DNA of 64,000 nt from Armatimonadetes bacterium Uphvl-Ar1. Its GTDB lineage: Bacteria; Armatimonadota; Fimbriimonadia; Fimbriimonadales; Fimbriimonadaceae. This document shows positions 1 through 64,000 of the stretch, one piece after another; within the stretch, counting starts at the first letter, position 1, and every line of letters begins with the position of its first letter. The stretch covers positions 1,302,001 to 1,366,000 of the forward strand of contig CP021423.1 of assembly GCA_002162075.1 (NCBI GenBank), given 5' to 3'. The notes beneath the pieces are model-generated. The model made no database searches, was not told the DNA's origin, and saw only the letters and a program-made list of their open reading frames with translations. The translations under genes were made by a program, and so were the position numbers.

Positions 1-750
1 GTAAGCAATGGCATCTGAACCCAGTGTGAGCGTTCCGGAAGATGTCGCTCCAGTCAAGGTGCCGAGCGTATCCGTCGAGTTCTTAAACCCCGCAGACTTA
101 GCAACAGAACCCGTCAAGTCCCGCAAAGTCGAACTACCCGTGGTAAGTCCCAAAGATTGAGCGACTCCCCCGCTCACATCCGCAAGCAAGATAGCATTGC
201 GCGCTCCCGTCTTCCCTCCACCTAAAACCAAATAGGATTGTCCCGTACCCCCGTTGATCACGTTAGCTGAAACCCCCACGTTCAGCCCATTGATCTTTGA
301 CGCAATCGCGGTTAAAGAGTCGCCGGCGGCAACGTCAAGCGATTTGCCGTTCACCATGAACAATCCGGCTAATCCGAGCGCATCCGATGTACTCGCAAAT
401 GCCGAGCTTGTCATCTTGTCCGCGCGAGCAATCGCCAACACATCGATTCCGTAGTTCCCTGGCACCGCCGCATCCGTGACCGTCGCCGTCGCAATGGTCG
501 TGTCACCACTCGAAACTTTGTTCGGCTGAAAACTAGAAGCAATGTTCAGCGAAGAAGCCGCCGAATTGAGCCCATTTAGCGTGGACTTGAACTGACCATA
601 GATCGTCTGACGCGCCGAAAGCTGGGCTTGCTGAGCTTGCAAACGCTGGACAGGAAATTGCTCCAGCCGGATCATCTGCGAGATGATGCTGTCAACATCA
701 ATTCCCGAGGCCAACCCCGAAAATCGAACTCCTGTTCCGCTTACGCTCAT
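1..750 (-). CDS. fliD: Flagellar filament cap protein FliD (hook-associated protein 2), C-terminus off the left edge
   Basis: The frame is open from an ATG at 750 to the window edge (250 residues seen). The N-terminus reads FSGLASGIDVDSIISQMI followed by a Gln-rich helix (VQRLQAQQAQLSARQ) and Leu/Ala heptad-like spacing, the typical FliD N-terminal coiled-coil region; the rest is the Ser/Thr/Gly-rich beta domain of filament caps. FliD caps the growing flagellum and helps flagellin fold. AGGAG lies 7 nt before the ATG and supports the start. It is last in the minus-strand order cheW-cheA-HDOD-fliD, so it belongs to a motility cluster that continues to the left. The C-terminal coiled coil is not visible. 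Confidence 0.88.
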   Translation of the reverse strand, partial: MSVSGTGVRFSGLASGIDVDSIISQMIRLEQFPVQRLQAQQAQLSARQTIYGQFKSTLNGLNSAASSLNIASSFQPNKVSSGDTTIATATVTDAAVPGNYGIDVLAIARADKMTSSAFASTSDALGLAGLFMVNGKSLDVAAGDSLTAIASKINGLNVGVSANVINGGTGQSYLVLGGGKTGARNAILLADVSGGVAQSLGLTTGSSTLRDLTGSVAKSAGFKNSTDTLGTLTGATSSGTLTLGSDAIAY

Positions 751-835
751 TGTGTTACTCCTAAAGTCAAGTCAACAAACCGAATTTTCGGCATAACCCT
801 TGACCGTTCAACCTGTCATTCCTTTCAGGTTTTCC

Positions 836-1708
836 CTACATCACACCCAACATATCTTTCGCCAAAGCAACCTGCTCCGCCGTTTTTTGCTTGAGACCCT
901 CGTACTGATCTTCATTGAAACCGAGCCACAACCGAGCTTTTGCATCAACCGGACTTGGCGTTCCGACAATCTCCTTCGGAGCCAATTCATTGGCGATCGC
1001 ATCTGCGATGTGGGCACAGAACACTCCATCCTTCGGTACTGTTCCGTCGGGAATGATGTCGTGCTGAGAAATCATCTCAATCAATCCTTCCGGGAAATTC
1101 CACTTCTCCGCCAAGATTCCCCCCAACTGAGCATGAGTCACGCCCAAAATCCGCGCCTCAACCGATTCCAAGTGCTCGCCACGATTAATGGATTCCTTCA
1201 AAACTTCCATGTATGGCAAGTTGAACAGCGTAAAGAGGAACAGCCGACCTACGTCGTGCAGCAATCCGCCAATAAAAATTGTTTCAATATCTTTCTTGGG
1301 CAATCCCTTTGCTTTCGCAATTGATTCCGCACAAGTCGCCGACGCAAACGAATACTGCCAAAACGCCTTCTGAGTTTCCAAAATGCGAGGTGACGGAGAA
1401 TTAAGTGCGTTCAAAACGCCAATGCTCATTACCAAGTTCCGAACCTGGTGCATTCCCAAAATCGCAATCGTCTGGTTGACATTCACAATCTGCCGAGGCA
1501 AACCAAAGTATGCCGAGTTCACAACCTTCAAAAGCTTAGTCGTGATCGCCGCATCCGCCATCAACATACTTTCAATCTCAGTCGTCGTAGCTGTCTCTTT
1601 CTCAGTTGCTTGAACGACTTGCATAACAACGGTCGGCAGGGCGGGTAAGTCCACCATTGCCTTTTCGACATAGCGTCGAAGGAGCATATTGTCTGCGCGA
1701 AGTGCCAT
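836..1708 (-). CDS. HDOD-domain signalling protein
   Basis: A 290-residue protein that is almost entirely an HDOD domain (HD-related output domain). Visible features are LPALPTVVMQVVQ near residue 20, the helix LLKVVNSAYFGLPRQI near residue 60, a second conserved segment AIAKAKGLPKKDIETIFIGGLLHDVGRL, and HAQLGGILAEKWNFPEGL. HDOD proteins occur in bacterial signalling and motility regulation and usually have lost HD phosphohydrolase activity; an HD pair is retained here only in LLHDVGR. It lies 18 bp downstream of cheA and upstream of fliD on the same strand, so a role in the chemotaxis/flagellar pathway is inferred. No separate receiver or kinase domain is fused to it. Confidence 0.85.
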   Translation of the reverse strand: MALRADNMLLRRYVEKAMVDLPALPTVVMQVVQATEKETATTTEIESMLMADAAITTKLLKVVNSAYFGLPRQIVNVNQTIAILGMHQVRNLVMSIGVLNALNSPSPRILETQKAFWQYSFASATCAESIAKAKGLPKKDIETIFIGGLLHDVGRLFLFTLFNLPYMEVLKESINRGEHLESVEARILGVTHAQLGGILAEKWNFPEGLIEMISQHDIIPDGTVPKDGVFCAHIADAIANELAPKEIVGTPSPVDAKARLWLGFNEDQYEGLKQKTAEQVALAKDMLGVM

Positions 1709-1726
1709 TTTTGTGTAGTCCTTTTC

Positions 1727-3811
1727 TTATCCTCGGTCGTTTTTCACGATTCCATTAATGTCCGCAATAAGAGCGACATTTCCGTCACCCAAAATTGTTG
1801 CGCCGCTGACCCCTGGGACATCTCCACAGAATCGACTGAGCGACTTAATTACAACTTCTTGCTCCCCAACCAGGCGATCAACAATCAACCCTATCCGTTG
1901 TTCGGCCAATCCAACAATCACAACATAAAACGAATCCGGGGTTTTGTAATCTCCCTGAATCCCAAACACTTCTCTCATCCGAACCAAAGGCGTTGTGACT
2001 CCACGAATCACAACCACTTCCTTCTGGTTAATGTGTTGAATTTCTTTATTCTCGATCAGCAAGGTCTCAACCACGCTGCCAAGCGGCAATACAAAGACCG
2101 TCTCCGCAACATTGACCAGCAGGCCACGAATGATTGCGAGCGTGAGCGGCAATCGCAAGCTAAATCGCGTCCCTTCCCCAACAATCGATTCAAGATCAAT
2201 CAACCCGCCCAGCTTTTGAATGTTGCTCCGGACAATATCCATCCCGACCCCTCGACCAGAGACTTCGCTCACTTCTGCCGCCGTACTCAATCCGCTGTGA
2301 AAAATGAACTGTAAAGCCTCTTTATCACTCAGCTTCGCCGCCGCATCAGCCGTCACCAATCCCGCTTCAACCGCCTTTTGCTTGACCCGTTCCGTGTTAA
2401 TCCCTTTCCCATCATCACGGATCTCAATGACAATGTGATTTTCTTGGTGCTTTGCCGAGACCGTGACTGTTCCCGAGCGAGGCTTACCAACTTGCTCGCG
2501 CTCATCCGGCATTTCAACTCCGTGGTCAACACTATTTCGCAGAATGTGCAGAAGCGGGTCACCAATAACCTCAATTACACTTCGATCAAGTTCCGTCTCT
2601 CCACCAATCAAGTCAAGCTTGATCTCCTTATTGAGCTTTTGCGCCAAATCCCGAACAACTCGTGGAAAACGGTTAAATACCGTCTCAATCGGCAACATCC
2701 TTGCCTTCATGATCTGGTCTTGAAGGTCGCTCGTGATGCGGGCAATGTGGCTCACCGTCTCACCCAAGTCGTCAACCTGACGGTCACTGTAACGCAACGC
2801 CAAATCAGCCCCAATTTGGGCGATCCGAGTTCGGTCAATGACCAGTTCCCCAACGAGATTCATCAAGTTGTCTAGTCGAGCAACATCCACCCGAACGGTC
2901 TGTCCAGAATCGCCTTTTCGCGCCGTCCCACTAGATGCAGATTGAGCCGCGCTTGACGGGGCAACAACCGACTGAGCGGGAAGCACATCCTCGCTCTCAA
3001 TGACCTCAAGCTTTGGCTTGTCCGTAACCGGAGCCGATTTCAATTCACCCCAAACTCCAAACTCATAAGCCTCAACTTCACCAATTCCGTCGAATTTCGC
3101 TTTGAGTTCCTCAAACTCGGTTTCACTCGTAAAAACTAGCTCAAAGTCTTTGTCAAACTGTTCCTCCTCTAATACTTCTTGATCGGGACAGCACACCAAA
3201 ATCTCACCCGCTTCCTGCGCGATCGAGACCGCCATAAAGGCTCTTACAAATTTCATAACGCAGTCGTCTGCGAGCCGAAACTGAACGTGGTAAACCGAAT
3301 CCGCTTCTTTAGCCGCTTCCAAAGCATCATGCAGATCCTCCGGAACTTGCGTCGGAAACGGTAATCCGCAGCCGCCGCCACTGACAACTTCGGACGCGAT
3401 AGATAAGCCTCCACCAATTCCTTGGCCCGCCAAAATATCCTGAAGACACTTCACCAAATCAGCGCACTCCGCCGCGTCGCCTTCTCCTGCCCGGATCGAA
3501 TCCATCATTCCCGCCAATGTATCAACGCAGGCCAGCAAACTGTTTGCTATGTGCGTTGTGACTGCAATCGTATGATTTCGAAGTTGATCTAAAACATTCT
3601 CCATCTCATGCGTCAATTCCGCAAAATGAGAAAAGCCCATTGCCCGGCTACTTCCCTTCAGCGTATGCGCCGCCCGGAAGATGATCTGCATTCGTTCGTC
3701 GCTCGGATCAGATTCCAGTTTGAGCAGCTCTTGCTCAAGAATTTCAATTTGTTCCTCTCCTTCCTGGAGGAACAAATCCGTATATTGCGACATGTCAAGT
3801 TCGGCGCTCAT
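1727..3811 (-). CDS. cheA: Chemotaxis histidine kinase CheA
   Basis: A 694-residue CheA with the full set of domains: an N-terminal HPt domain with phospho-acceptor His49 in FRAAHTLKGSSRAMGF, a P2-like region around residues 150-260, a linker rich in Ser/Ala/Pro, the dimerisation helices (VDVARLDNLMNLVGELVIDR), the ATP-binding domain with the N box LLHILRNSVDHGVE and G1 box IRDDGKGI, and a C-terminal CheW-like domain. It autophosphorylates in response to chemoreceptors and passes phosphate to CheY. cheW begins 20 bp upstream on the same strand and the HDOD gene follows 18 bp downstream, so one operon is likely. No CheY or receptor gene is in the window. Confidence 0.95.
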   Translation of the reverse strand: MSAELDMSQYTDLFLQEGEEQIEILEQELLKLESDPSDERMQIIFRAAHTLKGSSRAMGFSHFAELTHEMENVLDQLRNHTIAVTTHIANSLLACVDTLAGMMDSIRAGEGDAAECADLVKCLQDILAGQGIGGGLSIASEVVSGGGCGLPFPTQVPEDLHDALEAAKEADSVYHVQFRLADDCVMKFVRAFMAVSIAQEAGEILVCCPDQEVLEEEQFDKDFELVFTSETEFEELKAKFDGIGEVEAYEFGVWGELKSAPVTDKPKLEVIESEDVLPAQSVVAPSSAAQSASSGTARKGDSGQTVRVDVARLDNLMNLVGELVIDRTRIAQIGADLALRYSDRQVDDLGETVSHIARITSDLQDQIMKARMLPIETVFNRFPRVVRDLAQKLNKEIKLDLIGGETELDRSVIEVIGDPLLHILRNSVDHGVEMPDEREQVGKPRSGTVTVSAKHQENHIVIEIRDDGKGINTERVKQKAVEAGLVTADAAAKLSDKEALQFIFHSGLSTAAEVSEVSGRGVGMDIVRSNIQKLGGLIDLESIVGEGTRFSLRLPLTLAIIRGLLVNVAETVFVLPLGSVVETLLIENKEIQHINQKEVVVIRGVTTPLVRMREVFGIQGDYKTPDSFYVVIVGLAEQRIGLIVDRLVGEQEVVIKSLSRFCGDVPGVSGATILGDGNVALIADINGIVKNDRG

Positions 3812-3831
3812 ATTTTTTTATTCCCAACCAC

Positions 3832-4290
3832 TTATGCCGCGAGGGCAAAATCCAAATCAAGCAATGTGATCAGTCGATCATTCGTTTTCGCTACCGCCCG
3901 AACAAACTGGTTATCCGGATCACTTACCAAGGTAGGAGTTTTATCTATCTGCTCTCCCTGCAGAGTCAAAACTTCCGTAACCGCATCAACGACAACCCCA
4001 ATCTGCCCTGATTCACTATCCACAACAATAATCCGGCTCGAATCTGTCTCCTCCGCCGTCGGCAAGCTGAACCGAGAACGAAGATCAATGACGGGAATTG
4101 TCTTTCCCCGAAGATTAACAAGCCCCCTGACATGGGCCTCCGTCCTTGGCACAGGAGTAATCTCGCGCAGACGAATGATTTCATTCACCCGAAAAATCTC
4201 AATCCCGTACGATTCTCCGGCTAATCGAAAAACCACCGTCTGCTGATCCTCAGCAACCACCGACTCATCCAGCACAATCTCGTTATCCAT
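3832..4290 (-). CDS. cheW: Chemotaxis coupling protein CheW
   Basis: A 152-residue single-domain CheW. It has the typical order VVFRLAGESYGIEIFRVNEIIRL, TPVPRTEAHVRGLVNLRGKTIPVIDLRSRF, and GQIGVVVDAVTEVLTL. CheW bridges chemoreceptors and CheA in the membrane array. It is the first gene of the minus-strand run cheW-cheA-HDOD-fliD and is divergent from the HAD gene, so the operon promoter is expected in the short 4291-4381 gap, where no clear -35/-10 pair was identified. Confidence 0.95.
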   Translation of the reverse strand: MDNEIVLDESVVAEDQQTVVFRLAGESYGIEIFRVNEIIRLREITPVPRTEAHVRGLVNLRGKTIPVIDLRSRFSLPTAEETDSSRIIVVDSESGQIGVVVDAVTEVLTLQGEQIDKTPTLVSDPDNQFVRAVAKTNDRLITLLDLDFALAA

Positions 4291-4381
4291 AAGGCCTGAT
4301 CCTTGTCAAATATCGGCCCATACGACCCGCATCTTTACTTGCATCATGCGAACTTCACCGCAAATTTGGTATCCCCATTCC

Positions 4382-5203
4382 ATGCGTGATATTCGCCTCG
4401 TTGCCTGTGATATGGATGGCACTTTCCTCACTTCGAGTCGAACACCCCACCCCGCTAACATCCAAGCCGCTCGAAATCTCGCCAATAGAGGAGTGATTTT
4501 TTGCCTCGCCAGCGGACGAGGGATCATCACCATGCGACCACTCCTTGCCGAGCTAGGTCAAAAAGGGCCACTCGTGAGCAGTAACGGCGCCCTCGTCACG
4601 GGCCTCAACAATGAAACCGTCTTCGAAGCAGAACTTTCCTCCTCGATAACTGGCGTTATCCTTGACTATGCCGAGGCAAAGAACATTCATGTTAACCGCT
4701 ACCACCAGGATTCAATAACGTTTTCCCAATCAGGTCGCTTTGCCGACTTGTATGCATCGCGAACCGGCCTCACCCCAATCATCGAACCAATCAACTCAAT
4801 GCGACAGAGTCCCGCAACGAAACTCCTCTTCATCGCCGAACCAGATCAAATTCTCTCCGCAACCGCTGAACTTCAAAAAAACTCGACCCTCAAAACCACT
4901 TCCTTGGTCAATTCAGAGCCCGACTATCTCGAGTTCCTTCCTGGAGGAATCAACAAAGGTCTCGGGCTCCAAGAACTCGCTGCCCATCTCGATATCCCCC
5001 CCGCACACATTGCCGCAATAGGCGATTGGTACAACGACCTCGAAATGCTTCAATGGGTAGGGTATCCCGCCTGCGTTTCCAACGCTGCCCCAGAAATTCT
5101 CCAGATTTCTCAATACAAGTTACCAACGAACGATGAAGCCGGAGTATCAACGTTCCTCAATGCGATCATTGAGGCAAAATCGGAAGGTATAGTATTGCCG
5201 TAA
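4382..5203 (+). CDS. HAD-superfamily phosphatase, Cof/YbiV type
   Basis: A 273-residue Cof-type HAD hydrolase. Motif I is ACDMDGTFL close to the N-terminus, motif II is LASGRG, and motif IV includes IGDWYNDLEML with the Asp pair that binds Mg2+; KGLGLQELAAHLDI is the conserved Lys-containing motif III region. Such enzymes dephosphorylate sugar phosphates or flavin-type substrates in the cytoplasm; the substrate here cannot be told. An in-frame ATG at 4346 would add 12 residues, but the ATG at 4382 (MRDIRLVACDMDGT) places motif I at the usual distance from the start. Its stop overlaps the start of the next gene in TAATG, indicating translational coupling. Confidence 0.85.
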   Translation: MRDIRLVACDMDGTFLTSSRTPHPANIQAARNLANRGVIFCLASGRGIITMRPLLAELGQKGPLVSSNGALVTGLNNETVFEAELSSSITGVILDYAEAKNIHVNRYHQDSITFSQSGRFADLYASRTGLTPIIEPINSMRQSPATKLLFIAEPDQILSATAELQKNSTLKTTSLVNSEPDYLEFLPGGINKGLGLQELAAHLDIPPAHIAAIGDWYNDLEMLQWVGYPACVSNAAPEILQISQYKLPTNDEAGVSTFLNAIIEAKSEGIVLP

Positions 5204-6294
5204 TGAAGTTGACACGTCACGCCGCCGTTTTTGCCGCCATCTTTGGCGCAGTCGTGGCATTGGGGAGCAATATCAGCGTCACCGAGCCAACCGCAAACGA
5301 CTTTCTTGGTCTCAACAACTCTGTATCATTCAATATCACAAACGCTGTTCAAAAAGTCACAGTGAGGGCCCGCGCAACTCAGGTTGCCGACCCAACTATT
5401 CAAATTGAAGTCCAAAACGATTTCACTCCGAACACTGACGGAAAAGTATCAGGAACCCTGAATCTCAACTTCACCAGCGGATTCCCCAACGGAGCCTATA
5501 CCCTTGTTGTTACCGCGACCGAACCTGGAGCGGTATTCAATATTGTCCCTCCGATTCCTGTCACCGTTGACGTCGTGCCTCCCAAATTCCTGAGCTTCAA
5601 TCCCCAAACCAACGGATTTGTACGAGACAACGTTTTCATCTCAGCCCTCTTCCAAGAGACAAACATGAAAGAATGGCGAGTAAAAGTTGCGGGAGCCGAT
5701 ATTCCCAACAACACGGGCACGATCAACACTCTGGGAGTCACTTGGAACTCCAACCTTGAATTAAACGACGGTCAAAAAAACATCGTGATCTCCGCTGAGG
5801 ATCTTGCCGGAAACACCGTCAGCCAGTCGGTCAACGTCACCCTGGACCGCCTTCCACCTTCCAGCACCGTCCTCGCACCAACCGCAAACGACCGATTCTT
5901 CGGTAATGCCCGCGTACCCGTCATTGTCAACATCGCCGACCAATTCTCAGGTGCTCTCGATGAGCGAACAATTGATGTATTCATCCGAGATACTGCCGGG
6001 AACTTTGTCACCCGAGTTGCCCGCCGCAGCGTGAACAGTAACGGTTCAACACTCACGTGGACTGGCCGAATTCGAGACATATCCACTGTTCCAACCACTT
6101 TTGATCTTGTCGTCGCCGCGACCGACCGGGCCGGAAATGCCGCAACCGAGCAAGTTGTGCGAATCGAAAGGAACCGTTCTGTAGTCACTATGAGAGGCGG
6201 TGAAACACCGCCGCCCGTCACGAGCGAAACCGTACGCGATAAAGCAACAATTCTCCGAACTGGCCCAATCCAATTCGGACTTCGACGAAATTAA
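5203..6294 (+). CDS. Secreted protein with tandem Ig-like domains
   Basis: A 363-residue protein with a signal-like N-terminus (MKLTRHAAVFAAIFGAVVALGS) followed by three or so Ig/cadherin-like beta domains: NISVTEPTANDFLGLNNSVSF, then VDVVPPKFLSFNPQTNGFVRD, then RLPPSSTVLAPTANDRFFG. The recurring turns (VDVVPPK and LDRLPPS) and the GNTVSQSV and GNAATEQV strand ends are typical of bacterial Ig-like repeats in surface proteins. The start shares one base with the HAD stop (TAATG). The outer-membrane barrel gene begins 34 bp downstream, so export to the cell surface is inferred. No enzymatic domain is recognised. Confidence 0.7.
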   Translation: MKLTRHAAVFAAIFGAVVALGSNISVTEPTANDFLGLNNSVSFNITNAVQKVTVRARATQVADPTIQIEVQNDFTPNTDGKVSGTLNLNFTSGFPNGAYTLVVTATEPGAVFNIVPPIPVTVDVVPPKFLSFNPQTNGFVRDNVFISALFQETNMKEWRVKVAGADIPNNTGTINTLGVTWNSNLELNDGQKNIVISAEDLAGNTVSQSVNVTLDRLPPSSTVLAPTANDRFFGNARVPVIVNIADQFSGALDERTIDVFIRDTAGNFVTRVARRSVNSNGSTLTWTGRIRDISTVPTTFDLVVAATDRAGNAATEQVVRIERNRSVVTMRGGETPPPVTSETVRDKATILRTGPIQFGLRRN

Positions 6295-6328
6295 TCCGAT
6301 AATTCAAAGAGCACACACCAACAGAACT

Positions 6329-7465
6329 ATGAAAACAGGACATAAGCCGATTCTCATCGCGATCGCCCTCACCTCGCTGAGTGGGATTGCGAGTGCCCAG
6401 GTGCCCGACCTCCTCAACGCTCTCGATACCGGCGGGCGAGCTATGGGCCTGGGCGGAGCAACGAGAGTCACCGATGCCACAACTCAATCTGCTCTTGATA
6501 ACCCCGCAGGTCTTGCGTATATCACGGCGCCCACCGCCTCAATCACATTCCGAAACTTGCCCAAGTCTTCAACTATTGCTTCTGGTGAATTCAACGACCG
6601 GACAACCGATTTCAGCGAGCGATCTGGTCGAACGGCCCTCGCTCACGCCGGATATGCCTTCCCCTTCCGTGGTGGCACTCTTGCAGTGAGCTACACCGTC
6701 GCCGGACACCTCGATAACGTAACAACCGGAAACCAACTTTCCAACGGAGCTTTGACCGTCAACGGTCTCGTCGAGGAATCCCGTGCTCAAACCGATTTCT
6801 TCACCGTAGCCTACGGTCGTCCCGCTGGTGCCGGAATGAACATTGGCATTGGCGTCATCATCGCCAACCAGTACACCAAGTTCACTCAAAATTACACTTT
6901 GTTCAATGGCAACAACCCGGTTGGCAACACCGCCATCAGCGGATCGAGTAACGGTCTTGGCTTGGGATTCGTCGCCGGTGTCCAAGGAACTCTTGATGCC
7001 GAAGGCTCCAGCCAATACGGAATTTCAATCCGAACTCCAATCAACCTCAATAACAACGCTGAAACATCTTCGGTCTACGACGTCATCCCCGGAAAAGCAT
7101 CCCTTGGTTTCGCCGGGCAACTTCAAGGCGTCGGTAAAGGTCGAGACTATATGATTTGGGCAACCCAATTCGATTACTACTTTGGCGGAGAAGGTGGTGC
7201 CCGTTTCTCGCGAGACAACACATTCGCTTACGGTTTAGGCATCGAGTATAACCTTCACCGATTCGATGCGCGAATTCCTATTCGACTCGGATTCCAAGGC
7301 GTCCCCGCTGGTGGCGATGGATTCAGCAGCCGAAACGCCCTGACCTTCGGCCTGGGATACAACCCCAGCGGAAAGCCATACTACTTTGATCTCAACTTTG
7401 CCCGATCATTAGACACAGGCAAATTTGACATCGGACTCGGGTTCACTTACAAACCTGCCCCCTAA
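6329..7465 (+). CDS. Outer-membrane beta-barrel protein (PorV/FadL-like)
   Basis: A 378-residue protein with a cleavable signal peptide (MKTGHKPILIAIALTSLSGIASAQ) and the hallmark N-terminal motif GGRAMGLGGATRV...DNPAGLAY seen in PorV/PorQ/FadL-related barrels. The remainder alternates hydrophobic and polar residues in strand-sized stretches rich in Gly and aromatic residues, as in a transmembrane beta-barrel. An upstream ATG at 6200 keeps the frame open, but it lies inside the preceding gene and gives no signal peptide, so 6329 is preferred. The next gene starts 7 bp after its stop, so the two are almost certainly co-transcribed. Its cargo or partner is unknown. Confidence 0.75.
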   Translation: MKTGHKPILIAIALTSLSGIASAQVPDLLNALDTGGRAMGLGGATRVTDATTQSALDNPAGLAYITAPTASITFRNLPKSSTIASGEFNDRTTDFSERSGRTALAHAGYAFPFRGGTLAVSYTVAGHLDNVTTGNQLSNGALTVNGLVEESRAQTDFFTVAYGRPAGAGMNIGIGVIIANQYTKFTQNYTLFNGNNPVGNTAISGSSNGLGLGFVAGVQGTLDAEGSSQYGISIRTPINLNNNAETSSVYDVIPGKASLGFAGQLQGVGKGRDYMIWATQFDYYFGGEGGARFSRDNTFAYGLGIEYNLHRFDARIPIRLGFQGVPAGGDGFSSRNALTFGLGYNPSGKPYYFDLNFARSLDTGKFDIGLGFTYKPAP

Positions 7466-7472
7466 AACAATC

Positions 7473-8852
7473 ATGAAGATCTCTCACATCAAGAACCTTC
7501 TGATCGCCGGAGCGGTCTTTATGCTCGCCGGAACCGCCCTTGCAGGATGGCAGAGCGATTACGAACGAGCCCTTCGTGCTGCAAAGGAGAACGATTGGGT
7601 TACCGCACGAGAAGCATTCATCGCATCTGCCGGTCAGCGAACCGGAGACTCCGCTGATGCAACTCGACTTCCCGGACCAGTCACCGAACCGCGCGTGTGG
7701 CGAAACGGCGCTCCTTTTAGCCCCATTTTCGGTGCCGCCTATTCGGCATACCAAATCGGCAAGCGAGCCGCCGATGCAGCCGAAAAACAGCAATTCTTGA
7801 TGCTCTCTGCCGCCGAATTGAACGGCCTCGTCGAAAAGGGCCAAGCATCCCCTGATACTCTAAAAGTTCTTGGAAAAGTCTACGACCTTCTGGGCGATAA
7901 AGACGGATCCGCCGCTGTCAAAGCAATGACCGGCTCATTCCGCGTTGATACCGAATTCATGGAAGCGGCTGACCAAGCCGCACCGGCACCCAGGGCGAAC
8001 AACTCAGGCGGAACTTCATCATCTTCAACTTCGACCAACCAAGGCGGGGCGACCGTAACCACCAACGGGAATGGTGGAACAATCATCAAAGTCAAAGCCG
8101 GGAATCACACCGACATAGCATCTCTCTTTGGCGAGCAACCAGTCGAAGTCAAACCTGAAAAATACGCCATCGTCATCGGCAACAACAACTCGCCAGAACC
8201 TGGCATGGAACTCGCTTTTGCGACTTCCGATGCTGAAGCGATTAGTGCTGCCTTGGCCCGATATGCTGGCTACTCACCCGATCAAATCACCACGTTGAGC
8301 AACGCAACCGCCGGGGAGATTTCTGCCGCAATGGCTACCCTCGCCGAGTCGCTCCCAAACAGCGCCACTGTGTTGATCTACTTCTCTGGTCAAACTGCGC
8401 ACTTGGGCGGTCGAGACTACTTCGCTGGTAACGACATAGAGTTCATGACCGACAGCTCCAAAATGGTCGAAAAGCGATCAATGCTTCAACCGCTTATAGC
8501 CAAGGGCGCCAGCGTCTTCATGTTCGTCCAAACCCATCGGACTTTCAGCGGGAACGACTACTTCGGCAAAGAGCGCATTGTGAACGGAACGATCAGCGAA
8601 TCATTCGCCACGATCCCCGGAACGCAAATCACTGGCATTTTCCGAGATGGAAAGCAAGTCGGCGTTTACACCGATGCCTTTATCCGAACGCTCCAAGAGT
8701 TCTACACAAACACAGTGCCCATCACCGACTTCTGTTGGAACGTGTTTTACACAATGAGAGGATCACGCGATTCAGTCTCGAGGCGCGGCGGAGCAACTCA
8801 AACCCCGACCCTTCCCATCCTCACCAACCTCGGACCCCGAAGTCCGTTCTAA
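7473..8852 (+). CDS. Secreted caspase-fold protein lacking the catalytic dyad (pseudo-caspase)
   Basis: A 459-residue protein: signal peptide (residues 1-24, ending TALAGW), a helical TPR-like part to about residue 165, a Ser/Thr/Gly/Asn linker to about 215, then a C14 caspase/metacaspase-like domain from KYAIVIGNNN near residue 229. The fold markers are present (SDAEAISAAL, TVLIYFSG, FSGNDYF), but the catalytic His of YFSGHG is Gln307 (YFSGQT) and the DxCxSG motif reads HRTFSG, with Thr357 where Cys is expected. It is therefore probably non-proteolytic and acts as a binding or scaffolding module. The ATG at 7473 is chosen over one at 7425 because it gives the signal peptide. It is the last gene of the operon starting at 4382. 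Confidence 0.75.
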   Translation: MKISHIKNLLIAGAVFMLAGTALAGWQSDYERALRAAKENDWVTAREAFIASAGQRTGDSADATRLPGPVTEPRVWRNGAPFSPIFGAAYSAYQIGKRAADAAEKQQFLMLSAAELNGLVEKGQASPDTLKVLGKVYDLLGDKDGSAAVKAMTGSFRVDTEFMEAADQAAPAPRANNSGGTSSSSTSTNQGGATVTTNGNGGTIIKVKAGNHTDIASLFGEQPVEVKPEKYAIVIGNNNSPEPGMELAFATSDAEAISAALARYAGYSPDQITTLSNATAGEISAAMATLAESLPNSATVLIYFSGQTAHLGGRDYFAGNDIEFMTDSSKMVEKRSMLQPLIAKGASVFMFVQTHRTFSGNDYFGKERIVNGTISESFATIPGTQITGIFRDGKQVGVYTDAFIRTLQEFYTNTVPITDFCWNVFYTMRGSRDSVSRRGGATQTPTLPILTNLGPRSPF

Positions 8853-8869
8853 GTCCCTAAAATCAAAAC

Positions 8870-8898
8870 GGGCCGCTGAGCTTGATATTCAGCGGCCC
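8870..8898. terminator. Strong hairpin after the pseudo-caspase gene
   Basis: A perfect 10-bp stem GGGCCGCTGA / TCAGCGGCCC with a 9-nt loop, 18 nt after the stop at 8852 and just before the next start. No T tract follows on the plus strand; an A-rich run precedes it. It probably ends or attenuates transcription of the 4382-8852 operon. Confidence 0.5.
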
Positions 8899-8910
8899 CT
8901 CAGTTAGAAA

Positions 8911-9771
8911 ATGGCCCATCCTGCACCCGAACCCCTAGACCCCAATATCACCGAAATTTATCAAGTATTTGCGGGCGAGTTTGCCGACAAATATCTAGAC
9001 TCATACCTCCTCCCCCAACTCGTCAAATCCACCAAAGAAACTGCTGAAGACCTCGACGATTGGGTCGCCATTCTCGACGAACCAACGCCGTCACTCCGGA
9101 TGTTCTACGGATCATATGCCTATTCACGCCGAGGCAAAGACCGTGATGCATTCTCTCGGATAACACTGAAGGCACTTGATGCCCTCTTGGAAACCAATCC
9201 CATCGAGAACTTATTGGAAGAGGCTGACGGAACCGCATTCTGGGACGAATTCGTCAACCAGTGTGATCACTCCGGAATCAAACCCTCCGAAGACCACAAT
9301 CGTGGAATCGTTCAAGGCATCTTCGAACTGTCCCAAGAAATTTTCCGCATTGATGGAATTGGCTCAATTGCTGGCTGGATCGCCGATGGGATCGAAAAAA
9401 CCGGGCACCTTGAACCGCAGTTCAACCGAATCGTCGATATCCGAGGCGTTGGCCCCAAAAGCGCATCAACCTTTCTCCGCGACATTGTCTTGATCTACAA
9501 CCTCGAGCAAAAAGTCGCTCCCGTGGATCGCATCCATTTCCAGACCATCGATAGATGGGCGAGAGCAATCGCTCCCTTCTGCGTCCCAGAACCCCAAGAT
9601 GATCGCATGGCCGATTGGATTGTAGCGGGCAAAATCAACAAATATGCGCGGCGCGCCCGTGTTAGCGGCATTCGATTCAACCTCGGCCTCACTTATTTTG
9701 GACAACGCATTGTCCGAGAACCCGACATGTTCCCCCGCGAAATCAAAAAGCTAATTCCATCGCTACGCTAA
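8911..9771 (+). CDS. Helix-hairpin-helix protein, possibly related to HhH-GPD DNA glycosylases
   Basis: A 286-residue soluble protein that I cannot assign to a named family. The clearest feature is a helix-hairpin-helix, IVDIRGVGPKSASTFLRDIV, followed by APVDRIHFQTIDRWAR. This resembles the order LPGVGxKTA...VDTHVxR of HhH-GPD glycosylases, with Lys183 and Asp206 in the places of the catalytic Lys and Asp; the spacing is somewhat longer than in endonuclease III, and no C-terminal Fe-S cysteine cluster is present. DNA binding is therefore plausible and base-excision activity speculative. Its last bases overlap the end of coaX, which is convergent. Confidence 0.5.
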   Translation: MAHPAPEPLDPNITEIYQVFAGEFADKYLDSYLLPQLVKSTKETAEDLDDWVAILDEPTPSLRMFYGSYAYSRRGKDRDAFSRITLKALDALLETNPIENLLEEADGTAFWDEFVNQCDHSGIKPSEDHNRGIVQGIFELSQEIFRIDGIGSIAGWIADGIEKTGHLEPQFNRIVDIRGVGPKSASTFLRDIVLIYNLEQKVAPVDRIHFQTIDRWARAIAPFCVPEPQDDRMADWIVAGKINKYARRARVSGIRFNLGLTYFGQRIVREPDMFPREIKKLIPSLR

Positions 9772-10527
9772 TTGATCCGCTGCCAGCCGCAAGCCTTCCA
9801 AAGTTAGAACCGGGTCATGTTCGTCAATCATCTCGCATAGGTCAACAAAAACCCGACCCAAGCCCCCGGTTGCTAGAATTGTCGTATACTCCCCTAACTC
9901 CGACTTAATCCGACGCGCCAAGCCATCAATCGCATCTGCGTAACCTAAAACCACGCCGCTCTGGAGAGATTCAACAGTGTTGCGGCCCACCGCCCGTTCC
10001 GGTGCCTCCAATGCCACCGCAGGGAGCTTTGCCGTCCTCCCTACCAAAGAATCCAAGCTCACGACAATCCCCGGCATGATCGCCCCTCCCGCATAAGCTC
10101 CCGTCGCATCAACACAGTCAAATGTCGTTGCTGTTCCAAAATCAACCACAACGATCGGCGGTTCAAACCGCGCCAACGCTCCCAATGCATTCGCAATCCG
10201 ATCGGCTCCGACCGCATGCGGCGGATCATAAGTCACCTGCATTCCAACCTGAGCACCATTCCGCAAAAACCGAGCTACGACCCCCAAATACTTTTCACAA
10301 AATCTCTGCCAGTTGGTGTCAACTGGAGGAACAACGCTCGCAAAAACCGCCACGCTACAATCCGAAAATCTAAGACCCGCAAGCTCCGCCAGAGGAAGGA
10401 GCATCCCAGCAATTTCGTCTTCTGTCCTTGCCGCATATGTCTCATGTCGCCAACTCACAACCCACTGATCGCCGTCATGAACCCCTACATTGGTTTGGGT
10501 ATTCCCAATATCAATCGCCCAAAGCAT
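9763..10527 (-). CDS. coaX: Type III pantothenate kinase CoaX
   Basis: A 254-residue ASKHA-fold kinase that phosphorylates pantothenate in the first step of coenzyme A synthesis. The N-terminal phosphate-binding motif AIDIGNTQTNVG, the pantothenate-binding PPHAVGADRIANALGA, the second phosphate motif VVVDFGTATTFD and GGAIMPGIVVSLDSL are all present, and the length fits the family. It overlaps the 3' end of glmM by 17 bp on the same strand, suggesting the operon grpE-glmM-coaX, and converges on the HhH gene with a 9-bp overlap. Confidence 0.93.
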   Translation of the reverse strand: MLWAIDIGNTQTNVGVHDGDQWVVSWRHETYAARTEDEIAGMLLPLAELAGLRFSDCSVAVFASVVPPVDTNWQRFCEKYLGVVARFLRNGAQVGMQVTYDPPHAVGADRIANALGALARFEPPIVVVDFGTATTFDCVDATGAYAGGAIMPGIVVSLDSLVGRTAKLPAVALEAPERAVGRNTVESLQSGVVLGYADAIDGLARRIKSELGEYTTILATGGLGRVFVDLCEMIDEHDPVLTLEGLRLAADQLA

Positions 10528-11893
10528 GAGTCAAGTCTACTCGGCTGTAAATACCCCCGCCTAACTCAGCCAAAACAACGTCCACGACTCGATCCGCTAC
10601 CGAATCCCTCAACGCCGCATCATCAGCTTCGACCATCACCCTCAAAATCGGCTGAGTTCCACTAGCCCGCAAGTTCAATCGACCCCGTGATCCAAGCTCA
10701 GAATCCGCCCAAGCGCGAACCTTTTCGACGGCTTCATTACTCTCCCAGCCATCCTTTCGGGCAACTTCCAAATTCACCAATACTTGAGGCCAATTATCAA
10801 AGCTCTCATAAAGCTCAGCCGCCGTCTTCCCTTCCCTCTTCAAAACCTGCGCCAACATCAACGCCGTCACAAGCCCGTCTCCCGTTGGAACATGATCACT
10901 AAAAATGATATGACCGCTCTGCTCTCCCCCAACCTTCCCGCCAATTTCCCTAAGCTTCGCCGCGACGTATTTATCTCCAACATCAACCCGATGAAGCGTC
11001 ACTCCTTGCGACTGCATATAGCTCTCAAAACCGCCGTTCGACATCACCGTACCCACAACCGCCGCCGGATTCAATTCCCCACGATTCTGCATATGGGCGC
11101 ACCAAATCGCCATCGTGCGATCACCATTGATCAGTCGCCCTCGTGAGTCGGAAAAAACAGCGCGATCTGCATCGCCATCGTATGCCACACCCAAGTCAAA
11201 TCCCAATTCGCTCGTCAAATCTTGAATGAACTGCGGATGAGTCGCCCCGCAACCCGCATTGATGTTCATCCCCGTTGGCCCGCGACCTTCAGCTTCAACA
11301 ATTGCCCCCAGCCGCTCAAAAACCTGCACACCCAGTTCAAATCCTGCTCCATGCGCCCCGTCTATCGCGACTTTGAGTCCCTCAAGTCCTTCGGGTACCA
11401 AGCTCACCAACCAATTGAGATAAGTCTCAATCGCCCCCTTATCTTGAGAGAGTCTTCCAACCCGTTCCCCCGTTGGGCGGAACTCCATTCCCGAGCCCAA
11501 ATGGCTCTCAATAAACTCTTCTACTTCCGGTTTGACCTTGGTGCCTGTATCTGCCAAAAGCTTGATCCCATTATCCGGTGCCGGGTTGTGGCTCGCCGAA
11601 ATCACGACACCCATTCCATATTCACCCGTCCGAGCCAGGTAGCTCACCGCTCCTGTCGGCAAAATGCCAAGCGCATCCACATCCACCCCGGTACTACAAA
11701 ACCCCGCTACAAGCGCTGAACCAAGCATCGGCCCACTCCGCCTTGTATCCCGACCAACCACAACCGCTTTGGGCAAATCAGGCTGGTTCATCAGCCAAAC
11801 CCCGGCAGCCTGACCAATCTGAAAAGCCAGTTCCGGAGTCAACTTTTCATTAGCAACCCCTCGAACTCCATCTGTCCCAAAAAGCTTGCCCAT
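10511..11893 (-). CDS. glmM: Phosphoglucosamine mutase GlmM
   Basis: A 460-residue alpha-D-phosphohexomutase that converts glucosamine-6-phosphate to glucosamine-1-phosphate for UDP-GlcNAc and peptidoglycan synthesis. It begins MGKLFGTDGVRGVAN, carries the active-site phosphoserine Ser101 in ISASHNP, the Mg2+ loop AYDGDADRAVFSD, the sugar-binding loop GGEQSGHI and the C-terminal phosphate-binding RASGTQPILRVM. It follows grpE with no intervening bases and overlaps coaX by 17 bp. Confidence 0.95.
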   Translation of the reverse strand: MGKLFGTDGVRGVANEKLTPELAFQIGQAAGVWLMNQPDLPKAVVVGRDTRRSGPMLGSALVAGFCSTGVDVDALGILPTGAVSYLARTGEYGMGVVISASHNPAPDNGIKLLADTGTKVKPEVEEFIESHLGSGMEFRPTGERVGRLSQDKGAIETYLNWLVSLVPEGLEGLKVAIDGAHGAGFELGVQVFERLGAIVEAEGRGPTGMNINAGCGATHPQFIQDLTSELGFDLGVAYDGDADRAVFSDSRGRLINGDRTMAIWCAHMQNRGELNPAAVVGTVMSNGGFESYMQSQGVTLHRVDVGDKYVAAKLREIGGKVGGEQSGHIIFSDHVPTGDGLVTALMLAQVLKREGKTAAELYESFDNWPQVLVNLEVARKDGWESNEAVEKVRAWADSELGSRGRLNLRASGTQPILRVMVEADDAALRDSVADRVVDVVLAELGGGIYSRVDLTHALGD

Positions 11894-12475
11894 CTACGCT
11901 TCCGGAGCCTTGCTCACTCGCACTCGTGCGGGGCGAATCAACCGATCCGCGAGCACATAACCTGGTTCAATTTCATCCGTGACTGTATCGGGTGGAACGT
12001 CCTCTGTCTCAACCATTGCCAACGCCTCGTGCTTCTCGGGGTCAAATGGCTCACCAACCGAGCTCACTCTCACAAGTCCAACTGGCTCCAAGACCCGCAC
12101 TAGACTCTTCTGCATTGCGCGGATTCCGTCAATCACGGCTTCTGGGCTCGCTCCGCCTTCTGCCGCGTTCAATGACCGCTCGAAATTGTCCAATACCGGC
12201 ACCAAATCACGAACCAAAGACTCCACTGCATACTTTCGGTCTTGTTCAATCTGCGACCGCAAGCGACGTTGGATGTTTTGTGCCTCCGCTAATTGCCGAA
12301 GCATCTCTTCCTTTGTTGCCTCAAGTGCCGCATTGAGCTTCGCGATCAACTCATCGCGCTCATCCACAACATCTTGCCCCTCATGTGGCTCAGAAACTGG
12401 CTCTTCCGTCCCCACCAATTTCTCACCAACTAATTCCACTTCTTCCGGATTCACTTGATCCTCGCGTTCGTTCAT
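11894..12475 (-). CDS. grpE: Nucleotide exchange factor GrpE
   Basis: A 193-residue GrpE: an acidic, disordered N-terminus, a long coiled coil (around residues 40-95, including LRQLAEAQNIQRRLRSQIEQ), then the four-helix and beta-wing part with LVPVLDNFERSL, DGIRAMQKSLVRVLEPVGL and a C-terminal VLADRLIRPARVRVSKAP. GrpE releases ADP from DnaK. dnaK and dnaJ are not in the window, and no CIRCE element was found in the 12476-12567 divergent gap. Here it leads an operon with glmM and coaX. Confidence 0.93.
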   Translation of the reverse strand: MNEREDQVNPEEVELVGEKLVGTEEPVSEPHEGQDVVDERDELIAKLNAALEATKEEMLRQLAEAQNIQRRLRSQIEQDRKYAVESLVRDLVPVLDNFERSLNAAEGGASPEAVIDGIRAMQKSLVRVLEPVGLVRVSSVGEPFDPEKHEALAMVETEDVPPDTVTDEIEPGYVLADRLIRPARVRVSKAPEA

Positions 12476-12567
12476 ATCTTAACGCCAAGAATACCGCCCC
12501 TCAGGCTCAAATCCTGGGCTTAACAACTCCCCCGATCCCACCGAGTTTACGGGTAAAACACTCCCTC

Positions 12568-13446
12568 ATGAGCGAGGGAACAGTTCCCCAAATCGGTTTT
12601 ATCGGACTCGGCACCATGGGCTCCCCCATGGCCGGACACCTCGCCTCCGCCGGACATCCCACCCTCGTCTGGAACCGTACCGCAGGCAAAGAAGCCCATG
12701 CGGTGAGCAAAGGGGCAACCTTTGCCCCGCTCGATCAAATTGCTGGAACTTGCTCCACCATCTGCCTCTGTTTAGGTCGGACCGAAGATGTTCGAGAAAT
12801 CACCATCGAACTGCTCAAGACCACCCACCCCGGAACACTCATCATCGATCACAGCACGATCGCTCCTGCCGGCGCGCGAGAGATTGCTCTGCTATGCCAG
12901 TCCAACTCCGCAGAATTCCTCGACGCTCCCATCACAGGCGGATCAATGGGTGCCCAAAAAGGAACCCTCACGATCTTCTGCGGCGGAACGGAGTCAGCAT
13001 TCAACCGCGCTGAACCGATCCTCGGAGCCTACGGCAAGCGAATCGCACACGTCGGCCCATCAGGTCAGGGCCAAATGATGAAAATGGCCAACCAAATTGC
13101 CGTCGGCGGAGCCCTCATCGGACTCTGTGAATCCCTCGCATTTGCAAAAAAAGCCGGACTCGATCTGGCCACAACCCGCGAACTCCTCAGCACCGGAGCC
13201 GCCGGAAGTTGGGCATTCGACAACTACGGACCAAAAATTTTAGCCAATGACCACACCCCCGGCTTCAGCATCAAAAACCAACGAAAAGACTTCGCATACT
13301 GTCTCGAATCAGCGGCTGAAATCGGGCTCTCAATCCCTCAAACCGAACTAACAGACCAGCTTCTCTCCCATTTCACAAATGCTGGTCGTGAAGAAGAAGC
13401 AACCACTGCCCTCTTCGACCTCCTCATCGGTGAGGTGAATCCATAG
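12568..13446 (+). CDS. NAD(P)-dependent beta-hydroxyacid dehydrogenase (3-hydroxyisobutyrate dehydrogenase family)
   Basis: A 292-residue enzyme with the Rossmann motif IGFIGLGTMGSPMAGHL, the substrate motif LDAPITGGSMGAQKGTLTIF and the catalytic Lys in GQGQMMKMANQI, followed by the all-alpha C-terminal domain. The family oxidises 3-hydroxyisobutyrate, tartronate semialdehyde or related compounds; succinic semialdehyde/glyoxylate reductases have the same layout. The ATG at 12568 is used because upstream in-frame starts lie inside grpE on the other strand and would precede the Rossmann strand by 60 residues. The ABC transporter ATPase starts 12 bp after its stop, so they are likely co-transcribed. 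Confidence 0.83.
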   Translation: MSEGTVPQIGFIGLGTMGSPMAGHLASAGHPTLVWNRTAGKEAHAVSKGATFAPLDQIAGTCSTICLCLGRTEDVREITIELLKTTHPGTLIIDHSTIAPAGAREIALLCQSNSAEFLDAPITGGSMGAQKGTLTIFCGGTESAFNRAEPILGAYGKRIAHVGPSGQGQMMKMANQIAVGGALIGLCESLAFAKKAGLDLATTRELLSTGAAGSWAFDNYGPKILANDHTPGFSIKNQRKDFAYCLESAAEIGLSIPQTELTDQLLSHFTNAGREEEATTALFDLLIGEVNP

Positions 13447-13457
13447 CCACCCCCGCC

Positions 13458-14942
13458 GTGACCATGAACGGAATCTCCAAAAACTTTGGCCCCGTCGTCG
13501 CTCTCGATCAAGTTGACCTCACCGTTGAGCAGGGACATATCCACGCCATCGTCGGCGAAAACGGTGCTGGCAAAACCACCCTCATGCGGGTTCTCTACGG
13601 TGCACATCCCGCGAACGAAGGCTCAATTGAGCTGAATGGACAGCCCGTCAACTTCCGTAATCCGGAACAAGCCATTCGGAGTGGCGTTGGCATGGTCAGC
13701 CAACATTACGCGATCATCCCCGAACTGACTTGTCTTCAAAATCTCCTCCTCGGAGCAGAACCCAGCCTCATCATCAACCAACGCGACGCCGAATCAAGGG
13801 CAACCGATCTTGCTACCCAAATGGGCTTTCAATTCAATTGGAATCAACCAGCCAATGAACTATCACCCGGACAAGCTCAAAAACTAGAAATCCTCAAACT
13901 CCTCTGGCGAAACGCAAAAATTCTCATCCTGGACGAGCCCACCGCAATGCTCGCACCCGAAGACGCCGACCTTCTCTACGCCAAACTCCACGAACTCACC
14001 CAAACCGGAGCCACCGTACTCGTTGTCACCCACCGACTCCCCGACGTCATGGAGCATTGTGATCACGTAACCGTACTCCGGGGAGGAAAACTCATCACCT
14101 CAGTACCCGTATCTCAGACAAATCCAAGCCAGCTTGCCGAACAAATGATCGGAGTCAGTGTGACCCAACACACCCTTACCGAATCTCACCCTGGCGAACC
14201 GATTCTCACCGCCGAAAATCTCACAATACTGGGTGACAAAGGGCAAGATGCGGTCAAATCCGCATCGTTCGTTCTCCACCAAGGTGAACTTGTCGGCATC
14301 GCTGGAGTTGATGGAAACGGACAACGAGAACTCTTCCACGCCCTTATGGGTTTACAACCATTCCAAGGATCAGCAATCCTCGAGGGCCAAAATCTTCGAG
14401 ACCTATCCACACAACAGCGGATTGCGAGTGGCCTCCGCCTGGTCGCCGAAGACCGCCATCACGAAGCCGTTATCGAATCGTGGAGTATTGTCGAAAACGC
14501 TTCCCTCGGACTCCACCGACTTCAAGACCTCAAAAAAGGGCTCGGAGTAAACCGCGAGGCTCAATTGGCCCTCGCAACCGCCGCTACCGAACAATTCCCG
14601 ACTAAATTCGATAATATCCGCCAAGCATTTAGGGGACTTTCCGGCGGAAATCAACAAAAAGTCGTTGTCGCGCGCGCCCTCCAACAAAATCCCCGCGCAA
14701 TCCTCGCTTTTCAACCCACTCGGGGAATTGACCTCTATGTCGCCGATCTTGTCTACCGGGAACTGATAGAGGCAACCCGCAAAGGGATCACCGCCCTAGT
14801 CGTTAGCTTCGATCTTGATGAAATCATGACCTATTGCGACCGCATTCTCGTCATGAACCACGGCATCCTCATTGAAGTGCCCCCAGAACTTCGACACGAC
14901 CGCCAAGCCATCGGACGCATGATGGTAGGGGCAACCCCATGA
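13458..14942 (+). CDS. Nucleoside/BMP-type ABC transporter ATP-binding protein (duplicated ATPase)
   Basis: A 494-residue protein with two ABC domains. The first has Walker A GENGAGKTT, Q-loop SQHYAIIPELT, signature LSPGQAQ and Walker B ILILDEP. The second is degenerate at Walker A (GVDGNGQREL), has signature LSGGNQQK, and ends with FQPTRGID, as is usual for RbsA/YufO-type importers. Together with the two following permeases it resembles the BmpA-family purine nucleoside importers (NupB/YufO). The start is a GTG at 13458, with an ATG two codons later. Its stop overlaps the permease start in ATGA. A substrate-binding lipoprotein is not encoded nearby. Confidence 0.88.
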   Translation: MTMNGISKNFGPVVALDQVDLTVEQGHIHAIVGENGAGKTTLMRVLYGAHPANEGSIELNGQPVNFRNPEQAIRSGVGMVSQHYAIIPELTCLQNLLLGAEPSLIINQRDAESRATDLATQMGFQFNWNQPANELSPGQAQKLEILKLLWRNAKILILDEPTAMLAPEDADLLYAKLHELTQTGATVLVVTHRLPDVMEHCDHVTVLRGGKLITSVPVSQTNPSQLAEQMIGVSVTQHTLTESHPGEPILTAENLTILGDKGQDAVKSASFVLHQGELVGIAGVDGNGQRELFHALMGLQPFQGSAILEGQNLRDLSTQQRIASGLRLVAEDRHHEAVIESWSIVENASLGLHRLQDLKKGLGVNREAQLALATAATEQFPTKFDNIRQAFRGLSGGNQQKVVVARALQQNPRAILAFQPTRGIDLYVADLVYRELIEATRKGITALVVSFDLDEIMTYCDRILVMNHGILIEVPPELRHDRQAIGRMMVGATP

Positions 14943-15952
14943 GGTTTCTTGGCTGGCGGCAAATCCTCCTCGCTCTTGCGGGTTTCGGTCTCATCGTAGC
15001 CGCCCTCCTAATCGCAGGAGCCGTTCCTGCCGAAGCGATTCAAACCGTTGTCGAACGCGCCCTCACCAGACCTGCCGGCTGGCGAAATATCATTAAGGAA
15101 GCCACCCCACTCCTCCTTCTCGGTTGCAGCGTGTTCATCGCCCTCAAGGTTGGACTTTTTAACATTGGAGCCGATGGACAATTCGTGATCGGAGCCGTCT
15201 GCAGCGCAGTTGTCGCCCTGAATGTTCCAGCCCCCATCAACATTCCCCTCGCAATCCTTGCCGGAATCGTTGGAGGGTGCCTCTGGGCTTATCCAGTGGG
15301 ACTCATCAAGGCTTATCGCGGGGGGCACGAGGTTATCACGACCATCATGCTCAACAACATTGCCGGATTTTTGACGTTTTATCTTGTTTCCGGCGTCCTA
15401 AAAGATCCGAAAAGCCAACAACCTTCAACCGCCTACATTTCTGATCTGAGCAAACTCCCCAACATCCTCGAAAACGGCCCTCTACGCATTAACTTCGCAA
15501 TCATCATCGCGATCCTCGTCGTCATCGCAACTTGGTTCTTCCTCAAAAAAACCACCGTTGGGTACGAAATCGCCGCCACCGGTGAGAACCCGAACGTTGC
15601 AAAATTCTCGGGAATCAATGTCAATCGAATCATGATCCGCACGATGACTGCGAGCGGAGGAGTCGCTGGGCTAGCTGGTGCCCTTCAAGTCCTCGCATAT
15701 GAACACCGTTTCTATGGAAATTTCAGCCCAGGATACGGTTTCGATGCGCTCGGTGTCGCCCTGCTCGCCGGAGGCAACCCCCTGGGAATTCTTGCTTCGG
15801 GGACACTCTTCGCCACAATCGCCGAGAGCACAAACGTCCTGAGTCGAACCGGAGTCCCCAAGGGCCTCAGCTTTATCCTCCTTGGTGTGCTCGTTATTGT
15901 TTTTGCCGCATTCCGATACCGAAAGGAGGCAAACCGTGGATCAGATTCTTAA
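14939..15952 (+). CDS. ABC transporter permease, BMP/nucleoside type (first)
   Basis: A 337-residue inner-membrane permease with about nine hydrophobic segments, belonging to the branched-chain/ribose-type permease family. The typical loops are visible: FNIGADGQFVIGA, EVITTIMLNNIA (the ATPase-contact EAA-like region) and GYGFDALGVALLAGGNP. It overlaps the ATPase stop by 4 bp and the second permease by 17 bp, so the ATPase and both permeases are translationally coupled. Substrate is inferred as nucleoside or similar from family resemblance only. Confidence 0.88.
   Translation: MRFLGWRQILLALAGFGLIVAALLIAGAVPAEAIQTVVERALTRPAGWRNIIKEATPLLLLGCSVFIALKVGLFNIGADGQFVIGAVCSAVVALNVPAPINIPLAILAGIVGGCLWAYPVGLIKAYRGGHEVITTIMLNNIAGFLTFYLVSGVLKDPKSQQPSTAYISDLSKLPNILENGPLRINFAIIIAILVVIATWFFLKKTTVGYEIAATGENPNVAKFSGINVNRIMIRTMTASGGVAGLAGALQVLAYEHRFYGNFSPGYGFDALGVALLAGGNPLGILASGTLFATIAESTNVLSRTGVPKGLSFILLGVLVIVFAAFRYRKEANRGSDS
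15921..15929 (+). promoter_or_regulatory. Strong Shine-Dalgarno that sets the GTG start of the second permease
   Basis: GAAAGGAGG, inside the end of the first permease gene, ends 6 nt before the GTG at 15936. It is one of the best ribosome-binding sites in the window and decides between alternative starts. Confidence 0.75.
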
Positions 15953-16820
15953 TCTCCTTGCAAGCACCAGCGGAATCTCCATAACTACGCTCCTCTTGAG
16001 CACTCTCGCTTACAGCTCACCGCTAATTCTGTGCGCCCTGGGAGGACTTTTCTCCGAGCGATCCGGAGTCATCAACATCGGTCTTGAAGGCAAAATGCTC
16101 GCCGCCGCATGCGCCACCGCATTCGTCGGTGCCGCCAGTCAAAACCCCGTCGTCGGACTCTCGGCTGGCATCGGAATCGCAATCCTCCTGAGCCTCCTTC
16201 ACTGGATTCTCACGCAGGTATATCAAATCGACCACATCATCTCTGGCATGGGCATCAATGCCCTCGCCCTCGGCGGAACAAGCCTGGTCTCCAAAACATT
16301 TGTCGAACTGGGTGGTAAAGACGCTGCAATCTTCCCCCGCGAACTCTACTACCTCGCTGCTTGGGTCGCCGCCGCCGCAATCTGGTACCTCTTCCGTTCA
16401 ACTCGTCCGGGTCTTCGCATTTTTGCGGTCGGAAATGATCCAGATAAATCTCGTCAGATGGGCCTCAAACCCCTCGGAATTCGCCTCCAATCTCTGGTGA
16501 TGACCGGAGTCCTGACTGGCCTCGCTGGTGCCCTTATCGCTACAAACGCCGGACGGTTCAGCGACGAAATGACCTCTGGACGGGGATACATTGCCCTCGC
16601 CGCCCTCATTCTGGGTGGATGGAAACCCTGGCCGACATTGCTCGCTGCCCTCGCATTTGGATTCTTCGGTAGCCTTCAACTCATCCTTCAAGGGCGAGAC
16701 CTTGGCGGACTTGCCGTTCCCGGAGAATTCTGGCAAGCCCTTCCCTATCTCATCACCTTGATCGCCCTCGCTGGTATGCTCGGTAGGAATCGGGCTCCCG
16801 CCGGGCTCGGTCAACCTTAA
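15936..16820 (+). CDS. ABC transporter permease, BMP/nucleoside type (second)
   Basis: A 294-residue membrane permease, partner of the preceding one. It shows GGLFSERSGVINIGLEGKML near the N-terminus, IDHIISGMGINALALGGT and TSGRGYIALAALILGGWKPWP, which are characteristic of the second permease of YufP/YufQ-like importers. The GTG at 15936 is chosen because GAAAGGAGG lies 6 nt upstream; an open in-frame GTG at 15882 lies deeper inside the first permease and has no such site. It overlaps the first permease by 17 bp. Confidence 0.88.
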   Translation: MDQILNLLASTSGISITTLLLSTLAYSSPLILCALGGLFSERSGVINIGLEGKMLAAACATAFVGAASQNPVVGLSAGIGIAILLSLLHWILTQVYQIDHIISGMGINALALGGTSLVSKTFVELGGKDAAIFPRELYYLAAWVAAAAIWYLFRSTRPGLRIFAVGNDPDKSRQMGLKPLGIRLQSLVMTGVLTGLAGALIATNAGRFSDEMTSGRGYIALAALILGGWKPWPTLLAALAFGFFGSLQLILQGRDLGGLAVPGEFWQALPYLITLIALAGMLGRNRAPAGLGQP

Positions 16821-16835
16821 TTTCGCCAAGTTCCC

Positions 16836-18101
16836 ATGCTCACCGCCACCCTTCTTGGACTATCGTCAATCACGCCACTGAGCTTCCTTCTCGATTCTTC
16901 GAGCAACGCACAATCACGACTTCTTTCCGAAAGAATCACCGCCAAATCAATCATCTACTCAACGACCGGCACCCTCGAAACGAGCTACGTAATCGATGTG
17001 AAACGCGACCAATCAGCCCGCATTCAACTCCCGCCCGCCACCAACAAGCCTTACCCCGAGCACTATTTCTTCGATGTCAAATCAAGTCCGGCTCTAGCCT
17101 TCGCGTATCAACCAAATTCTGGTCAGTACACAAGGTCCGAAGGGCGCCAAATCTCTTTGCCTGAATTCATCACCGCCGCTAATCCTCAGTTTGACGAGTT
17201 CCTTACCGCTTTTCTAACGAAAAACGGGATCAAATCTGTCATCTCGCGACTTGATCTTGCCAGCAAAAACTGGCGAATTTCTCGAACAAGCACTGCGATC
17301 TCTCTCAAGTACACCGCCAAAGAAGCAACAACCGAAGTCAAGCTAAACCCCAAAACCAAACGAATGGTTGAATTCAACTCCGGAAACGCTGCCGGAGCGA
17401 TCAGTTGGAAGTTCACATTCGGAACTTATTCCCCCTATTCTCTTCCACCAAAAATCAAAGACGCTTACGAAGTCAGTCAATTTGATGATCTCATCGGAAA
17501 AGCCCAAACCGCAAACTCAGTAACCGATAGTTCACTCAAAAAGCTATTCGCCGCATACGAGCCCAACCAACCAATCGCCTACACAACCACCACCAAGAAC
17601 GAAACCGTTCGCGTGTATTTCAGCCCTAAATTTGTCGCCCAGTCCGATGATCTTGCAACCTGGACGTACGATGGCAAGACCGTTCAAATCTTGGACAAAT
17701 CGACCAACCGGTTTTATGAAGGCCCCGCTACCCGAGACACTCTTCTCGATGCCGTCGCCCAAGTCGGATCACGAGTTGAAGTAAACCTCCGGAGTCTCAT
17801 CATCGGGCGCAACCCCATGCGCCTCCTCCTCAACGACTACTCAACTGCCAAAACAACAAGCAAAATCACATCCCCAGAACGTGCCGAAGTCATATCTGCT
17901 GAGTCTCTCTTCGCCGATCTCAAACTAACCGTAGCCCAGCGTGACGGATTTCTTCTCAAAATCGAATCAACACCGATTGGAATGCGCGGAGACCGACTCC
18001 CCACAACCACAACAACCTTCAAAAGAGAATCGGGCCAGTTCATCAAGTTGAACCGACCCAATTCTTCTCAAGTTCGGTCCATTGCCGAACTCTCAAATTA
18101 G
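16836..18101 (+). CDS. Predicted secreted protein, LolA-like beta folds possible
   Basis: A 421-residue protein with a short hydrophobic N-terminus (MLTATLLGLSSITPLSFLL). Two halves each show repeated beta strands of the kind seen in LolA/LolB-like lipoprotein carriers: SIIYSTTGTLETSYVIDV, then a second set around KNETVRVYFSPKF and DDLATWTYDGKTVQILDK (a typical LolA-like strand pair). No catalytic motif is seen. It starts 15 bp after the second permease and may be co-transcribed, but a link to transport is not shown. The assignment to a LolA-like fold is tentative. It converges on the S41 protease gene, with 4 bp between the stops. Confidence 0.5.
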   Translation: MLTATLLGLSSITPLSFLLDSSSNAQSRLLSERITAKSIIYSTTGTLETSYVIDVKRDQSARIQLPPATNKPYPEHYFFDVKSSPALAFAYQPNSGQYTRSEGRQISLPEFITAANPQFDEFLTAFLTKNGIKSVISRLDLASKNWRISRTSTAISLKYTAKEATTEVKLNPKTKRMVEFNSGNAAGAISWKFTFGTYSPYSLPPKIKDAYEVSQFDDLIGKAQTANSVTDSSLKKLFAAYEPNQPIAYTTTTKNETVRVYFSPKFVAQSDDLATWTYDGKTVQILDKSTNRFYEGPATRDTLLDAVAQVGSRVEVNLRSLIIGRNPMRLLLNDYSTAKTTSKITSPERAEVISAESLFADLKLTVAQRDGFLLKIESTPIGMRGDRLPTTTTTFKRESGQFIKLNRPNSSQVRSIAELSN

Positions 18102-18105
18102 TTGA

Positions 18106-19365
18106 TCACTTTTTGATCAAAACCGAAAGCTCCGCAATCGCCGCATCAAGGGCACCATCCGGTTCCCCAAATCGTGCAACTGGAAAGTCCTTGTCCGGAA
18201 CAATTCCGTTCCCTTCAATTCGCAACCCTTTGATCGTCACGTAGTCTGTCATCGGAAACTGGAGCATAAAGCCCAAGTCATCACCCAAAGGCCGAATCAA
18301 TGACGCCAAAACTGCACCCGCTGACTTGCGACCATAAAGTTTTGCGCCAAGTTGCTCTCGCATGGCTCCCGCCATTATTTCGCTGGCCGAGCCTGAACCG
18401 CCGTCAATCAATACTGAAACCGGCATATCCAACTTCACTCCTCCACGATTCAACGATGCCGTGACTTTGCGCTGAACTGTCGCCGCAACTGCAACCGCAT
18501 CAGTCGAAGGGCCAAACTGCTTTTCGTAGGCCATCAAATCCGACTTACCAACAAAGGTTCCCATCGGTTGGGTTTCTCGATTCAAGAAGAATGATGCCAA
18601 GTGCTGCAGGTTCGTCACCCGGCCTCCCCCATTTCCACGCAAATCAAGCACAACTCCTTTTCCTTTCTCCTTAATCTCGCGCATCAACGAATCGATTCGG
18701 GAGATGTTGTATCCCGCATCAAATGTCGGAATTTTCAAAATCGCAATATCCCCTTTCCATTCCACCGTCTCCGGGATAATCGTGCTGTATTGACGTCGGG
18801 TAACTGTCTTCTCAAGGCGCTCAGTCCCCCGCATAATAACAATCTTGGACGTGTCACCCACTCCACCGGCCAAATCTGCTTGTTGACGCACAGGTTTGCC
18901 GTCGGCCTCAATAATCAAGTCACCCGGCTGCAATCCAACATCAGCCGCCGGACTTTCCGGGAAGACCATGAGGACTCGGATTCCCTTTTCCTCAATCTCG
19001 ATCCGAATACCAATGCCCGCCCGGCTCTGCGTATTCCGAGCCTGCCCTGCCTCGGGTGAGAACAAAACAATATGGCTGAATCCGTAAGAATTCATGACCC
19101 GGTTAATTAAGTTGGTGAATTCACCCGCCGTCTGAGCCTTCTCAATCGCCGCCGACTCCTTTTCCACCATCGCTGGCCACTGCTTAAAATCAATCCCCGG
19201 CACAAACGCCCACTGAGTGAGCGTCGATTCGATTCTTGCCAAAACATCCTTCTTTTCGGCCGCTGAAATCGGGTCTTTGTCTTTCGGTTGGGCAAAAGCC
19301 ACCACAACCGATGCCATGAGGGCTACCGCCACCCAAAGCTTAAGGAATGAAGAATTCATTTTCAT
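18106..19365 (-). CDS. S41-family carboxy-terminal processing protease (CtpA-like)
   Basis: A 419-residue exported protease: signal peptide ending VVAFAQ, a helical N-terminal part, a PDZ domain (about residues 115-190, with AGIGIRIEIEEKGIRVL and LQPGDLIIEADGKPV), and the S41 core from residue 200. The catalytic Ser326 lies in DGGSGSASE and the catalytic Lys347 in YGRKSAG; DLRGNGGG marks the core strand. Such enzymes degrade or trim periplasmic proteins from the C-terminus. It lies about 80 bp downstream of mgtE on the same strand. Confidence 0.9.
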   Translation of the reverse strand: MKMNSSFLKLWVAVALMASVVVAFAQPKDKDPISAAEKKDVLARIESTLTQWAFVPGIDFKQWPAMVEKESAAIEKAQTAGEFTNLINRVMNSYGFSHIVLFSPEAGQARNTQSRAGIGIRIEIEEKGIRVLMVFPESPAADVGLQPGDLIIEADGKPVRQQADLAGGVGDTSKIVIMRGTERLEKTVTRRQYSTIIPETVEWKGDIAILKIPTFDAGYNISRIDSLMREIKEKGKGVVLDLRGNGGGRVTNLQHLASFFLNRETQPMGTFVGKSDLMAYEKQFGPSTDAVAVAATVQRKVTASLNRGGVKLDMPVSVLIDGGSGSASEIMAGAMREQLGAKLYGRKSAGAVLASLIRPLGDDLGFMLQFPMTDYVTIKGLRIEGNGIVPDKDFPVARFGEPDGALDAAIAELSVLIKK

Positions 19366-19445
19366 CGTGTCAATCTCTTTACTTCAAAACGGCAGGATAA
19401 GTGCCAGGGTTCCTATTTTGGACGATCAACTCCAGAAAAGGTTTA

Positions 19446-20825
19446 TCAACCCAGTAAACGTCGCGCAATTTCAAAATAAATAATCAGCCCCGTTGCATCA
19501 ACAAAGGTCGTTATAAACGGCGCACTCATCACCGCCGGGTCAAACCCCAAACGCTTCGCTCCGATCGGCAAAATGCTCCCAATCGTAGTCGCCCAGAGCA
19601 CTACAATCGGTAAGGCCAACCCGACAACCAAGCTCAACCCCATCCCCGTACTCCACCCAAAAAATGCCCGTGCAAAGCCGAGCAATCCAAGTGAAGCCCC
19701 AATCATCAATGCCACGACAAATTCCTTCCCCATCACTGCCAACCAATCCCCGGTTTTCACTTCATCCAACGCCAAGGCCCGCGTAATCGTCGTCGTAACC
19801 TGCGCTCCCGAATTCCCACCTGCCCCCAAAATCAGTGGCAAAAAGAACATCAAAGGCGGCACTCCAACCTCCGTATCCTGGCCATAGTGCCGCATCACCG
19901 CCCCCGTCAATGTTTCCGCTACAAAAAGCGCAATCAGCCATGGGAACCTGCGTTTATAGAGCGACCAAGGATTCAGAGCATAGTACGGCTCAGCATCCCC
20001 CGTAACCCCACCAACCGCCAAGACATCTTCCGTTTCAGCTTCGCGCAAAATCGTTTGCGCATCGTCTCCCGTAAAAATCCCGACAAGCCGTCCAGCCTCA
20101 TCCAGAACAGGCAAAGCATAAAATCCGTATCGCGCCATTGTCCGCGCCGCGTTCTCTTCATCATCGGTGGCGTGAACCGTGACCGGATCCACCCGCATGA
20201 TCTCCGCAACTTCTGTTGATTGAGGCACCCGCAATACACGCCGCAAGCTTGTGACACCCAACAAATGGTGGGCATCATCAACGACATAAATATCGTTGAC
20301 TTGCTCGTATTTTTCCTCCCCAGCTTTGCGCAGATCAGCCAAAATCTGCTTGATCGTCATATCCGGTTTGGCCCAGAAATACCGCTCCGTCATCAGCCGT
20401 CCGACCGATTCTTCCGGATACGCCATCAACCGCCGAATTTCCGCCGCATCTTCCGCCGGAATGACTTCCAAAAGCGATTCAAACCGCTCCTCGCCGACTT
20501 CCTCCGCCAGATCAATGGCATCATCCATCGGCAGAGCGTCCAAATACGAAGCGAGAACCTCATCAGAGAGTTCATCAACAATCTCCCTTGCCGTATCCGT
20601 TGGCAGTTCGACCATGACGTTCCCCGCCTGAATCGGATCCATTGCTTGCAGAAGTGCCGCCGCATCCTCTGGCTCCATCCGCGCCATCCCTTCCGCCAAG
20701 TCTTCTGCTCGCTGACCAGAAAGCTCCGCCTTAACCCGATCTGCCCCCCGAGCCGTCCCCAAATGCGAAAGCAACCCCTTCAAACGAAGCAAACGTTCTT
20801 GAATCGTCGGGAGCAATCGCGGCAT
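19446..20825 (-). CDS. mgtE: Magnesium transporter MgtE
   Basis: A 459-residue MgtE: the N-terminal superhelical MgtE_N domain (about residues 20-130, with repeats such as LPTDTAREIVDELSDEVL), two CBS domains (AKPDMTIKQILADLRKAG and VHATDDEENAARTMARYGF), the long connecting helix, and five transmembrane helices with the conserved pore segment LPLILGAGGNSGAQ. It imports Mg2+ (and often Co2+ or Mn2+) and is gated by Mg2+ binding to the CBS part. The divergent tilS gene is only 56 bp away, leaving no room for an M-box riboswitch in that gap. Confidence 0.95.
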   Translation of the reverse strand: MPRLLPTIQERLLRLKGLLSHLGTARGADRVKAELSGQRAEDLAEGMARMEPEDAAALLQAMDPIQAGNVMVELPTDTAREIVDELSDEVLASYLDALPMDDAIDLAEEVGEERFESLLEVIPAEDAAEIRRLMAYPEESVGRLMTERYFWAKPDMTIKQILADLRKAGEEKYEQVNDIYVVDDAHHLLGVTSLRRVLRVPQSTEVAEIMRVDPVTVHATDDEENAARTMARYGFYALPVLDEAGRLVGIFTGDDAQTILREAETEDVLAVGGVTGDAEPYYALNPWSLYKRRFPWLIALFVAETLTGAVMRHYGQDTEVGVPPLMFFLPLILGAGGNSGAQVTTTITRALALDEVKTGDWLAVMGKEFVVALMIGASLGLLGFARAFFGWSTGMGLSLVVGLALPIVVLWATTIGSILPIGAKRLGFDPAVMSAPFITTFVDATGLIIYFEIARRLLG

Positions 20826-20881
20826 AGATCAAAGTTTACATTCCTGCCCCCGCATAAACCCGCCAAGTAACATAGAAACAA

Positions 20882-22255
20882 GTGCAAGACCGACTGAAAG
20901 CCCACCTAGAATCAAGCCAAATCATCCATCCCGGACAATCCATTCTCGTTGGCTATTCAGGTGGAGCCGATTCAACTGCCCTTCTGCACCTCCTCCATTC
21001 CCTCAAATACGATGTCGTCGCCGCGCATCTCCACCATGGCATGAGGGAAGAAGCCGACCAAGAGCTTCAGCGATGCACCGACTTCTGCGAATCACTCGGC
21101 ATCCCAATCGTGACCGGTCGAGCCGACATCCCTGGCATGAGCGAAAAACTCAAAATCGGGATCGAAGAAACCGGGCGACACGCGCGCTACACATTTTTCC
21201 GTCAATCCGCCCACCAAACCAATTGCCAAATCATTGCCACCGGGCACACGCAAGATGACCACATCGAAACAATCCTCCTCAATCTTGCCCGAGGAACAGG
21301 ATTAACCGGCCTCGGTGGCATCCATCCCAACCGAGACGGACTGATCCGCCCCCTGCTCCCATTCACCCGAACCGAAACCCGCAACTATTGCGACTCAAAT
21401 CAACTCTGGTACCACGACGATCCGGGCAACTTCAACGAAGATTTCTCCCGCGTCCGCGTTCGACTCAAAGTCGTCCCTGAATTCAAAATCATCAATTCCG
21501 CATTCGCCGATTCGCTCACACGGTTCAGCGAGATCGCCCGGACAGAAGACGACTTCTTGAACCAAATAACCGCCACCAATCTCCAACCCTGTGAATTACC
21601 ACTCAACGGAAACCTCGAATTTCTGACCCGTGACATCGAAGCGGCGTTCTCAACCCCGCACCTTGCCCAACTTCCCGAAGTCCTCCTCGCCCGGGCAATC
21701 CGCCTGATCGCCAAGTTCTTCGATGCTGCCCCGTCTTACGATGACACCATCCTGGTCTCACAACTCATCACCACTGGTCAGAATCAAGCCGTCACTCTCT
21801 CCGGTTCCAAACTCGTCATCGAAGTCAACCCAACCCAAACCCACTTCAGGACACTTGTCGAAGAAGAGCCATTTCGATTCCCGCTCACCCTCCCCGGGGA
21901 AACCGAGTCAGACATTTTCGGCTGGCGTTTTATCGCAGAATCACACCCACCGGCCGATTTCAACCGCCCACCCAGCAGCTTAGACGTCGTCCTCAATCAA
22001 GATCACATTCAAGGCAGCCTCTACTTCCGATCCGCCCAGCCCCAAGACGAATTCATCCCGTTCGGAGAGTCCCAACCCAAAAAAATCACAGAAATTCTCG
22101 CAAAAGCCAAACTCACCTCCGCCGCACGGCGTCGTCTTCCTATAATCTATGATATGATCGGTCCAATTTGGATTCCCGGCGTCCGCCAATCCGAAAGAAC
22201 CCGAATCACTGATGACACCCGAAAGGCCCTAAGGATTCAATTTGAACCCCTGTAG
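20882..22255 (+). CDS. tilS: tRNA(Ile)-lysidine synthetase TilS
   Basis: A 457-residue TilS that modifies C34 of tRNA-Ile(CAU) to lysidine so that it reads AUA. The PP-loop SGGADS is at residues 26-31, followed by HLHHGMREEAD and GRHARYTFF, ATGHTQDDHIETILLNLARGTG, and the C-terminal substrate-binding domain ending GVRQSERTRITDDT. The start is a GTG; no strong ribosome-binding site is visible. It is divergent from mgtE and is followed after 89 bp by ftsH on the same strand, the tilS-ftsH order common in bacteria (hpt, which often lies between, is absent). Confidence 0.93.
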   Translation: MQDRLKAHLESSQIIHPGQSILVGYSGGADSTALLHLLHSLKYDVVAAHLHHGMREEADQELQRCTDFCESLGIPIVTGRADIPGMSEKLKIGIEETGRHARYTFFRQSAHQTNCQIIATGHTQDDHIETILLNLARGTGLTGLGGIHPNRDGLIRPLLPFTRTETRNYCDSNQLWYHDDPGNFNEDFSRVRVRLKVVPEFKIINSAFADSLTRFSEIARTEDDFLNQITATNLQPCELPLNGNLEFLTRDIEAAFSTPHLAQLPEVLLARAIRLIAKFFDAAPSYDDTILVSQLITTGQNQAVTLSGSKLVIEVNPTQTHFRTLVEEEPFRFPLTLPGETESDIFGWRFIAESHPPADFNRPPSSLDVVLNQDHIQGSLYFRSAQPQDEFIPFGESQPKKITEILAKAKLTSAARRRLPIIYDMIGPIWIPGVRQSERTRITDDTRKALRIQFEPL

Positions 22256-22290
22256 CCTTACTAGGGTCATAATCACAGGAACGTCACGAA

Positions 22291-22317
22291 CCCCTCGGAC
22301 GTACTTGTAACGAGGGG
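22291..22317 (+). promoter_or_regulatory. Hairpin in the ftsH leader
   Basis: CCCCTCG and CGAGGGG form a perfect 7-bp stem around a 13-nt loop, 27 nt before the ftsH start. No T tract follows, so it may be an mRNA leader structure rather than a terminator. No named RNA family was recognised. Confidence 0.35.
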
Positions 22318-22344
22318 AAAGACTCCCCACTCGGTAGGAAACAA

Positions 22345-24270
22345 TTGAAAGGAATTCGATACATTGCTCTGGTCTCGGTTGCGTTCATCCTCGTAATCTT
22401 GCTCCTCAACACGGTGCCCAATACCGCTGCCTTTGGTATGAAGGCCCCAGAGTCACTGACGGTAAGTCAATTCAAAACCGAAGTTGCAACCAATCAAATC
22501 AAACCAGACATTGACTGGCAACTTGACACAATCAGTGGAGAAAAGAAAACCGGAACGAAATTCGTCGTAAAGGCCTACGATCAGCAGTCTCCCGCTGCTG
22601 CCGATCTCATCAAATTCCTCGAAGAAAACAAAGTCAATACCAAGCTACTGGGCCCACCAGCCGGTGCGCAAATCGCTGGAGCCTTACTCTTCATTGTCCC
22701 ATTCCTCCTCCTGATCGGTTTCTTCTGGTTCTTCATGAGCCGTCAAGCTCAAGCCAATGGCAATCAAGCCATGAGTTTTGGTCGATCCCGAGCGCGCCGG
22801 GCCGGAGAGAACACCCCCAAAGTCACGTTCGATGATGTTGCCGGAATCGATGAAGCCAAAGAAGAACTCTTCGAAGTCGTTGACTTCTTGAAGTCAACTA
22901 AGAAGTATGTCGCCCTCGGAGCAAAAATCCCGAAGGGCATCCTCATGATTGGACCTCCGGGTGTCGGAAAAACCCACCTCGCCCGAGCCATCGCCGGAGA
23001 AGCTGGAGTCCCCTTCTTCCACATCTCAGGCTCCGAATTCGTTGAAATGTTTGTTGGGGTTGGGGCCGCCCGGGTTCGTGACCTCTTCGAAACCGCCAAA
23101 GCTCACCGCCCATGTCTCATCTTCGTTGATGAAATCGACGCCGTAGGTCGCCAGCGAGGAACCGGAGTCGGAGGCGGCAACGACGAACGCGAGCAAACCC
23201 TCAACCAACTTCTCGTCGAAATGGACGGTTTTGAAACCAACTCCGGAGTCGTCATTATCGCCGCAACTAACCGCGCCGATGTCCTAGATGAAGCCCTTCT
23301 CCGTCCCGGACGATTTGATCGCAAGATCATGGTCGATGCCCCCGATCTTGATGGGCGCCACGCCATTCTCAACATTCACGCAAAAGGCAAACCCCTCGCC
23401 GCCGATGTAGACCTTCGCGCTCTCGCCAAACGATCGCCTGGTTTCACTGGTGCCGACCTGGCCAACATCCTCAACGAAGCCGCCCTTCTCGCCGCACGGC
23501 GAAGTCATCCGAAAATTAACCAAGATGATATGGAAGAGGCCCTCGACCGCGTCATCGCGGGACCAGCTCGCAAAAGCCGCGTGATGGACGAAAAAGAGCG
23601 CAAGATTACGGCGTACCACGAAGCTGGCCACGCTCTCGTCGGTGAATTACTTGAATTCAGCGACCCTGTTCACAAGGTCACAATTCTTCCACGTGGAATG
23701 TCCCTTGGTTCAACCTGGCAACTCCCCGAAACCGATAGCTACCACACCTCACGCCAAGAGCTGTACGACGATATCAGCGTCCTCCTCTCCGGCCTCCTTG
23801 CTGAAGAAATCGTTTTCGGCGAACGCTGGACAGGTGCCTCCAACGATCTTGAACGCGTGACTCGCATCGCCCGCGCTATGATCACCCGATTTGGCATGAG
23901 CGAAAAGCTCGGCACCCTCGCAATCGGACGCAATGTCAGCAATCCGTTCCTCGGGCGCGAAATGCAATCCGACCGCGATTACAGTGAAGACATCGCGCGT
24001 CAAATCGACGAAGAAGTCCGCCGAATTGTTGACATGTGCAGCACTCGAGCCCGGAATATCATTGAAGAAAATCGCGAGAAACTTGATGCCATTTCCGAGG
24101 CCCTCCTCGAACGAGAAACCCTCGACCGAGAAGACTTCCTGATCATCATGTCCGGCCAATCACTGCCACCGCGAGCTGAGCCGACAATCCCACCTCCGAG
24201 CGCAAATGAAGGCGAGAATAAGCCGAATGATTCAATGAATCCGGGCAAGCTCGAACCAGGTCCGGCTTAA
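22345..24270 (+). CDS. ftsH: ATP-dependent zinc metalloprotease FtsH
   Basis: A 641-residue membrane AAA+ protease. It has two transmembrane segments (about residues 5-25 and 110-130), an AAA domain with Walker A GPPGVGKT (203-210), Walker [12 protein letters not shown], the second region of homology [20 protein letters not shown], and the M41 protease domain with the zinc motif HEAGH (His425, Glu426, His429). The C-terminal tail is Pro/Asn-rich. FtsH degrades membrane and regulatory proteins. The start is TTG at 22345 with TAGGAA upstream; starting later would remove the first membrane helix. It follows tilS. Confidence 0.95.
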
Positions 24271-24348
24271 GCAACGTCTAATTTGATTCCCTGATCCAAA
24301 AGTACAGGGAGTCAAAAAATTTTGGTATAGTCACAAAGACGAGAAAAC

Positions 24349-24696
24349 ATGAGCGTTGCCGAACTCTACGAAACCGGATTTCAAGCCCGCTGTGACGGGA
24401 AATACGGATACGCCAAAATGATGTTCGAAAGCATTTTGGGACAAGAACCGAACCACGCCGACGCTCAGTGGCAAATCGGACTCATTCAAGGCTTTGAAGG
24501 CGACTTCGATGGCAGTATTGCCACCCTCCAAAAAGTCGTCGACGCAAACCCTTCCCACATCCATGCCCGCTATGACCTCGGCATGACTCAAATGATGCTT
24601 GGAATGGATGAAGAAGCCTGTGCGCACTTCCACGAAGTCCTCCGCCAAGACCCAAGCCACGAAAAAGCAAAACAGCAAATCGCATACTGCGGTTAA
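24349..24696 (+). CDS. Small TPR-repeat protein
   Basis: A 115-residue protein made almost wholly of tetratricopeptide repeats: YETGFQARCDGKYGYAKMMF, PNHADAQWQIGLIQGFEGDF and PSHIHARYDLGMTQMMLGM, each with the alternating small/large residue pattern of TPRs. It has no signal peptide and is likely a cytoplasmic adaptor. A TATAGT box at about 24325-24330 in the gap after ftsH could be its -10 element, though no convincing -35 was found. Partners are unknown. Confidence 0.7.
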   Translation: MSVAELYETGFQARCDGKYGYAKMMFESILGQEPNHADAQWQIGLIQGFEGDFDGSIATLQKVVDANPSHIHARYDLGMTQMMLGMDEEACAHFHEVLRQDPSHEKAKQQIAYCG

Positions 24697-24711
24697 TCCG
24701 TCTCAACTACC

Positions 24712-27015
24712 GTGACCGGGAATTCGAACCCCCTACTGAGAGCGACTGTGCCCCTTTGGGCCGCAATCTTGCTCATCGTCCTCCTCCCCGGAATCATCTT
24801 TGCCCCCCCACTTCTTTCCGGAAAAACCATTGGCCCGTTCGATCAGATGGCTTCCATGATTCCCGGGCGAGAACAATCCAATCAAACGAGATCATGGGAC
24901 ATTCTGCAAGCTGACGGAGCCCTCCAATTCTACGGCTGGCGTGACCTCGTTTTCGAAGCTCATCGAACGGGCAAACAGCCCTTTTGGAACCCCTACCAAC
25001 TCGCCGGAACCCCACTTCTTGCAAACTCCCAATCTGCTGGCTACTATCCACTTCATGTCCTGATCGGAAAACTCGGCATCCCAACCGGAACCGCGATCGT
25101 CTTTCTCGCCTGGCTACACCTCTCGGTCGCTGGACTTGGACTCTTCGCCCTTGCTCGCCGCCTTGGTGCCGGAATCGAAGGCGCAATTCTCGGTGCCGTC
25201 GGACTTGCTCTCAGTCCATTTGCCATCAGTTGGTCCGCCCTCGCAAGCGTCATGACAACCTGCGCTTGGATTCCCGTCCTCCTTGCCGCCCAACTTGCCC
25301 TCATCCAACGACCTTCGTGGCGCACTGCTTTGGCAGTGACCGGCTCGGCAGTCATGCTCCTCACCGGAGGGCACCTCCAATTCGTTTTTTATGGCCTGGT
25401 CGCCTGGCTCATTTTCACTCCCATCGCGTTTTTCACCCAGCCCGAAAAACCTAAACCCACTTTCTCGGCCCTCGCCTCATTTTTAGCCGTTGGAATCGCG
25501 GGATTCGCCGCTCTCCCTCAAATCAACCCTGCTCTCGAATTCAGCAAGCAATCCCACCGACAATCCGTCGCTTCCGCCGAAGGCTACAAAGCCTATCAAT
25601 CCTCCGCCATCAAACCATATGAATTTCTTGGCTTCCTTGCCCCAGGTTTCATGGGAACGCCCGGCATCCCCGATAACCCTAGCACCGAAGAAAACATCCC
25701 CTCGACCTGGAACATGTACGCCAAACCCGGTGGCAACTATGCCGAATCAGCAATCTGGCTTGGCGTTCCTATCGTCATGGGTATCTGCATGCTCCGCCGA
25801 CGGCAAAACTGGCGCGAACTCTCTCCGGTCATCGCGGTTGCGTTAGCTGGACTCCTCCTCGCTCTCGGAACCCCGCTCGCTCAGCTTCTCTACTTCGGCA
25901 TTCCTGGTTTCTCCGCAACGGGGTCGCCCGGACGCGCTGCCATCATCTTCGTCCTCGCCGCCTGCACCCTCGCCGCTGTTGCGATCCCCAAAACCCCATC
26001 CGACTCAAATCCCACCGAAAAAGCCTACGCCTACTTTGGACTCCTCGGGGTTGCCATCCTCACGATCCTCGCCTCAACCCGTCTCGGCGGAATCGAATCA
26101 TGGGTCGGCCTTGACCTCAACCCCATCATCGCTCGCCGAACCACCGATACTCTCCCAATTCTTGTCGCAAGTCTCGTTTGCGCCGCCGGAGCATGGTTCG
26201 CCTGGGCAAAACTCGGCTGGCACGCACTCGGTCTAGCCGCTGCCCTGATTGCTCACCTCATCGTCGCACAAACTCAAATCCTTCCGTTCGGCAATCCTCC
26301 CAAACCCCAACTACCGGAATCTCCCAACCAACGAGTCGCATTCGTCAACCAAAAATGGGATTTCTTCGCCCCGCCCGAAAGCGGAATCATGCCCCCCAAT
26401 TTCGCAACCACCGCGCGAATTATGGATATCGGCGGCTATGACTCCCTGATAGCTCTCTCTACTGTCGAACTTCTCAAATCCATCAACGCCGGACAAGACG
26501 CCGCCCCACCAACGAACGGCAACATGATGTTCGTCAAGCCGTCGCTCGATCCCGCCTCCCTCAGCGAAGCCGGAGTCACCCGCGTTTACAGCAAACTCGG
26601 CGTAGATAACCTCACTCAAACCGACCAAATCGGCGACATCCGCGTCTACGATCTTGCCGGCCCCGGTCTTTTCACTCCAAGCACTGTAACTATCCGAAAT
26701 ATAACCACAGAAGGCTTCACTGTTTCATTAGCTGAGCCAGGAAAATTTGTTGCAAGGTTCCGAAATCTTCCAGGTTGGGAAATGACAGATAACGGAAGCG
26801 ACTTTTCTAAAGTAAGCGGAGGCCAATGGATTGAACTTGAAACATTGGATAAAGCACTCCTGGCCGAATTTCGCTACTCTCCCCCCGGATACCTCCCATG
26901 GCCCTGGCTCCCCTCACTCCTCGCCCTCTTGGCCCTCATCAGTGCCGCCATCCCTAACAAATCACTCGAATTTCCCGTAGACTCTGTAGAAGAAAACGAA
27001 CCTGAAGAAGTATGA
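24712..27015 (+). CDS. YfhO-like polytopic membrane protein
   Basis: A 767-residue inner-membrane protein with about twelve hydrophobic segments and an extended soluble C-terminal part before a last membrane helix (PWPWLPSLLALLALISAA). The luminal/external loop motifs QFYGWRDLVFEAHRTGKQPFWNPY and TPLLANSQSAGYYPLH match YfhO/GT-C-like membrane proteins linked to lipid or teichoic-acid glycosylation. Enzymatic activity is not established by the sequence. The GTG at 24712 is the likely start. It overlaps clpS in ATGA, so translation of clpS is coupled to it. Confidence 0.75.
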   Translation: MTGNSNPLLRATVPLWAAILLIVLLPGIIFAPPLLSGKTIGPFDQMASMIPGREQSNQTRSWDILQADGALQFYGWRDLVFEAHRTGKQPFWNPYQLAGTPLLANSQSAGYYPLHVLIGKLGIPTGTAIVFLAWLHLSVAGLGLFALARRLGAGIEGAILGAVGLALSPFAISWSALASVMTTCAWIPVLLAAQLALIQRPSWRTALAVTGSAVMLLTGGHLQFVFYGLVAWLIFTPIAFFTQPEKPKPTFSALASFLAVGIAGFAALPQINPALEFSKQSHRQSVASAEGYKAYQSSAIKPYEFLGFLAPGFMGTPGIPDNPSTEENIPSTWNMYAKPGGNYAESAIWLGVPIVMGICMLRRRQNWRELSPVIAVALAGLLLALGTPLAQLLYFGIPGFSATGSPGRAAIIFVLAACTLAAVAIPKTPSDSNPTEKAYAYFGLLGVAILTILASTRLGGIESWVGLDLNPIIARRTTDTLPILVASLVCAAGAWFAWAKLGWHALGLAAALIAHLIVAQTQILPFGNPPKPQLPESPNQRVAFVNQKWDFFAPPESGIMPPNFATTARIMDIGGYDSLIALSTVELLKSINAGQDAAPPTNGNMMFVKPSLDPASLSEAGVTRVYSKLGVDNLTQTDQIGDIRVYDLAGPGLFTPSTVTIRNITTEGFTVSLAEPGKFVARFRNLPGWEMTDNGSDFSKVSGGQWIELETLDKALLAEFRYSPPGYLPWPWLPSLLALLALISAAIPNKSLEFPVDSVEENEPEEV

Positions 27016-27299
27016 GCGCCATCCCGCAGATCACCCGCGAAACGGATTCCCAAACCCAAACGCGCCGATACCGAACCATCATTTTCAACAATGACCACAC
27101 CCCCATGGATGTCGTGGTCATGATCATCATGCGCGCCACGCATTGCGACGCCGAAGAAGCCTACATCGAAATGTGGGAAGCCCACACCTACGGCCAAGCC
27201 AACGTCCATTTCGCATCCCTCGAAGAGTGCGAAACCGCCGCCAACCTCATCGCAAGCGTTGGAATCAAAACGGAGGTCAAACCCGAATGGACCGACTAA
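27012..27299 (+). CDS. clpS: ATP-dependent Clp protease adaptor ClpS (first copy)
   Basis: A 95-residue ClpS. The N-degron pocket motif is nearly complete: FNNDHTPMDVVV in place of the usual VNDDYTPM, and the pocket His is kept in EAHTYGQANV. The C-terminal part (ECETAANLIASVGIKTEV) fits the family fold. ClpS brings proteins with bulky N-terminal residues to ClpA or ClpC. It overlaps the YfhO-like gene by 4 bp and is followed by a divergent paralog. No clpA/clpC gene is in the window. Confidence 0.85.
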   Translation: MSAIPQITRETDSQTQTRRYRTIIFNNDHTPMDVVVMIIMRATHCDAEEAYIEMWEAHTYGQANVHFASLEECETAANLIASVGIKTEVKPEWTD

Positions 27300-27364
27300 T
27301 TGACAGGCAACCTGCTGGGGTTCTTTTGCCGTATTCGGCTAAAAAGACTTACTGGTTCGATTTT

Positions 27365-27400
27365 CCCTCCCCTGATGGGGAGGGGAAGGGGTGGGGAGAT
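27365..27400 (+). repeat. Palindrome plus G-quadruplex repeat, copy A
   Basis: A short inverted repeat CCCTCCCC-TGAT-GGGGAGGG runs into a G-rich tail, giving four G4 runs with 1-2 nt between them (27377-27396). Near-identical copies occur at 54394-54430 and, in a variant form, at 57217-57264. It lies between the two clpS genes. Confidence 0.85.
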
Positions 27401-27493
27401 CACGAGCAAAGATTTTCGCTCATCAACGACCAATGCATGCAAGTAGTCACCGCACTGGAACCTAACTTCGGTAAAGTCAGCCACTCCGCTGTA

Positions 27494-27808
27494 ATGTCCC
27501 AAACGTGGGCTGCAATCGAAACCCCGGTTCTCGATCCATCAACCGACCAATCAAACTTCGCCAAGAACGACCGAGGATGGATGGTCACGGTTTACAACAA
27601 CGATTACAACACCGACATCGAAGTCATCGCCATCCTCATGATTGCGACCAAGTGCGATGCCGAAGAAGCCTCAATCGAAACCTGGGAAATAGACAAGCTC
27701 GGACAGTCAATCGTCCATCGAGCCTCCCAAAAAGAGTGTGAAGAAGCCGCCCAGATAATTGCCACCATTGGCATCCGCGTTGAAGCCGAACCGGACCCCC
27801 TCGCCTAA
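27494..27808 (+). CDS. Divergent ClpS-like adaptor (second copy)
   Basis: A 104-residue ClpS paralog (from the ATG at 27494): MVTVYNNDYNTDIEVIAILM and CDAEEASIETWEIDKLG align with ClpS, as does ECEEAAQIIATIGIRVEAEP. It has lost key pocket residues: the TPM after the acidic pair reads NTD, and the pocket His is Asp in EIDKLG. It therefore probably does not bind classical N-degrons, or binds something else. The frame is open upstream to 27143, across the G-rich repeat, but that stretch does not look like protein; the true start may be 27494 or 27437. No good ribosome-binding site is seen. Confidence 0.75.
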   Translation: MSQTWAAIETPVLDPSTDQSNFAKNDRGWMVTVYNNDYNTDIEVIAILMIATKCDAEEASIETWEIDKLGQSIVHRASQKECEEAAQIIATIGIRVEAEPDPLA

Positions 27809-27900
27809 CCCATTCCTCTAGCAATATCCCAGGTAAAATGAACCTAGAAATGCCGCCACCGCGCGGCTTTCATTGCGCTTCAAGCGTCTGGAACTAAGCC

Positions 27901-30393
27901 GTGCCTGATCAGGATCCCATCATTCAAAGCGTTCCCATCGAAGAGGAACTCGCCAAAAGCTACGTGAATTACGCCATGAGCGTCATCATCTCACGTGCGC
28001 TCCCCGATGTCCGCGATGGTCTCAAGCCCGTGCAACGCCGCATCCTCTATGCGATGCGCCAGCTCAACCTCACCCAAGATTCGGGATTCGCAAAGTGCGC
28101 CAAAGTCGCCGGATCAACGAGCGGTGATTTTCACCCCCACGGCGAGCAAGTCATCTATCCCACCCTTGTCCGAATGGCCCAGCCATTCAGTATGCGATAC
28201 CCATTGATCACTGGCCAAGGAAACTTCGGATCAATTGACGGTGACCCACCCGCCGCAATGCGATACACCGAATGTCGCCTTGCCCCCATCGCCATGGAAC
28301 TCATGGAGGATTTGGAAAAAGATTCTGTCAACTGGATGCGGAACTACTCCAACACTCTGGATGAGCCCATGTATCTCACCGGGAAGTTCCCCAACCTTCT
28401 CTGCAATGGCACCCAAGGAATCGCCGTCGGTATGGCGACCTCGATGCCACCGCACAACCTCACCGAAGTCTGCAACGCCATCCTCCACCGCATCGACAAC
28501 GAAGAATGCACCTTGGATGAGATCATGGAGCACCTTCCCGCTCCGGATTTCCCAACGTACGGTTTGATCATGGGCAAAAAAGGCTCCCGCGACGCGTACG
28601 AAACTGGTCGCGGCTCCGTCGTCATGCAAGCAAAAACCATGATCGAACCCAGCGACATGGGTAAATCTAAGATCGTCATAACCGAGCTCCCGTACCAAGT
28701 CAACAAAAAGACACTGGTCGAGAACATCGCCAAGCTCGCCAAACTCAAAAAATTTGACGGGATCACCGACGTACAAGATTACTCGGACAAACGCGGAATG
28801 CGGATCGAAGTCGAACTCCGGCGCGACGTCAACCCCAACCGTGCCCTGAACTACCTTCTCAAGCACACTTCCCTCCGCCATACATTTGGCTGCACCATGC
28901 TCAGTCTCATCGACGGTGCCCCTCGTGTCAGCCCACTTCTCACAATCCTCGACGAGTACGTTGATCACCGTCGCGACATTATCATTCGCCGAACCCGGTA
29001 CGAACTGTATCGCGCCCTCGAACGAGTCCACCAGTTAGAAGGTTTCCAAATCGCCCGGCGAAACCTCGATGCAATCATCGCCGCAATCCGCGCGAGTGCC
29101 GACCAAAACGCCGCGCTCCTCGCCCTTGTCCGCAACTTTGGCATGAGCCCCGCCCAGTCGCTTGCTGTCCTGGCCATGCAGCTCCGCCGGCTCACCCAAC
29201 TCGATCAGCAACAGCTTGAAGCCGATTACAAGGCCGCTCTTCTAAAAGTGCAGGATCTCATGAACATCCTCACCGATGACGAACGACTTCGCGCAATTCT
29301 CAAAGAAGAAATAGTCGCCATGCGCGACAAATACGGCGACGAACGACGAACAAAAATCATCGCTCGTGAAGCCGGAGACTTCAGCGAGGAAGACCTCATC
29401 CCCGAAGAAGAAGCAATCGTCAGCATCTCGCGAGACGGATACATCAAGCGCATCTCCATCGATGCCTACCGACAACAAAAGCGCGGCGGAAAGGGCCTCA
29501 AATCGGTGATGAAGCAAGACGACGAACCGGCTCACCTGTTCCAAGTCAACACTCACCACTTCATCCTCTTCTTTACTGATCGAGGGAGGGTCTACAAACT
29601 GCGCACCTACGACATTCCAGAATCAAGCCGTTACAGCCGGGGAATGCCCGTCATCAACTACATCGCAATTGAAAGCGATGAACGCGTGACTGCAACCGTC
29701 AGTGTCAAAGACATCAAAGGCGAAGGCTATCTCACAATGGTCACCAAATACGGCGAAGTCAAACGAACCCCCATGGATTCGTTCGCCAACCTTCGCTCGA
29801 ACGGTCTCCGTGCATTCGACATTGAAGAAGGTGATGAACTCGGATGGGTTCTCGCATCGGGCGGGAACAACGACATCATGATCGTCACCCACAACGGAAT
29901 GTCTATCCGCTTCAATGAAAAGGACGCCACATCGCGGTCACGGGCCGCCGGTGGAGTGCGAGCGATGCGACTCAAAGGTGATGACTACATCGTAGGAGCC
30001 GACATCGCCCGCGAAGGAGCAAAGATGCTCGTCGTTGGTGAAAAAGGCTACGGAAAACGAACCGACCTTGAAGAATATCGAATTCAAACCCGAGGCGGCT
30101 CCGGAATCCTCACCATGAACTGCACCGAGAAAACCGGAAAGGTCATCTCCGCAGAAATCGTGGACGAGAAAGACAAACTCGTCGTCCTCACCATTCTCGG
30201 GCAAGGGATTCGTATCAAGGTGAAGGATATCCGTGACGTCAAACGGGTTGCCCAAGGAGTCAAGCTGATCAACTTGAAAGACGGCGATAGTGTCGTTTCA
30301 ATCGCTAGGCTCATCGCCGATCCTGATGAAGGTGAAAACCCCCAGATGGACGATGACGACGAAACCGTAGATCAACAAACCATCGAGGACTAA
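27901..30393 (+). CDS. gyrA: DNA gyrase subunit A
   Basis: An 830-residue GyrA. The N-terminal winged helix and tower contain the catalytic Tyr122 in AAMRYTECRL, the same number as in E. coli; the quinolone region reads HPHGEQVIYPTLVRM. The C-terminal beta-pinwheel has the GyrA box QKRGGKG, needed for negative supercoiling, and an acidic tail. The residue at the usual quinolone-resistance Ser83 position is Glu (HGEQV, normally HGDSAVY-like). The GTG at 27901 begins MPDQDPIIQSVPIEEEL. gyrB is not in the window. A weak GC hairpin (27848-27870) precedes it and may end the clpS transcript. Confidence 0.96.
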   Translation: MPDQDPIIQSVPIEEELAKSYVNYAMSVIISRALPDVRDGLKPVQRRILYAMRQLNLTQDSGFAKCAKVAGSTSGDFHPHGEQVIYPTLVRMAQPFSMRYPLITGQGNFGSIDGDPPAAMRYTECRLAPIAMELMEDLEKDSVNWMRNYSNTLDEPMYLTGKFPNLLCNGTQGIAVGMATSMPPHNLTEVCNAILHRIDNEECTLDEIMEHLPAPDFPTYGLIMGKKGSRDAYETGRGSVVMQAKTMIEPSDMGKSKIVITELPYQVNKKTLVENIAKLAKLKKFDGITDVQDYSDKRGMRIEVELRRDVNPNRALNYLLKHTSLRHTFGCTMLSLIDGAPRVSPLLTILDEYVDHRRDIIIRRTRYELYRALERVHQLEGFQIARRNLDAIIAAIRASADQNAALLALVRNFGMSPAQSLAVLAMQLRRLTQLDQQQLEADYKAALLKVQDLMNILTDDERLRAILKEEIVAMRDKYGDERRTKIIAREAGDFSEEDLIPEEEAIVSISRDGYIKRISIDAYRQQKRGGKGLKSVMKQDDEPAHLFQVNTHHFILFFTDRGRVYKLRTYDIPESSRYSRGMPVINYIAIESDERVTATVSVKDIKGEGYLTMVTKYGEVKRTPMDSFANLRSNGLRAFDIEEGDELGWVLASGGNNDIMIVTHNGMSIRFNEKDATSRSRAAGGVRAMRLKGDDYIVGADIAREGAKMLVVGEKGYGKRTDLEEYRIQTRGGSGILTMNCTEKTGKVISAEIVDEKDKLVVLTILGQGIRIKVKDIRDVKRVAQGVKLINLKDGDSVVSIARLIADPDEGENPQMDDDDETVDQQTIED

Positions 30394-30400
30394 AGACAAC

Positions 30401-30432
30401 GAAAGCCCCTCAATCATAATTGAGGGGCTTTC
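30401..30432 (+). terminator. Hairpin terminator after gyrA
   Basis: A perfect 14-bp inverted repeat GAAAGCCCCTCAAT / ATTGAGGGGCTTTC with a 4-nt loop, 7 nt after the gyrA stop. The stem ends in TTTC, with no longer T tract. The position between gyrA and the next gene fits a terminator. Confidence 0.8.
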
Positions 30433-30445
30433 CCATTAGAAAACC

Positions 30446-31621
30446 ATGCAACCTCCCCAGGCTCCCGGTTACACACCCATGAACGCTCCGCAAGCCCCAC
30501 GCGGGCGGTTCGACTGGGCGGTTTTTAGTGAATCCACCGACCTGATCAAAACCAATACTCTCAATTTTGTCCTTGTCGCTCTCCTCGGCTGGGTTGCGGC
30601 GTACGTCCTCCAACAAATTTTTGCGATCCCCCAACTATTCGCCTCCTTCAGCGGATCCGATACCAGAACAACCATCGGAATTGGAATGGTTTTCTCGACG
30701 CTCGGTCAGATCGTTTTCATCTCCATTTATTCGGTCATGCAGGCCGGACTCATGAAACTCGGGCAAACTGCGGCCAGTCGCCAAATTCCCGATATTTCCG
30801 AAGCCTTCAAGGTCTTCCCCAAATTCTTCAATCTATCCCTCGCCGGGCTTGCCCCATGGATGATTTACATGCCGATCAGCATCATCATTGGCCTTGTTTT
30901 CGGGGTCAGCATGATGGATACCTTCAGCCAGACCAACCCAAGTTTTGAAAACATGATGGGGCTGATCGCCGGGGCTGGAGTCGTCTACCTTGTTTCAATG
31001 ATTATTCTCCTCCTCTCGTTTCCCTTCTTTATCCTTGCAATTCCTGCATTGGTGATCAAAGAAATCAGCATCGGTGATGCCATTCGCGAATCTGTAAGTC
31101 TTGGCAAAGCTCACTACTTCAACCTTCTAATGTATTCCATCGTCTCGGGACTTGTCACCTTGGCTGCGGCTTCGTGTTGCTGCGTCCCTGTCCTCATTTC
31201 CACCCCGTGGTTGACCGTGGCCTTACTTCTTATCTACCGAGACCTCAGCATGACACCCATTACAAAGGAAGGTTTCGTCGCCGGAGGAAGTATCTACCCC
31301 CGCGAATACGGTGCACAAATGCCCGGAAATTTTGCCGCTCCGAATCCCGGAACAAGCTACGACCCAAACAATCCTCATCTGGGCTATCCCCATAACCCAT
31401 ATCAATTCAATTCAGATTCTTCATCACCAAGTCAAGAACCTGATCGTCCAAACGTGCCACCCCAAGATTCCCCTTCTGTCGAACCCGAACGTCCATCTTT
31501 CGATAGTCCCTCAGCACCTGACAGCCCGAGCACATTTGACTCCGGTTCCAGTTATAGCGATTCTGGTTCATTTGATGGTGGCGGGGGAGGAGATGGCGGT
31601 GGCGGCGGCGGCTCCGACTAA
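30446..31621 (+). CDS. Polytopic membrane protein with Pro/Ser-rich and poly-Gly tail
   Basis: A 391-residue protein: a Pro-rich cytoplasmic start (MQPPQAPGYTPMNAPQAPRG), about six membrane segments between residues 35 and 270 (for example TLNFVLVALLGWVAAYVL and IILLLSFPFFILAIPALV), then a long hydrophilic tail rich in Pro, Ser and Asp that ends in GGGGGDGGGGGGSD. The core resembles the loosely defined DUF4013/DUF975-type membrane proteins, but I cannot assign a family with confidence. The tail looks disordered. The gene stands alone between the gyrA terminator and a convergent gene. Confidence 0.6.
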   Translation: MQPPQAPGYTPMNAPQAPRGRFDWAVFSESTDLIKTNTLNFVLVALLGWVAAYVLQQIFAIPQLFASFSGSDTRTTIGIGMVFSTLGQIVFISIYSVMQAGLMKLGQTAASRQIPDISEAFKVFPKFFNLSLAGLAPWMIYMPISIIIGLVFGVSMMDTFSQTNPSFENMMGLIAGAGVVYLVSMIILLLSFPFFILAIPALVIKEISIGDAIRESVSLGKAHYFNLLMYSIVSGLVTLAAASCCCVPVLISTPWLTVALLLIYRDLSMTPITKEGFVAGGSIYPREYGAQMPGNFAAPNPGTSYDPNNPHLGYPHNPYQFNSDSSSPSQEPDRPNVPPQDSPSVEPERPSFDSPSAPDSPSTFDSGSSYSDSGSFDGGGGGDGGGGGGSD

Positions 31622-31648
31622 TCAACTTGCCTCGAAAAACTAAAATGC

Positions 31649-31672
31649 GGGCCAAGCATCTAGGCTTGACCC
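31649..31672 (-). terminator. Hairpin between convergent genes
   Basis: GGGCCAAGC and GCTTGACCC pair with one mismatch around a 6-nt loop. On the minus strand it is followed by a T-rich stretch (the plus strand has AAAACTAAAA just left), so it best serves the minus-strand gene starting at 32820. Confidence 0.5.
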
Positions 31673-31695
31673 ACACTTCCTAACTCACCCGACAA

Positions 31696-32820
31696 TCAGT
31701 CTTCCACACGGAACGCAACGATTTCATATCCTCTGCGTCCCTCTTCCAGACCGTAGTAATGCCGACTCGTTCGTGTCCGGCCCCAAGGATCGCTAAAGGA
31801 ATGTTCGGCGACCACGGTTGCCCGACCCCGATCCCGGCGAACTTCTCGAATCCGGTAATCGCGAGTCCGCGTACCTTCAATCAAGTCTTTCATCAAGTCA
31901 TAGAAATCGTCGCCATCCACATGGTACGACGAATACCGATTCAACTCAATCCAAACTGATCCTCGCGTCGGAATCAACCGATCCAAGTACCGGACTTGAC
32001 CCCGGCGGAAGGCATCATAGATGTCATCAACCGTTTCATCAAGGTAACTCCGATCGTCCCGGTCATTCCAACTCCAGCCCCAATCGTCGTTGTCATTGCG
32101 ATGCTGCCATCGGTATGTTGAACCCGACCGCCACTCAAAGCTGAAATTATCGAACCGCACCCGCACCGTTGTGATGTAGCCCGGCAAGTGGTGATAGTTG
32201 TACCAAGGGGAAGGCACACAATTGTTCGAGTAATTGAACTGATAATGCGGATACCAGTAAGAATCATCCCGCCACTGCTGGTTGTAATGGTAATAGCCGT
32301 TGCGGTATCCAGGAATCTGGCGCGTAACTCGGTCTTCTCCATAAGCTTCACGAGTGGAGCGATTATCGCTTCTAACAACTGGCGGTGCTGGCAAGTTCTG
32401 CGCTTCGCGAGTCCGAGAAATCTGATTATTCGAACTTCCGTACCCAACTTCACCACTCCGCGACGGAGCGCCTTCTTGACGTCCGTTGACTGGCGGTGCC
32501 GAATTCCCTTTGCCTAATCCCGAGCCTTGACTTCCACCATTCCCTCGGTCACGTCCTCCGGATGTAGATCCAGAATTCGATCCGCCATTGTTGCGACTCG
32601 GTGGAGAGGTTTGTCCACCGCCCGAACCACCACTCGATCCTCCGCCACCGCGCACTGGTGGAGGTGGGGCTCCGCCCCCACTATTGCCTCCGCCAGAGCC
32701 GCCTCCGGATCCACCACCAGATCCACCGCCACTTCCCTTACCAAGACCGGTTTGGGCAATCGAAGGCACCGATACGGCCATCAGCGCCACAACCATCAGG
32801 GGGACAATTTTCTTCATCAT
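31696..32820 (-). CDS. Secreted Gly/Ser-repeat protein with Tyr/Trp/Arg-rich C-terminal domain
   Basis: A 374-residue exported protein. After a signal peptide (to about residue 22, VPSIAQ) comes a low-complexity region with tandem GSGG units and PPPP, then Arg/Asn/Gln-rich sequence, and a C-terminal domain from about residue 180 dense in Tyr, Trp and Asp (for example SSYHVDGDDFYDLMKDLIEG) ending in an NTF2-like strand order (RRDRGRATVVAEHSF then RTRTSRHYYGLEEG). The tail could be a small alpha-beta fold, but no family is recognised. Length variation in the repeat region is expected. An unstructured surface or matrix role is speculation. Confidence 0.6.
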   Translation of the reverse strand: MMKKIVPLMVVALMAVSVPSIAQTGLGKGSGGGSGGGSGGGSGGGNSGGGAPPPPVRGGGGSSGGSGGGQTSPPSRNNGGSNSGSTSGGRDRGNGGSQGSGLGKGNSAPPVNGRQEGAPSRSGEVGYGSSNNQISRTREAQNLPAPPVVRSDNRSTREAYGEDRVTRQIPGYRNGYYHYNQQWRDDSYWYPHYQFNYSNNCVPSPWYNYHHLPGYITTVRVRFDNFSFEWRSGSTYRWQHRNDNDDWGWSWNDRDDRSYLDETVDDIYDAFRRGQVRYLDRLIPTRGSVWIELNRYSSYHVDGDDFYDLMKDLIEGTRTRDYRIREVRRDRGRATVVAEHSFSDPWGRTRTSRHYYGLEEGRRGYEIVAFRVED

Positions 32821-32895
32821 TGGTTCCTCGTATTGTATATCTAAAGACGCGTCACACCAAACCGCGTTTCAACCAGTTTCAGGCGAAAAACGTGC

Positions 32896-33330
32896 TCACA
32901 GCCGCAATAGCCGTACGTATTCACCCTTCCGCATATACCGACGCACAACCTTAACCGCTTGGGCATTTTCTCGTGTCTCATCAGCAAATCCCACCGACTC
33001 CAAAAACACCGCCACCCGCTTCGATCCTGCCACCTTCTCCGACAATCCCAAAAGTCGCTCTACTTCAGCTCCATCTTTCCGAAAAGCCGCCGAAAAAATC
33101 CCCATTTGCAACCAGCCATCGGCCAATCGCCCATCTTCAATAATCCAGTCTGGAACCATTACCGCATCAAAATCCCCAAGGACAAACGCACATCTTGCCG
33201 CCCACAACCCGTTATTCGGATGGCGGTCCTCCTCAACTAATGACTCAAAAATTTCCCGCGCTTCCCCAAACTTTCCTTCTCCAAAAAGCTCCATACCCAA
33301 CTCATATCTCCCCTTGATCGAACTCTCCAT
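32896..33330 (-). CDS. Small TPR-like helical protein
   Basis: A 144-residue helical protein. GRYELGMELFGEGKFGEAREIFESLVEED and GLWAARCAFVLGDFDAVM show TPR-type spacing; the C-terminal half is helical and basic (VVRRYMRKGEYVRLLRL). No signal peptide is present. It is divergent from the EVE gene (42 bp apart) and lies 75 bp upstream of the Gly-repeat gene on the same strand. Function is unknown. Confidence 0.55.
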   Translation of the reverse strand: MESSIKGRYELGMELFGEGKFGEAREIFESLVEEDRHPNNGLWAARCAFVLGDFDAVMVPDWIIEDGRLADGWLQMGIFSAAFRKDGAEVERLLGLSEKVAGSKRVAVFLESVGFADETRENAQAVKVVRRYMRKGEYVRLLRL

Positions 33331-33372
33331 TTCCCAAATCCTACACCATCAAGTCAGGTAAACCCCCAACCG

Positions 33373-33840
33373 ATGCGCTACTGGCTGATGAAATCTGAGC
33401 CCGACACCTACGGAATTGATGAACTCATCGCAAAAGGCGGCCCCGACATCTGGGAAGGATGCCGAAACTACACTGTCCGCAACCACTTCCGCGACGAGTT
33501 TAAGCCCGGCGATCTCGCCTTCTTCTATCATTCTAACGCCACCCCATCCGGCATCGCTGGCACCATGCGGATCACCAAATCTGGTTACCCCGACCCCACC
33601 CAGTTCGATCCAAATTCCAAATACTACGATCCAAAAGCCCCCGCCGACAATCCCCGTTGGCTTGCGCCCGACGTCGAATTCGTTGAAAAATTTGCCGAAG
33701 TGATCTCCCTCCAACAACTGCGCGAAACTCCCGGTCTAGCAGACATGCACGTCCTTCGCAAAGGCCAAAGACTTTCTGTCATGCCCATAACCGAATCTGA
33801 ATGGAACATCATCATGAAACTCGCTTCAAAGAACCAATAA
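33373..33840 (+). CDS. EVE-domain protein
   Basis: A 155-residue protein consisting of one EVE domain (PUA-like fold, as in human THYN1). It shows the full set of family motifs: MRYWLMKSEPDTYGIDEL, WEGCRNYTVRNHFRDEFKPGDLAFFYHSN, GIAGTMRITKSGYPDPTQFD and WLAPDVEFVEKF. EVE domains bind modified cytosine bases in DNA or RNA and are often found with restriction or defence genes, but as a stand-alone protein its role is unclear. glgA starts 14 bp after its stop. Confidence 0.9.
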   Translation: MRYWLMKSEPDTYGIDELIAKGGPDIWEGCRNYTVRNHFRDEFKPGDLAFFYHSNATPSGIAGTMRITKSGYPDPTQFDPNSKYYDPKAPADNPRWLAPDVEFVEKFAEVISLQQLRETPGLADMHVLRKGQRLSVMPITESEWNIIMKLASKNQ

Positions 33841-33854
33841 TCCCATCAGGCCGC

Positions 33855-35357
33855 ATGAAAATCCTCTTTATCACCGCCGAACTCGCCCCATTCGCCAAAG
33901 TGGGTGGACTTGCCGACGTCGCCGGCTCTCTCCCCAAAGCTCTCCAAGATCAAGGCCACGAAGTCATCATTTTCATGCCGGGCTATGGACTCCTCCTCGA
34001 TTCCCCCCTCGCGATAACATCTCCCCGTATCGAGCCGTTTTACGTACGCGTTAACCACTATCGATTTGTCCCAGGGACGCTCTATGAATCGAAATTCGAA
34101 GACCTCACAATCTGGTCGGTAACTGGTGACGTCAACTTCCGCCGGGCCGAAACAAGCCCCGATGTCTATTCTTTCCACCGCGACGACTACCTCTATTTTG
34201 CTCAAGCTGCGCTCGAAGCCTGTGAAGAAACCGGATGGATGCCCGATGTCATCCACTGCCACGACTGGCATACTGGCTTCCTCCCCCCCATCCTTCGCAC
34301 CTTGCGCGGCGAGAAATGGGAGAACATCCCGAGCGTTTTTACAATCCACAACCTCGCCTACCAAGGCGAATTCGGCTTCGACACCCTCGACGCCGTCGGT
34401 CTCCCCCACGACCTGTATCATCCCGAACGAGTCGAAGCATATGGCAGTGTGAACTTCCTCAAAGCCGGTACCGCATTCGCCGATCAAGTCAACACTGTCA
34501 GCCCCAACTACGCCCACGAAATCCAAACCCCAGAATTCGGCTGTCGACTCGATGGGCACATGCGCCACCTCCATGCTCATGGACGGCTCCACGGAATTCT
34601 GAACGGAATTGACCCAATTGTCTGGAACCCCCAAACTGACCCCGCAATTCCCGGCCATTACTCGGCAACTGACCTGAATGGAAAGTTGATCAATCGCGAA
34701 GCCGTGGTTGCCCGCGCTGAACTCACTCCCGCCGAGAATCGCCCCATTTTTGGAATGGTCACCCGCCTCAGCAATCAAAAAGGATTCGACCTCCTCCTTG
34801 CCGCCGCCGATCGGCTCTTCGCTTCCGGTGCCTCTCTCATTGTCCAAGGTCTCGGTGACCCTTGGTCAGCCGGGGAACTCCGACGACTGGAAGCCGAAAA
34901 TCCTGGCCGAATGAAGTTCTTTGAAATGTATGACGCGGACCTCGCCCAGCTCGTCTATGCCGGGTGCGACGCGTTCCTGATGCCGAGTGCCTTTGAACCC
35001 TGCGGCCTCGGTCAGATGTTTGCAATGCGCTACGGAACTGTGCCCGTTGTCCGCCACACCGGCGGTCTTGCGGATACCGTTTTTGAAGACCACAACGGAT
35101 TTGTCTTCCTCGATCAAACCGGCGATGACTTCGCCTCCGCAATCGAACGGGCCGTCGCAATCTATCAAAAACCCGAAGTCTGGCAAACCCTTCAACTCGC
35201 CGGAATGACGACCGATTTCGGATGGGAAAAATCCGCCTTGGAATACACCAAGCTCTACCAATTGGCAATTTCCGATCGAAAACACACCCTCGCCCAAGTC
35301 AAATCAATTGTTAGATGTGGGTGGGCGGCATCTATGAATCCAGGCTTAAGTTGCTAA
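33855..35357 (+). CDS. glgA: Glycogen synthase GlgA
   Basis: A 500-residue GT5 glycogen/starch synthase that adds glucose from ADP-glucose to alpha-1,4-glucan. It starts MKILFITAELAPFAKVGGLADVAGSL, where KVGGLADV is the nucleotide-sugar loop, and carries HCHDWHTGFLP, VFTIHNLAYQGEF, GILNGIDPIVWNP and the C-terminal catalytic PSAFEPCGLGQM. The ATG at 33855 gives the conserved N-terminus; the open frame upstream (33801) lies within the EVE gene. The last 15 or so residues look like non-conserved extension, next to a palindromic repeat array. No other glg gene is nearby. Confidence 0.93.
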   Translation: MKILFITAELAPFAKVGGLADVAGSLPKALQDQGHEVIIFMPGYGLLLDSPLAITSPRIEPFYVRVNHYRFVPGTLYESKFEDLTIWSVTGDVNFRRAETSPDVYSFHRDDYLYFAQAALEACEETGWMPDVIHCHDWHTGFLPPILRTLRGEKWENIPSVFTIHNLAYQGEFGFDTLDAVGLPHDLYHPERVEAYGSVNFLKAGTAFADQVNTVSPNYAHEIQTPEFGCRLDGHMRHLHAHGRLHGILNGIDPIVWNPQTDPAIPGHYSATDLNGKLINREAVVARAELTPAENRPIFGMVTRLSNQKGFDLLLAAADRLFASGASLIVQGLGDPWSAGELRRLEAENPGRMKFFEMYDADLAQLVYAGCDAFLMPSAFEPCGLGQMFAMRYGTVPVVRHTGGLADTVFEDHNGFVFLDQTGDDFASAIERAVAIYQKPEVWQTLQLAGMTTDFGWEKSALEYTKLYQLAISDRKHTLAQVKSIVRCGWAASMNPGLSC

Positions 35358-35362
35358 GTTCA

Positions 35363-35402
35363 TTTTTGCGTTTCGTCATTCCGGGCGTGACCCGGAATCT
35401 AA
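35363..35402 (+). repeat. 40-bp palindromic repeat, unit 1
   Basis: Identical to the unit at 35434-35473 (71-bp period). Each contains an inverted repeat ATTCCGGG-CGTGA-CCCGGAAT. It follows the glgA stop and precedes the convergent aspS. Confidence 0.85.
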
Positions 35403-35433
35403 TCCCGAAATTAGCAATCCAAAACCCAAATTC

Positions 35434-35473
35434 TTTTTGCGTTTCGTCATTCCGGGCGTGACCCGGAATCTAA
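35434..35473 (+). repeat. 40-bp palindromic repeat, unit 2
   Basis: Second identical copy of the unit at 35363-35402. The hairpin core ATTCCGGG-CGTGA-CCCGGAAT resembles widespread bacterial palindromic elements of the GTCATTCCGGG type. It lies 27 bp from the 3' end of aspS and may also act as a terminator for both flanking genes. Confidence 0.85.
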
Positions 35474-35500
35474 GCGCGGCAAAAGCAAACCGCAATCCTA

Positions 35501-37318
35501 TTACTTCTTCGGCTTTAGCATCAAGCCCATTTCCGTCCACTGAGCCTCATCAACCGCCGAAGGAGCATCCATCAGAGGATCGTAACCATTACCCATCTTA
35601 GGGAACGCAATCACTTCGCGAATATTCTCCTCACCCAAGAGCAACATCACGAGCCGGTCAATCCCGGTCGCAATTCCGCCATGCGGCGGCGCGCCAAGCT
35701 GGAACGCCTCCAAAATGTGCCCAAACCGATCCTGCTGAGCCTCCTTTGAGACTCCGATCAAATCAAAAATCTGCGCCTGCAGTTCTGGCGAGTGAATCCG
35801 AATGGAACCACTTCCCCATTCATAGCCATTGCACACGATGTCATAACAATCCGCCCGAACCCGCCCCGGATCGGTACTCATGTGACCAATATCTTCGGCT
35901 TTCGGACTCGTGAACGGGTGGTGACTCGGATCCCACCGCTGCTCGTCCTCGTTCCATTCCACCAAGGGAAAATCCACCACAAACCCGAATGCCAATTTTT
36001 TCGGGTCTCGCAACCCTGTCTCAGTACCAATCCGCAACCGCAAGCGCGAAAGTGCTTCACAAGAAACTGACCAACTATCCGCAACAAACAACAGCAAATC
36101 GCCCACTTCCGCTCCCGAAAGCTCAATCAAAGCATCGACTTCCGACGCGTTCAAGAACTTCGAAATACCGCCCTTAATCCGCTTGCCCGATTCCAGCAAA
36201 CGAGTGCCTTCGGCATCCATCGCCGGGTCAACCAACGCAAAATTGGCCAACCCCTTCGCTCCATTCTGCTTGACCAAATCTTCCAATTCCGTAATCTGCT
36301 TCCGCGAAAGCTCCGCTCCGCCCGGATACCGAATTCCCCGAACGAAACCTCCGCCCGCAACTGTCGAAGCGAAAACCCCAAACTCAGACTCAGCCACTAC
36401 CGAACCTGCATCAAAAATCTCAAGGCCAAATCGCAAATCCGGCTTATCATTCCCATAAAGCCGCATCGACTCCGCATGAGTTAAATAAGGAAAATCTCCA
36501 ATTGGCTCAAACCCAAGGTCAAATTCAGAAATCAATTCGTTAACGACTGACTTCGTCATCCCTTCAATCAATCCCAAAATATCCTCTTGCCGAACAAAGC
36601 TCATTTCAAGGTCTAGCTGGGTGAATTCAGGCTGACGGTCGGCCCTTTGCGATTCGTCGCGAAAGCACTTCGCAATCTGGTAATACCGTTCCACCCCGCC
36701 CACCATCAGGAGTTGCTTGTACTGTTGCGGCGACTGCGGCAAAGCATAAAACTCACCTGGCTCCAACCGGTAAGGCACCAGATAATCCCGCGCCCCTTCT
36801 GGCGTAGACTTGGTGATGATCGGCGTTTCCACCTCCGTAAATCCTTGGTCATCCAAATAGTTACGAATCTTCTTCACACTCGCCGCCCGCAGCTTAAGTT
36901 TCTTCTGCATGACCGGTCGCCGAAGGTCAAGGTAGCGATGCTTCACCCTAAGCTCCTCGTTCACCTTTTCCATCTGCTTCTCATCGCTCACCGGGAAAGG
37001 CAAAGTTGCCGATTGATTCAAAATTTCAAAACTCGAAACTGCAATTTCCACGTCCCCCGTCGGCTGGCTCGCATTCCGGTTCTTTTCATCACGCATCCGT
37101 ACCGTCCCCGTTACGCTCAAAACCGTCTCACTTCGAATCTCAGCCTTCGTGTTCTCCGGAAAGATCACCTGCGCAAGCCCCGTTCTGTCCCGGACGTCAA
37201 CAAACAAAAGCCCCCCCAAATCACGAACCTTGTGCGCCCAGCCATTAATCGTCACTGTCTGCCCGACATGATCGGCTCGCAATTCACCACAAAAAATCGT
37301 TCGCTGAGAGAAGCTCAT
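35501..37318 (-). CDS. aspS: Aspartyl-tRNA synthetase AspS
   Basis: A 605-residue bacterial-type AspRS with the N-terminal OB anticodon-binding domain (TINGWAHKVRDLGGLLFVDVRDR), class II motif 1 onward (FTEVETPIITKSTPEGARDYLVPYR), motif 2 (IAKCFRDESQRADRQPEFTQLD), the bacterial GAD insertion domain (about residues 285-415), and motif 3 (GIATGIDRLVMLLLG). It charges tRNA-Asp, possibly also tRNA-Asn if the organism lacks AsnRS; the window cannot show which. It is a single gene, convergent with glgA. Confidence 0.96.
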   Translation of the reverse strand: MSFSQRTIFCGELRADHVGQTVTINGWAHKVRDLGGLLFVDVRDRTGLAQVIFPENTKAEIRSETVLSVTGTVRMRDEKNRNASQPTGDVEIAVSSFEILNQSATLPFPVSDEKQMEKVNEELRVKHRYLDLRRPVMQKKLKLRAASVKKIRNYLDDQGFTEVETPIITKSTPEGARDYLVPYRLEPGEFYALPQSPQQYKQLLMVGGVERYYQIAKCFRDESQRADRQPEFTQLDLEMSFVRQEDILGLIEGMTKSVVNELISEFDLGFEPIGDFPYLTHAESMRLYGNDKPDLRFGLEIFDAGSVVAESEFGVFASTVAGGGFVRGIRYPGGAELSRKQITELEDLVKQNGAKGLANFALVDPAMDAEGTRLLESGKRIKGGISKFLNASEVDALIELSGAEVGDLLLFVADSWSVSCEALSRLRLRIGTETGLRDPKKLAFGFVVDFPLVEWNEDEQRWDPSHHPFTSPKAEDIGHMSTDPGRVRADCYDIVCNGYEWGSGSIRIHSPELQAQIFDLIGVSKEAQQDRFGHILEAFQLGAPPHGGIATGIDRLVMLLLGEENIREVIAFPKMGNGYDPLMDAPSAVDEAQWTEMGLMLKPKK

Positions 37319-37387
37319 TTGAACCCAGTAGAGTACCTTCGATGAGATTGGGTCTCAGATACAAATCAAGCGGTCAAACGCCCCAAA

Positions 37388-37402
37388 CAGATAAACTATC
37401 TG
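37388..37402 (+). promoter_or_regulatory. Perfect palindrome abutting a start codon
   Basis: CAGATA-AAC-TATCTG ends one base before the ATG at 37404. It occupies the place of a Shine-Dalgarno, which is absent, and may be an operator or a translation-blocking hairpin. Confidence 0.45.
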
Positions 37403-37403
37403 T

Positions 37404-37976
37404 ATGGATATCCCACCCCAAATACCCTCTGATCAAACCCCACCACCTAACTTTCAATCCTTCCCATCCAGCCAGCCCAAATCCAATTCCAATTCGAATC
37501 TTGGAATCATCATTGGTGCCGTAGTTGTAGTCGGATTCTGCCTTTGCCTCCCCATCCTTGGAGCAATTCTTTTCCCAGTTTTCGCCCAAGCGAAAGATGC
37601 CGCCCGTCGGACACAAGCCATATCAAACCTCAAACTCGCCGCAACGGCTGTCATTGTATATACCGCCGATTATGATGACCGCTTCCCCCCAACAATGGGT
37701 GAAAATCGCGGTCTAACGCAATCCCTTTCACCTTATCTCCCATCCCCAAACTACATGGTGATCGAAGATACTCCCGTTGAAAGTAATCCAAACCTTGCAT
37801 CCAAAAAATCAACCGATGTCGAGTTCCCCGAATCAACAATCATGCTCTACTGCATCCCCGAGGCAATACGCAATTCTGCTTTCGTCGCCGCTACCGATGG
37901 GTCTGCAAAACGAGTGGAACCCAATGACTTATTCATCAACATTTCTAACAATACATTCACGGTTCCATCCAAATAA
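37404..37976 (+). CDS. Pilin-like protein with replaced N-terminus (no prepilin cleavage motif)
   Basis: A 190-residue protein related to the DUF1559/GspG-like pilins nearby: after a Pro/Ser-rich cytoplasmic start of about 33 residues there is a membrane helix (LGIIIGAVVVVGFCLCLPI) running into LGAILFPVFAQAKDAARRTQAISNLKLAATAVIVYTADYDDRFPP, which matches the mature pilins from ILFPVFAQAK onward. The FTLIE cleavage motif is missing; the hydrophobic stretch is preceded by Asn/Ser instead. It is therefore probably a fixed membrane protein of the same fold, not assembled into a pilus. A palindrome touches its start codon. Confidence 0.65.
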   Translation: MDIPPQIPSDQTPPPNFQSFPSSQPKSNSNSNLGIIIGAVVVVGFCLCLPILGAILFPVFAQAKDAARRTQAISNLKLAATAVIVYTADYDDRFPPTMGENRGLTQSLSPYLPSPNYMVIEDTPVESNPNLASKKSTDVEFPESTIMLYCIPEAIRNSAFVAATDGSAKRVEPNDLFINISNNTFTVPSK

Positions 37977-37981
37977 TCCGA

Positions 37982-38836
37982 GTGCCTACACCTAACGCCT
38001 TGAACGCCATCTCCGCCAAGCACCGTCTCGGTGAAGCCAATTGGCGACCCCTCCCCCACCCCGGCATTGTCAACCAGGTCTTCACAACCGATTCCTTCGT
38101 GCTCCGCATCCCTCACCGAGCTGACTTCGCCCTCGAAGACACGATCACCGAACGTCACATCCTCCCCCTCGTCCAATCCCAGGTTCAAACCCCCGCCCTG
38201 ATCACCTTCGATTCTGATCGCGACATTCTCCCCGTCCCCTTCTCAATTTTTTGTCGAATTCCCGCCGATCCCCTACACCGTGCGAGAAGAGTCAACCATC
38301 AGAAAATCGCCGAAGCCATTCTCCAAGTCCATTCGCTCGCCGTCCAATCCCACCCCGATCTGGACGAACACCCAATCCCCGAACTTGAAGAGTATCTTGA
38401 AATTACTAAAAAATTTCCCGACCCAGAGCAACATTGGATCGCAACCTGGCTCCGCCAACTCTCACCGATCAACGAACTCCCCTATGCAGAACTATTCATC
38501 CACGGCGACCTCCACGAACACAATCTCCTCATTGATGACAACCAAAATCCATGGCTGATCGACTGGGGGGACGCTGGTCACGGCGACCCAGCGGTGGACT
38601 TTGCCGTTCTCCCTACCGAGCACTTCATCCCAATACTCGCCGCCTACCAAAAGATTGCATCACCAGACCCAACTCTCACCCCCAGAGTGGCTCTCCACCA
38701 ATTCCTCCACCACCTCCGGATGGCTGAATCCGCCCTAGATCAGAACCTTACTGACCCCATCAACCCCCTCCGCAATCTCTTCAACCTTTGGCAATCACAC
38801 CTCGATTGGAAAGAGTTTAACCCCACAAAACCCTAA
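37982..38836 (+). CDS. Aminoglycoside-phosphotransferase-family kinase
   Basis: A 284-residue APH/choline-kinase-like enzyme. The core motifs are intact: the ATP-binding VFTTDSFVLRIPHR, the catalytic loop FIHGDLHEHNLLID with the catalytic Asp, and the metal motif LIDWGDAGHGDPAVDFA. Substrates in this family range from antibiotics to choline, homoserine and sugars; here none can be inferred. The GTG at 37982 starts 5 bp after the preceding gene, and the stop overlaps that of the convergent pilin-like gene by 4 bp. Confidence 0.8.
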   Translation: MPTPNALNAISAKHRLGEANWRPLPHPGIVNQVFTTDSFVLRIPHRADFALEDTITERHILPLVQSQVQTPALITFDSDRDILPVPFSIFCRIPADPLHRARRVNHQKIAEAILQVHSLAVQSHPDLDEHPIPELEEYLEITKKFPDPEQHWIATWLRQLSPINELPYAELFIHGDLHEHNLLIDDNQNPWLIDWGDAGHGDPAVDFAVLPTEHFIPILAAYQKIASPDPTLTPRVALHQFLHHLRMAESALDQNLTDPINPLRNLFNLWQSHLDWKEFNPTKP

Positions 38837-39696
38837 TCCGAATCCCAAAGATACTTTTCTGGCTCTGTCACCCGCACACTCGCAAAGAGCAAATCGCGCC
38901 GCCAGTTAGTCCCAGCAGCTAGCTGATCAGGTGACTTCCAACTCGCATGTCCGTCCGACCAAACCACAGCCGTTTTCCCTGTCTTGCGAAAAGCAACCCC
39001 TCCCGTAAAAGCCCCCTCGGCAAAACTCTGCCCCAAATACGTTGTTGCACCGGTTCCCCACCTTTGACCAGGAACGCACCGTGAACCCGGATTAGTCCCC
39101 GTTTCGGTACTCACACAAAACGGCGGATTGATCAGATAAGCGGCCCAGATCGGCGTACCAACTGCAAGCCAATCGCCGTTGCCATTCCGGGCTTTTTTCG
39201 TCACAAAATGAACCGTCTCTGCCGGATTTGCCAAACTCGTCTGACTCAAAGGGAATGCACCGTCCGCCATAAAATTCCCCCGCCAGGGCGAGTGAATCGT
39301 GTAAGCGTAGCCAAACTGAGTATGGTAGAGCCGACTAATTTCCACGGAATTACCGTCAAAAGCCTGCTCAGGAGTCGTTACCGGATCTTGGAAAACCTGA
39401 CTATTTTTCACATAAGGCTGCAAAAGCCACGCCCACGAATAGAAAAATCGCCCCATCGAGGAGACTGGTGCTGCCGGATCCATCCGTCCGACCAACACCG
39501 AAAAATCATCATAGTCAGCCGCATAAAGAAAATGGGACGTTCCAATCTGTTTGATATTGCTCAACGAAGCCGTCCCCTTCGCCGCGACTTTCGCCTGGGC
39601 AAAGACCGGGAACAGTATCGCCGCCAAAATCGCGATCACCGCAATGACCACCAAAAGTTCAATCAACGTGAACGCCCGCAACTTTGCCAGACCCAT
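38833..39696 (-). CDS. DUF1559/GspG-like pilin-type protein
   Basis: A 287-residue type II secretion/type IV pilin-like protein. MGLAKLRAFTLIELLVVIAV carries the prepilin cleavage signal (cut before Phe) and the Glu at +5, followed by the helix IAILAAILFPVFAQAKVAAKGTASLSNIKQIGTSHFLYAADYDD and a large C-terminal domain ending in a conserved stretch near VVWSDGHASWKSPDQLA. The ATG at 39696 is preferred over an in-frame TTG at 39732. It is not preceded by the 81-nt leader found before the pilin genes at 62328 and 63546. It stands alone between convergent APH and hslU. Confidence 0.88.
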   Translation of the reverse strand: MGLAKLRAFTLIELLVVIAVIAILAAILFPVFAQAKVAAKGTASLSNIKQIGTSHFLYAADYDDFSVLVGRMDPAAPVSSMGRFFYSWAWLLQPYVKNSQVFQDPVTTPEQAFDGNSVEISRLYHTQFGYAYTIHSPWRGNFMADGAFPLSQTSLANPAETVHFVTKKARNGNGDWLAVGTPIWAAYLINPPFCVSTETGTNPGSRCVPGQRWGTGATTYLGQSFAEGAFTGGVAFRKTGKTAVVWSDGHASWKSPDQLAAGTNWRRDLLFASVRVTEPEKYLWDSD

Positions 39697-39743
39697 GCCA
39701 GAAAGACTAACACATTTCCCGCAAAGTTCCAAATTTCGGGACT

Positions 39744-41138
39744 CTAAATCAACTCTTGATTCCGACCCAGATCCTTGAGGATCGGCTCCAACTGCTCCCG
39801 GACAAACGCCGCATCAACTGTCACAACCGGAGGAGCAACGTCCGGTGCATCATAAAGATAATCCTCCAGCAACCGCTCCAGCAACGTATGCAACCGCCGT
39901 GCCCCGATATTCCCCGCTTTCTCATTCACCAAAATCGCAAACTTGGCGATCTCATCGAGAGCCTCTTCCTTAAAGTCCACTTTCACCCCATCAACTCCCA
40001 ACAGCTTGATGTATTGCTTCGTCAGGGCATTCTTCGGCTCCTTCAAAATCCGAATAAAATCTTGCTCTCCCAACGACTCTAGCCGAACCCGAATCGGCAG
40101 ACGACCCTGAAGTTCCGGAATCAAATCGCCTGGCTTACTCACGTGGAAAGCCCCCGCCGCAATAAACAGAATGTGATCTGTATTCACCGGACCAAACTTG
40201 GTCGCCACTACGGAACCCTCAACAATCGGAAGCAAGTCGCGCTGAACCCCTTCCCGGCTCACGTCTGGCCCGGAACCTCCACTCGGCATCGCAACTTTAT
40301 CAATTTCATCAATAAAAATAATCCCGGTTTGCTCTGCGCGCTCAATCGCATCCTTTGCAATCGAACCCGTATCAATTCGCCGCTTCGCTTCGTTCTGAGT
40401 CAGAATCTCAATCGCCTCTTTCATCGGTGCCCGGCGATAACCCATTTTTGGACCGCCTCGACCCATCAATTGGTTCATATCCAGCCCCATTTCCTCCATG
40501 CCCTGAGGCGTAAACACCTGCAGAAACTGGCTCCCTTGAGCCTCTTCAAACTCCACTTCCACAACCTTATCGTCGTGCAAGCCATCCGAAATTTCTTTCC
40601 GGAGCTTCGCCAGTCGAACCTCCCGCTCCTCAGCCGTTTCCTGAGGTTCCGATTCTGCCCCCGCCTCTGTGGTCTCCCCACCAAACCAAACTGGTGTCTG
40701 GTATTGGATGGGTTTGTCATCCAGCAGCGATACGAGCTGGTCTAAAGCCGCTTCACGGGCCGGCCCTTGGACTTCCGCTACCATTTCCGCCTCAACAAGC
40801 CGCATCGCATTTGCCGCAAGATCACGAACCATCGACTCCACATCCCGCCCCACATACCCCACTTCCGTGAATTTCGTCGCCTCCACTTTCACAAACGGTG
40901 CACGAGCCAATTGCGCCAATCGCCTCGCAATCTCCGTCTTCCCAACTCCCGTCGGGCCGATCATCAAAATGTTCTTCGGCATAATATCGCGCCGATCTTC
41001 TGCTGGCAATTGCTGCCTCCGGAATCGGTTACGCAACGCCACTGCGACTGCCCGCTTAGCTTCGTCTTGCCCGACAATATATTCGTCCAATTTCTGCACA
41101 ATCTGGCGCGGGGTCAGTTCTTCAATCGGGAGTGCCAT
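39744..41138 (-). CDS. hslU: HslU, ATPase of the HslVU protease
   Basis: A 464-residue AAA+ unfoldase. It begins LTPRQIVQKLDEYIVGQDEAKRAVAVALRNR, has Walker A GPTGVGKT (61-68), the I-domain (about residues 115-235, acidic, with MGYRRAPMKEAIEIL), Walker B IIFIDEIDKVA, and the sensor GRLPIRVRLESL. The ATG at 41138 fits the family N-terminus; an upstream frame extension to 41159 does not. No hslV lies next to it, although hslV and hslU are usually adjacent. It is divergent from recN. Confidence 0.93.
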   Translation of the reverse strand: MALPIEELTPRQIVQKLDEYIVGQDEAKRAVAVALRNRFRRQQLPAEDRRDIMPKNILMIGPTGVGKTEIARRLAQLARAPFVKVEATKFTEVGYVGRDVESMVRDLAANAMRLVEAEMVAEVQGPAREAALDQLVSLLDDKPIQYQTPVWFGGETTEAGAESEPQETAEEREVRLAKLRKEISDGLHDDKVVEVEFEEAQGSQFLQVFTPQGMEEMGLDMNQLMGRGGPKMGYRRAPMKEAIEILTQNEAKRRIDTGSIAKDAIERAEQTGIIFIDEIDKVAMPSGGSGPDVSREGVQRDLLPIVEGSVVATKFGPVNTDHILFIAAGAFHVSKPGDLIPELQGRLPIRVRLESLGEQDFIRILKEPKNALTKQYIKLLGVDGVKVDFKEEALDEIAKFAILVNEKAGNIGARRLHTLLERLLEDYLYDAPDVAPPVVTVDAAFVREQLEPILKDLGRNQELI

Positions 41139-41208
41139 ACTCCCTCGTTCTACCTGCAAACCCCCTCCCTTCCCCGGACCGCCAATAAAATCAAAATTCT
41201 CTCGCCAC

Positions 41209-41236
41209 TTGCATTCCCGGTATTTTTATGTATACT
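41209..41236 (+). promoter_or_regulatory. Candidate sigma-70-type promoter for recN
   Basis: TTGCAT (41209-41214) and TATACT (41231-41236) are separated by 16 bp and lie 41 bp upstream of the recN start. The -10 is a five-of-six match to TATAAT. It points away from hslU. Confidence 0.5.
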
Positions 41237-41276
41237 ATCATGTAGACACACGATCCAATCGCCAAGGAATGCCCCC

Positions 41277-42974
41277 ATGATCCAGTCCCTCTCCGTCCAA
41301 AACCTCGCTCTCATCACCACCGCAAACCTCACCCTCCAACCAGGGCTTACCGCCATCACGGGCGAGACTGGGGCCGGGAAGTCACTTCTCATAGACAGTC
41401 TTCTCCTTGCCCTGGGCGGCCGAGCCGAATCCCACCTCGTGCGACAAGGAAGCACCAAAGCCACCGTCACCCTTCTCGCTGACCTCTCCGAAAACAAGCA
41501 GGCGCAAAATGCATGCTCTGAGATCGGTATTGATCTTGAAGACAACCAAATCCTCATCCAACGCGAGCTCTCTGCCGAGGGCCGATCCACCGTTCGCATC
41601 AATGGTCGTCCCGCAACCGTGAGCATTCTGCGCACTCTCAGTCACCACATCGCCGATCTCCACGGACAACATGATCACCGCAATCTGCTCGATCCGGAAA
41701 AACAACTCGAACTCCTCGATACCTGGATCGGCACATCTGCATCTTCGCTTAAAGCTCAACTCGGAGAGCAACTCGAAAAAACCAATGCACTCAAGCACCA
41801 GCTCAAGTCACTTCAATCATCCGCCCGAGAGCGTGCCCAGCGACTTGATCTCCTCCAATTCCAAATCTCCGAAATCACCGAAGCCAACCTCCAGCCCAAC
41901 GAGACCGAGAACCTCAAAGCAGCCCTCGCCCGCCTCACCCACGCCCAACGCCTCGGCGATACAATCAATCTCCTTATTGATTCTCTTGCCGAATCCGAAT
42001 CAAGCGCAAGCGAACGAATCAGCATTGCCAACCGAGAAATCACACTGTCCGCAAAGCTTGATCCCACGCTCACCTCCATTCTCGAACTCACAGAAACCGC
42101 CGAATCCGCTCTCGCTGAAGCCCTGTCTCAGATGCGCGACTACATCGAAACGCTTGACTACGACCCCGAACAGTTAGAAATCATCGCCGCTCGGCTAGAT
42201 CTCATCTCGAATCTCAAAAGGAAATATGGCGAAACAGAAGAAGACATCCTGGCCTACCTCCACAACGCCCAAATTGAACTCGATCAAATTCTCAATCAAA
42301 CTCAAGATGCCACCGACATAGAAGCTCAACTCGCAAAAGAAAGCCGAGAACTCGAATCCCTCGCCAACTCTCTCACCCTCCTTCGCAAGCAAAAATCTCG
42401 AGATTTTGCTGCCGCAACCCTAAGCCACATTCACGAACTCGCCCTCGAGCGAGCCAATCTGAGTCTCAATTTCTCAACGCAAGAAATTGATGAAACAGGC
42501 CAAGATCAAGTCGAACTGCAATTCACAGCGAACCCCGGGGAACCCATCCAGCCACTCCACAAAATTGCCTCTGGCGGAGAGCTGAGCCGAGTCATGCTTG
42601 CTATCAAAGTCGCGACCGCCCACACTTCCGGGGTTCAGACTCTCATCTTTGATGAGGTCGATACAGGCCTCTCCGGGCGGGCCGCCGCCATCACCGCACG
42701 CAAACTCCAGGAACTTGCATCAACGAATCAAGTCATTGTCATCAGCCACCTCGCTCAAGTCGCCGCCGCCGCCGATCACCATATCGAAATCGCAAAATCA
42801 ACGACCAAAACCACGACCGCAACCGAGTTAAAGAACTTGACGGAAACGGAAAAACCCGCCGCGATCGCCCGCCTTCTCGCCGGTGAAGAAATTGGGACAT
42901 CCGCCCTCGCGAACGCTCACGAAATCATCGCCGCCGCCCAACGTCCCATCCAAAATCTCGTGCGAACGGGATAG
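41277..42974 (+). CDS. recN: DNA repair protein RecN
   Basis: A 565-residue SMC-like ATPase that acts early in double-strand-break repair. The N-terminal head has Walker A GETGAGKS (residues 29-36), a long coiled coil covers roughly residues 150-420, and the C-terminal head has the signature ASGGELSRVMLAIK and Walker B TLIFDEVDTGLSG, followed by HLAQVAAAADHH. The ATG at 41277 has AAGGA upstream; the in-frame extension to 40767 lies inside hslU on the other strand. It is divergent from hslU. A LexA box was not identified. Confidence 0.95.
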   Translation: MIQSLSVQNLALITTANLTLQPGLTAITGETGAGKSLLIDSLLLALGGRAESHLVRQGSTKATVTLLADLSENKQAQNACSEIGIDLEDNQILIQRELSAEGRSTVRINGRPATVSILRTLSHHIADLHGQHDHRNLLDPEKQLELLDTWIGTSASSLKAQLGEQLEKTNALKHQLKSLQSSARERAQRLDLLQFQISEITEANLQPNETENLKAALARLTHAQRLGDTINLLIDSLAESESSASERISIANREITLSAKLDPTLTSILELTETAESALAEALSQMRDYIETLDYDPEQLEIIAARLDLISNLKRKYGETEEDILAYLHNAQIELDQILNQTQDATDIEAQLAKESRELESLANSLTLLRKQKSRDFAAATLSHIHELALERANLSLNFSTQEIDETGQDQVELQFTANPGEPIQPLHKIASGGELSRVMLAIKVATAHTSGVQTLIFDEVDTGLSGRAAAITARKLQELASTNQVIVISHLAQVAAAADHHIEIAKSTTKTTTATELKNLTETEKPAAIARLLAGEEIGTSALANAHEIIAAAQRPIQNLVRTG

Positions 42975-43000
42975 ACCCCAAACTCGGTATAAGGAGCATC

Positions 43001-44797
43001 ATGAGTAGTTCAGCCGCTGGAGTCACTTGGGATCTCTCTGCCCTGTTTTCAAGTCCCACCGATCCAAAAATCGCATCCACTTGGGAAATCTGTCACACCC
43101 AAGCCGACCAGTTTGCAACCTACTACCGAGGCAAAGTTGCCAACCTCGACGCCGCTGGACTCGCCCAAGCCCTGAAAGACTTAGAACAAATCAGCAACGA
43201 ATCCAGCAAGCCCATCACTTACGCCAACCTCCTTTTCGCCGGGAATACATCAGATCCAAAGCTCGGTGCATTCCTCCAAAAGCAAACCGAAAATTCATCC
43301 GCGCTCAGCATCAAGATGATGTTTTTTGAACTGGAACTCCAACAAGTGCCTCAGGAGTCAATCTCCAAACTTCTGAACGACCCCATCCTCGCCGAGTATC
43401 GCCACTACATCGAAAAAGTCCGCATTTACACCCCCTACTCGCTCGACGAAGCCCGCGAAGTCCTTCTCGAAGAATCAGCGAATGTCGGCATCCGTGCTTG
43501 GCAACGCCTCCACGACGAAGTCACCGCGAACCACGTTTTTCACTATACTGATCCCGAATCCCAGGAGACAACCGAACTCAGCCAAGAGGAAGTGCTTGAT
43601 AAACTTCGCGATCCAAGTCGCGCCGTTCGCCAAGCGGCCGCAGATTCGTTCACAGCTGGCCTGAAAGAAATGGAGCGAGTCATCGCTTTCACCTACAACA
43701 CCATCCTCGCCGACAAAAAGCTCGATGACCGCCTCCGGGGACTCGAATACCCCGAGCGATCACGGCACCTCGCCAACGAACTCGACAAAGAAACGGTTGA
43801 TCTCGTTATGCAACTCTGCCGCGAAAGCAGCAACGTTGTCGCCCGCTACTACAACACCAAGCGGATCATCCTCGGCCTTCCCGAACTCACGCACATCGAC
43901 CGTTACGCCCCTCTTTTTGAGTCAAAAGAGGAAATCCCATACAACGAAGCCAAAGAAATAATCCTCAAATCATTTGGCGAATTCCACCCCGAAATCCAAT
44001 CTCGAGCCAAAGAGTTCTTCGACAAGAACTGGATTGATGCCGAAACCCGGGCCGGAAAAACTGGCGGTGCATTCTGTAGCTACAACACCCCCGACACCCA
44101 CCCCGTCATCCTCATGAGCTACATGGATAAGCTCACCGATGTCGGCACCCTCGCCCATGAGTTGGGTCACGGCGTCCATGCATCTCTCAGCCGAAAGCAA
44201 AACCTCTACAATTTCCACGGCACCCTTCCCCTAGCCGAACTCGCTTCAATTTTCGGTGAAATCCTCGTCTTCGAAGACCTCGTCAAGTCCGCCTCGACCG
44301 AAGATTCCCTCGCCCTCTACGCTGACAAGCTTGAAGGCATTTTCGCCTCAGTTCACCGTCAATCCGCAATGTTCCGATTCGAACAGCGATGCCACACCCA
44401 TCGCCGCGAACAAGATGAACTCAGCGCCGAAGAGTTCCAAAACTATTGGCAAGAAGAACTCCAAGCCATGTTCGGAGATGGCGTCACCCTCGGTGATCAA
44501 CACAAGCACTGGTGGCTCTATGTCGGACACTTCTTCTTCGCACCCTTCTATGTCTATGCCTATTCTTTCGGCGAACTCCTCACCCTGGCTCTGTACGAAA
44601 AAGCCAAATCCGAAGGCCCCGATTTCGCCAACAAATATGTCGATGTCCTCGAGCGCGGTGGAGGCGAAACCCCTCACGAGCTGATGGCCCACCTCGGCGT
44701 CGATCTCAAATCACACGAATTCTGGCGCGGCGGATTCGCCGTCATTGAACGAATGGTCGAAGAATTTGAATCCCTCTGGAACAAACACAAATCATGA
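43001..44797 (+). CDS. pepF: Oligoendopeptidase F (M3B), first copy
   Basis: A 598-residue cytoplasmic zinc peptidase. The zinc motif is LAHELGHGVHASL (His386, Glu387, His390), with the third ligand downstream in LAELASIFGEILVFEDL, and GGAFCSYNTPDTHPVILMSY is the substrate-binding region. The N-terminal helical domain starts TWDLSALFSSPTDPKI. AAGGAGCATC precedes the ATG. It cleaves short peptides in turnover. Its stop overlaps the DinB-like gene in ATGA. A second, related copy lies at 60435. Confidence 0.93.
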   Translation: MSSSAAGVTWDLSALFSSPTDPKIASTWEICHTQADQFATYYRGKVANLDAAGLAQALKDLEQISNESSKPITYANLLFAGNTSDPKLGAFLQKQTENSSALSIKMMFFELELQQVPQESISKLLNDPILAEYRHYIEKVRIYTPYSLDEAREVLLEESANVGIRAWQRLHDEVTANHVFHYTDPESQETTELSQEEVLDKLRDPSRAVRQAAADSFTAGLKEMERVIAFTYNTILADKKLDDRLRGLEYPERSRHLANELDKETVDLVMQLCRESSNVVARYYNTKRIILGLPELTHIDRYAPLFESKEEIPYNEAKEIILKSFGEFHPEIQSRAKEFFDKNWIDAETRAGKTGGAFCSYNTPDTHPVILMSYMDKLTDVGTLAHELGHGVHASLSRKQNLYNFHGTLPLAELASIFGEILVFEDLVKSASTEDSLALYADKLEGIFASVHRQSAMFRFEQRCHTHRREQDELSAEEFQNYWQEELQAMFGDGVTLGDQHKHWWLYVGHFFFAPFYVYAYSFGELLTLALYEKAKSEGPDFANKYVDVLERGGGETPHELMAHLGVDLKSHEFWRGGFAVIERMVEEFESLWNKHKS

Positions 44798-45270
44798 GCA
44801 CTCGTAAACTCCTCCTTGATTTCCACGCTCATATAGAAACCTCAGTTCTGCAAGACGTCGAAAATTCGTCCGATCAACTTTTTGCTGAAAGCGTCGGCAG
44901 TCTGGCCAGACCAGCGACAAACTACATGACCGAAGCTGGGCTCTTTCTTTCCTATGCTGCCCGCTATGTCGCAAATCCTGATGAAGTCGAACTCCTCAAA
45001 ATGGGACCCGATCCCGAAAAAACCCAAGCCGATTCAAGAAGACAGTCACAAATTATTCTCAAAAAAGGCTTCCGGGACATTCGCAAAACGATCGAAGCTC
45101 TTCCCGAAGAACAGTTCTCTGAAATGATAATGCCCATGTGGAGAAAGGAAATCACAAAGGGCCACTTCCTCCTTTATGCCCTTGCTCACGTTCTCTACCA
45201 CGATGGCCAGCTCGCTCTCACACAATTGATGAGTGGCGATCAAGAAATTCACTGGATAAAAGCCTTATGA
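44794..45270 (+). CDS. DinB-like four-helix protein (first of two)
   Basis: A 158-residue protein of DinB/DUF664-like character. The C-terminal helix keeps the metal-binding pattern HVLYHDGQLALTQL (H-x3-H plus DGQ), while the first His of the classical triad is not seen in the expected place (ATNYMTEAGLFLSYAARYV). It overlaps pepF by 4 bp and its own paralog by 4 bp (ATGA each time). DinB-fold proteins include thiol-dependent enzymes and stress proteins; no activity can be assigned. Confidence 0.65.
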   Translation: MSTRKLLLDFHAHIETSVLQDVENSSDQLFAESVGSLARPATNYMTEAGLFLSYAARYVANPDEVELLKMGPDPEKTQADSRRQSQIILKKGFRDIRKTIEALPEEQFSEMIMPMWRKEITKGHFLLYALAHVLYHDGQLALTQLMSGDQEIHWIKAL

Positions 45271-45740
45271 GTACCAAACAAGCTTTGCTTGACTTCCTAG
45301 ATGAAGTCGAATACATGATCATCAAAGACATCGAGGCATCCTCCGAGGAGTTCCTTATAAAAACCGTCGGAACTACCGATCGACCACCCGTTCAATTCCT
45401 AGCTGAAGTTGGAATTTTCAATAGCTTCACCGCACGCTACATCCAATCACCGGAAACCATCGACCCCCTCACCATCGAAAGCAACGCCGAACTCGAAGCG
45501 GTAGATACCAAGAGAAAGGCAAACATCCTCGTCAAAAAAGGATTCAATGATCTCCGGAAAGCCATCACAAACCTCGAAGAAGCTGACCTCACCAAAACTG
45601 TCACAGCGCAATGGGGCGTTCCGATCACCATCGCGCATTACATACTCCACGCTCTTGGACATTCAATGTATCACGACGGTCAGCTCTGCCAAAACCAACT
45701 GATTGCCGGAGACGACAAACTCCACTGGTCAGGAGAGTAA
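45267..45740 (+). CDS. DinB-like four-helix protein (second of two)
   Basis: A 157-residue paralog of the previous protein, with the same order of helices and the C-terminal HSMYHDGQLCQNQL. KKGFNDLRKAI matches KKGFRDIRKTI of its neighbour, so the pair arose by tandem duplication. Its ATG at 45267 shares bases with the stop of the first copy; the upstream open frame (45138) lies within that gene. Translation is coupled through the pepF-dinB-dinB chain. Confidence 0.65.
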   Translation: MSTKQALLDFLDEVEYMIIKDIEASSEEFLIKTVGTTDRPPVQFLAEVGIFNSFTARYIQSPETIDPLTIESNAELEAVDTKRKANILVKKGFNDLRKAITNLEEADLTKTVTAQWGVPITIAHYILHALGHSMYHDGQLCQNQLIAGDDKLHWSGE

Positions 45741-45785
45741 AGCCCATAATGTTCGCACCTGTCACCCCAATACGTGGCAGGTAAC

Positions 45786-46733
45786 ATGATCCCCTGCCCC
45801 ATGATGACTTTCCAAAACCTCATTCGAACCCTCGATGACTACTGGTCCAGCCAAGGCTGTGCCGTTTTGGAAAGCTACGACTCCGAAGTCGGCGCCGGGA
45901 CAATGCACCCCGCGACAACCCTCCGATCACTCGGCCCTGAACCTTGGAACGTTGCCTATGTTCAAGCCTCCCGTCGACCCGCTGACGGTCGTTACACCCT
46001 CAACCCACAACGTTCACAGCGGTACTTCCAGTACCAAGTGATCATGAAGCCCAGCCCAGAAAACATCGTGGATCTCTACATGGGCTCACTCGATGCCCTC
46101 GGGTTCGACTCGAAGAACAACGATATCCGACTCGTCGAGGACGACTGGGAGTCCCAAGCCGCTGGTGCTGCCGGAGTCGGTTGGGAAGTATGGCTCAACG
46201 GGACGGAAGTTTCTCAATTCACCTTTTTTCAGCAAATGGGCGGAATCGACTGCGACCCAGTCTGTGCCGAGATCACCTATGGACCAGAACGCCTCTGCCT
46301 CATGATCAACGGTCAAGATAGCTTCTGGGATGGACTCATGTGGTCAGATGACATGACCTACCGCACCGCCGAATTCGAAGCGGAAATGCAGAACAATCTT
46401 TACAACTTTGAGGTCGCCGATACCTCCCTCCTCCGCAACTTGTTCGATCTCTACGAAGCCGAGTCCAAACGCGTCATCGCAACCGAAGTCCACTTTGATC
46501 CCAGCCGAAAAATTCTCGCCCTCGATAAAGCCGAAACCCAAGGCGAAATAGCTCCGATCTCCGAAGCCCTCATCTACCCGGCTCTCGACCTCGCGCTTAA
46601 ATGCAGCCACATTTTCAACCTTCTCGACGCCCGTGGAGCCGTCTCTGTCACCGAGCGAGCCAAGTACATCAACCGAATCCGGGCTAGAATCAGAGCGTGT
46701 TGCCTCGCCTACGTTGAAAAATTCAAGGCTTAA
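45786..46733 (+). CDS. glyQ: Glycyl-tRNA synthetase alpha subunit GlyQ
   Basis: A 315-residue class II catalytic subunit: MTFQNLIRTLDDYWSSQGC, SEVGAGTMHPATTLRSLGPEPW (motif 2 region), ASRRPADGRYTLNPQRSQRY, WEVWLNGTEVSQFTFFQQMGG, and the C-terminal helices GAVSVTERAKYINRIRARIR. The alpha subunit activates glycine, and the beta subunit (GlyS) binds tRNA-Gly. glyS is normally next to it but here a PEP-CTERM gene follows. ATGs at 45786 and 45801 are both possible. An imperfect inverted repeat (CCTGTCAC...GTGGCAGG) lies just upstream. Confidence 0.94.
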   Translation: MIPCPMMTFQNLIRTLDDYWSSQGCAVLESYDSEVGAGTMHPATTLRSLGPEPWNVAYVQASRRPADGRYTLNPQRSQRYFQYQVIMKPSPENIVDLYMGSLDALGFDSKNNDIRLVEDDWESQAAGAAGVGWEVWLNGTEVSQFTFFQQMGGIDCDPVCAEITYGPERLCLMINGQDSFWDGLMWSDDMTYRTAEFEAEMQNNLYNFEVADTSLLRNLFDLYEAESKRVIATEVHFDPSRKILALDKAETQGEIAPISEALIYPALDLALKCSHIFNLLDARGAVSVTERAKYINRIRARIRACCLAYVEKFKA

Positions 46734-46789
46734 CAATAGTTTCTGATACAATCTGATCGTCCGTGCTTTGCATGAACGAGAGGAAAATT

Positions 46790-47401
46790 TTGAACAAGCT
46801 CGCCCTGTCCGGCATCATCATCGCGTCCGCATGTCTCAGCCAAGCCTTTAGCTTCGCCGGGGACTGGGATTTCACCTACGACGCCACTCTGAACTACAAC
46901 ACCTCACTGGCTAACGGAAGCGAAATCATTGCGGGTACAAACCCAGTGGTTGTGACCCAGCCCAACGCAACGTCAGTCCTGTTCGATGTCAACATCGGCG
47001 CCTTTGCTGGCACTGGCGACTTTGTTCTCAGCGGAACAACCCTGACCGATGTCAATGGGGGACAAACCACGGACCCCTTCGATGTCCCGTTCGGAACCGG
47101 CACGATCACTCTCCGCGCCACCTACCCAACCTGGACGCTTACAGGCGAAGTCACTGGCTCCCAAGCCTCATTCCCTGGCCCATTCGGACCCCGCGCCTAT
47201 GAAGTAACCGGAAACCCCGTCACCATAAACAATGTTCAGCTCGAAGCATTGCTGTTCGGTAACTGGGTCAATTTAGGTTCAAACAACAACGTCGTGATCA
47301 ATTCCTGGAGCCTAACTCGAGCCGAAGCAGTTCCCGAACCGGCAACACTCGCCATCCTTGTCGGAGCTGCCGGAATCGCCGCAAGACGCCGAAAGCGCTA
47401 A
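46790..47401 (+). CDS. PEP-CTERM sorting-domain protein
   Basis: A protein of about 203 residues with a signal peptide (LNKLALSGIIIASACLSQAF) and a C-terminal PEP-CTERM signal: VPEPATLAILVGAAGIAARRRKR, i.e. the PEP motif, a hydrophobic helix and a basic tail. PEP-CTERM proteins are exported and trimmed by an exosortase. The middle is beta-rich and Thr/Gly/Asn-rich with no known domain. The TTG at 46790 is chosen because GAGAGG lies 6 nt before it; an ATG at 46772 would add six residues. Exosortase genes are not in the window. Confidence 0.8.
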   Translation: MNKLALSGIIIASACLSQAFSFAGDWDFTYDATLNYNTSLANGSEIIAGTNPVVVTQPNATSVLFDVNIGAFAGTGDFVLSGTTLTDVNGGQTTDPFDVPFGTGTITLRATYPTWTLTGEVTGSQASFPGPFGPRAYEVTGNPVTINNVQLEALLFGNWVNLGSNNNVVINSWSLTRAEAVPEPATLAILVGAAGIAARRRKR

Positions 47402-47919
47402 CCGCTCACAACCGCCGAAAGGGAGAAAGACTTCACAAAGTCAACTCCCCTTCCCAAATCTTGACGCAGAACCGTTGCGCTAGCGTGATAAAGCCGCCCG
47501 TTCGCAACCGCCACAAGGTGAACAACGCTCGCCGAATCCGCCGTATTCACAATGAATCGCCGGGCCGGGGCTCCGTTCACCAACAATTTTTGTTCTCCCT
47601 CAATCGTCATTTTTGCCCCCGTTACCGTCCCATCGCGAGCGGCATCCAGCAAAACTTGAGGGGATTTTGCCCGAACAACTTCTCGCGGTAACGGCGAAAC
47701 CATCACCTGATACCGAGCCGGACCAAAATTCGACGCATAAACATTGCTCACAATCTGCCCCGATTCCCACCGCAAAACTGTCTTACTCGTTTCGTACTCC
47801 CCCGGAAACACAATCGAAAAATAATCAACATCCAAAGAAACCCTGCGATCCACTTGCCCAAATCCAAGCCCACTTACAATTATTCCGACAAGCAGTAACA
47901 TCCCGCGTAAAGTTTTCAT
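47398..47919 (-). CDS. Small secreted protein of unknown function
   Basis: A 173-residue exported protein: signal peptide to about residue 21 (GLGFGQ), then a beta-rich body with DYFSIVFPGEYETSK, GPARYQVMVSPLPREVV, KLLVNGAPARRFIVNT and RLYHASATVLRQDLGRGVDFVKSFSL. This strand order resembles PsbP/LolA-like small folds, and a similar body occurs in the lipoprotein at 52598. No catalytic residues are evident. Its start overlaps the stop of the upstream lipoprotein gene in ATGA. Confidence 0.5.
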   Translation of the reverse strand: MKTLRGMLLLVGIIVSGLGFGQVDRRVSLDVDYFSIVFPGEYETSKTVLRWESGQIVSNVYASNFGPARYQVMVSPLPREVVRAKSPQVLLDAARDGTVTGAKMTIEGEQKLLVNGAPARRFIVNTADSASVVHLVAVANGRLYHASATVLRQDLGRGVDFVKSFSLSAVVSG

Positions 47920-48404
47920 TCAGGTTCCGTTCCCAGTGCCTTCAAAGTATAGCCCCCTCGGAAATCTCCCTCTTCCGGCAAAAACATCCAATCAACAACA
48001 TCGCTTTCCTTCACCGTCAAACGGTCTCCGACATTGTGCCCGATCTCTAGCCACGGCGGCCCCTCCAAAACGCCCGTAATCTCGCCCTCGCCCCGCGCTT
48101 CTACACTCATCCACAAAAACTCGCCCTTCCCATCATTGTCCATAAACTGAACATTCACAATATAATCCCCCTTCCCCCATTCATTCCCTTCCCAAGCTTT
48201 CCAAAATTCCGGCAGCTCCTTCCGCGCCTGCTCAATCCCCGAGCGAGTGTCCGAACTTAGTTCGAGTAGGTCAATTCCTACAGCCTCGGCACCTTGCGTT
48301 TCAGATTGTGAAATACTCTCGTCCCGCTGTATTGCAGGCGTTTCACAACCAAAAAGCAACAATAGAATTCCAAGTGCTCCAAACATCCAGAAGAACTTTC
48401 TCAT
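47916..48404 (-). CDS. Predicted lipoprotein
   Basis: A 162-residue lipoprotein: FGALGILLLLFGCETPA gives a lipobox with Cys at position 22 or so from the ATG at 48404. The mature protein has an acidic linker and a small domain (YIVNVQFMDNDGKGEFLWMSVEARGEGEITGVLEG, WLEIGHNVGDRLTVKESDVVDWMF) that resembles DUF2314-type folds: the combination of VxFxDxxxxxEFxWxxV and VxDWM is characteristic of that family. It is read with the gene at 47919 (4-bp overlap). The open frame further upstream (48455) lacks the signal at its start. Confidence 0.6.
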   Translation of the reverse strand: MRKFFWMFGALGILLLLFGCETPAIQRDESISQSETQGAEAVGIDLLELSSDTRSGIEQARKELPEFWKAWEGNEWGKGDYIVNVQFMDNDGKGEFLWMSVEARGEGEITGVLEGPPWLEIGHNVGDRLTVKESDVVDWMFLPEEGDFRGGYTLKALGTEPE

Positions 48405-48478
48405 GGTTCTTAGTGTGTCTGATTTTTGATCCACATTCAACCTAATCTCAACCAATCCAGTCTGATTCCTGGTATGAC

Positions 48479-48973
48479 ATGCTTATGGAGCTAAAAGCCA
48501 GCGATCTGAAGAACAAGGATGTCCTCGACCTCAACCAAGGGGTCAAACTGGGAAATGTATCAGAAACATACTTTGAAAACTTCCACATCATTGGCTTCCA
48601 AGTCATTAAAGACAAGCAGCTTGGCTTCCTACCGTATAGCCATATTAGAGGAATTGGTCACGACGCTATCACACTGGAAGACAAAGCGGCTGTTCAATGG
48701 GATCCACCATCTGATCCTGGCTACGTCTCATTAACCGAGATCAGGTCAAAAATCGTGATCGACGCGAATGGCAATAAACAAGGGAAACCAACTGCCATTC
48801 ATCTGGGTGAGACCGGAACAATCCAAGGAATCACCACCGCCGAAGGTGGATTTTTAGGCATCGGAGCGCAATCCAACGAGATTCCAGGCACGCATCTCCG
48901 GGCAATTGGCGAAGAATTCATTACAGTTGAACCTCTTCCAGAACCTATTGAACCAACTGAAGCAAAGTCTTGA
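48479..48973 (+). CDS. PRC-barrel domain protein
   Basis: A 164-residue soluble protein with a PRC-barrel beta domain (KDVLDLNQGVKLGNVSETYF, then FQVIKDKQLGFLPYSHIRGIGHDAITLED), and a second barrel-like half (QGKPTAIHLGETGTIQGITTAEGG, then NEIPGTHLRAIGEEFITVE). Such proteins bind RNA or act in stress responses and sporulation-like sorting (YlmC/YmxH type). A start at 48485 is also possible. It converges on the csbD-like gene. Confidence 0.7.
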   Translation: MLMELKASDLKNKDVLDLNQGVKLGNVSETYFENFHIIGFQVIKDKQLGFLPYSHIRGIGHDAITLEDKAAVQWDPPSDPGYVSLTEIRSKIVIDANGNKQGKPTAIHLGETGTIQGITTAEGGFLGIGAQSNEIPGTHLRAIGEEFITVEPLPEPIEPTEAKS

Positions 48974-48986
48974 CCGAGAAGAAAAC

Positions 48987-49015
48987 CGGATGGCCCCCAT
49001 TGAGAGGGCCCTCCG
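48987..49015. terminator. Bidirectional hairpin between PRC-barrel and CsbD genes
   Basis: CGGA-T-GGCCC pairs with GGGCC-C-TCCG around a 9-nt loop. An A-rich stretch on its left gives a T-rich tail for the minus-strand gene. It separates two convergent genes. Confidence 0.5.
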
Positions 49016-49028
49016 ATTGCAAGTTCAG

Positions 49029-49352
49029 TTACTTTCTTGAAGCTTTTGGATCCTCATCATCACCATCAAAAATATCTTTGACCTTGTCCGCAACGTTATG
49101 CGCGCCTTCCTTAGCTGCATCAATTGCAGTCTCCGCGTATTCCTTGACATTCCCGATCATATGACCCAGAACACCTTCCGCCTCTTGCGCCTTTCCTTCT
49201 GCAATGAGCTTCTTGTCATTCTTTTGCTCACCCACCGCCTGCTTGGCTTTGCCGACCATTTCATTGGTCTTGCCCTCAATTTTGTCTGAAGTACCAGCTC
49301 CTCCAATCTCGTCAATCTTGGCTTTCATATCATTTGTTTTCATGTCTGACAT
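49029..49352 (-). CDS. CsbD-family stress protein
   Basis: A 107-residue hydrophilic protein with the CsbD pattern KIEGKTNEMVGKAKQAVGEQKNDKKLIAEGKAQEAEG, preceded by Asp/Met/Lys-rich sequence and followed by an amphipathic helix (VKEYAETAIDAAKEGAHNVADKVK). CsbD-like proteins are small general-stress proteins whose function is not settled. AAGGAAAG upstream of the ATG at 49352 supports the start. Confidence 0.8.
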   Translation of the reverse strand: MSDMKTNDMKAKIDEIGGAGTSDKIEGKTNEMVGKAKQAVGEQKNDKKLIAEGKAQEAEGVLGHMIGNVKEYAETAIDAAKEGAHNVADKVKDIFDGDDEDPKASRK

Positions 49353-49621
49353 AGTCTTTCCTTGGGAGCAACTCCTAAAAACACTTCAGTTCAGATTCGA
49401 ACAAAAAACACAATCAGAAGAATCCCTGCTTTGTCCTAGGCCAAAATGCTTTCACTTGTTCGATTCCTGCCATTCGGCTCGAAGAATTCAAACTTCAAAG
49501 AGAGGATGATGCCGTGGATAAAATTTTTGCGGGCTCCTCCACAAGAATCAGAATCCTACTCATAATCCGGCTTACTCCGAATCGCAACCATCAAGTCACG
49601 AATACAGGCCAAAATAGATCC

Positions 49622-50071
49622 ATGACACCCTTACTTAAGAAACTGAATTTCAAGGGCGAATCAGTCATTTACATCCTTTCAAGCCCCGAAGAACTGGAAC
49701 ACCACTTCTCAAACGAGCCTGATAGCCAGATCGTGAAAGAAATCGACGCAGCATCTACAGTTCAATTTGCAATTGCATTCGCCAAAACCCTCGCCGAAAT
49801 CGAGCACTGTGCGAATTGCTTTCGCTCACGGTCGTTCGGCGACGCAACAATCTGGATCGCCTACCCAAAAGCAAATTCCAAAAAGTACAAATGCGAATTC
49901 AATCGCGACAACGGCTGGCAGGCTATGGGAGAAGCCGGATTCGAACCCGTCCGCCAAGTCGCTATTGACCAAGACTGGTCGGCCCTGCGCTTCCGGCGGG
50001 TGGAGTTTATAAAAACCATGACTCGATCTTTCGCAATGACAGAAGCGGGCAAAGCAAAATCATCAAAATAA
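49622..50071 (+). CDS. DUF3052-like small protein
   Basis: A 149-residue cytoplasmic protein: MTPLLKKLNFKGESVIYIL, then a helical stretch (FAIAFAKTLAEIE), DATIWIAYPKANSKKY, FNRDNGWQAMGEAGFEPVRQVAIDQDWSALRFRRVE. The last part matches the pattern WIxxPKxxS...DLNRDxxW...xxxxxxVxQVAID...WSALRFR of DUF3052-like proteins. The upstream open frame to 49514 lacks such conservation. It is convergent with the tRNA-Leu gene. Confidence 0.55.
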   Translation: MTPLLKKLNFKGESVIYILSSPEELEHHFSNEPDSQIVKEIDAASTVQFAIAFAKTLAEIEHCANCFRSRSFGDATIWIAYPKANSKKYKCEFNRDNGWQAMGEAGFEPVRQVAIDQDWSALRFRRVEFIKTMTRSFAMTEAGKAKSSK

Positions 50072-50073
50072 AC

Positions 50074-50158
50074 TGGTGCCCAGGGAGGGACTCGAACCCT
50101 CACGGCCAAAGGCCAACGGATTTTAAGTCCGCTGCGTCTACCATTCCGCCACCCGGGC
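50074..50158 (-). tRNA. tRNA-Leu (anticodon TAA)
   Basis: 85 nt with encoded CCA. The acceptor stem GCCCGGG pairs with CCTGGGC (one G-T), the D-arm reads TGGCGGAATGGTAGACGCA as in class II tRNAs, the anticodon arm is CGGACTTAAAATCCG with TAA, a long variable arm (TTGGCCTTTGGCCGT) follows, and the T-arm is AGGGTTCGAGTCCCT. The long variable arm and discriminator A identify leucine. Confidence 0.95.
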
Positions 50159-50212
50159 GCACCAATCAACGCCGATTATACAAGCCGAAAGACCGCTTCA
50201 AACCTAGGGTCC

Positions 50213-50242
50213 TTGAATCTCCAACCAAGGTCCGCCCATAAT
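50213..50242 (+). promoter_or_regulatory. Candidate promoter for rpmG-rpmF
   Basis: TTGAAT (50213-50218) and CATAAT (50237-50242) are spaced 18 bp and lie about 44 bp before the rpmG start. Divergent from tRNA-Leu. Confidence 0.4.
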
Positions 50243-50285
50243 AACCCTTCGCGCAGAGGCAATCCGCCCTGCCCGGAGGCTTTCC

Positions 50286-50456
50286 ATGGCAAAAAAGAAA
50301 GGCGAAAAGCGAGAAATTATCCGACTCGTATGCACAGAAGACAATAAGCATTACGTCGTCACAACCAAAAACAAGCAAAACACCCCCGACAAGTTGGAAC
50401 TCGTCAAGTACAACTCCAACTTGCGAAAGAAAACCCTCCACCGAGAGAAAAAATAA
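50286..50456 (+). CDS. rpmG: Ribosomal protein L33 (bL33)
   Basis: A 56-residue basic protein: AKKKGEKREIIRLVCTEDN, YVVTTKNKQNTPDKLELVKYNSNLRKKTLHREKK. The KYNSNLRKKTLHRE end is a bL33 signature. Only one Cys remains of the two CxxC zinc knuckles, so this is the zinc-independent form. CGGAGG lies about 8 nt before the ATG. rpmF follows 12 bp downstream, and a terminator closes the pair. Confidence 0.92.
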   Translation: MAKKKGEKREIIRLVCTEDNKHYVVTTKNKQNTPDKLELVKYNSNLRKKTLHREKK

Positions 50457-50468
50457 GGATTTAAGAAC

Positions 50469-50651
50469 ATGGCAAACCCAAAACGCAAACATAGCCACGC
50501 CCGCGGTGCCAAGCGACGCACCCACTGGAAGACTTCTCTTCCCGAACTGAGCGAAACCAAGAACGTAAACGGAGAACCGCTCCACGTTCGCCACAACGCC
50601 AGCCCCGATGGTTGGTACAAAGGCCGACGACTCCCCGGTTTCAAAGACTAA
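50469..50651 (+). CDS. rpmF: Ribosomal protein L32 (bL32)
   Basis: A 60-residue protein: MANPKRKHSHARGAKRRTHWKTSLPEL matches bL32 (NPKR...RKRRTHWK), but the C-terminal four-Cys zinc ribbon is replaced by VRHNASPDGWYKGRRLPGF, so no zinc is bound; the YKGR pattern of the ribbon end is retained. It is the second gene of the rpmG-rpmF pair. L32 joins the 50S subunit near the tunnel. Confidence 0.9.
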   Translation: MANPKRKHSHARGAKRRTHWKTSLPELSETKNVNGEPLHVRHNASPDGWYKGRRLPGFKD

Positions 50652-50709
50652 TTTCAACTGGCCATCGCCCGCCATTAAACTCCAGCCAATTCCAAAAAGC
50701 CGGAAAGTC

Positions 50710-50743
50710 AAATTCCCCCTGTTCAATCAGGGGGAATTTTTTT
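50710..50743 (+). terminator. Rho-independent terminator after rpmF
   Basis: A perfect 12-bp stem AAATTCCCCCTG / CAGGGGGAATTT with a 6-nt loop, followed by TTTT. It is the clearest intrinsic terminator in the window together with those at 62195 and 63355. Confidence 0.92.
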
Positions 50744-50797
50744 ACTCTTCACCACTTGTGACGGACTTGTGACATCCTGCATTCTTAAATAACTTCA

Positions 50798-51679
50798 ATG
50801 ATCATCACTGCCGTTCTCGCTGCCAATCTTGCCATCGCTCAAACTCCACCCGCATCCGTAGATTTCGCTTCCCTCCTCGCCATTCTGCCAAAAACTCAAC
50901 AAAACCCGCCCACCATCCAGCGTCAAGCCATTGATATCGCCTTTGCCCCCACTGGAGATCTCAATCTCAAGGTCACTCTCGAAAACGAAGGCACGGTCAT
51001 CGACACATACACAAATAGCATAATGACCCGTGTCGCGACCTTTGCCCGCCAAACTTTTCGCGGCGGTGTGTTCAGCCCTCTAGGCGACAATAGCGGAAAA
51101 CGAAGCCTCATCGTCACCCTCAACGATAAACCCGCTGGGCGCCTCGATTTCACCATGACCAAGAAGCCAACGGGAGACCCCTACAACCCCCAAAACATCT
51201 GGACAGTAACCGGACCCTGGCAAACCCATGGATATTTGACTTATCTGATCAATACATCGAATCAACAGCGTGTCAACTTTGTTTTCTGGATCAGTTCGCT
51301 TGAATTGGGAACAGATAAAACCTATCAAGTCGATCTCGTTATGCGGCGTGGCACCACTGTTCTCGCCAAATCCCCGCGCTCACTCTATGTCAATTTCGTT
51401 GATCTTGTCCGTAAGGCCGAACCACTCCACCTTCCCAATGGCGACCCTCTCATGGCAACCGACCTCGGCAAAATGACTGGTCCATATGTACTTGAAATCA
51501 AGCTCGGTTCAAAAATCATCCGCACCTATCGCGGAGAAATCGCCGGCGGCAAGTTCGTTCCTCACAAAAACTCTTCCCTTTCTCACACTGACCCCCTCAC
51601 CTTCCTCCCCGAAAGGTTCATTTCCGATGGCGGAAACTCAGTCGCCGACCAACTTCGAGCCTGGGTCACCACGTTCTAA
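50798..51679 (+). CDS. Secreted protein of unknown function
   Basis: A 293-residue exported protein with a short signal (MIITAVLAANLAIAQ). Two beta-rich halves are seen, the first with FAPTGDLNLKVTLENEGTVI and LIVTLNDKPAGRLDFTM, and the second with NQQRVNFVFWISSLELGTDKTYQVDLVM and GPYVLEIKLGSKIIRTYRGEI, as in filamin/Ig-like adhesion or DUF-type structural proteins. No family is recognised. It stands alone between the rpmF terminator and the convergent nadE. Confidence 0.45.
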   Translation: MIITAVLAANLAIAQTPPASVDFASLLAILPKTQQNPPTIQRQAIDIAFAPTGDLNLKVTLENEGTVIDTYTNSIMTRVATFARQTFRGGVFSPLGDNSGKRSLIVTLNDKPAGRLDFTMTKKPTGDPYNPQNIWTVTGPWQTHGYLTYLINTSNQQRVNFVFWISSLELGTDKTYQVDLVMRRGTTVLAKSPRSLYVNFVDLVRKAEPLHLPNGDPLMATDLGKMTGPYVLEIKLGSKIIRTYRGEIAGGKFVPHKNSSLSHTDPLTFLPERFISDGGNSVADQLRAWVTTF

Positions 51680-51686
51680 CTACTAC

Positions 51687-52558
51687 TCAGACCCCGCCGC
51701 GAAAGTCCACCGGTCGCAAATAATACTCATTGATCGACGTCACACTCGTCATTGCGACCGTGGGCAACTTCCGCTTCCAATGCGTTCCTGAGACCTTCCG
51801 CATGACCAAATCAACATCCCGCTCTGAATACCCAAACGCCATGACCTGATCCCTCTGGTAACCACGCATCAACAACACCAATATCTCGTCCGCCAGAGCA
51901 TAGGTAATTCCAAAATCCCCTTCATCGGTCTGTCCCTCAATCAAATCCGCCGTCGGCGGCTTGTCACAGATCACATCCGGCACCCCCAAATACCGGGCCA
52001 ACTCAAAAACCTGAGTCTTGAACAAATCCCCAAAGGATTGATCGGCGGCGCATCATCTCCATGCCAAGTGTAATAGCCAAACATCCGCTCCGTCTTATTT
52101 CCCGTCCCGAGAGGCATGGCGCTGTCCCGCGCCCCCAAATCATAAAGCACAATCATCCGACTCCGAGCGCAAACATTCCCCAACCGATACGGCGTCATCG
52201 CGACTTCCCCAATATCTCCAAAACCATCCACCATCGCGGAAATGTCAATCGTCGTTGCCTTAACCCCCAGGTCATCAACCACCAATTGCGCATGGTCAAG
52301 CGAAGCCTGCGAACTCTTCCGGTAAGGCATCCTCACCGCCAAAACATTTTCCGGCCCCAATGCCCGCGCCGCCAAGTAGCAAGTCACCGCCGAATCAATT
52401 CCCCCGCTCAGCCCCAGAACCCCGCGAGTCATCCCCCGCTGAACCACAAGTTCCTCACGCAAAAACTCAACCAAAAACTCCGCCAACAACGACGGCTCAA
52501 TATCAAGCAAAGCCCGAGCCGGACTTTCGTTCAATCCCCGCACCACTGGCAAAGCCAT
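51687..52558 (-). pseudogene. nadE: NH3-dependent NAD+ synthetase NadE, reading frame broken by one missing base
   Basis: Two frames together give a complete NadE. The first (from ATG 52558) carries VLGLSGGIDSAV (PP-loop SGGIDS), KATTIDISAMV, NVCARSRMIVLYDL and ends in-frame in GDDAPPINPLG; the second continues LFKTQVFELARYLGVPDVICDKPPTADLIEGQTDE and ADEILVLLMRGY. They join if one G is added to the G run (CCCC on the plus strand, 52028-52031), restoring PPINPLGDLFKTQ. NadE makes NAD from deamido-NAD and ammonia and is usually essential, so a sequencing error or a second gene elsewhere is likely. There is no glutaminase domain. The two pieces overlap between 51971 and 52025. Confidence 0.85.
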
Positions 52559-52597
52559 AAGTTGAGTCTACCAACCCCGACTCAACCCTCATCCGAC

Positions 52598-53215
52598 TTA
52601 CTGAACTCGGAAACTCTCCATCACTCCCGGACCAACATTCCCGATCGTATCTGCTCCGTGGGTCGTCGTGAAATCTACTCGATAGACTGTCTCACCGTCG
52701 CAAACCACATAAATCAAGCGCCAAACCTCATCTCCCGTTACCATCTTCCCGTGGTGCTTGATTTGATAACCCGGCCCCACCGGCAATTCAACCTTGGTCA
52801 TGTCGTCATTCATCAAGTTTTCGGAGACTCGCTTCGCTTCGCCTTCCAAGTCGGCCCCGCCTCCAACTTTCTTGATATTCACGGTGAGTCCTGTCGTGGG
52901 TTCACCCGGCAAGGGCCGGTAATTCTTGTCATTCAAAATCAAAGTCGCATTCGCCGTCGTTGACTCCTGCCCTGGTGTCATCCCATAACTGACCGCCGGA
53001 CTGCTCAGATTCCCCAAATCCTGCATACTCAGACCCGGATCGCGCGGCACTTGGTACGACTCCGGAACCATCATCGAAAACCCACTTTCGTTCCGCGCAT
53101 ACCAACCCGGCTGAGCGACCGCCGGCGCAGCATCCCGCTTCAGCGTCACCACATTCTTTGGCCCACAGCCCACCAAAACGACTCCCACAACGACCAATAG
53201 CAAGAACTTTTTCAT
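52598..53215 (-). CDS. Predicted lipoprotein
   Basis: A 205-residue lipoprotein: MKKFLLLVVVGVVLVGCGPK gives a lipobox with Cys17. The mature body has ESGFSMMVPESYQVP, NATLILNDKNYRPLPGEP, GYQIKHHGKMVTGDEVWRLIYVV and YRVDFTTTHGADTIGNVGP, and resembles the exported protein at 47398 in layout (PsbP/LolA-like strands). The function is unknown. It lies 40 bp upstream of nadE on the same strand. Confidence 0.6.
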   Translation of the reverse strand: MKKFLLLVVVGVVLVGCGPKNVVTLKRDAAPAVAQPGWYARNESGFSMMVPESYQVPRDPGLSMQDLGNLSSPAVSYGMTPGQESTTANATLILNDKNYRPLPGEPTTGLTVNIKKVGGGADLEGEAKRVSENLMNDDMTKVELPVGPGYQIKHHGKMVTGDEVWRLIYVVCDGETVYRVDFTTTHGADTIGNVGPGVMESFRVQ

Positions 53216-53345
53216 CCCATCAACACTTTACAGAGAATTCCCACAATTTACAATCCCATAACACGACATTTCCTAGTAGGCACCTCGGCACCCACGGAAA
53301 CAAAGCGACCGACACCAACGTTATACAGACTAGAAAAATCCCAAT

Positions 53346-53433
53346 CAGAGGGGAGTAGCACCCGTAAAACGGGGATGAGAGTCGTCAAGACGAGCCACAA
53401 GCTCCGGCTCTCATCGCAAACGCAAGACCTCTG
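53346..53433 (+). ncRNA. yybP-ykoY manganese riboswitch aptamer
   Basis: The RNA matches the yybP-ykoY family: a 5' GGGGAGTAGC, a small hairpin (CCCGT-aaa-ACGGG), a P2 stem ATGAGAG (53375-53381) with CTCTCAT (53408-53414) enclosing GTCGTCAAGACGAG...CCGG, then GCAAACGCAAGACCTCTG. The outer stem P1 is CAGAGG (53346-53351) with CCTCTG (53428-53433). Mn2+ binds the junction where GGGGAGTAGC and CGCAAACGCAAGACC meet. The 3' P1 strand also forms part of the terminator at 53424-53461, so metal binding should favour read-through into htpX. A TATACA box at 53322 may be the promoter -10. Confidence 0.92.
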
Positions 53434-53463
53434 GCAGTAATCAACCTGCCAGGGGTCTTTTCG
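53424..53463 (+). terminator. Riboswitch-controlled intrinsic terminator
   Basis: AAGACCTCTGGCAG (53424-53437) pairs with CTGCCAGGGGTCTT (53446-53459): 14 bp with one G-T, followed by a T-rich run. It shares CCTCTG with P1 of the manganese riboswitch, so the two structures exclude each other, and it ends 19 nt before the htpX start. Confidence 0.9.
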
Positions 53464-53481
53464 TTAAAAAAGAAAACCAAA

Positions 53482-54456
53482 ATGAACGCGCTGAAAGTAA
53501 CCGTCCTCCTCGCCGGACTCACCGGACTCTTTGTCCTTATGGGTAACGCCATCGGTGGAACCTCCGGAATGGTCATTGCCTTCGCCATCGCCGTCGTCAT
53601 GAACGTCGGTGCCTACTGGTTTAGCGACAAACTGGCAATCAAAATGTCCCGCGCCGTCGAAGTCTCTCCGCAGCAAGCTCCCGACCTGCACCGCATGGTC
53701 GAAGTCCTCGCCGAGCGCGCAGAAATCCCCAAGCCCAAGGTCTATATCGTCAACGACCCCAGCCCCAACGCGTTTGCCACTGGTCGCAACCCCGCAAACG
53801 CTGCCGTTGCTGTCAACACTGGACTCATGAATCTCCTCACGCCCGATGAAGTCTTTGGTGTTGTCGCTCACGAAATCGCCCACATCAAAAATCGCGACAC
53901 CCTCACGATGACCGTCGTCGCAACCATCGCTGGTGCCATCACAATGCTCGCCCAATTCGCCCAAATTGCCGCAATCTTTGGAGGTGTTGGTCGCTCGGAC
54001 GACGGTGATGGCCCCAACCCCATCGGTCTTCTCATCATGGCCTTTGTCGCCCCGTTCGCCGCCATGATCATGCAACTTGCCGTGTCCCGCGCCCGTGAAT
54101 TCGAAGCCGACAAGTGGGGTGCTAAATTCGCCGGAACTCCTGATGGCCTCAGCAATGCCCTCCTCAAATTGGAGCGAGGCACCACCGTCATCCCGACTCG
54201 AACCGACCCGGCCCACGCCCCGCTCTATATCGTCAACCCCCTCAAAGGCCACGGCGGATTCAGCAAACTCTTCATGACCCACCCCCGATCGAAGAACGCG
54301 TCGCCAAACTCCGCGCTCTGTGAGGAAGAGGGTCATAGGTTACTTTCTAAGCACCGACGGATATTGTCCAGGCTGGCCAATAAAGGGTGTCAGCTCCCTC
54401 CCCTGATGGGAGGGGAAGGGGTGGGGAGACACTTCAAAAGAAATAGGCTGCGATGA
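53482..54456 (+). CDS. htpX: HtpX-type M48 membrane metalloprotease, C-terminus altered by one missing base
   Basis: The observed frame encodes 324 residues. It has two N-terminal membrane helices, NDPSPNAFATGRNPANAAVAV, the zinc motif VVAHEIAHIKNRD, two further membrane segments and SRAREFEADKWGAKFAG with the third zinc ligand, ending in GGFSKLFMTHP, after which the reading becomes meaningless. Adding one C to CCCCC at 54282-54286 restores HPPIEERVAKLRAL and a stop at 54323, the usual HtpX end (about 280 residues). HtpX degrades misfolded membrane proteins. It lies 48 bp after the manganese aptamer, and a terminator in between controls it. Confidence 0.88.
   Translation: MNALKVTVLLAGLTGLFVLMGNAIGGTSGMVIAFAIAVVMNVGAYWFSDKLAIKMSRAVEVSPQQAPDLHRMVEVLAERAEIPKPKVYIVNDPSPNAFATGRNPANAAVAVNTGLMNLLTPDEVFGVVAHEIAHIKNRDTLTMTVVATIAGAITMLAQFAQIAAIFGGVGRSDDGDGPNPIGLLIMAFVAPFAAMIMQLAVSRAREFEADKWGAKFAGTPDGLSNALLKLERGTTVIPTRTDPAHAPLYIVNPLKGHGGFSKLFMTHPRSKNASPNSALCEEEGHRLLSKHRRILSRLANKGCQLPPLMGGEGVGRHFKRNRLR
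54394..54430 (+). repeat. Palindrome plus G-quadruplex repeat, copy B
   Basis: Shares CCCTCCCCTGATGGG, AGGGGAAGGGGTGGGGAGA with copy A at 27365, differing by one G; four G3/G4 runs at 54408-54427. It lies downstream of the corrected htpX stop. Confidence 0.85.
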
Positions 54457-54476
54457 CACTCCGGTCTCAGACTCCT

Positions 54477-56075
54477 CTACTCCTCGTACCCCTCGATCAC
54501 CCCAAGCTCAAAATCATAAAGCGACGAAATCTCAAACCCATCCATATCCCCAATCCCTTCAAACCGATCTACAAACGCTTGACCATCCGCCCCTTCTGGC
54601 AAAGCCAAGCCCGCCATCAAGGCCCATTTGTGCCGCAAAATGTCCCCCAAGTCCGCCGTCGTATTCCGAGCATGCCCCGCCGGATACATCACCAAGCCCG
54701 AATCCGACCCATTGATCGAAATCGACGTCGGGATACCGTCTGGATACTTTGCGTCGTACTCCGCCCCGCCGTGCTGGAAGTCAATCCGTTGCATCAATGC
54801 CCGCACTTCCGGATCAAAAATCGCCGATTCTGATTCCTGATAATCCCATGGATCAAGCATCAAGGACTTCCACATCCCATCGTGGGCTCCCCCTTCGGTC
54901 GGCAACGAACCATGCTCCGCATACCACTTGCAGGCTTTCTTCAGCAAAATTGAAACGATATACGCCATAGAGTGATCCGCACTCTGCCGGGTCTTCGGCT
55001 CCTTCTTCATCGGGTTCCCAATAATCCCAAAAGCTGGCTCATAAGCCAAAATCGTGATCTTCTCGATCCCCGCAAGGCCATTCGCCACCAATTCTGGCTG
55101 GGCCGCAACCAAGTTGATCGCCCCCTGCAACGCCCCCGCCGATTGATGCTCATAGAGACCCAGCTTAAAGTGCATCCCCATCACCGCAAAGTCATCGCCC
55201 GAATGACTCAAAATCAAATCGAACGGTGAATCCCCACTTTCCTTCCAACGCTCTGCCCCCTCTGTAGTCGGTTCGAAGAACCGCCAAATCGCCTCCGGAT
55301 TCCGGAAGATGTCGCGCGGCCCTCGGAACCCCGCCATTGACCGCTTCATACACAGAATCGCCGCTTCCGTACTGATCGCCGCGCTCGCCCCCTTACTATC
55401 GCTGAGCTGTTTCCCCGCCCGAATCGCCCGCCACGGAATGTAATGCGCCACAAACATCCCAATCGCACTTTCGATCTCCTCGGCGTTCGCTCCCATGAGC
55501 GCCCCATAAGTCGCGGCACTCCCGATCGCCCCGTGGACAACATGGTCAATCTTGTAGCTCTTCAAGCTAAAGACTTCCGCAAGCCGCCCCCGAATCTCGT
55601 CCAGGAGAACCATTGCCCGCAACGCCGTCGCCCCATCCAGCCCTTTCTGCTGACAAGCCGCAATCACTACCGGATAAAAATCGTTGTGACCAAATTCTCC
55701 CGCCGTGTGCCCCGTCTCCGGCCGGAAACCAAAATTCGTCCCGTTGCTGTCCCATTCCCGCACCGCTGCCGAGTTGGCCAGAATCGCCTTCTCCGGCATC
55801 ACCCCCTGGTTCGAACCAAACACCATTGCCGCCTGGCTTGGATCCGCACTTGGATACCCCATAGCCTCGTTCCGCAAAACTGTCGGCGCATTCGTCCCCA
55901 TCGCAATCGCGCTCACTCCACACAAAACCGCATCCGTGTGGAACCACCGCACTCGCTCCAGTACCTTTTCGCTTGGCCCCGGCCCCAAACTCCCCGCCAG
56001 AAAATCAATCGCAAACTGCCCAATCCCCAAAGCCTGATTTGAATCCCGCCCGAGCGTCACTGAAGTCGAAGACAT
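54477..56075 (-). CDS. MmgE/PrpD-family dehydratase (2-methylcitrate dehydratase-like)
   Basis: A 532-residue protein of the MmgE/PrpD fold, acting in the cytoplasm. Marks are LGIGQFAIDFLAGSLGP, ILANSAAVREWDSNGTNFGF, ETGHTAGEFGHNDFYPVV, DHVVHGAIGSAATYGALMG, LSDSKGASAAISTEAAILC and the late PRDIFRN. The family includes 2-methylcitrate dehydratase of the methylcitrate cycle and cis-aconitate decarboxylase; the substrate cannot be told apart from sequence alone. Neighbouring prpB/prpC genes are not seen. It is the last gene of the minus-strand block. Confidence 0.85.
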   Translation of the reverse strand: MSSTSVTLGRDSNQALGIGQFAIDFLAGSLGPGPSEKVLERVRWFHTDAVLCGVSAIAMGTNAPTVLRNEAMGYPSADPSQAAMVFGSNQGVMPEKAILANSAAVREWDSNGTNFGFRPETGHTAGEFGHNDFYPVVIAACQQKGLDGATALRAMVLLDEIRGRLAEVFSLKSYKIDHVVHGAIGSAATYGALMGANAEEIESAIGMFVAHYIPWRAIRAGKQLSDSKGASAAISTEAAILCMKRSMAGFRGPRDIFRNPEAIWRFFEPTTEGAERWKESGDSPFDLILSHSGDDFAVMGMHFKLGLYEHQSAGALQGAINLVAAQPELVANGLAGIEKITILAYEPAFGIIGNPMKKEPKTRQSADHSMAYIVSILLKKACKWYAEHGSLPTEGGAHDGMWKSLMLDPWDYQESESAIFDPEVRALMQRIDFQHGGAEYDAKYPDGIPTSISINGSDSGLVMYPAGHARNTTADLGDILRHKWALMAGLALPEGADGQAFVDRFEGIGDMDGFEISSLYDFELGVIEGYEE

Positions 56076-56126
56076 GCCCCCAGTTTAGCCCACGAGAAAA
56101 TTCTTTATGTTATGAAGTGAAAAAGC

Positions 56127-56570
56127 TCAAAGCGAATTCATCCGGATGCTGGTCTTCGCCGACGTAACAATGTCTGATTCGATCTTCAAGTGGACAAATG
56201 CGGTTCCGCCGAGTGGATAACCGAAAAACATGTATTCCTTAACTGCTATATGCGAATATGAAACTCCTCCCTGTTCGAGTTCTTCCTCGAATACCTCAAA
56301 CCCGTGCGTCTGGAGTTCCGAAATTACTTCCGCTTTGGGAGTCACTGTGCTCCAACCATAGGAAACCCTCATCTGAATTTGATTCCATTCGTTAGATTGC
56401 GAAATCACATGCAACTGAAACAATACGAGGGCAAGGAGTAGCGACGCGAGAATCGTTGAAACGATCGCAAACTTTCGAGAATTTGAATCTAAATGGAGAG
56501 TATTCACTTTGACTGCTTCGCTTTCTCCTGGCATAACTACCAAACGCCTACCAATTCGAGATCGTGCCAT
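56127..56570 (-). CDS. Small single-pass membrane protein of unknown function
   Basis: A 147-residue protein with one clear membrane helix (FAIVSTILASLLLALVLF, about residues 34-52) and a soluble C-terminal domain (RVSYGWSTVTPKAEVISELQTHGFEVFEEEL). An ATG at 56534 would make a shorter form (135 residues). No family is recognised. Confidence 0.45.
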   Translation of the reverse strand: MARSRIGRRLVVMPGESEAVKVNTLHLDSNSRKFAIVSTILASLLLALVLFQLHVISQSNEWNQIQMRVSYGWSTVTPKAEVISELQTHGFEVFEEELEQGGVSYSHIAVKEYMFFGYPLGGTAFVHLKIESDIVTSAKTSIRMNSL

Positions 56571-56641
56571 TGAATATGAAAGTGGATAGCCGGTAACTCA
56601 TTCTTAATGAGTAGTTACTGTGAGCAATACGCTCAGCCACC

Positions 56642-57277
56642 TCACCCCCGCCGCAACAAACACGTAAACCCACCGACCCCAAGCCCCGAATGCGGCCACT
56701 CCCGATACCCCACCCCAAACCGACTCCGCATCCCCTCGTAACCCGCCACATCCACCGCCGAAAACTCTTCCTTCCGCCCCAAAAACCATTCCACCAACCC
56801 CTCGTTCTCCGCCACAGAATACGTACACGTCGAATACATCAACCACCCCCCCGACCGAACCATCCGCGCCGATTCCGCCAAAATCCGCCTCTGCCGCATC
56901 GCATTCTTCTCCACCGTTTTGGGGTGAAAACATCCCGGATTATCGCCCCCCTTTACAAGAACACTTTGCCCCGAACAAGGTGCATCTACAATCACCACAT
57001 CCGCCATACCCTCAAACTCATCCGCCAACTTCCCCGGGTCAAGATTCCGAATCTCCGCCGAAACCCTGCACCGATCCAAATTCGAACGCAACATCCCCAG
57101 GCGCTTCCCAATCACCTCATTGCAAACCAACCGCTCCAGCCCCAATATCCCCTGCGCCAACATCGCTTTCCCCCCCGGCGCCGCGCAAACATCAACAACC
57201 ACGTCAAATTTTGCGTCCCCCCTCTCCCTAAATTTCTTTAGGGAGAGGGGGTTGGGGGTGTGGGTCAAGTAAACCAC
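56642..57277 (-). CDS. RsmB/NOL1-NOP2 family RNA m5C methyltransferase, C-terminal part of a split gene
   Basis: A 211-residue frame with the SAM-binding motif VVVDVCAAPGGKAML (motif I), the motif IV VDAPCSG (product-release Cys), GCFHPKTVEKNAMRQRRIL, and motif VI STCTYSVAENEGLVEW with the catalytic Cys. This is the complete catalytic core of an RNA 5-methylcytosine methyltransferase of the NSUN/RsmB type. The first 19 residues or so are encoded by a repeat and not by protein sequence. The N-terminal part is at 57228-57578 in another frame; both overlap within the repeat 57217-57264. Confidence 0.8.
   Translation of the reverse strand: MVYLTHTPNPLSLKKFRERGDAKFDVVVDVCAAPGGKAMLAQGILGLERLVCNEVIGKRLGMLRSNLDRCRVSAEIRNLDPGKLADEFEGMADVVIVDAPCSGQSVLVKGGDNPGCFHPKTVEKNAMRQRRILAESARMVRSGGWLMYSTCTYSVAENEGLVEWFLGRKEEFSAVDVAGYEGMRSRFGVGYREWPHSGLGVGGFTCLLRRG
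57217..57264 (+). repeat. Palindrome plus G-rich repeat, copy C, inside a methyltransferase gene
   Basis: CCCTCTCCCTAAA pairs with TTTAGGGAGAGGG around TTTC, followed by GGTTGGGGGTGTGGG. This matches the architecture of copies A and B (palindrome, then four G runs), although the sequence differs. It separates two parts of one gene. Confidence 0.75.
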
Positions 57278-57578
57278 TCACCAAAACCCCCTTCAAAACC
57301 CCACCCTCAAATACCGAACTCGGATCAAGCGCATAAACCAACCCTGATTCATGTTCTGCCAAGTCGCTCATCCGCACCGACCCATCTACCAACTCACAAC
57401 ACTCGGGCCACCAATCCGGCCCCGGAACCCCCACCGATCCAGACTTTCCTGCGACCCAAATCACCGCCCGTTTGCGATCCGACCGTCCCCGCAAACATTC
57501 CAAGAAAGCTGCCCGCTCCGCCGGATCGTCAAACGACTCCTCAGCCAGCCGCACCGCAAACCGATTGAATTCCGCCAC
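57228..57578 (-). CDS. N-terminal part of the split m5C methyltransferase gene
   Basis: A 116-residue frame: MAEFNRFAVRLAEESFDD, ERAAFLECLRGRSDRKRAVIWV, ending LKGVLVSGLLDP and then the repeat-encoded PHPQPPLPKE before a stop. This resembles the N-terminal RNA-binding segment that precedes motif I of RsmB/RsmF-type methyltransferases (the LLDP then VxDVCAAPGGK order). The next frame continues with DVVVDVCAAPGGK, one base out of register, so the gene is broken unless a base is lost or two are missing. It follows metB-like by 3 bp. Confidence 0.65.
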   Translation of the reverse strand: MAEFNRFAVRLAEESFDDPAERAAFLECLRGRSDRKRAVIWVAGKSGSVGVPGPDWWPECCELVDGSVRMSDLAEHESGLVYALDPSSVFEGGVLKGVLVSGLLDPHPQPPLPKEI

Positions 57579-57581
57579 CGA

Positions 57582-58736
57582 CTAAATCTTAGCCAATGCC
57601 TGATCCAAATCCGCAATCAAATCATCCGCGTCTTCAATCCCGATACTCGCCCGAACCAAGTTATCGCCAATTCCGACTGATTCCCGAACCTCTTTTGGCA
57701 TCTCAAAGTGCGTCATGGTCGCCGGTTGCTCAATCAGGCTCTCCACGCCACCCAACGAAACCGCCAACGTGAACAACTCCGTCCCGGTTAAAAACCGCTT
57801 CGTCCCTTCCAAATCAGCTTTCAAATAAAACGACACCATCCCCCCAAATCCGCTCATCTGCCTCTTCGCCAGCTCGTGATGCGGCGAACTCACCAAACCC
57901 GGATAAAGCACCTGCTCTATCTTCTCGTGGCCCTCAAGCCATTGAGCAACCTTCAGCGCATTCTCCGCATGGGCGCGCATCCGTACTCCCAAAGTCTTCA
58001 TCCCCCGAATCGCCAAAAAGCAATCAAACGGCGAACATGTCGCCCCCACCGCGTTCTGGACAAATTTCAAACGCTCGTAGCAATCCGTCCGGTTCGTCAT
58101 CACCGCCCCCATGATTACATCGCTGTGCCCGTTCAAATATTTCGTCATCGAATGCATTACAAAATCCACCCCCAAGTCGAGCGGCTTCTGAAAATATGAA
58201 CTCATAAATGTATTGTCAATCGCTGTCCAACAACCAAACTCCCGGGAAACTCGCACCACCATCTCAATATCAACCAAGTTCAAAAGAGGATTCGTCGGAC
58301 TCTCAAACCACACCATCTTTGTCTTCGTTCTAGCTAAAGCCTCCCGCAAAGTCGCCTCGTCCCCAATCTTAATGAACTCAAACGTCACTCCCCGAGTCTT
58401 CGCAATATCGGTCAAATACCGGTATGTCCCTCCATAAATATCGTCCCCCGTCACAACGTGGTCGCCCGCATTCAGCAACCCAAAAATGCAATCAATCGCC
58501 CCCATTCCGCTCGCAAATGCCAATGCGTGCTTGGCATTCTCCGCCGCCGCGAGCATTCCTTGCAGAACCGACCGCGTCGGATTATCCGTCCGCGTGTAAT
58601 CAAATTCTCGATAAACCCCTGGTGCTTCCTGCGCGAAAGTCGAACTTTGATAAATTGGCGGACAAACCGCCCCCGTTTGGGGACAAGGCCGAGTCCCCAA
58701 AAAAACCAGTTCAGTGTCAAGCGAGCGTTTGGACAT
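57582..58736 (-). CDS. PLP-dependent trans-sulfuration enzyme (cystathionine gamma-synthase/lyase type)
   Basis: A 384-residue Cys/Met metabolism enzyme. It has FLGTRPCPQTGAVCPPIYQSSTF, EYDYTRTDNPTRSVLQGMLAAAE-like order, SGMGAIDCIFGLLNAGDHVV, WFESPTNPLLNLVDI, the PLP Lys in HSMTKYLNGHSDVIMG, and GMKTLGVRMRAHAENAL. It either makes cystathionine from a homoserine ester and cysteine or breaks it down; the sequence does not separate MetB, MetC and Mgl-type activity. It lies downstream of the Lrp and GNAT genes and 3 bp upstream of the split methyltransferase. Confidence 0.9.
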   Translation of the reverse strand: MSKRSLDTELVFLGTRPCPQTGAVCPPIYQSSTFAQEAPGVYREFDYTRTDNPTRSVLQGMLAAAENAKHALAFASGMGAIDCIFGLLNAGDHVVTGDDIYGGTYRYLTDIAKTRGVTFEFIKIGDEATLREALARTKTKMVWFESPTNPLLNLVDIEMVVRVSREFGCWTAIDNTFMSSYFQKPLDLGVDFVMHSMTKYLNGHSDVIMGAVMTNRTDCYERLKFVQNAVGATCSPFDCFLAIRGMKTLGVRMRAHAENALKVAQWLEGHEKIEQVLYPGLVSSPHHELAKRQMSGFGGMVSFYLKADLEGTKRFLTGTELFTLAVSLGGVESLIEQPATMTHFEMPKEVRESVGIGDNLVRASIGIEDADDLIADLDQALAKI

Positions 58737-58788
58737 ATCCCGCTATTCTGAACGATTCACTCGCGCAAAAGCCAAATCGCCCCAAATC

Positions 58789-59871
58789 TCAAAAGAATTC
58801 CATACAACAAACCGCCATCGGCGAAAGAATCAATTCCAAATAAGCCAAAGCTCCTGAATCCCCTTTCACTTCACCCCAACGCACCATTTCAGACAAACTC
58901 GGCGATCCCATCAAAGCCTGAACGAGCTGATGCTGAGAAATACCTACCCCCGGCCCCATCCCAATCGTTGTGCCCTCAAATTCAAAACTGAACTTCCCAA
59001 AATCAACATCCAGCCGTTCCAAAAGTGCCCCCGGATCAAGCACCGCGAACATACTCGGACGGTGCCGGCTCATCTCGACGAGTCCATCCAAATACATTCG
59101 CGCAAACCCACTTTCCGGCGGCTCACACCAACTCACCTTCCCTTTATTGATCGCTAAAGTCCGAATCAATCCTAGCAAGTTCTCATAGCCTCGCGCTGAG
59201 GTCCAGGCCATCTCACCGATCTCTAGCTCATTCCAAAAGCCATGAGGATTGCACCACAAATACCCCTCGATCGGATCGCCGACAGCATAAATCTGCGGCG
59301 GCTTTTTCCCAAGTCGTCGGTTCCAATGCGCATCGGTTCGCTCACAACTTCCGTTAAACCGTCGGGCAAACTCACGATAACAGTCGTCTATTTCCCGAAC
59401 ATTTGCCGGATCAATTTCCCGAACCACCAAATCACCGCCGACCTTGGGCAGTTGATCTACCGGACACTTAATTTGCCATCGCCATCCGCACGCCTCGTAC
59501 CCCGATTTTCGATAGAATGGCTCCCTAAATCCATACAGCGACGAAATCTCATAACCCGCTTCCTGGCACAACCCAACAACACCATCCATCATCTGCTGAC
59601 CGACTCCGCCCCCCCGGAACTCTGGAAGCGTTGCAACCGCCCCAATCCCCGCGCATGGCACCACATTCCCACGCCAAAAGGTCGGGTAGTCACAAACAAT
59701 CGCGGCAAACCCCGGTACCCCGCTCACAAGTCCGATCACAAACCGATGGAAAGCAAGCGGCGTCATCCGCTCTTCCGGAAAAATGTCCGCGCCGTACACC
59801 TTTTGCCAAATTCGCAAAGCCAGCGGATAATCCGCTGGCTCCGCCCATCGAATCGAAATCTCCCCAGTCAC
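58789..59871 (-). CDS. Eis-like GNAT acetyltransferase
   Basis: A 360-residue protein with an N-terminal GNAT domain (VVPCAGIGAVATLPEFRGGGVGQQMMDGVV holds the acetyl-CoA loop RGGGVG), a second GNAT-like part (PANVREIDDCYREFARRFNG) and a C-terminal sterol-carrier-like domain. The order is that of Eis/MSMEG-type N-acetyltransferases acting on amines or lysines. The catalytic Tyr is not placed with confidence. It starts 2 bp after the Lrp stop, so the pair is co-transcribed. Confidence 0.8.
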   Translation of the reverse strand: MTGEISIRWAEPADYPLALRIWQKVYGADIFPEERMTPLAFHRFVIGLVSGVPGFAAIVCDYPTFWRGNVVPCAGIGAVATLPEFRGGGVGQQMMDGVVGLCQEAGYEISSLYGFREPFYRKSGYEACGWRWQIKCPVDQLPKVGGDLVVREIDPANVREIDDCYREFARRFNGSCERTDAHWNRRLGKKPPQIYAVGDPIEGYLWCNPHGFWNELEIGEMAWTSARGYENLLGLIRTLAINKGKVSWCEPPESGFARMYLDGLVEMSRHRPSMFAVLDPGALLERLDVDFGKFSFEFEGTTIGMGPGVGISQHQLVQALMGSPSLSEMVRWGEVKGDSGALAYLELILSPMAVCCMEFF

Positions 59872-59873
59872 GG

Positions 59874-60338
59874 TTATATGGGTAAGACTTCCGTTTCCTT
59901 GTTAACGTTCAACACAAAGCAACTGTGGATCTTCCCCACCGCCTTAATCGAAGCCAACCGCTCTTTCAATATCCGTTCGTAATCATGCATATCCTTCGCT
60001 ACGATCCTCAGCATGAAATCGTAATCACCGCTGACGTGATAACAAGCCAAAACTTCTGGAACTTCCAAAATATTCTCGATGAACTGATCAATCGGTTGAT
60101 CCTGGTGCATCGATAAACTGATCATCGCGATCACATCCAGAGTGAATCCAAGTTTCTCTGCGTTCAAGCGAGTGGAATACCCCTTCACATAACCCGCCGT
60201 CTCCAATTTCCGCACCCGCTGCAGCATCGAAGGCGGCGAAAGCCCAATCTTCCGAGCTAAATCTGCATTCGATATCCGGCCATCTTGTTGCAAAAGTTTC
60301 AATATCTGCCGGTCTGATTTGTCAAGTCTTTCTTTCAC
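59874..60338 (-). CDS. Lrp/AsnC-family transcriptional regulator
   Basis: A 154-residue regulator with an N-terminal winged HTH (LDKSDRQILKLLQQDGRISNADLARKIGLSPPSMLQRVRKLE) and a C-terminal RAM ligand domain (VLACYHVSGDYDFMLRIVAKDM). Members respond to amino acids. It is first in the minus-strand block Lrp-GNAT-trans-sulfuration enzyme-methyltransferase and divergent from the second pepF, with a 96-bp gap that could hold its operator. Confidence 0.92.
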   Translation of the reverse strand: MKERLDKSDRQILKLLQQDGRISNADLARKIGLSPPSMLQRVRKLETAGYVKGYSTRLNAEKLGFTLDVIAMISLSMHQDQPIDQFIENILEVPEVLACYHVSGDYDFMLRIVAKDMHDYERILKERLASIKAVGKIHSCFVLNVNKETEVLPI

Positions 60339-60434
60339 GTGGTTCCTTTGCGAGGTTTGTTAGTATCAGTATAGTGAAATGTGTTCCTGAGGCACAATAC
60401 CACCAGCGAAGAACAGTTTAGATAAACTTCGCTC

Positions 60435-62192
60435 ATGGCAGCTCCTGCTCAAACTGACGTCCGCTGGGATCTCACCCCATTCTACACTTCCGTCACCGAT
60501 CCCGCATACGCTAAAACCCTCGCGGAACTTCCCGACCTCCTCACCAAGATCGAAGCTCACCTCGATTCCCTCAGCCCGAGCCTGACCGCCGAGCAACTCA
60601 AGAATTTCCTCGCCGAATTTGAGCAAACCTTCCTAACATATCGCCTCATCTCATCCTACACGAGTCTCGTAGTAAGTGCCGATGCCAACGACAACGATGC
60701 TCAAAAAGCCCTCAGCTCCCTCCAAGCCATCGCAACCCGAGCCGAAAAGTTCTCCCGTCGATTCGAAAGCTTCATTGGAACCCTTGATCCAAAACTTTGG
60801 GAAAACGCACCCGAACTTAAGGACGACAAGTTCCCCCTAAGCAGAATTCACTCATCCGCCAAGCATCTCCTCTCACCAGAGCTCGAAGCCCACACCGCCG
60901 ATCTCGAAGAATTTGGATCAACCGCCTGGGAACGACTCTACGACGACTTCAGCAGCAACATCCAGGTCGAATTGAACGGAAATTCCGTTCCAATCTCGGC
61001 AATTCGAGGCATGGCGTACGACACCAATGCTGAAACCCGGGCGACTGCCTTTTCGGCAGAACTCGCCGCCTGGAAAGCAAACGAAATCCCTCTCGCCGCC
61101 GCCATGAACAGCATCAAAGGCGAAGCATCTCATCTCGCCGCCCAGCGAGGATGGCCCGAGCAACTCGATGTCACCCTGCACTACTGCAACATGGATCGGG
61201 CAAGCCTCGAAGCCATGCTCGAAGCCGCCAAAGACTCCTTCCCCGATTGGCGAAGGTATCTCAAAGCCAAAGCAAAGCTCCTCGGTCACACCAACGGACT
61301 GCCATTCCATGATCTTTTCGCCCCCATCGGAGCCGATACTTCCTGGACTTGGCAACAAGCCGAAACTTTTGTTGAAGAAGGCTTCCGCGCTTATTCCGAC
61401 AAACTAGGCGATTTCGCCAAGCTGTCATACGACGAAAACTGGCACGACGCATTCCCCCGACCAGGGAAGCGAGATGGCGCATTCTGCGCCGGAGTAACCC
61501 CTGGCATCAGCCGAATGCTCCACAACTTCAAAGAGAGCGTCAACGGAGCCATGACCCTTGCTCACGAACTTGGTCACGCCTATCACAACCTGTGTCTGGA
61601 GAGCCGAACGGGAATCCAAAGGCGCACTCCGATGACCCTCGCCGAAACCGCATCAATCTTCTGCGAAACCATCATCAAACGTAAGGCAATCTCCGAATCG
61701 ACTGGTGATGCCAAGCTGGCCATTCTCGAAGCTTCCCTCCAGGGCAGCTGCCAAGTCACCGTGGACATCACAAGCCGCTTCCTCTTCGAATCAGCCGTCA
61801 TCGAAAAACGCAAAGAACGCGCATTGACCCCAGAAGAATTCTGCGACCTTATGCGCCAAGCCCAGCTCGACACATATGGCGACGGCCTCGATCCGGAAAA
61901 ACTACACCCCTACATGTGGGCCGCCAAACCCCATTACTATAGCACGTTCGCGTTTTACAACTTCCCGTATATGTTCGGCCTTCTTTTCGCCCTCGGTCTC
62001 TACCGCATCTATCAAGAATCACCAGATGGCTTCCACGAACGCTACGACAGCCTTCTCTCTCGAACGGGAATGGCAATGGCCGCCGACCTCACTCAAGAAT
62101 TCGGGATAGATATCACCCAAAAGTCATTCTGGGCTGGCTCTCTCGCCGTCCTTCGTGACGACATCGACGAGTTCTGCAACCTCGTCGGATAG
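60435..62192 (+). CDS. Oligoendopeptidase F (M3B), second copy
   Basis: A 585-residue M3B zinc peptidase with HEXXH in LAHELGHAYHNL (His377, Glu378, His381), the downstream Glu region MTLAETASIFCETIIKRK, and GAFCAGVTPGIS. It is the second M3B peptidase in this window and is distinct from that at 43001 in length and in the linker (for example WDLTPFYTSVTDPAYA). Divergent from the Lrp gene, whose regulator might control it. A 17-bp terminator follows. Confidence 0.92.
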   Translation: MAAPAQTDVRWDLTPFYTSVTDPAYAKTLAELPDLLTKIEAHLDSLSPSLTAEQLKNFLAEFEQTFLTYRLISSYTSLVVSADANDNDAQKALSSLQAIATRAEKFSRRFESFIGTLDPKLWENAPELKDDKFPLSRIHSSAKHLLSPELEAHTADLEEFGSTAWERLYDDFSSNIQVELNGNSVPISAIRGMAYDTNAETRATAFSAELAAWKANEIPLAAAMNSIKGEASHLAAQRGWPEQLDVTLHYCNMDRASLEAMLEAAKDSFPDWRRYLKAKAKLLGHTNGLPFHDLFAPIGADTSWTWQQAETFVEEGFRAYSDKLGDFAKLSYDENWHDAFPRPGKRDGAFCAGVTPGISRMLHNFKESVNGAMTLAHELGHAYHNLCLESRTGIQRRTPMTLAETASIFCETIIKRKAISESTGDAKLAILEASLQGSCQVTVDITSRFLFESAVIEKRKERALTPEEFCDLMRQAQLDTYGDGLDPEKLHPYMWAAKPHYYSTFAFYNFPYMFGLLFALGLYRIYQESPDGFHERYDSLLSRTGMAMAADLTQEFGIDITQKSFWAGSLAVLRDDIDEFCNLVG

Positions 62193-62194
62193 AT

Positions 62195-62238
62195 TTGTTA
62201 ACACGGGAGGGTTCTCATACTCCCTCCCGTGTTAACAA
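62195..62238 (+). terminator. Long perfect hairpin after the second pepF
   Basis: TTGTTAACACGGGAGGG pairs perfectly with CCCTCCCGTGTTAACAA (17 bp), beginning 3 nt after the stop, with a 10-nt loop. No long T tract follows, but the stem is strong enough to act as a terminator. Confidence 0.8.
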
Positions 62239-62246
62239 TTGCCCTT

Positions 62247-62327
62247 CATAACAAAACCCTAACCAATTCTTACCACTCTCATAACATCCCAAGACCAAAT
62301 TGAGGGCTTGGAGGAATCCAAGTCATC
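62247..62327 (+). promoter_or_regulatory. Pilin leader, copy 1, with Shine-Dalgarno hairpin
   Basis: 81 nt in front of the pilin ATG, matched without gaps to 63465-63545. The shared parts are CATAACxAAACCCTAA at the 5' end, ATAACATC at offset 34 and GGGCTTGGAGGAATCCAAGT near the end. CTTGGA (62307-62312) and TCCAAG (62317-62322) form a hairpin whose loop and 5' arm contain GGAGGA, the Shine-Dalgarno. Confidence 0.75.
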
Positions 62328-63158
62328 ATGAAATCAAGAGCATTCACTCTCATTGAGCTATTGGTCGTCATCGCGATCATTGCAATTCTTGCCGCCATTC
62401 TGTTCCCGGTCTTTGCGCAAGCAAAACAATCAGCCAAGGTCACCTCTTCCCTGAGCGGAATCAAGCAAATGGCCCTCGGCCTCAACATTTATTCCGCCGA
62501 CTACGATGACATGGCTGTCCACGACTACGGCACCAACTACCTCGCCGAAGATACATGGGTCGGAGACATATATCCGTATGTCAAAAACCGAGGCATCTTC
62601 TTCGATAAGACAATTGCCGAGCCAAAGGGCACCCAAGACCCTGTCAATGGCGAAATTTTCCCTGACCCGTTCTATCCGGGATTCAATTACAAGTGGCAGT
62701 GGATCACCAACTTCTCCCTGAACGTAGACGGCTATTCCCGTTACTTCGGCGGAACGGATTGTCTCACCGCCTTCTCCGGAAGCACCGACCAAGTACGATC
62801 CCTCTCGGGTATCGAAGACGTCTCCTCGCGCCTTGCCGTAACACCAACCCGATACGCTAACCTCAACTATTCCTGGATGCGGTTCTATGCATTCGATGCC
62901 GCTTGGCCAACCATGGATCGCTACGCAAGTGGATTCAGCTGGTACCAACTCGTCTGGGATGCTCGCCGACAATACGGCAATCGCTTCATCGGAGCATTTG
63001 CAGATGGCCACGCCGGCAAGTTCGGTAAGGAAAAGTTCGTTGGATATTACGCCGACACTCCAAGCCAAAACGAAGCAAACACAACCGCTCAGTTCTGCAC
63101 CGCGATGGATCGAAACGGACGCTGGGCGTTCTGGGGCAAGCCATGGCAAGCAAACTAA
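62328..63158 (+). CDS. DUF1559/GspG-like pilin-type protein
   Basis: A 276-residue pilin-like protein: MKSRAFTLIELLVVIAII with the prepilin signal (cleavage before Phe, Glu at +5), IAILAAILFPVFAQAKQSAKVTSSLSGIKQMALGLNIYSADYDDMAV, and a long C-terminal domain ending in a variable tail with GAFADGHAGKFGKEKFVGYYAD. Proteins of this kind are often abundant in Armatimonadota and Planctomycetota genomes. It has the 81-nt leader and SD hairpin shared with the next pilin gene. Its last 16 bp overlap the lipoprotein gene. Confidence 0.9.
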   Translation: MKSRAFTLIELLVVIAIIAILAAILFPVFAQAKQSAKVTSSLSGIKQMALGLNIYSADYDDMAVHDYGTNYLAEDTWVGDIYPYVKNRGIFFDKTIAEPKGTQDPVNGEIFPDPFYPGFNYKWQWITNFSLNVDGYSRYFGGTDCLTAFSGSTDQVRSLSGIEDVSSRLAVTPTRYANLNYSWMRFYAFDAAWPTMDRYASGFSWYQLVWDARRQYGNRFIGAFADGHAGKFGKEKFVGYYADTPSQNEANTTAQFCTAMDRNGRWAFWGKPWQAN

Positions 63159-63331
63159 TCATTGCACTGACTGTTGCAACAATCAGCTTCGTTATGATCG
63201 GATGCCAAGGTCAAGCGACTGACGATATGAAAGTCGATGCGCCAACCATGTCGGCCGATGAGCAAGCAAAAATCGAAGGCGGACGCCACGATGAAGCAAC
63301 TCAAGAACGCCTCGACAACCGACCTCGATAA
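63143..63331 (+). CDS. Small lipoprotein
   Basis: A 62-residue lipoprotein: LIIALTVATISFVMIGCQGQ gives a lipobox with Cys21. The mature part is short and charged (about 40 residues) with no domain. It overlaps the end of the pilin gene by 16 bp, so it may be linked to the pilin system. A terminator follows at 63355. Confidence 0.7.
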   Translation: MASKLIIALTVATISFVMIGCQGQATDDMKVDAPTMSADEQAKIEGGRHDEATQERLDNRPR

Positions 63332-63354
63332 AGAAAGACAATCTAGTGCAATTC

Positions 63355-63385
63355 GCCCGGCTTACCCTCAAGCCGGGCAATTTTT
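63355..63385 (+). terminator. Rho-independent terminator after the lipoprotein gene
   Basis: GCCCGGCTT / AAGCCGGGC (9 bp) with a 6-nt loop, followed by a TTTTT run. It closes the pilin-lipoprotein transcript before the next pilin leader. Confidence 0.9.
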
Positions 63386-63464
63386 ATTGCCATCGTTTCA
63401 ACCCAGTGGGCAAATCTGACGAGGACAACCGCTATTAAATCTCGCCACATTAACGTTTCGCCCT

Positions 63465-63545
63465 CATAACTAAACCCTAATCATTCCTTATTCATGCAAT
63501 AACATCTGAGTTCCAGAGTGGGGGCTTGGAGGAATCCAAGTCATC
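63465..63545 (+). promoter_or_regulatory. Pilin leader, copy 2, with Shine-Dalgarno hairpin
   Basis: Second copy of the 81-nt leader at 62247. CTTGGA (63525-63530), loop GGAA and TCCAAG (63535-63540) again contain the SD in the hairpin. The last 20 nt before the start codon are identical in both copies, as is the position of ATAACATC. Confidence 0.75.
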
Positions 63546-64000
63546 ATGAAATCACGAGCATTCACCCTCATCGAGCTCCTGGTCGTTATTGCGATCATAG
63601 CCATTCTGGCCGCCATCCTTTTCCCGGTCTTCGCTCAAGCCAAAGCCGCCGCAAAGAACACTCAAGACCTCAGCAACCTCAAGAACATCAGCACCTCAGC
63701 CCTCATCTACATGGCTGACTATGATGATCGGTACGTCACAGTTGGTGCATCGGATCCCTACCAAGGTTCAGCATTCAACATCACCCCGACGACGAGCCCG
63801 GCCGGTCCCGCACCCGGAGTGCCCTGGCGAGGATGGGGTCTGTTGCTTCAGCCGTACATCAAGAACAAAGAAGTTTTCCGCTCTCCGCACATGGCTCGAA
63901 CTGGTGCATTCACCGGCACCTGCGCCAACAACGCTGGAGCGCAACTCACCAACAACTACTCAATGAACTGGTTGCTCGGTCGAGACGGCACCTACGGAAC
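63546..64000 (+). CDS. DUF1559/GspG-like pilin-type protein, C-terminus off the right edge
   Basis: A third full-signal pilin-like gene, of which 151 codons are visible. It shares MKSRAFTLIELLVVIAII and IAILAAILFPVFAQAKAAAKNTQDLSNLKNISTSALIYMADYDDRYV with the gene at 62328, then diverges (GVPWRGWGLLLQPYIKNKEVFRSPHMA, as in the minus-strand copy at 38833). It has the same leader and RBS hairpin as the gene at 62328. Confidence 0.9.
   Translation, partial: MKSRAFTLIELLVVIAIIAILAAILFPVFAQAKAAAKNTQDLSNLKNISTSALIYMADYDDRYVTVGASDPYQGSAFNITPTTSPAGPAPGVPWRGWGLLLQPYIKNKEVFRSPHMARTGAFTGTCANNAGAQLTNNYSMNWLLGRDGTYG

Follow-up and report, generated by a model that had tools for sequence, protein, structure and literature searches.

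An overlapping clpS1-clpS2 pair conserved in Armatimonadota: two candidate N-degron adaptors, the second with a predicted UBR-type pocket

Among described ClpS proteins with substituted pockets, ClpS1 of Leptospira interrogans (LIC11356) combines a His-to-Asp with a Met-to-Tyr change and, according to passages of the source, binds ClpA via its N-domain with a Kd of 0.44 uM; the same passages have the pocket His of Caulobacter ClpS contacting the alpha-amino group (PMC12493166). Cyanobacterial ClpS2, in extracts of another report, binds L, F, Y, V and I (PMC7966870). The ClpS2 proteins considered here resemble the Leptospira protein, by description, in the His-to-Asp and Met40-to-Tyr changes, the loss of Lys84 and the presence of a second ClpS, but those passages place Leptospira clpS1 apart from the other clpS and concern work with ClpA, unlike the pair in our window (PMC12493166). 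To cyanobacterial ClpS1 and ClpS2, as the extracts describe them, the likeness is that of two paralogues with ClpC and a differing residue preference, which here is predicted (PMC7966870). Arabidopsis plastid ClpS1 shares Asn38 and a non-Met gatekeeper with ClpS2 but retains His66, and its gatekeeper is Arg; ClpS of E. coli and Caulobacter shares the fold and Pfam family but differs at pocket residues 38-40, 62 and 66 and at Lys84. The ClpS-like N-domain of UBR1 and UBR2, which holds the type 2 N-degron site, has Asn34, Tyr40, Val43, Thr/Ala62, Ile/Val65 and Asp66 in common with the ClpS2 consensus; it has His38 where ClpS2 has Asn38, and it is a domain of an E3 ubiquitin ligase chain of ~1,750 residues, whereas ClpS2 is small and free-standing. 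Among the matches listed, open-licence literature on ClpS with Armatimonadota names gave none combining both, and that on ClpS2, UBR1, pockets and origin gave no title describing a clpS1-clpS2 pair.

The window, a stretch of 64,000 nucleotides from a genome of the Fimbriimonadales (Armatimonadota), contains the following features:

22345..24270, plus strand: ftsH, AAA+ membrane protease, first gene of the order ftsH-TPR-membrane protein-clpS1-clpS2
24349..24696, plus strand: TPR-repeat protein, second in that order
24712..27015, plus strand: putative membrane protein, 767 aa, without a Pfam match above the curated cut-off
27012..27299, plus strand: clpS1, ClpS-type adaptor of 95 aa with an E. 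coli-like pocket
27143-27808, plus strand: open frame of clpS2 in the list of open reading frames
27287..27808, plus strand: clpS2, likeliest form, 173 aa, its ATG overlapping the last clpS1 codons
27366..27398, plus strand: dispersed, non-conserved G-rich repeat whose core is a short inverted repeat
27437..27808, plus strand: clpS2 from an alternative start, 123 aa
~27566-27796, plus strand: ClpS domain of clpS2, 139.6 bits with profile A1

The membrane protein encoded at 24712-27015 is presumably YfhO-like; its stop codon overlaps the clpS1 ATG, and its gene is frequently found near the clpS pair in relatives. The preliminary description rightly saw tandem ClpS genes: the source genome has exactly two PF02617 matches, the adjacent ClpS1 (55.2 bits) and ClpS2 (37.1 bits; gathering cut-off 23), so both are family members. 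Neither copy reaches the NCBIfam ClpS equivalog scores (PRK00033, PRK13019), the best being 37.8 against 149 for ClpS1 and 14.3 against 117 for ClpS2, and ClpS2 lies under all of the cut-offs listed. The ATG at 27287, in frame and overlapping the clpS1 end, is most likely the clpS2 start rather than 27437; by raw count, an in-frame start inside the clpS1 end occurs in 35 of 40 pairs.

The motifs quoted for the two proteins are correct, NNDHTPM and EAHTYG in ClpS1 and NNDYNTD and EIDKLG in ClpS2. At the twelve pocket positions (32, 33, 34, 35, 36, 38, 39, 40, 43, 62, 65 and 66 in E. coli numbering, from a PDB alignment), window ClpS1 reads IFNNDTPMVMAH and window ClpS2 VYNNDNTDVTID. The former has the E. 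coli-like set N34, D36, T38, P39, M40, V43, M62 and H66, including all three canonical N-recognin contacts to the alpha-amino group (Asn34, Asp36 and His66); the latter has Asn34 and Asp36 but Asp66, and agrees with UBR1 at five of the twelve positions and with E. coli at three. Lys84 of E. coli ClpS contacts ClpA; both window copies have Ala there. AlphaFold2 gives a core pLDDT of ~97 for both proteins (mean 87.7 for the ClpS1 model; ClpS2 modelled in its 123-aa form), bearing out the earlier view that ClpS2 retains the fold. The best structural matches of the ClpS2 model are ClpS proteins, with AtClpS1 bound to peptide (7d34) highest at Z 14.9 and others tied within 1; yeast Ubr1 follows at Z 10.5, and the UBR2/UBR1 entries 9wbv and 9wbw are not among the structural matches listed. 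We rejected the ribosomal L7/L12 C-terminal domain as an identity for ClpS2, since it reaches Z 9.9 against 14.9 for ClpS and Pfam names ClpS only.

With a second copy lacking the canonical His and TPM, one might envision a redundant duplicate in plain decay, and the preliminary description had named absence or degeneration of ClpS2 in close relatives as the sign to look for. Instead, the tandem pair is present in 8/8 genus members and, by Pfam, in 33 of the 37 genomes surveyed from the family, in the single genome of f3 and in 6/8 of f5 (8/8 with profile A1); the copies are adjacent and on the same strand in all 40 Pfam pairs, and a profile search finds ClpS2 spread widely across the phylum. 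ClpS2 is under purifying selection: dN/dS in the nearest pair of genomes is 0.067 for ClpS1 and 0.070 for ClpS2, and in another close pair (G003-G005) 0.060 and 0.026; for ClpS2 it reaches 0.166 among more divergent pairs, of which many are saturated. ClpS2 is also the better conserved copy, showing the higher similarity in 631 of 741 genome comparisons, with 17 of 67 alignment positions (26-46 and 54-99) invariant across 40 copies. The damaged copies that we met were of ClpS1: in G048 both the NND motif and His66 are missing, and in G052, a fragmented assembly, the gene has stops or a frameshift. The G052 copy was left out of the profile seeds and of the dN/dS and similarity comparisons, which used 39 of the 40 pairs. 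On these conservation data we reject decay of ClpS2, which has next to no chance of being correct; that ClpS2 is conserved despite its substituted pocket, as first proposed, is upheld.

The substituted pocket is poorly described as broken. When copies are assigned by gene order alone in the 40 pairs, TPM is missing from most ClpS1 as well (Met40 in 9/40), and Asp66 is the commoner state of ClpS2 (Asp 31, His 9) against His 36, Asp 2 and Glu 2 in ClpS1; Asp66 also occurs in human UBR1/UBR2 and, by the passages cited, in Leptospira ClpS1 (PMC12493166). Position 65 is Ala in 40/40 ClpS1 and Ile (33) or Val (7) in ClpS2, and position 40 of ClpS2 is Tyr, Trp or Phe in 34/40. Asp40, the gatekeeper of window ClpS2, is common, among the 40 aligned second copies, only to the nearest relative, and because of this the specificity of ClpS2 may have shifted further in the source species. 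In larger sets, whose classes (100 ClpS2, 77 ClpS1 and others) were made by motifs that fix residues 65-66, the E. coli-like pocket is found in 8 of the 77 distinct ClpS1, six of them in the source genus; L208, a ClpS1 with such a pocket that the motifs class as other, would be a ninth. Positions 34 and 66 in the 100 ClpS2 are N/D in 52, D/H in 28, D/D in 16 and N/H in 4. A compensation between them (Fisher 1e-9) is not claimed, since independent pairs in the tree are too few.

Such variation could also suggest that ClpS2 is a regulator of ClpC rather than an N-recognin, filling the ClpC N-domain and so rivalling ClpS1 or diverting ClpC from other substrates, with the pocket free to vary. Positions 34 (Asn 23, Asp 17), 40 and 66 do vary in the 40 ClpS2, while E57, E61, W63, E64, H74 and C81 are invariant, and Leptospira ClpS1, with its similar pocket, inhibits ClpA ATPase activity and SsrA degradation in the passages cited (PMC12493166). 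However, the other pocket positions of the 40 ClpS2 are invariant or hold like residues only (N35, N38 and V43 in 40/40, T39 in 38/40, Thr 27 or Ala 13 at position 62, and the Ile or Val at 65), and in seven of the genomes whose sole Pfam ClpS match was read as a sequence, that match is a ClpS2-type protein, so that no ClpS1 is there to compete with. All seven have Aat, and they show one match with profile A1 among the matches listed. We therefore consider the regulator doubtful, though worth keeping in view. A third possibility, that ClpS2 delivers a protein through another surface, as a ClpS1-ClpS2 heteromer or with a dedicated partner, the N-degron pocket being vestigial, would fit the overlapping genes, the often retained neighbours and the W63, E64, H74 and C81 common to both copies; as these residues also occur in genomes where just a single copy was found, we think it improbable.

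The wider protease context is consistent with N-degron adaptors. The source genome has Aat, one ClpP match, and ClpC-like and ClpB-like proteins, three of its four Clp_N matches being listed. Across 291 genomes, ClpS and Aat are both found in 124, ClpS only in 37, Aat only in 8 and neither in 122. Sequences were read for 42 of the 59 genomes with a single Pfam ClpS; two of these (G076 and G119) have a single ClpS with Asp66 and are without Aat, and position 66 of the G077 ClpS is, by eye, also Asp.

The likeness to UBR proteins extends beyond residue 66. Profile A1, built from 19 ClpS2 (the rows of A1, A2 and A3, numbering 19, 19 and 18, were hand-picked from larger sets), finds human UBR2 (E 9.9e-7) and UBR1 (2.1e-6) in the PDB, as against 0.17 for the best bacterial ClpS and none below 0.1. 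The pocket strings are VYNNDNTYVTID for the ClpS2 consensus, LFNDEHSYVTID for UBR1 and LVNDDTPMVMVH for E. coli, the consensus agreeing with UBR1 at six of twelve positions and with E. coli at three. A strict UBR-type set read off UBR1/UBR2 (Asn34, Asp/Glu36, Thr/Ser39, Tyr40, Val43, Thr/Ala62, Ile/Val65 and Asp66) occurs in 41/100 ClpS2, 0/77 ClpS1 and 1/49 others (of 53), in classes made by motifs fixing 65-66; window ClpS2 misses it at one position, its Asp40, which also falls outside a UBR-like set found in 64/100 ClpS2 and 0/77 ClpS1, a contrast partly built in by those motifs, of which the gene-order counts are free. The UBR1/UBR2 N-domain is the best PDB sequence match for the ClpS2 and ClpS1 profiles alike, and a profile of type A ClpS of the phylum finds UBR1/2 too. 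Mean pocket residue frequencies against UBR2/UBR1 are 0.50/0.46 for type A and 0.40/0.41 for ClpS2 (type A against E. coli, 0.53); type A thus matches UBR at least equally, and the UBR likeness is not special to ClpS2. Nor is ClpS2, at 123 or 173 aa, a eukaryotic UBR N-recognin, which joins UBR box and RING ligase in one chain; Pfam at E up to 1 gives a single family for the 173-aa form. With UBR1/UBR2 as sister to a ClpS1+ClpS2 clade, the AU p is 0.235, which neither supports nor rejects this placement, and a free tree sets them beside type A rows L249 and L229 at 94/95 (unstarred), with long branches and references of ~64 residues; the tree holds 45/46 thinned ClpS2, 40/58 thinned ClpS1 and 42/42 thinned others, L022 and L074 being out, and its bootstrap is unsettled (0.914). 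We offer tentatively, as a possibility we would not lean on, that Armatimonadota evolved a two-recognin N-degron operon in which a non-canonical ancestor gave rise to an adaptor with a re-evolved E. coli-type pocket, while its partner kept one of UBR type, the two together reading a wider range of N-termini, and that few bacterial proteins are more closely related to the UBR1/UBR2 N-domain than the ClpS of this phylum.

The G-rich letters at 27366-27398 (GGGG-A-GGGG-AA-GGGG-T-GGGG), described at first as a G-quadruplex repeat between the genes, are real, but they belong to a recent dispersed element and, because the in-frame ATG at 27287 overlaps the clpS1 end, probably lie inside the clpS2 frame. 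At up to 3 mismatches, the source genome has 11 copies and the nearest species 15, with a different G-rich insert at its clpS2 site; the five other genus members searched (G001-G005; G007 lay outside the search) have none. A G-quadruplex as conserved regulator is rejected on these grounds. By eye the repeat has an inverted-repeat core with 6-base arms, CTCCCC-TGAT-GGGGAG; an inverted-repeat search with a 12-base minimum arm reported none.

We thus consider it reasonably probable that clpS1-clpS2 is a conserved overlapping pair encoding two N-degron adaptors for ClpC-ClpP, with a UBR-type pocket and altered specificity in ClpS2. ClpS1 of the source genus would provide the E. coli-type pocket and ClpS2 the UBR-type one, predicted from Asp66 for His, Thr/Ala62 and Ile/Val65, with an aromatic residue 40 replacing the Met gatekeeper in most. 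Under such circumstances, Asp66 would hold the free alpha-amino group instead of His, the loss of Met40 would alter the first residues accepted, and the two adaptors, each binding ClpC, would divide between them the N-terminal residues made by Aat or proteases. Because the Caulobacter His touches the alpha-amino group in the passages cited, Asp66 may weaken this contact rather than replace it (PMC12493166). Of the three roles suggested in the preliminary description, delivery of other substrates remains the best, and clpS2 is best explained as encoding a further ClpC adaptor, one that would recognise N-degrons with a changed specificity; related natural variants are known in cyanobacteria and Leptospira.

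The pair bears on the origin of the eukaryotic type 2 N-degron domain, which sequences almost all from one phylum cannot settle. Small, free-standing and found in nature, ClpS2 is a bacterial protein with a predicted UBR-like pocket that may be of use to structural studies and in N-terminal amino-acid binders; the natural series from Asp34/His66 to Asn34/Asp66 offers a means to dissect alpha-amino recognition. What appeared to be a loss becomes a testable alternative chemistry of N-degron recognition, in which Asp would stand for His as in human UBR1/UBR2.

Both ClpS-type genes of the window, which lie in tandem, exceed the Pfam PF02617 cut-off used for ClpS calls (23 bits), and the motifs quoted for them in the preliminary description proved correct. 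A genome-wide Pfam search found these two PF02617 matches only, and neither protein reaches the NCBIfam ClpS equivalog cut-offs. The features concerned are as follows.

27012-27299, + strand: clpS1, 95 aa, Pfam ClpS 55.2 bits
Open frame to 27808, + strand, candidate start 27287: clpS2, Pfam ClpS 37.1 bits
27366-27398: copy of a dispersed repeat that combines four G-runs and a short inverted-repeat core
54398-54416: second place of the repeat in the window, a 19-base match with 3 mismatches

The second gene had been described as having a broken N-degron pocket, but ClpS2 is not broken and is the better conserved copy: mean pairwise identity is 0.629, versus 0.539 for ClpS1, ClpS2 identity is the higher in 631/741 genome pairs, and 17 of 67 printed positions are invariant among 40 second copies (V30, V32, N35, N38, V43, E57, A58, E61, W63, E64, G69, V73, H74, C81, I91, G92 and I93; E. 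coli numbering). For ClpS1 and ClpS2 respectively, dN/dS is 0.067 and 0.070 between our genome and the nearest species (G006) and 0.060 and 0.026 between two other genus members (G003 and G005), with more distant pairs reaching 0.144 and 0.166 or being saturated. TPM is not the ClpS1 norm, since position 40 is Phe in 15, Met in 9 and Tyr in 7 of 40 first copies. The set N34 D36 T38 M40 V43 M62 H66 occurs in 8/77 distinct ClpS1 sequences, six of them from our own genus with the window copy included, versus 0/100 ClpS2. In one genome (G048; L022/L072/L275) an intact ClpS2 follows directly after a ClpS1 that has lost both the NND motif and His66.

Within a sample of 61 genomes (our own and 60 relatives), 56 have a PF02617 match; two matches are found in 33/37 members of our own family, and in 1/1, 6/8, 0/14 and 0/1 members of other families (f3, f5, f2 and f4, respectively), the f5 count rising to 8/8 with the ClpS2 profile. 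Each of the 40 Pfam pairs is a tandem with both genes on the same strand, the first copy being interrupted in one (G052). In the stretches retrieved for 35 further family members and 8 of f5, with counts bounded by stretch length, a membrane protein lies near the pair in 28 and 8, FtsH in 20 and 2, and a TPR protein in 19 and 2, respectively; one FtsH match (L061, 29%) may instead be another AAA protein. Strand or order of the neighbours differs in at least two stretches (L046, L059), and GyrA is near the pair in 4/35 family stretches, all four from our own genus. The ClpS2 profile picked out 80 named loci, most of which bear Armatimonadota names (e.g., Fimbriimonadaceae, Chthonomonadales). 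A Fimbriimonadaceae-type ClpS2 also stands in a record titled Methanoregulaceae archaeon (L163), where mislabelling or a mixed assembly is the likely cause.

In 35/40 pairs (a raw count without shuffled control) the final 20 bases of clpS1 contain an in-frame ATG or GTG for clpS2, and in at least 23 pairs such a start sits at -13, supplied by the codons for the C-terminal Glu-Trp of ClpS1. In the window (27287-27299) this dipeptide is encoded as the GAATGG or GAGTGG type with the clpS2 start inside the codons, and it may be kept because its codons hold that start. Use of the overlapping candidate at 27287 would give a ClpS2 of 173 aa, with the G-rich repeat forming part of its translated N-terminal extension; the G-quadruplex repeat described as lying between the genes would then lie inside clpS2. 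Allowing up to 3 mismatches, we count 11 copies of the repeat in our genome, 15 in the nearest species and none in the 9 other genomes searched, the 5 other genus members searched among them. On these counts the G-quadruplex is a recent insertion and no conserved control element.

A tree of 131 rows and 80 columns, whose bootstrap had not settled, unites ClpS1 and ClpS2 in one clade on a long stem with full support (100/100); ClpS1 (99/96) is nested among ClpS2-type sequences, and inner resolution is poor. The remaining Armatimonadota ClpS (type A; consensus YNDDxHxFDxV...EAHTxGRA) fall outside this clade. Six genomes from other families (G091, G097, G100, G101, G112 and G210) have both kinds, with the type A and ClpS2-type genes on different contigs. 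On our reading of this weakly resolved tree, ClpS1 is the derived duplicate, and its TPM in our own genus is probably a secondary gain. His/Asp interchange at position 66 takes 13 steps on the tree, 4 of them within ClpS2. In family f2, one genome (G037; L003/L076) combines Aat with a canonical ClpS of the E. coli-like kind, which scores 109.6 bits and was possibly acquired from outside; in the 10 remaining f2 genomes with a match the ClpS is divergent and no Aat was found.

The ClpS2 profile matches UBR2 (9.9e-7) and UBR1 (2.1e-6) in the PDB, followed by Mycolicibacterium ClpS (E 0.17); the ClpS1 profile matches UBR1 (1.6e-6), UBR2 (5.4e-6), Arabidopsis ClpS1 (7.1e-5) and E. coli ClpS (4.2e-4), and type A matches E. 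coli ClpS (best 1.4e-11) and UBR2 (3.3e-11) alike. UBR likeness therefore runs through the whole set, and it is E. coli ClpS likeness that is lost in ClpS2. Over 12 pocket positions, the ClpS2 consensus VYNNDNTYVTID shares 6 residues with UBR1 (LFNDEHSYVTID) and 3 with E. coli (LVNDDTPMVMVH), and the window ClpS2 shares 5 and 3, respectively; Asp40 is found only in the window and the nearest species among 40 second copies. In ClpS2, the mean frequency of UBR1 residues is 0.41 within the pocket versus 0.25 at other positions (0.24 and 0.20 for E. coli residues), with pocket values for UBR1 and E. coli residues of 0.35 and 0.40 in ClpS1 and 0.46 and 0.53 in type A. A loose UBR-like set is found in 64/100 ClpS2 versus 0/77 ClpS1 and a strict one in 41/100 versus 0/77, in classes drawn from motifs that themselves fix residues 65-66. 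The contrast stays when copies are classed by gene order alone: position 65 is Ala in 40/40 ClpS1 versus Ile/Val in 40/40 ClpS2, and position 66 is Asp in 2/40 versus 31/40. Within the tree set, the sequences most like UBR2 are L229 and a single-copy ClpS from another Armatimonadota family (L249, genome G119; ClpS stretch SPWAVILFNDEEHTFDDV...; 38% identity over 64 columns). G119 has no Aat match.

AlphaFold2 gives both proteins the ClpS order of elements (core pLDDT ~97). The best structural matches of the ClpS2 model are ClpS proteins, led by peptide-bound Arabidopsis ClpS1 (Z 14.9; rmsd 1.2 over 78), then M. smegmatis (14.5), malarial (14.1) and E. coli (~13) proteins, with yeast Ubr1 (10.5) and L7/L12 (9.9) lower. 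The likeness to human UBR1/2 is one of letters; in the modelled fold, UBR has no advantage over ClpS.

There are known precedents: cyanobacterial ClpS1 and ClpS2 act with ClpC and differ in residue preference (PMC7966870), and Leptospira ClpS1, with Asp for His, Tyr for Met40 and no Lys84, still binds ClpA via its N-domain, with a Kd of 0.44 uM, and also inhibits SsrA degradation (PMC12493166). The ClpS-like N-domain of Ubr is described as reading type 2 residues including Ile, which bacterial ClpS is said there not to read (PMC4447728).

Our genome has Aat, one ClpP match and, among the matches listed, Clp_N matches at two loci, with open frames of 871 and 874 aa that we take from their letters to be ClpC and ClpB. 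Across 291 phylum genomes, ClpS and Aat occur together in 124, ClpS only in 37, Aat only in 8 and neither in 122 (raw counts, uncorrected for kinship). Seven genomes with one Pfam match have a ClpS2-type gene without a ClpS1 partner (G035, G087, G088, G094, G105, G115 and G209; G105 consists of one contig and is 99% complete), and Aat is present in 7/7. Among 42 sequences read from single-ClpS genomes, those with Asp66 are accompanied by Aat in G035, G077, G081 and G087, with none found in G076 and G119; together these distributions favour Asp66 ClpS as candidate working N-recognins. The pair is an ordinary duplication in origin yet an informative variant, in which ClpS2 has a UBR-like pocket and a function that we infer.

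Follow-up and report, generated by a model that had tools for sequence, protein, structure and literature searches.

A candidate manganese riboswitch of the yybP-ykoY class in front of the membrane protease gene htpX in Armatimonadota and other phyla

The leader of htpX in Armatimonadetes bacterium Uphvl-Ar1 contains a complete yybP-ykoY (Mn2+) aptamer, which, judged from its sequence and conservation, probably turns on transcription of this membrane protease gene at high intracellular Mn2+. The locus was analysed within a window of 64,000 nucleotides (contig CP021423.1, positions 1,302,001 to 1,366,000 of the forward strand), to which all coordinates refer. Assignment of the leader to the yybP-ykoY class is supported by comparative evidence. 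The arrangement of aptamer and htpX recurs across phyla with the cis position kept, which bears out a preliminary description of the window that had named htpX as the direct target.

Aptamer, terminator and gene at the htpX locus

Folded alone, the aptamer was predicted to form the succession P1-P2-P3-P4 (Table 1). All elements named in the preliminary description were located, and the 130-nt leader folded with -56.7 kcal/mol compared with -32.6 kcal/mol for shuffled sequences (z -6.8), in agreement with the view that the aptamer fits the class at every conserved part. One label had to be corrected, as the arm with GTCGTCA...CCGG, formerly called P2, is actually P3 with its loop L3. The L1 feature of the yybP-ykoY class, GGGGAGUAGC, is present at 53350-53359, and G53353 matches, by our own mapping of the numbering, the Mn-contacting G9 of Lactococcus lactis (contacts from PMC9190785). 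The block GCAAACGCAAGACC lies at 53416-53429. Within the four-way junction, P1 to P3 are present and covarying, whereas P4 comprises 2 bp here compared with 5 bp, covarying, in other phyla.

Table 1. Features of the htpX leader and gene in window coordinates
Feature	Position	Strand	Evidence
Candidate sigma-70-type promoter, TTTACA-16-TACAAT	53227..53254	+	Consensus 10/12; chance expectation 0.2; weak evidence
yybP-ykoY (Mn2+) aptamer, four-helix junction P1-P4	53346..53433	+	RF00080 30.7 bits, R1 89.6 bits, R2 31.7 bits
P1 5' strand CAGAGG, partner 53428-53433	53346..53351	+	Direct sequence; covariation on A4
GGGGAGTAGC, last two P1 bases and loop L1	53350..53359	+	Invariant in A4 and A6
P2 hairpin CCCG/CGGG	53361..53373	+	Double-sided changes in 3/5 pairs
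P3 arm GATGAGAG/CTCTCATC, with L3 TCGTCA (53382-53387), distal stem GAGC/GCTC and CCGG (53404-53407)	53374..53415	+	Double-sided changes in 8/8 P3 pairs
Adenine equivalent to L. lactis A41 (N7 binds Mn2+)	53387..53387	+	A in 28/28 htpX leaders of A4 and A6
Minimal P4, GCAAACGC, 2 bp	53416..53423	+	Predicted in the isolated aptamer
Intrinsic terminator, 14-bp stem (53424-53437 with 53446-53459), 8-nt loop, then TTCGTT	53424..53459	+	Fold; overlap with P1 3' strand conserved
P1 3' strand CCTCTG, switching strand, common to the terminator	53428..53433	+	Mutually exclusive pairings in constrained folds
htpX, M48 membrane zinc metalloprotease	53482..54323	+	PF01435 132 bits; NCBIfam HtpX up to 348 bits
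HEIAH (HEXXH) catalytic metal-binding motif of HtpX	53869..53883	+	Direct sequence

In L. lactis, the Mn site is formed by L1 and L3 phosphates together with N7 of A41 (PMC9190785). Since the equivalent of this adenine, again by our own mapping of the numbers, is invariant in the aligned htpX leaders, Mn2+ is the likely ligand of the htpX aptamer by homology. Some yybP variants are expected to have changed metal specificity, which would explain odd targets (Sherlock and Breaker, PMC7266159), and E. coli alx and htpX are both listed as base-induced (PMC1626474). The aptamer could thus have drifted to another divalent ion or a pH signal, with htpX answering a different stress, but this is improbable in view of the conservation of L1, L3 and the A41 equivalent in the 28 leaders and of the sister aptamers that precede Mn exporter families.

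As the preliminary description had noted, the 3' strand of P1 also belongs to a 14-bp terminator. This overlap, with U's following the terminator, is kept in 27 of 31 htpX leaders of the window's phylum and in 19 of 20 leaders elsewhere, hence in 46 of 51 in total. When the full leader was folded, the terminator state was 14 kcal/mol stabler than the P1 state (-56.3 vs -42.2), which fits a switch that is OFF by default and has to be rescued by metal during transcription. The terminator went undetected in a simple scan, probably since two of the T's are taken up in the stem, and the shortness of the U tract counts against a functional switch. In L. lactis, stabilisation of P1.1 by Mn2+ blocks the terminator, which constitutes a proven switch (PMC11087558). 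The htpX leader shares this architecture and would accordingly be switched in the ON direction as well; the design of a metal-ON transcription switch, already suggested for the window, is supported by the covariation of the aptamer and by the terminator overlap. In the absence of metal, the nascent RNA would fold into the strong terminator at 53424-53459, keeping htpX off. Mn2+ would dock L1 onto L3 and stabilise P1, and the stabilised P1 would withhold the switching strand from the terminator, permitting read-through into htpX.

The ATG of htpX is located 48 nt past the end of the aptamer, and its stop codon TGA occupies 54321-54323. The encoded protein has an M48 domain (PF01435) with HEXXH. 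All top NCBIfam matches are HtpX; the best score, 347.8 of the 422 bits of the equivalog cut-off, was obtained on a copy that is frameshifted at its C-terminal end. Near 54280, a C run has lost one base, which puts the last htpX codons, up to the TGA, in another frame, and htpX of the congener G006 (98% identity) is intact at this run. The neighbouring NAD synthase gene (51687-52558, minus strand) is broken into two frames that overlap (profile positions 5-152 and 154-242). Together, the two disruptions suggest indel errors in the assembly. The gene 3' of htpX is convergent, leaving htpX to stand alone. Searches of the window genome with RF00080, R1 and R2 (see below) revealed no other credible aptamer, so that the protease would be the sole output; we count this point, and the C-terminal frameshift in this assembly, against the proposed function.

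Covariance models and covariation

The preliminary description anticipated an Infernal score above the gathering cut-off of RF00080, which is 45 bits in Rfam release 15. The aptamer did not reach it (Table 1): at gathering thresholds, cmscan listed a tRNA (tRNA-Leu according to ARAGORN) as the only match in the window. At a relaxed threshold, RF00080 matched across the full model length with an E-value of 4.6e-7 in a 221-base search and of 1.5e-6 for the whole genome, this being the sole credible RF00080 match in 2.99 Mb. As controls we used mntP and alx of E. coli K-12, two established Mn riboswitch genes. Both fail the cut-off too, mntP with 41.6 bits and alx with no match at E 0.01. Likewise, none of 20 htpX leaders drawn from several phyla passed it, and the 291 Armatimonadota genomes yielded no match above it. 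Since proven members and htpX leaders fail alike, the cut-off does not decide membership. Among other weak matches on the leader, those to mir-462, His_leader and DUF2815 were regarded as chance; a weak match to SSRC10, which has the L1/L3/GACC motifs as well and seems to be the same aptamer, was set aside.

Two covariance models were constructed from htpX leaders. Alignment A4, with 14 leaders of Armatimonadota, gave model R1, the score of which for the window aptamer is that of a member of its training set. Alignment A6, with 14 leaders from phyla other than that of the window, gave model R2, whose training set contains neither the window aptamer nor alx or mntP. R2 recognised the window aptamer (E 1.4e-6), alx (40.5 bits, E 4e-9) and mntP (18.5 bits), demonstrating mutual recognition between a model of htpX leaders and proven yybP-ykoY members. 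Aptamer subtypes were modelled apart because a MAFFT alignment of mixed subtypes (A2) was too poor for a model.

Both alignments support the predicted helices. With P1, P2, P3 and the distal stem imposed on A4, 88.6% of cells are paired and 16 of 22 pairs display double-sided changes, the covariation score being 0.57, whereas shuffles gave 0.21 and slid controls no more than 0.13. A6 covaries independently, with double-sided changes in 17 of 22 pairs. In A4 as in A6, these changes exceed those in every one of 500 shuffles and in the slid controls. This covariation, together with the recurrence described below, indicates that the aptamer is conserved upstream of htpX in relatives; the preliminary description would have been contradicted by conservation of the terminator alone, which is not what was found. 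A score under the Rfam cut-off and a short U tract could also be read as chance resemblance, or as an aptamer that has decayed and lost its switching. Such a reading is highly improbable, given the covariation, the z-score of the fold, the presence of the pair in 32 genomes and the conservation of the aptamer in the congeners G006, G007 and G002 despite sequence drift.

Distribution and gene neighbourhood of aptamer-htpX loci

In G006, G007 and G002 the aptamer lies upstream of htpX, its motifs kept and its stems altered in compensating fashion. It is absent upstream of htpX in the congeners G003 and G005. A DNA similarity search of 60 relatives, which is too strict for an RNA, found only G006. 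The Alx-type locus of G003, and that of G004, carries an aptamer, and thus the placement of the switch varies within one genus between htpX and an exporter operon. TerC genes exist in the window genome; no aptamer was found at the TerC loci examined in G000, G006, G002 and G007.

A survey of Armatimonadota with R1 detected 100 aptamers in 85 of 291 genomes, most of the genomes surveyed being metagenome bins. The first downstream gene was classed by tblastn, and the flanks of about 130 htpX places and of the aptamers were included. Roughly one third of the distinct aptamers (31 of 98) have htpX as the first gene, a fraction that leans towards htpX since R1, like R2, was trained on htpX leaders. 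The 31 cases consist of 26 identified by tblastn and 5 fetched as htpX upstream regions, and the 98 aptamers include a few matched by RF00080 only. The pair was observed in 32 genomes from 18 genera and 6 families of the phylum, set against a rough chance expectation of about 0.006. Of the 130 htpX genes inspected in Armatimonadota, about 100 lack the aptamer; as in G003 and G005, this shows that the link is recurrent, not obligatory. The other first genes encode a small Zn-ribbon protein (24, usually followed by TerC/Alx), TerC (23) and, for the remainder, CaCA exchangers, GDT1/UPF0016, a P-type ATPase and rarer proteins.

In many Armatimonadota cases htpX is itself the first gene of an exporter operon. 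The order aptamer-htpX-Zn ribbon-TerC was found in eight loci (L036, L042, L043, L046, L051, L056, L162, L168) and aptamer-htpX-P-type ATPase in three (L033, L037, L049), the partner families being Zn_ribbon_TFIIB, TerC, GDT1 and E1-E2 ATPase by Pfam. In Nitrospirota, htpX is followed by GDT1, a P-type ATPase or a Zn ribbon. These operons bear on the idea that HtpX itself uses Mn2+ and that the riboswitch restricts its synthesis to conditions in which Mn2+ can be supplied. M48 enzymes are metalloproteases, and the HEIAH motif is present, yet we consider this quite improbable: HtpX is described as zinc dependent, ON switches of the yybP-ykoY class answer to excess and not to sufficiency, and the operons carry exporters.

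Several further gene arrangements were recorded. Between the aptamer and TerC/Alx, the first gene usually encodes the small Zn_ribbon_TFIIB protein (PF13453; L192, L194, L198 and about 20 others), which is also found 3' of htpX in mixed operons. A gene for an FtsH-family protease (AAA and M41) is situated close behind aptamer-htpX in two Nitrospirota loci (L269, L270), which may place two membrane proteases together under Mn control in a single operon. Another unexpected target class is beta-carbonic anhydrase (PF00484), directly preceded by the aptamer at L210 (in G004, of the window's own genus), L324, L325, L326, L327, L337 and L338, and recurrent in the Nitrospirota-type phylum. The aptamer was also found before a ribosome hibernation factor gene (S30AE/HPF, PF02482) at L209 and L223 and, in single or few cases judged by eye, before look-alikes of TolC-type outer membrane, universal stress and CBS-domain proteins at L207, L212, L224, L200 and L222.

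Beyond the phylum survey, a pattern consisting of the aptamer and an HtpX-like start was scanned over 84,980 species. The scan returned 39 loci, most of which encode HtpX with HEXXH; as the pattern favours HtpX-like starts, this measures presence and not frequency. Aptamer-htpX loci were present in Nitrospirota, Bacillota (Propionispora; CTSoil_075), Sumerlaeota, a Thermodesulfobacteriota bin and Armatimonadota. R2 was also run on 246 evenly sampled genomes of the Nitrospirota-type phylum; it matched in 42 of them, and htpX was the first gene behind 17 of 53 matches, a fraction biased upward by the training of R2. One contig recorded as Methanoregulaceae archaeon SJ84 (L246) has the gene order and size (469815) of an Armatimonadota-type contig (G018:C8), and its archaeal record name is probably wrong.

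Proposed role of HtpX and comparison with known systems

The physiological role of HtpX is poorly defined, and control by this leader would provide the protease with a concrete inducing signal. HtpX would accompany or replace the Mn exporters that yybP-ykoY controls elsewhere, and would remove membrane proteins that are damaged, mis-metallated or made harmful by excess Mn, the proposed harmful substrates being jammed export clients and Mn-permeable importers. In our judgement, the case for such a clean-up during Mn excess is evenly balanced. Published work links membrane proteolysis to Mn: in Bacillus subtilis, YqgP and FtsH break down MgtE, an importer permeable to Mn, when Mn is in excess, and the cell is thereby protected (PMC7231995), and the TerC protein MeeF co-purifies with HtpX, FtsH and the translocon, FtsH being essential in cells without TerC proteins (PMC10550928). 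In combination with the exporter operons, these reports make clean-up or transporter turnover the most economical reading, and they render the rationale of Mn damage or mis-metallation more plausible, not proven.

The same observations can be read more narrowly, with HtpX as a dedicated regulator whose substrates are particular metal transporters, either Mn-permeable importers or surplus TerC/P-type exporters, at high Mn2+. The occurrence of htpX in operons with exporters, the degradation of MgtE by YqgP/FtsH (PMC7231995) and the co-purification of HtpX with MeeF (PMC10550928) are all in line with this. However, B. subtilis employs a different protease for MgtE, htpX is alone in the window genome and its substrates here are putative, which leaves a dedicated transporter degrader somewhat unlikely. 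In its broader form, the clean-up proposal holds that several phyla devote HtpX proteolysis, under RNA control, to Mn2+ detoxification and couple it to exporters of the TerC, GDT1 or P-type families, and that this has escaped notice since the aptamer subtype falls below the current Rfam cut-off. We would lean neither for nor against this proposal.

The known regulons of the very common yybP-ykoY riboswitch are described as cation transporters, and reviews and surveys list mainly transporters and membrane proteins as its targets (PMC7266159, PMC2211319, PMC3766115). A recurrent protease target departs from this picture. In the open literature apart from the founding 2015 surveys (Dambach, Price), yybP-ykoY, ykoY or TerC was found together with HtpX only in the co-purification paper and in unrelated lists. 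The riboswitch class is known; compared with the literature covered, what is new is the recurrence of a protease as target and the compact form of this subtype. The presence of a protease in exporter operons would mean that excess Mn2+ harms or misregulates membrane proteins enough to select coupled proteolysis, and suggests that bacteria also respond to manganese excess by clearing membrane proteins, an aspect so far overlooked. Annotation based on RF00080 will miss many Mn riboswitches and whole regulons, as the gathering score finds none of these leaders.

The htpX leader can be compared with four known systems. The TerC (MeeF/MeeY) secretosome of B. subtilis likewise links TerC to the membrane proteases HtpX and FtsH (PMC10550928), although that link is physical and genetic, and no riboswitch on htpX was reported there. 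The action of YqgP-FtsH on MgtE is also membrane proteolysis answering Mn excess (PMC7231995); in contrast to the htpX leader, the Mn sensor there is not an RNA but a domain of the rhomboid protease, and the protease belongs to another family. The alx and mntP riboswitches of E. coli are of the same class, and alx was found by a model made from htpX leaders only. Their targets, unlike htpX, are exporters, and mntP is controlled at translation and by Rho (PMC11647493). The yoaB riboswitch of L. lactis differs in that its target is a Mn exporter and not a membrane protease, and P4 is cut to 2 bp in the htpX leader; it has in common the L1/L3 motifs, the Mn-binding adenine, a P1.1 3' strand that forms the terminator, and the ON logic (PMC11087558, PMC9190785).
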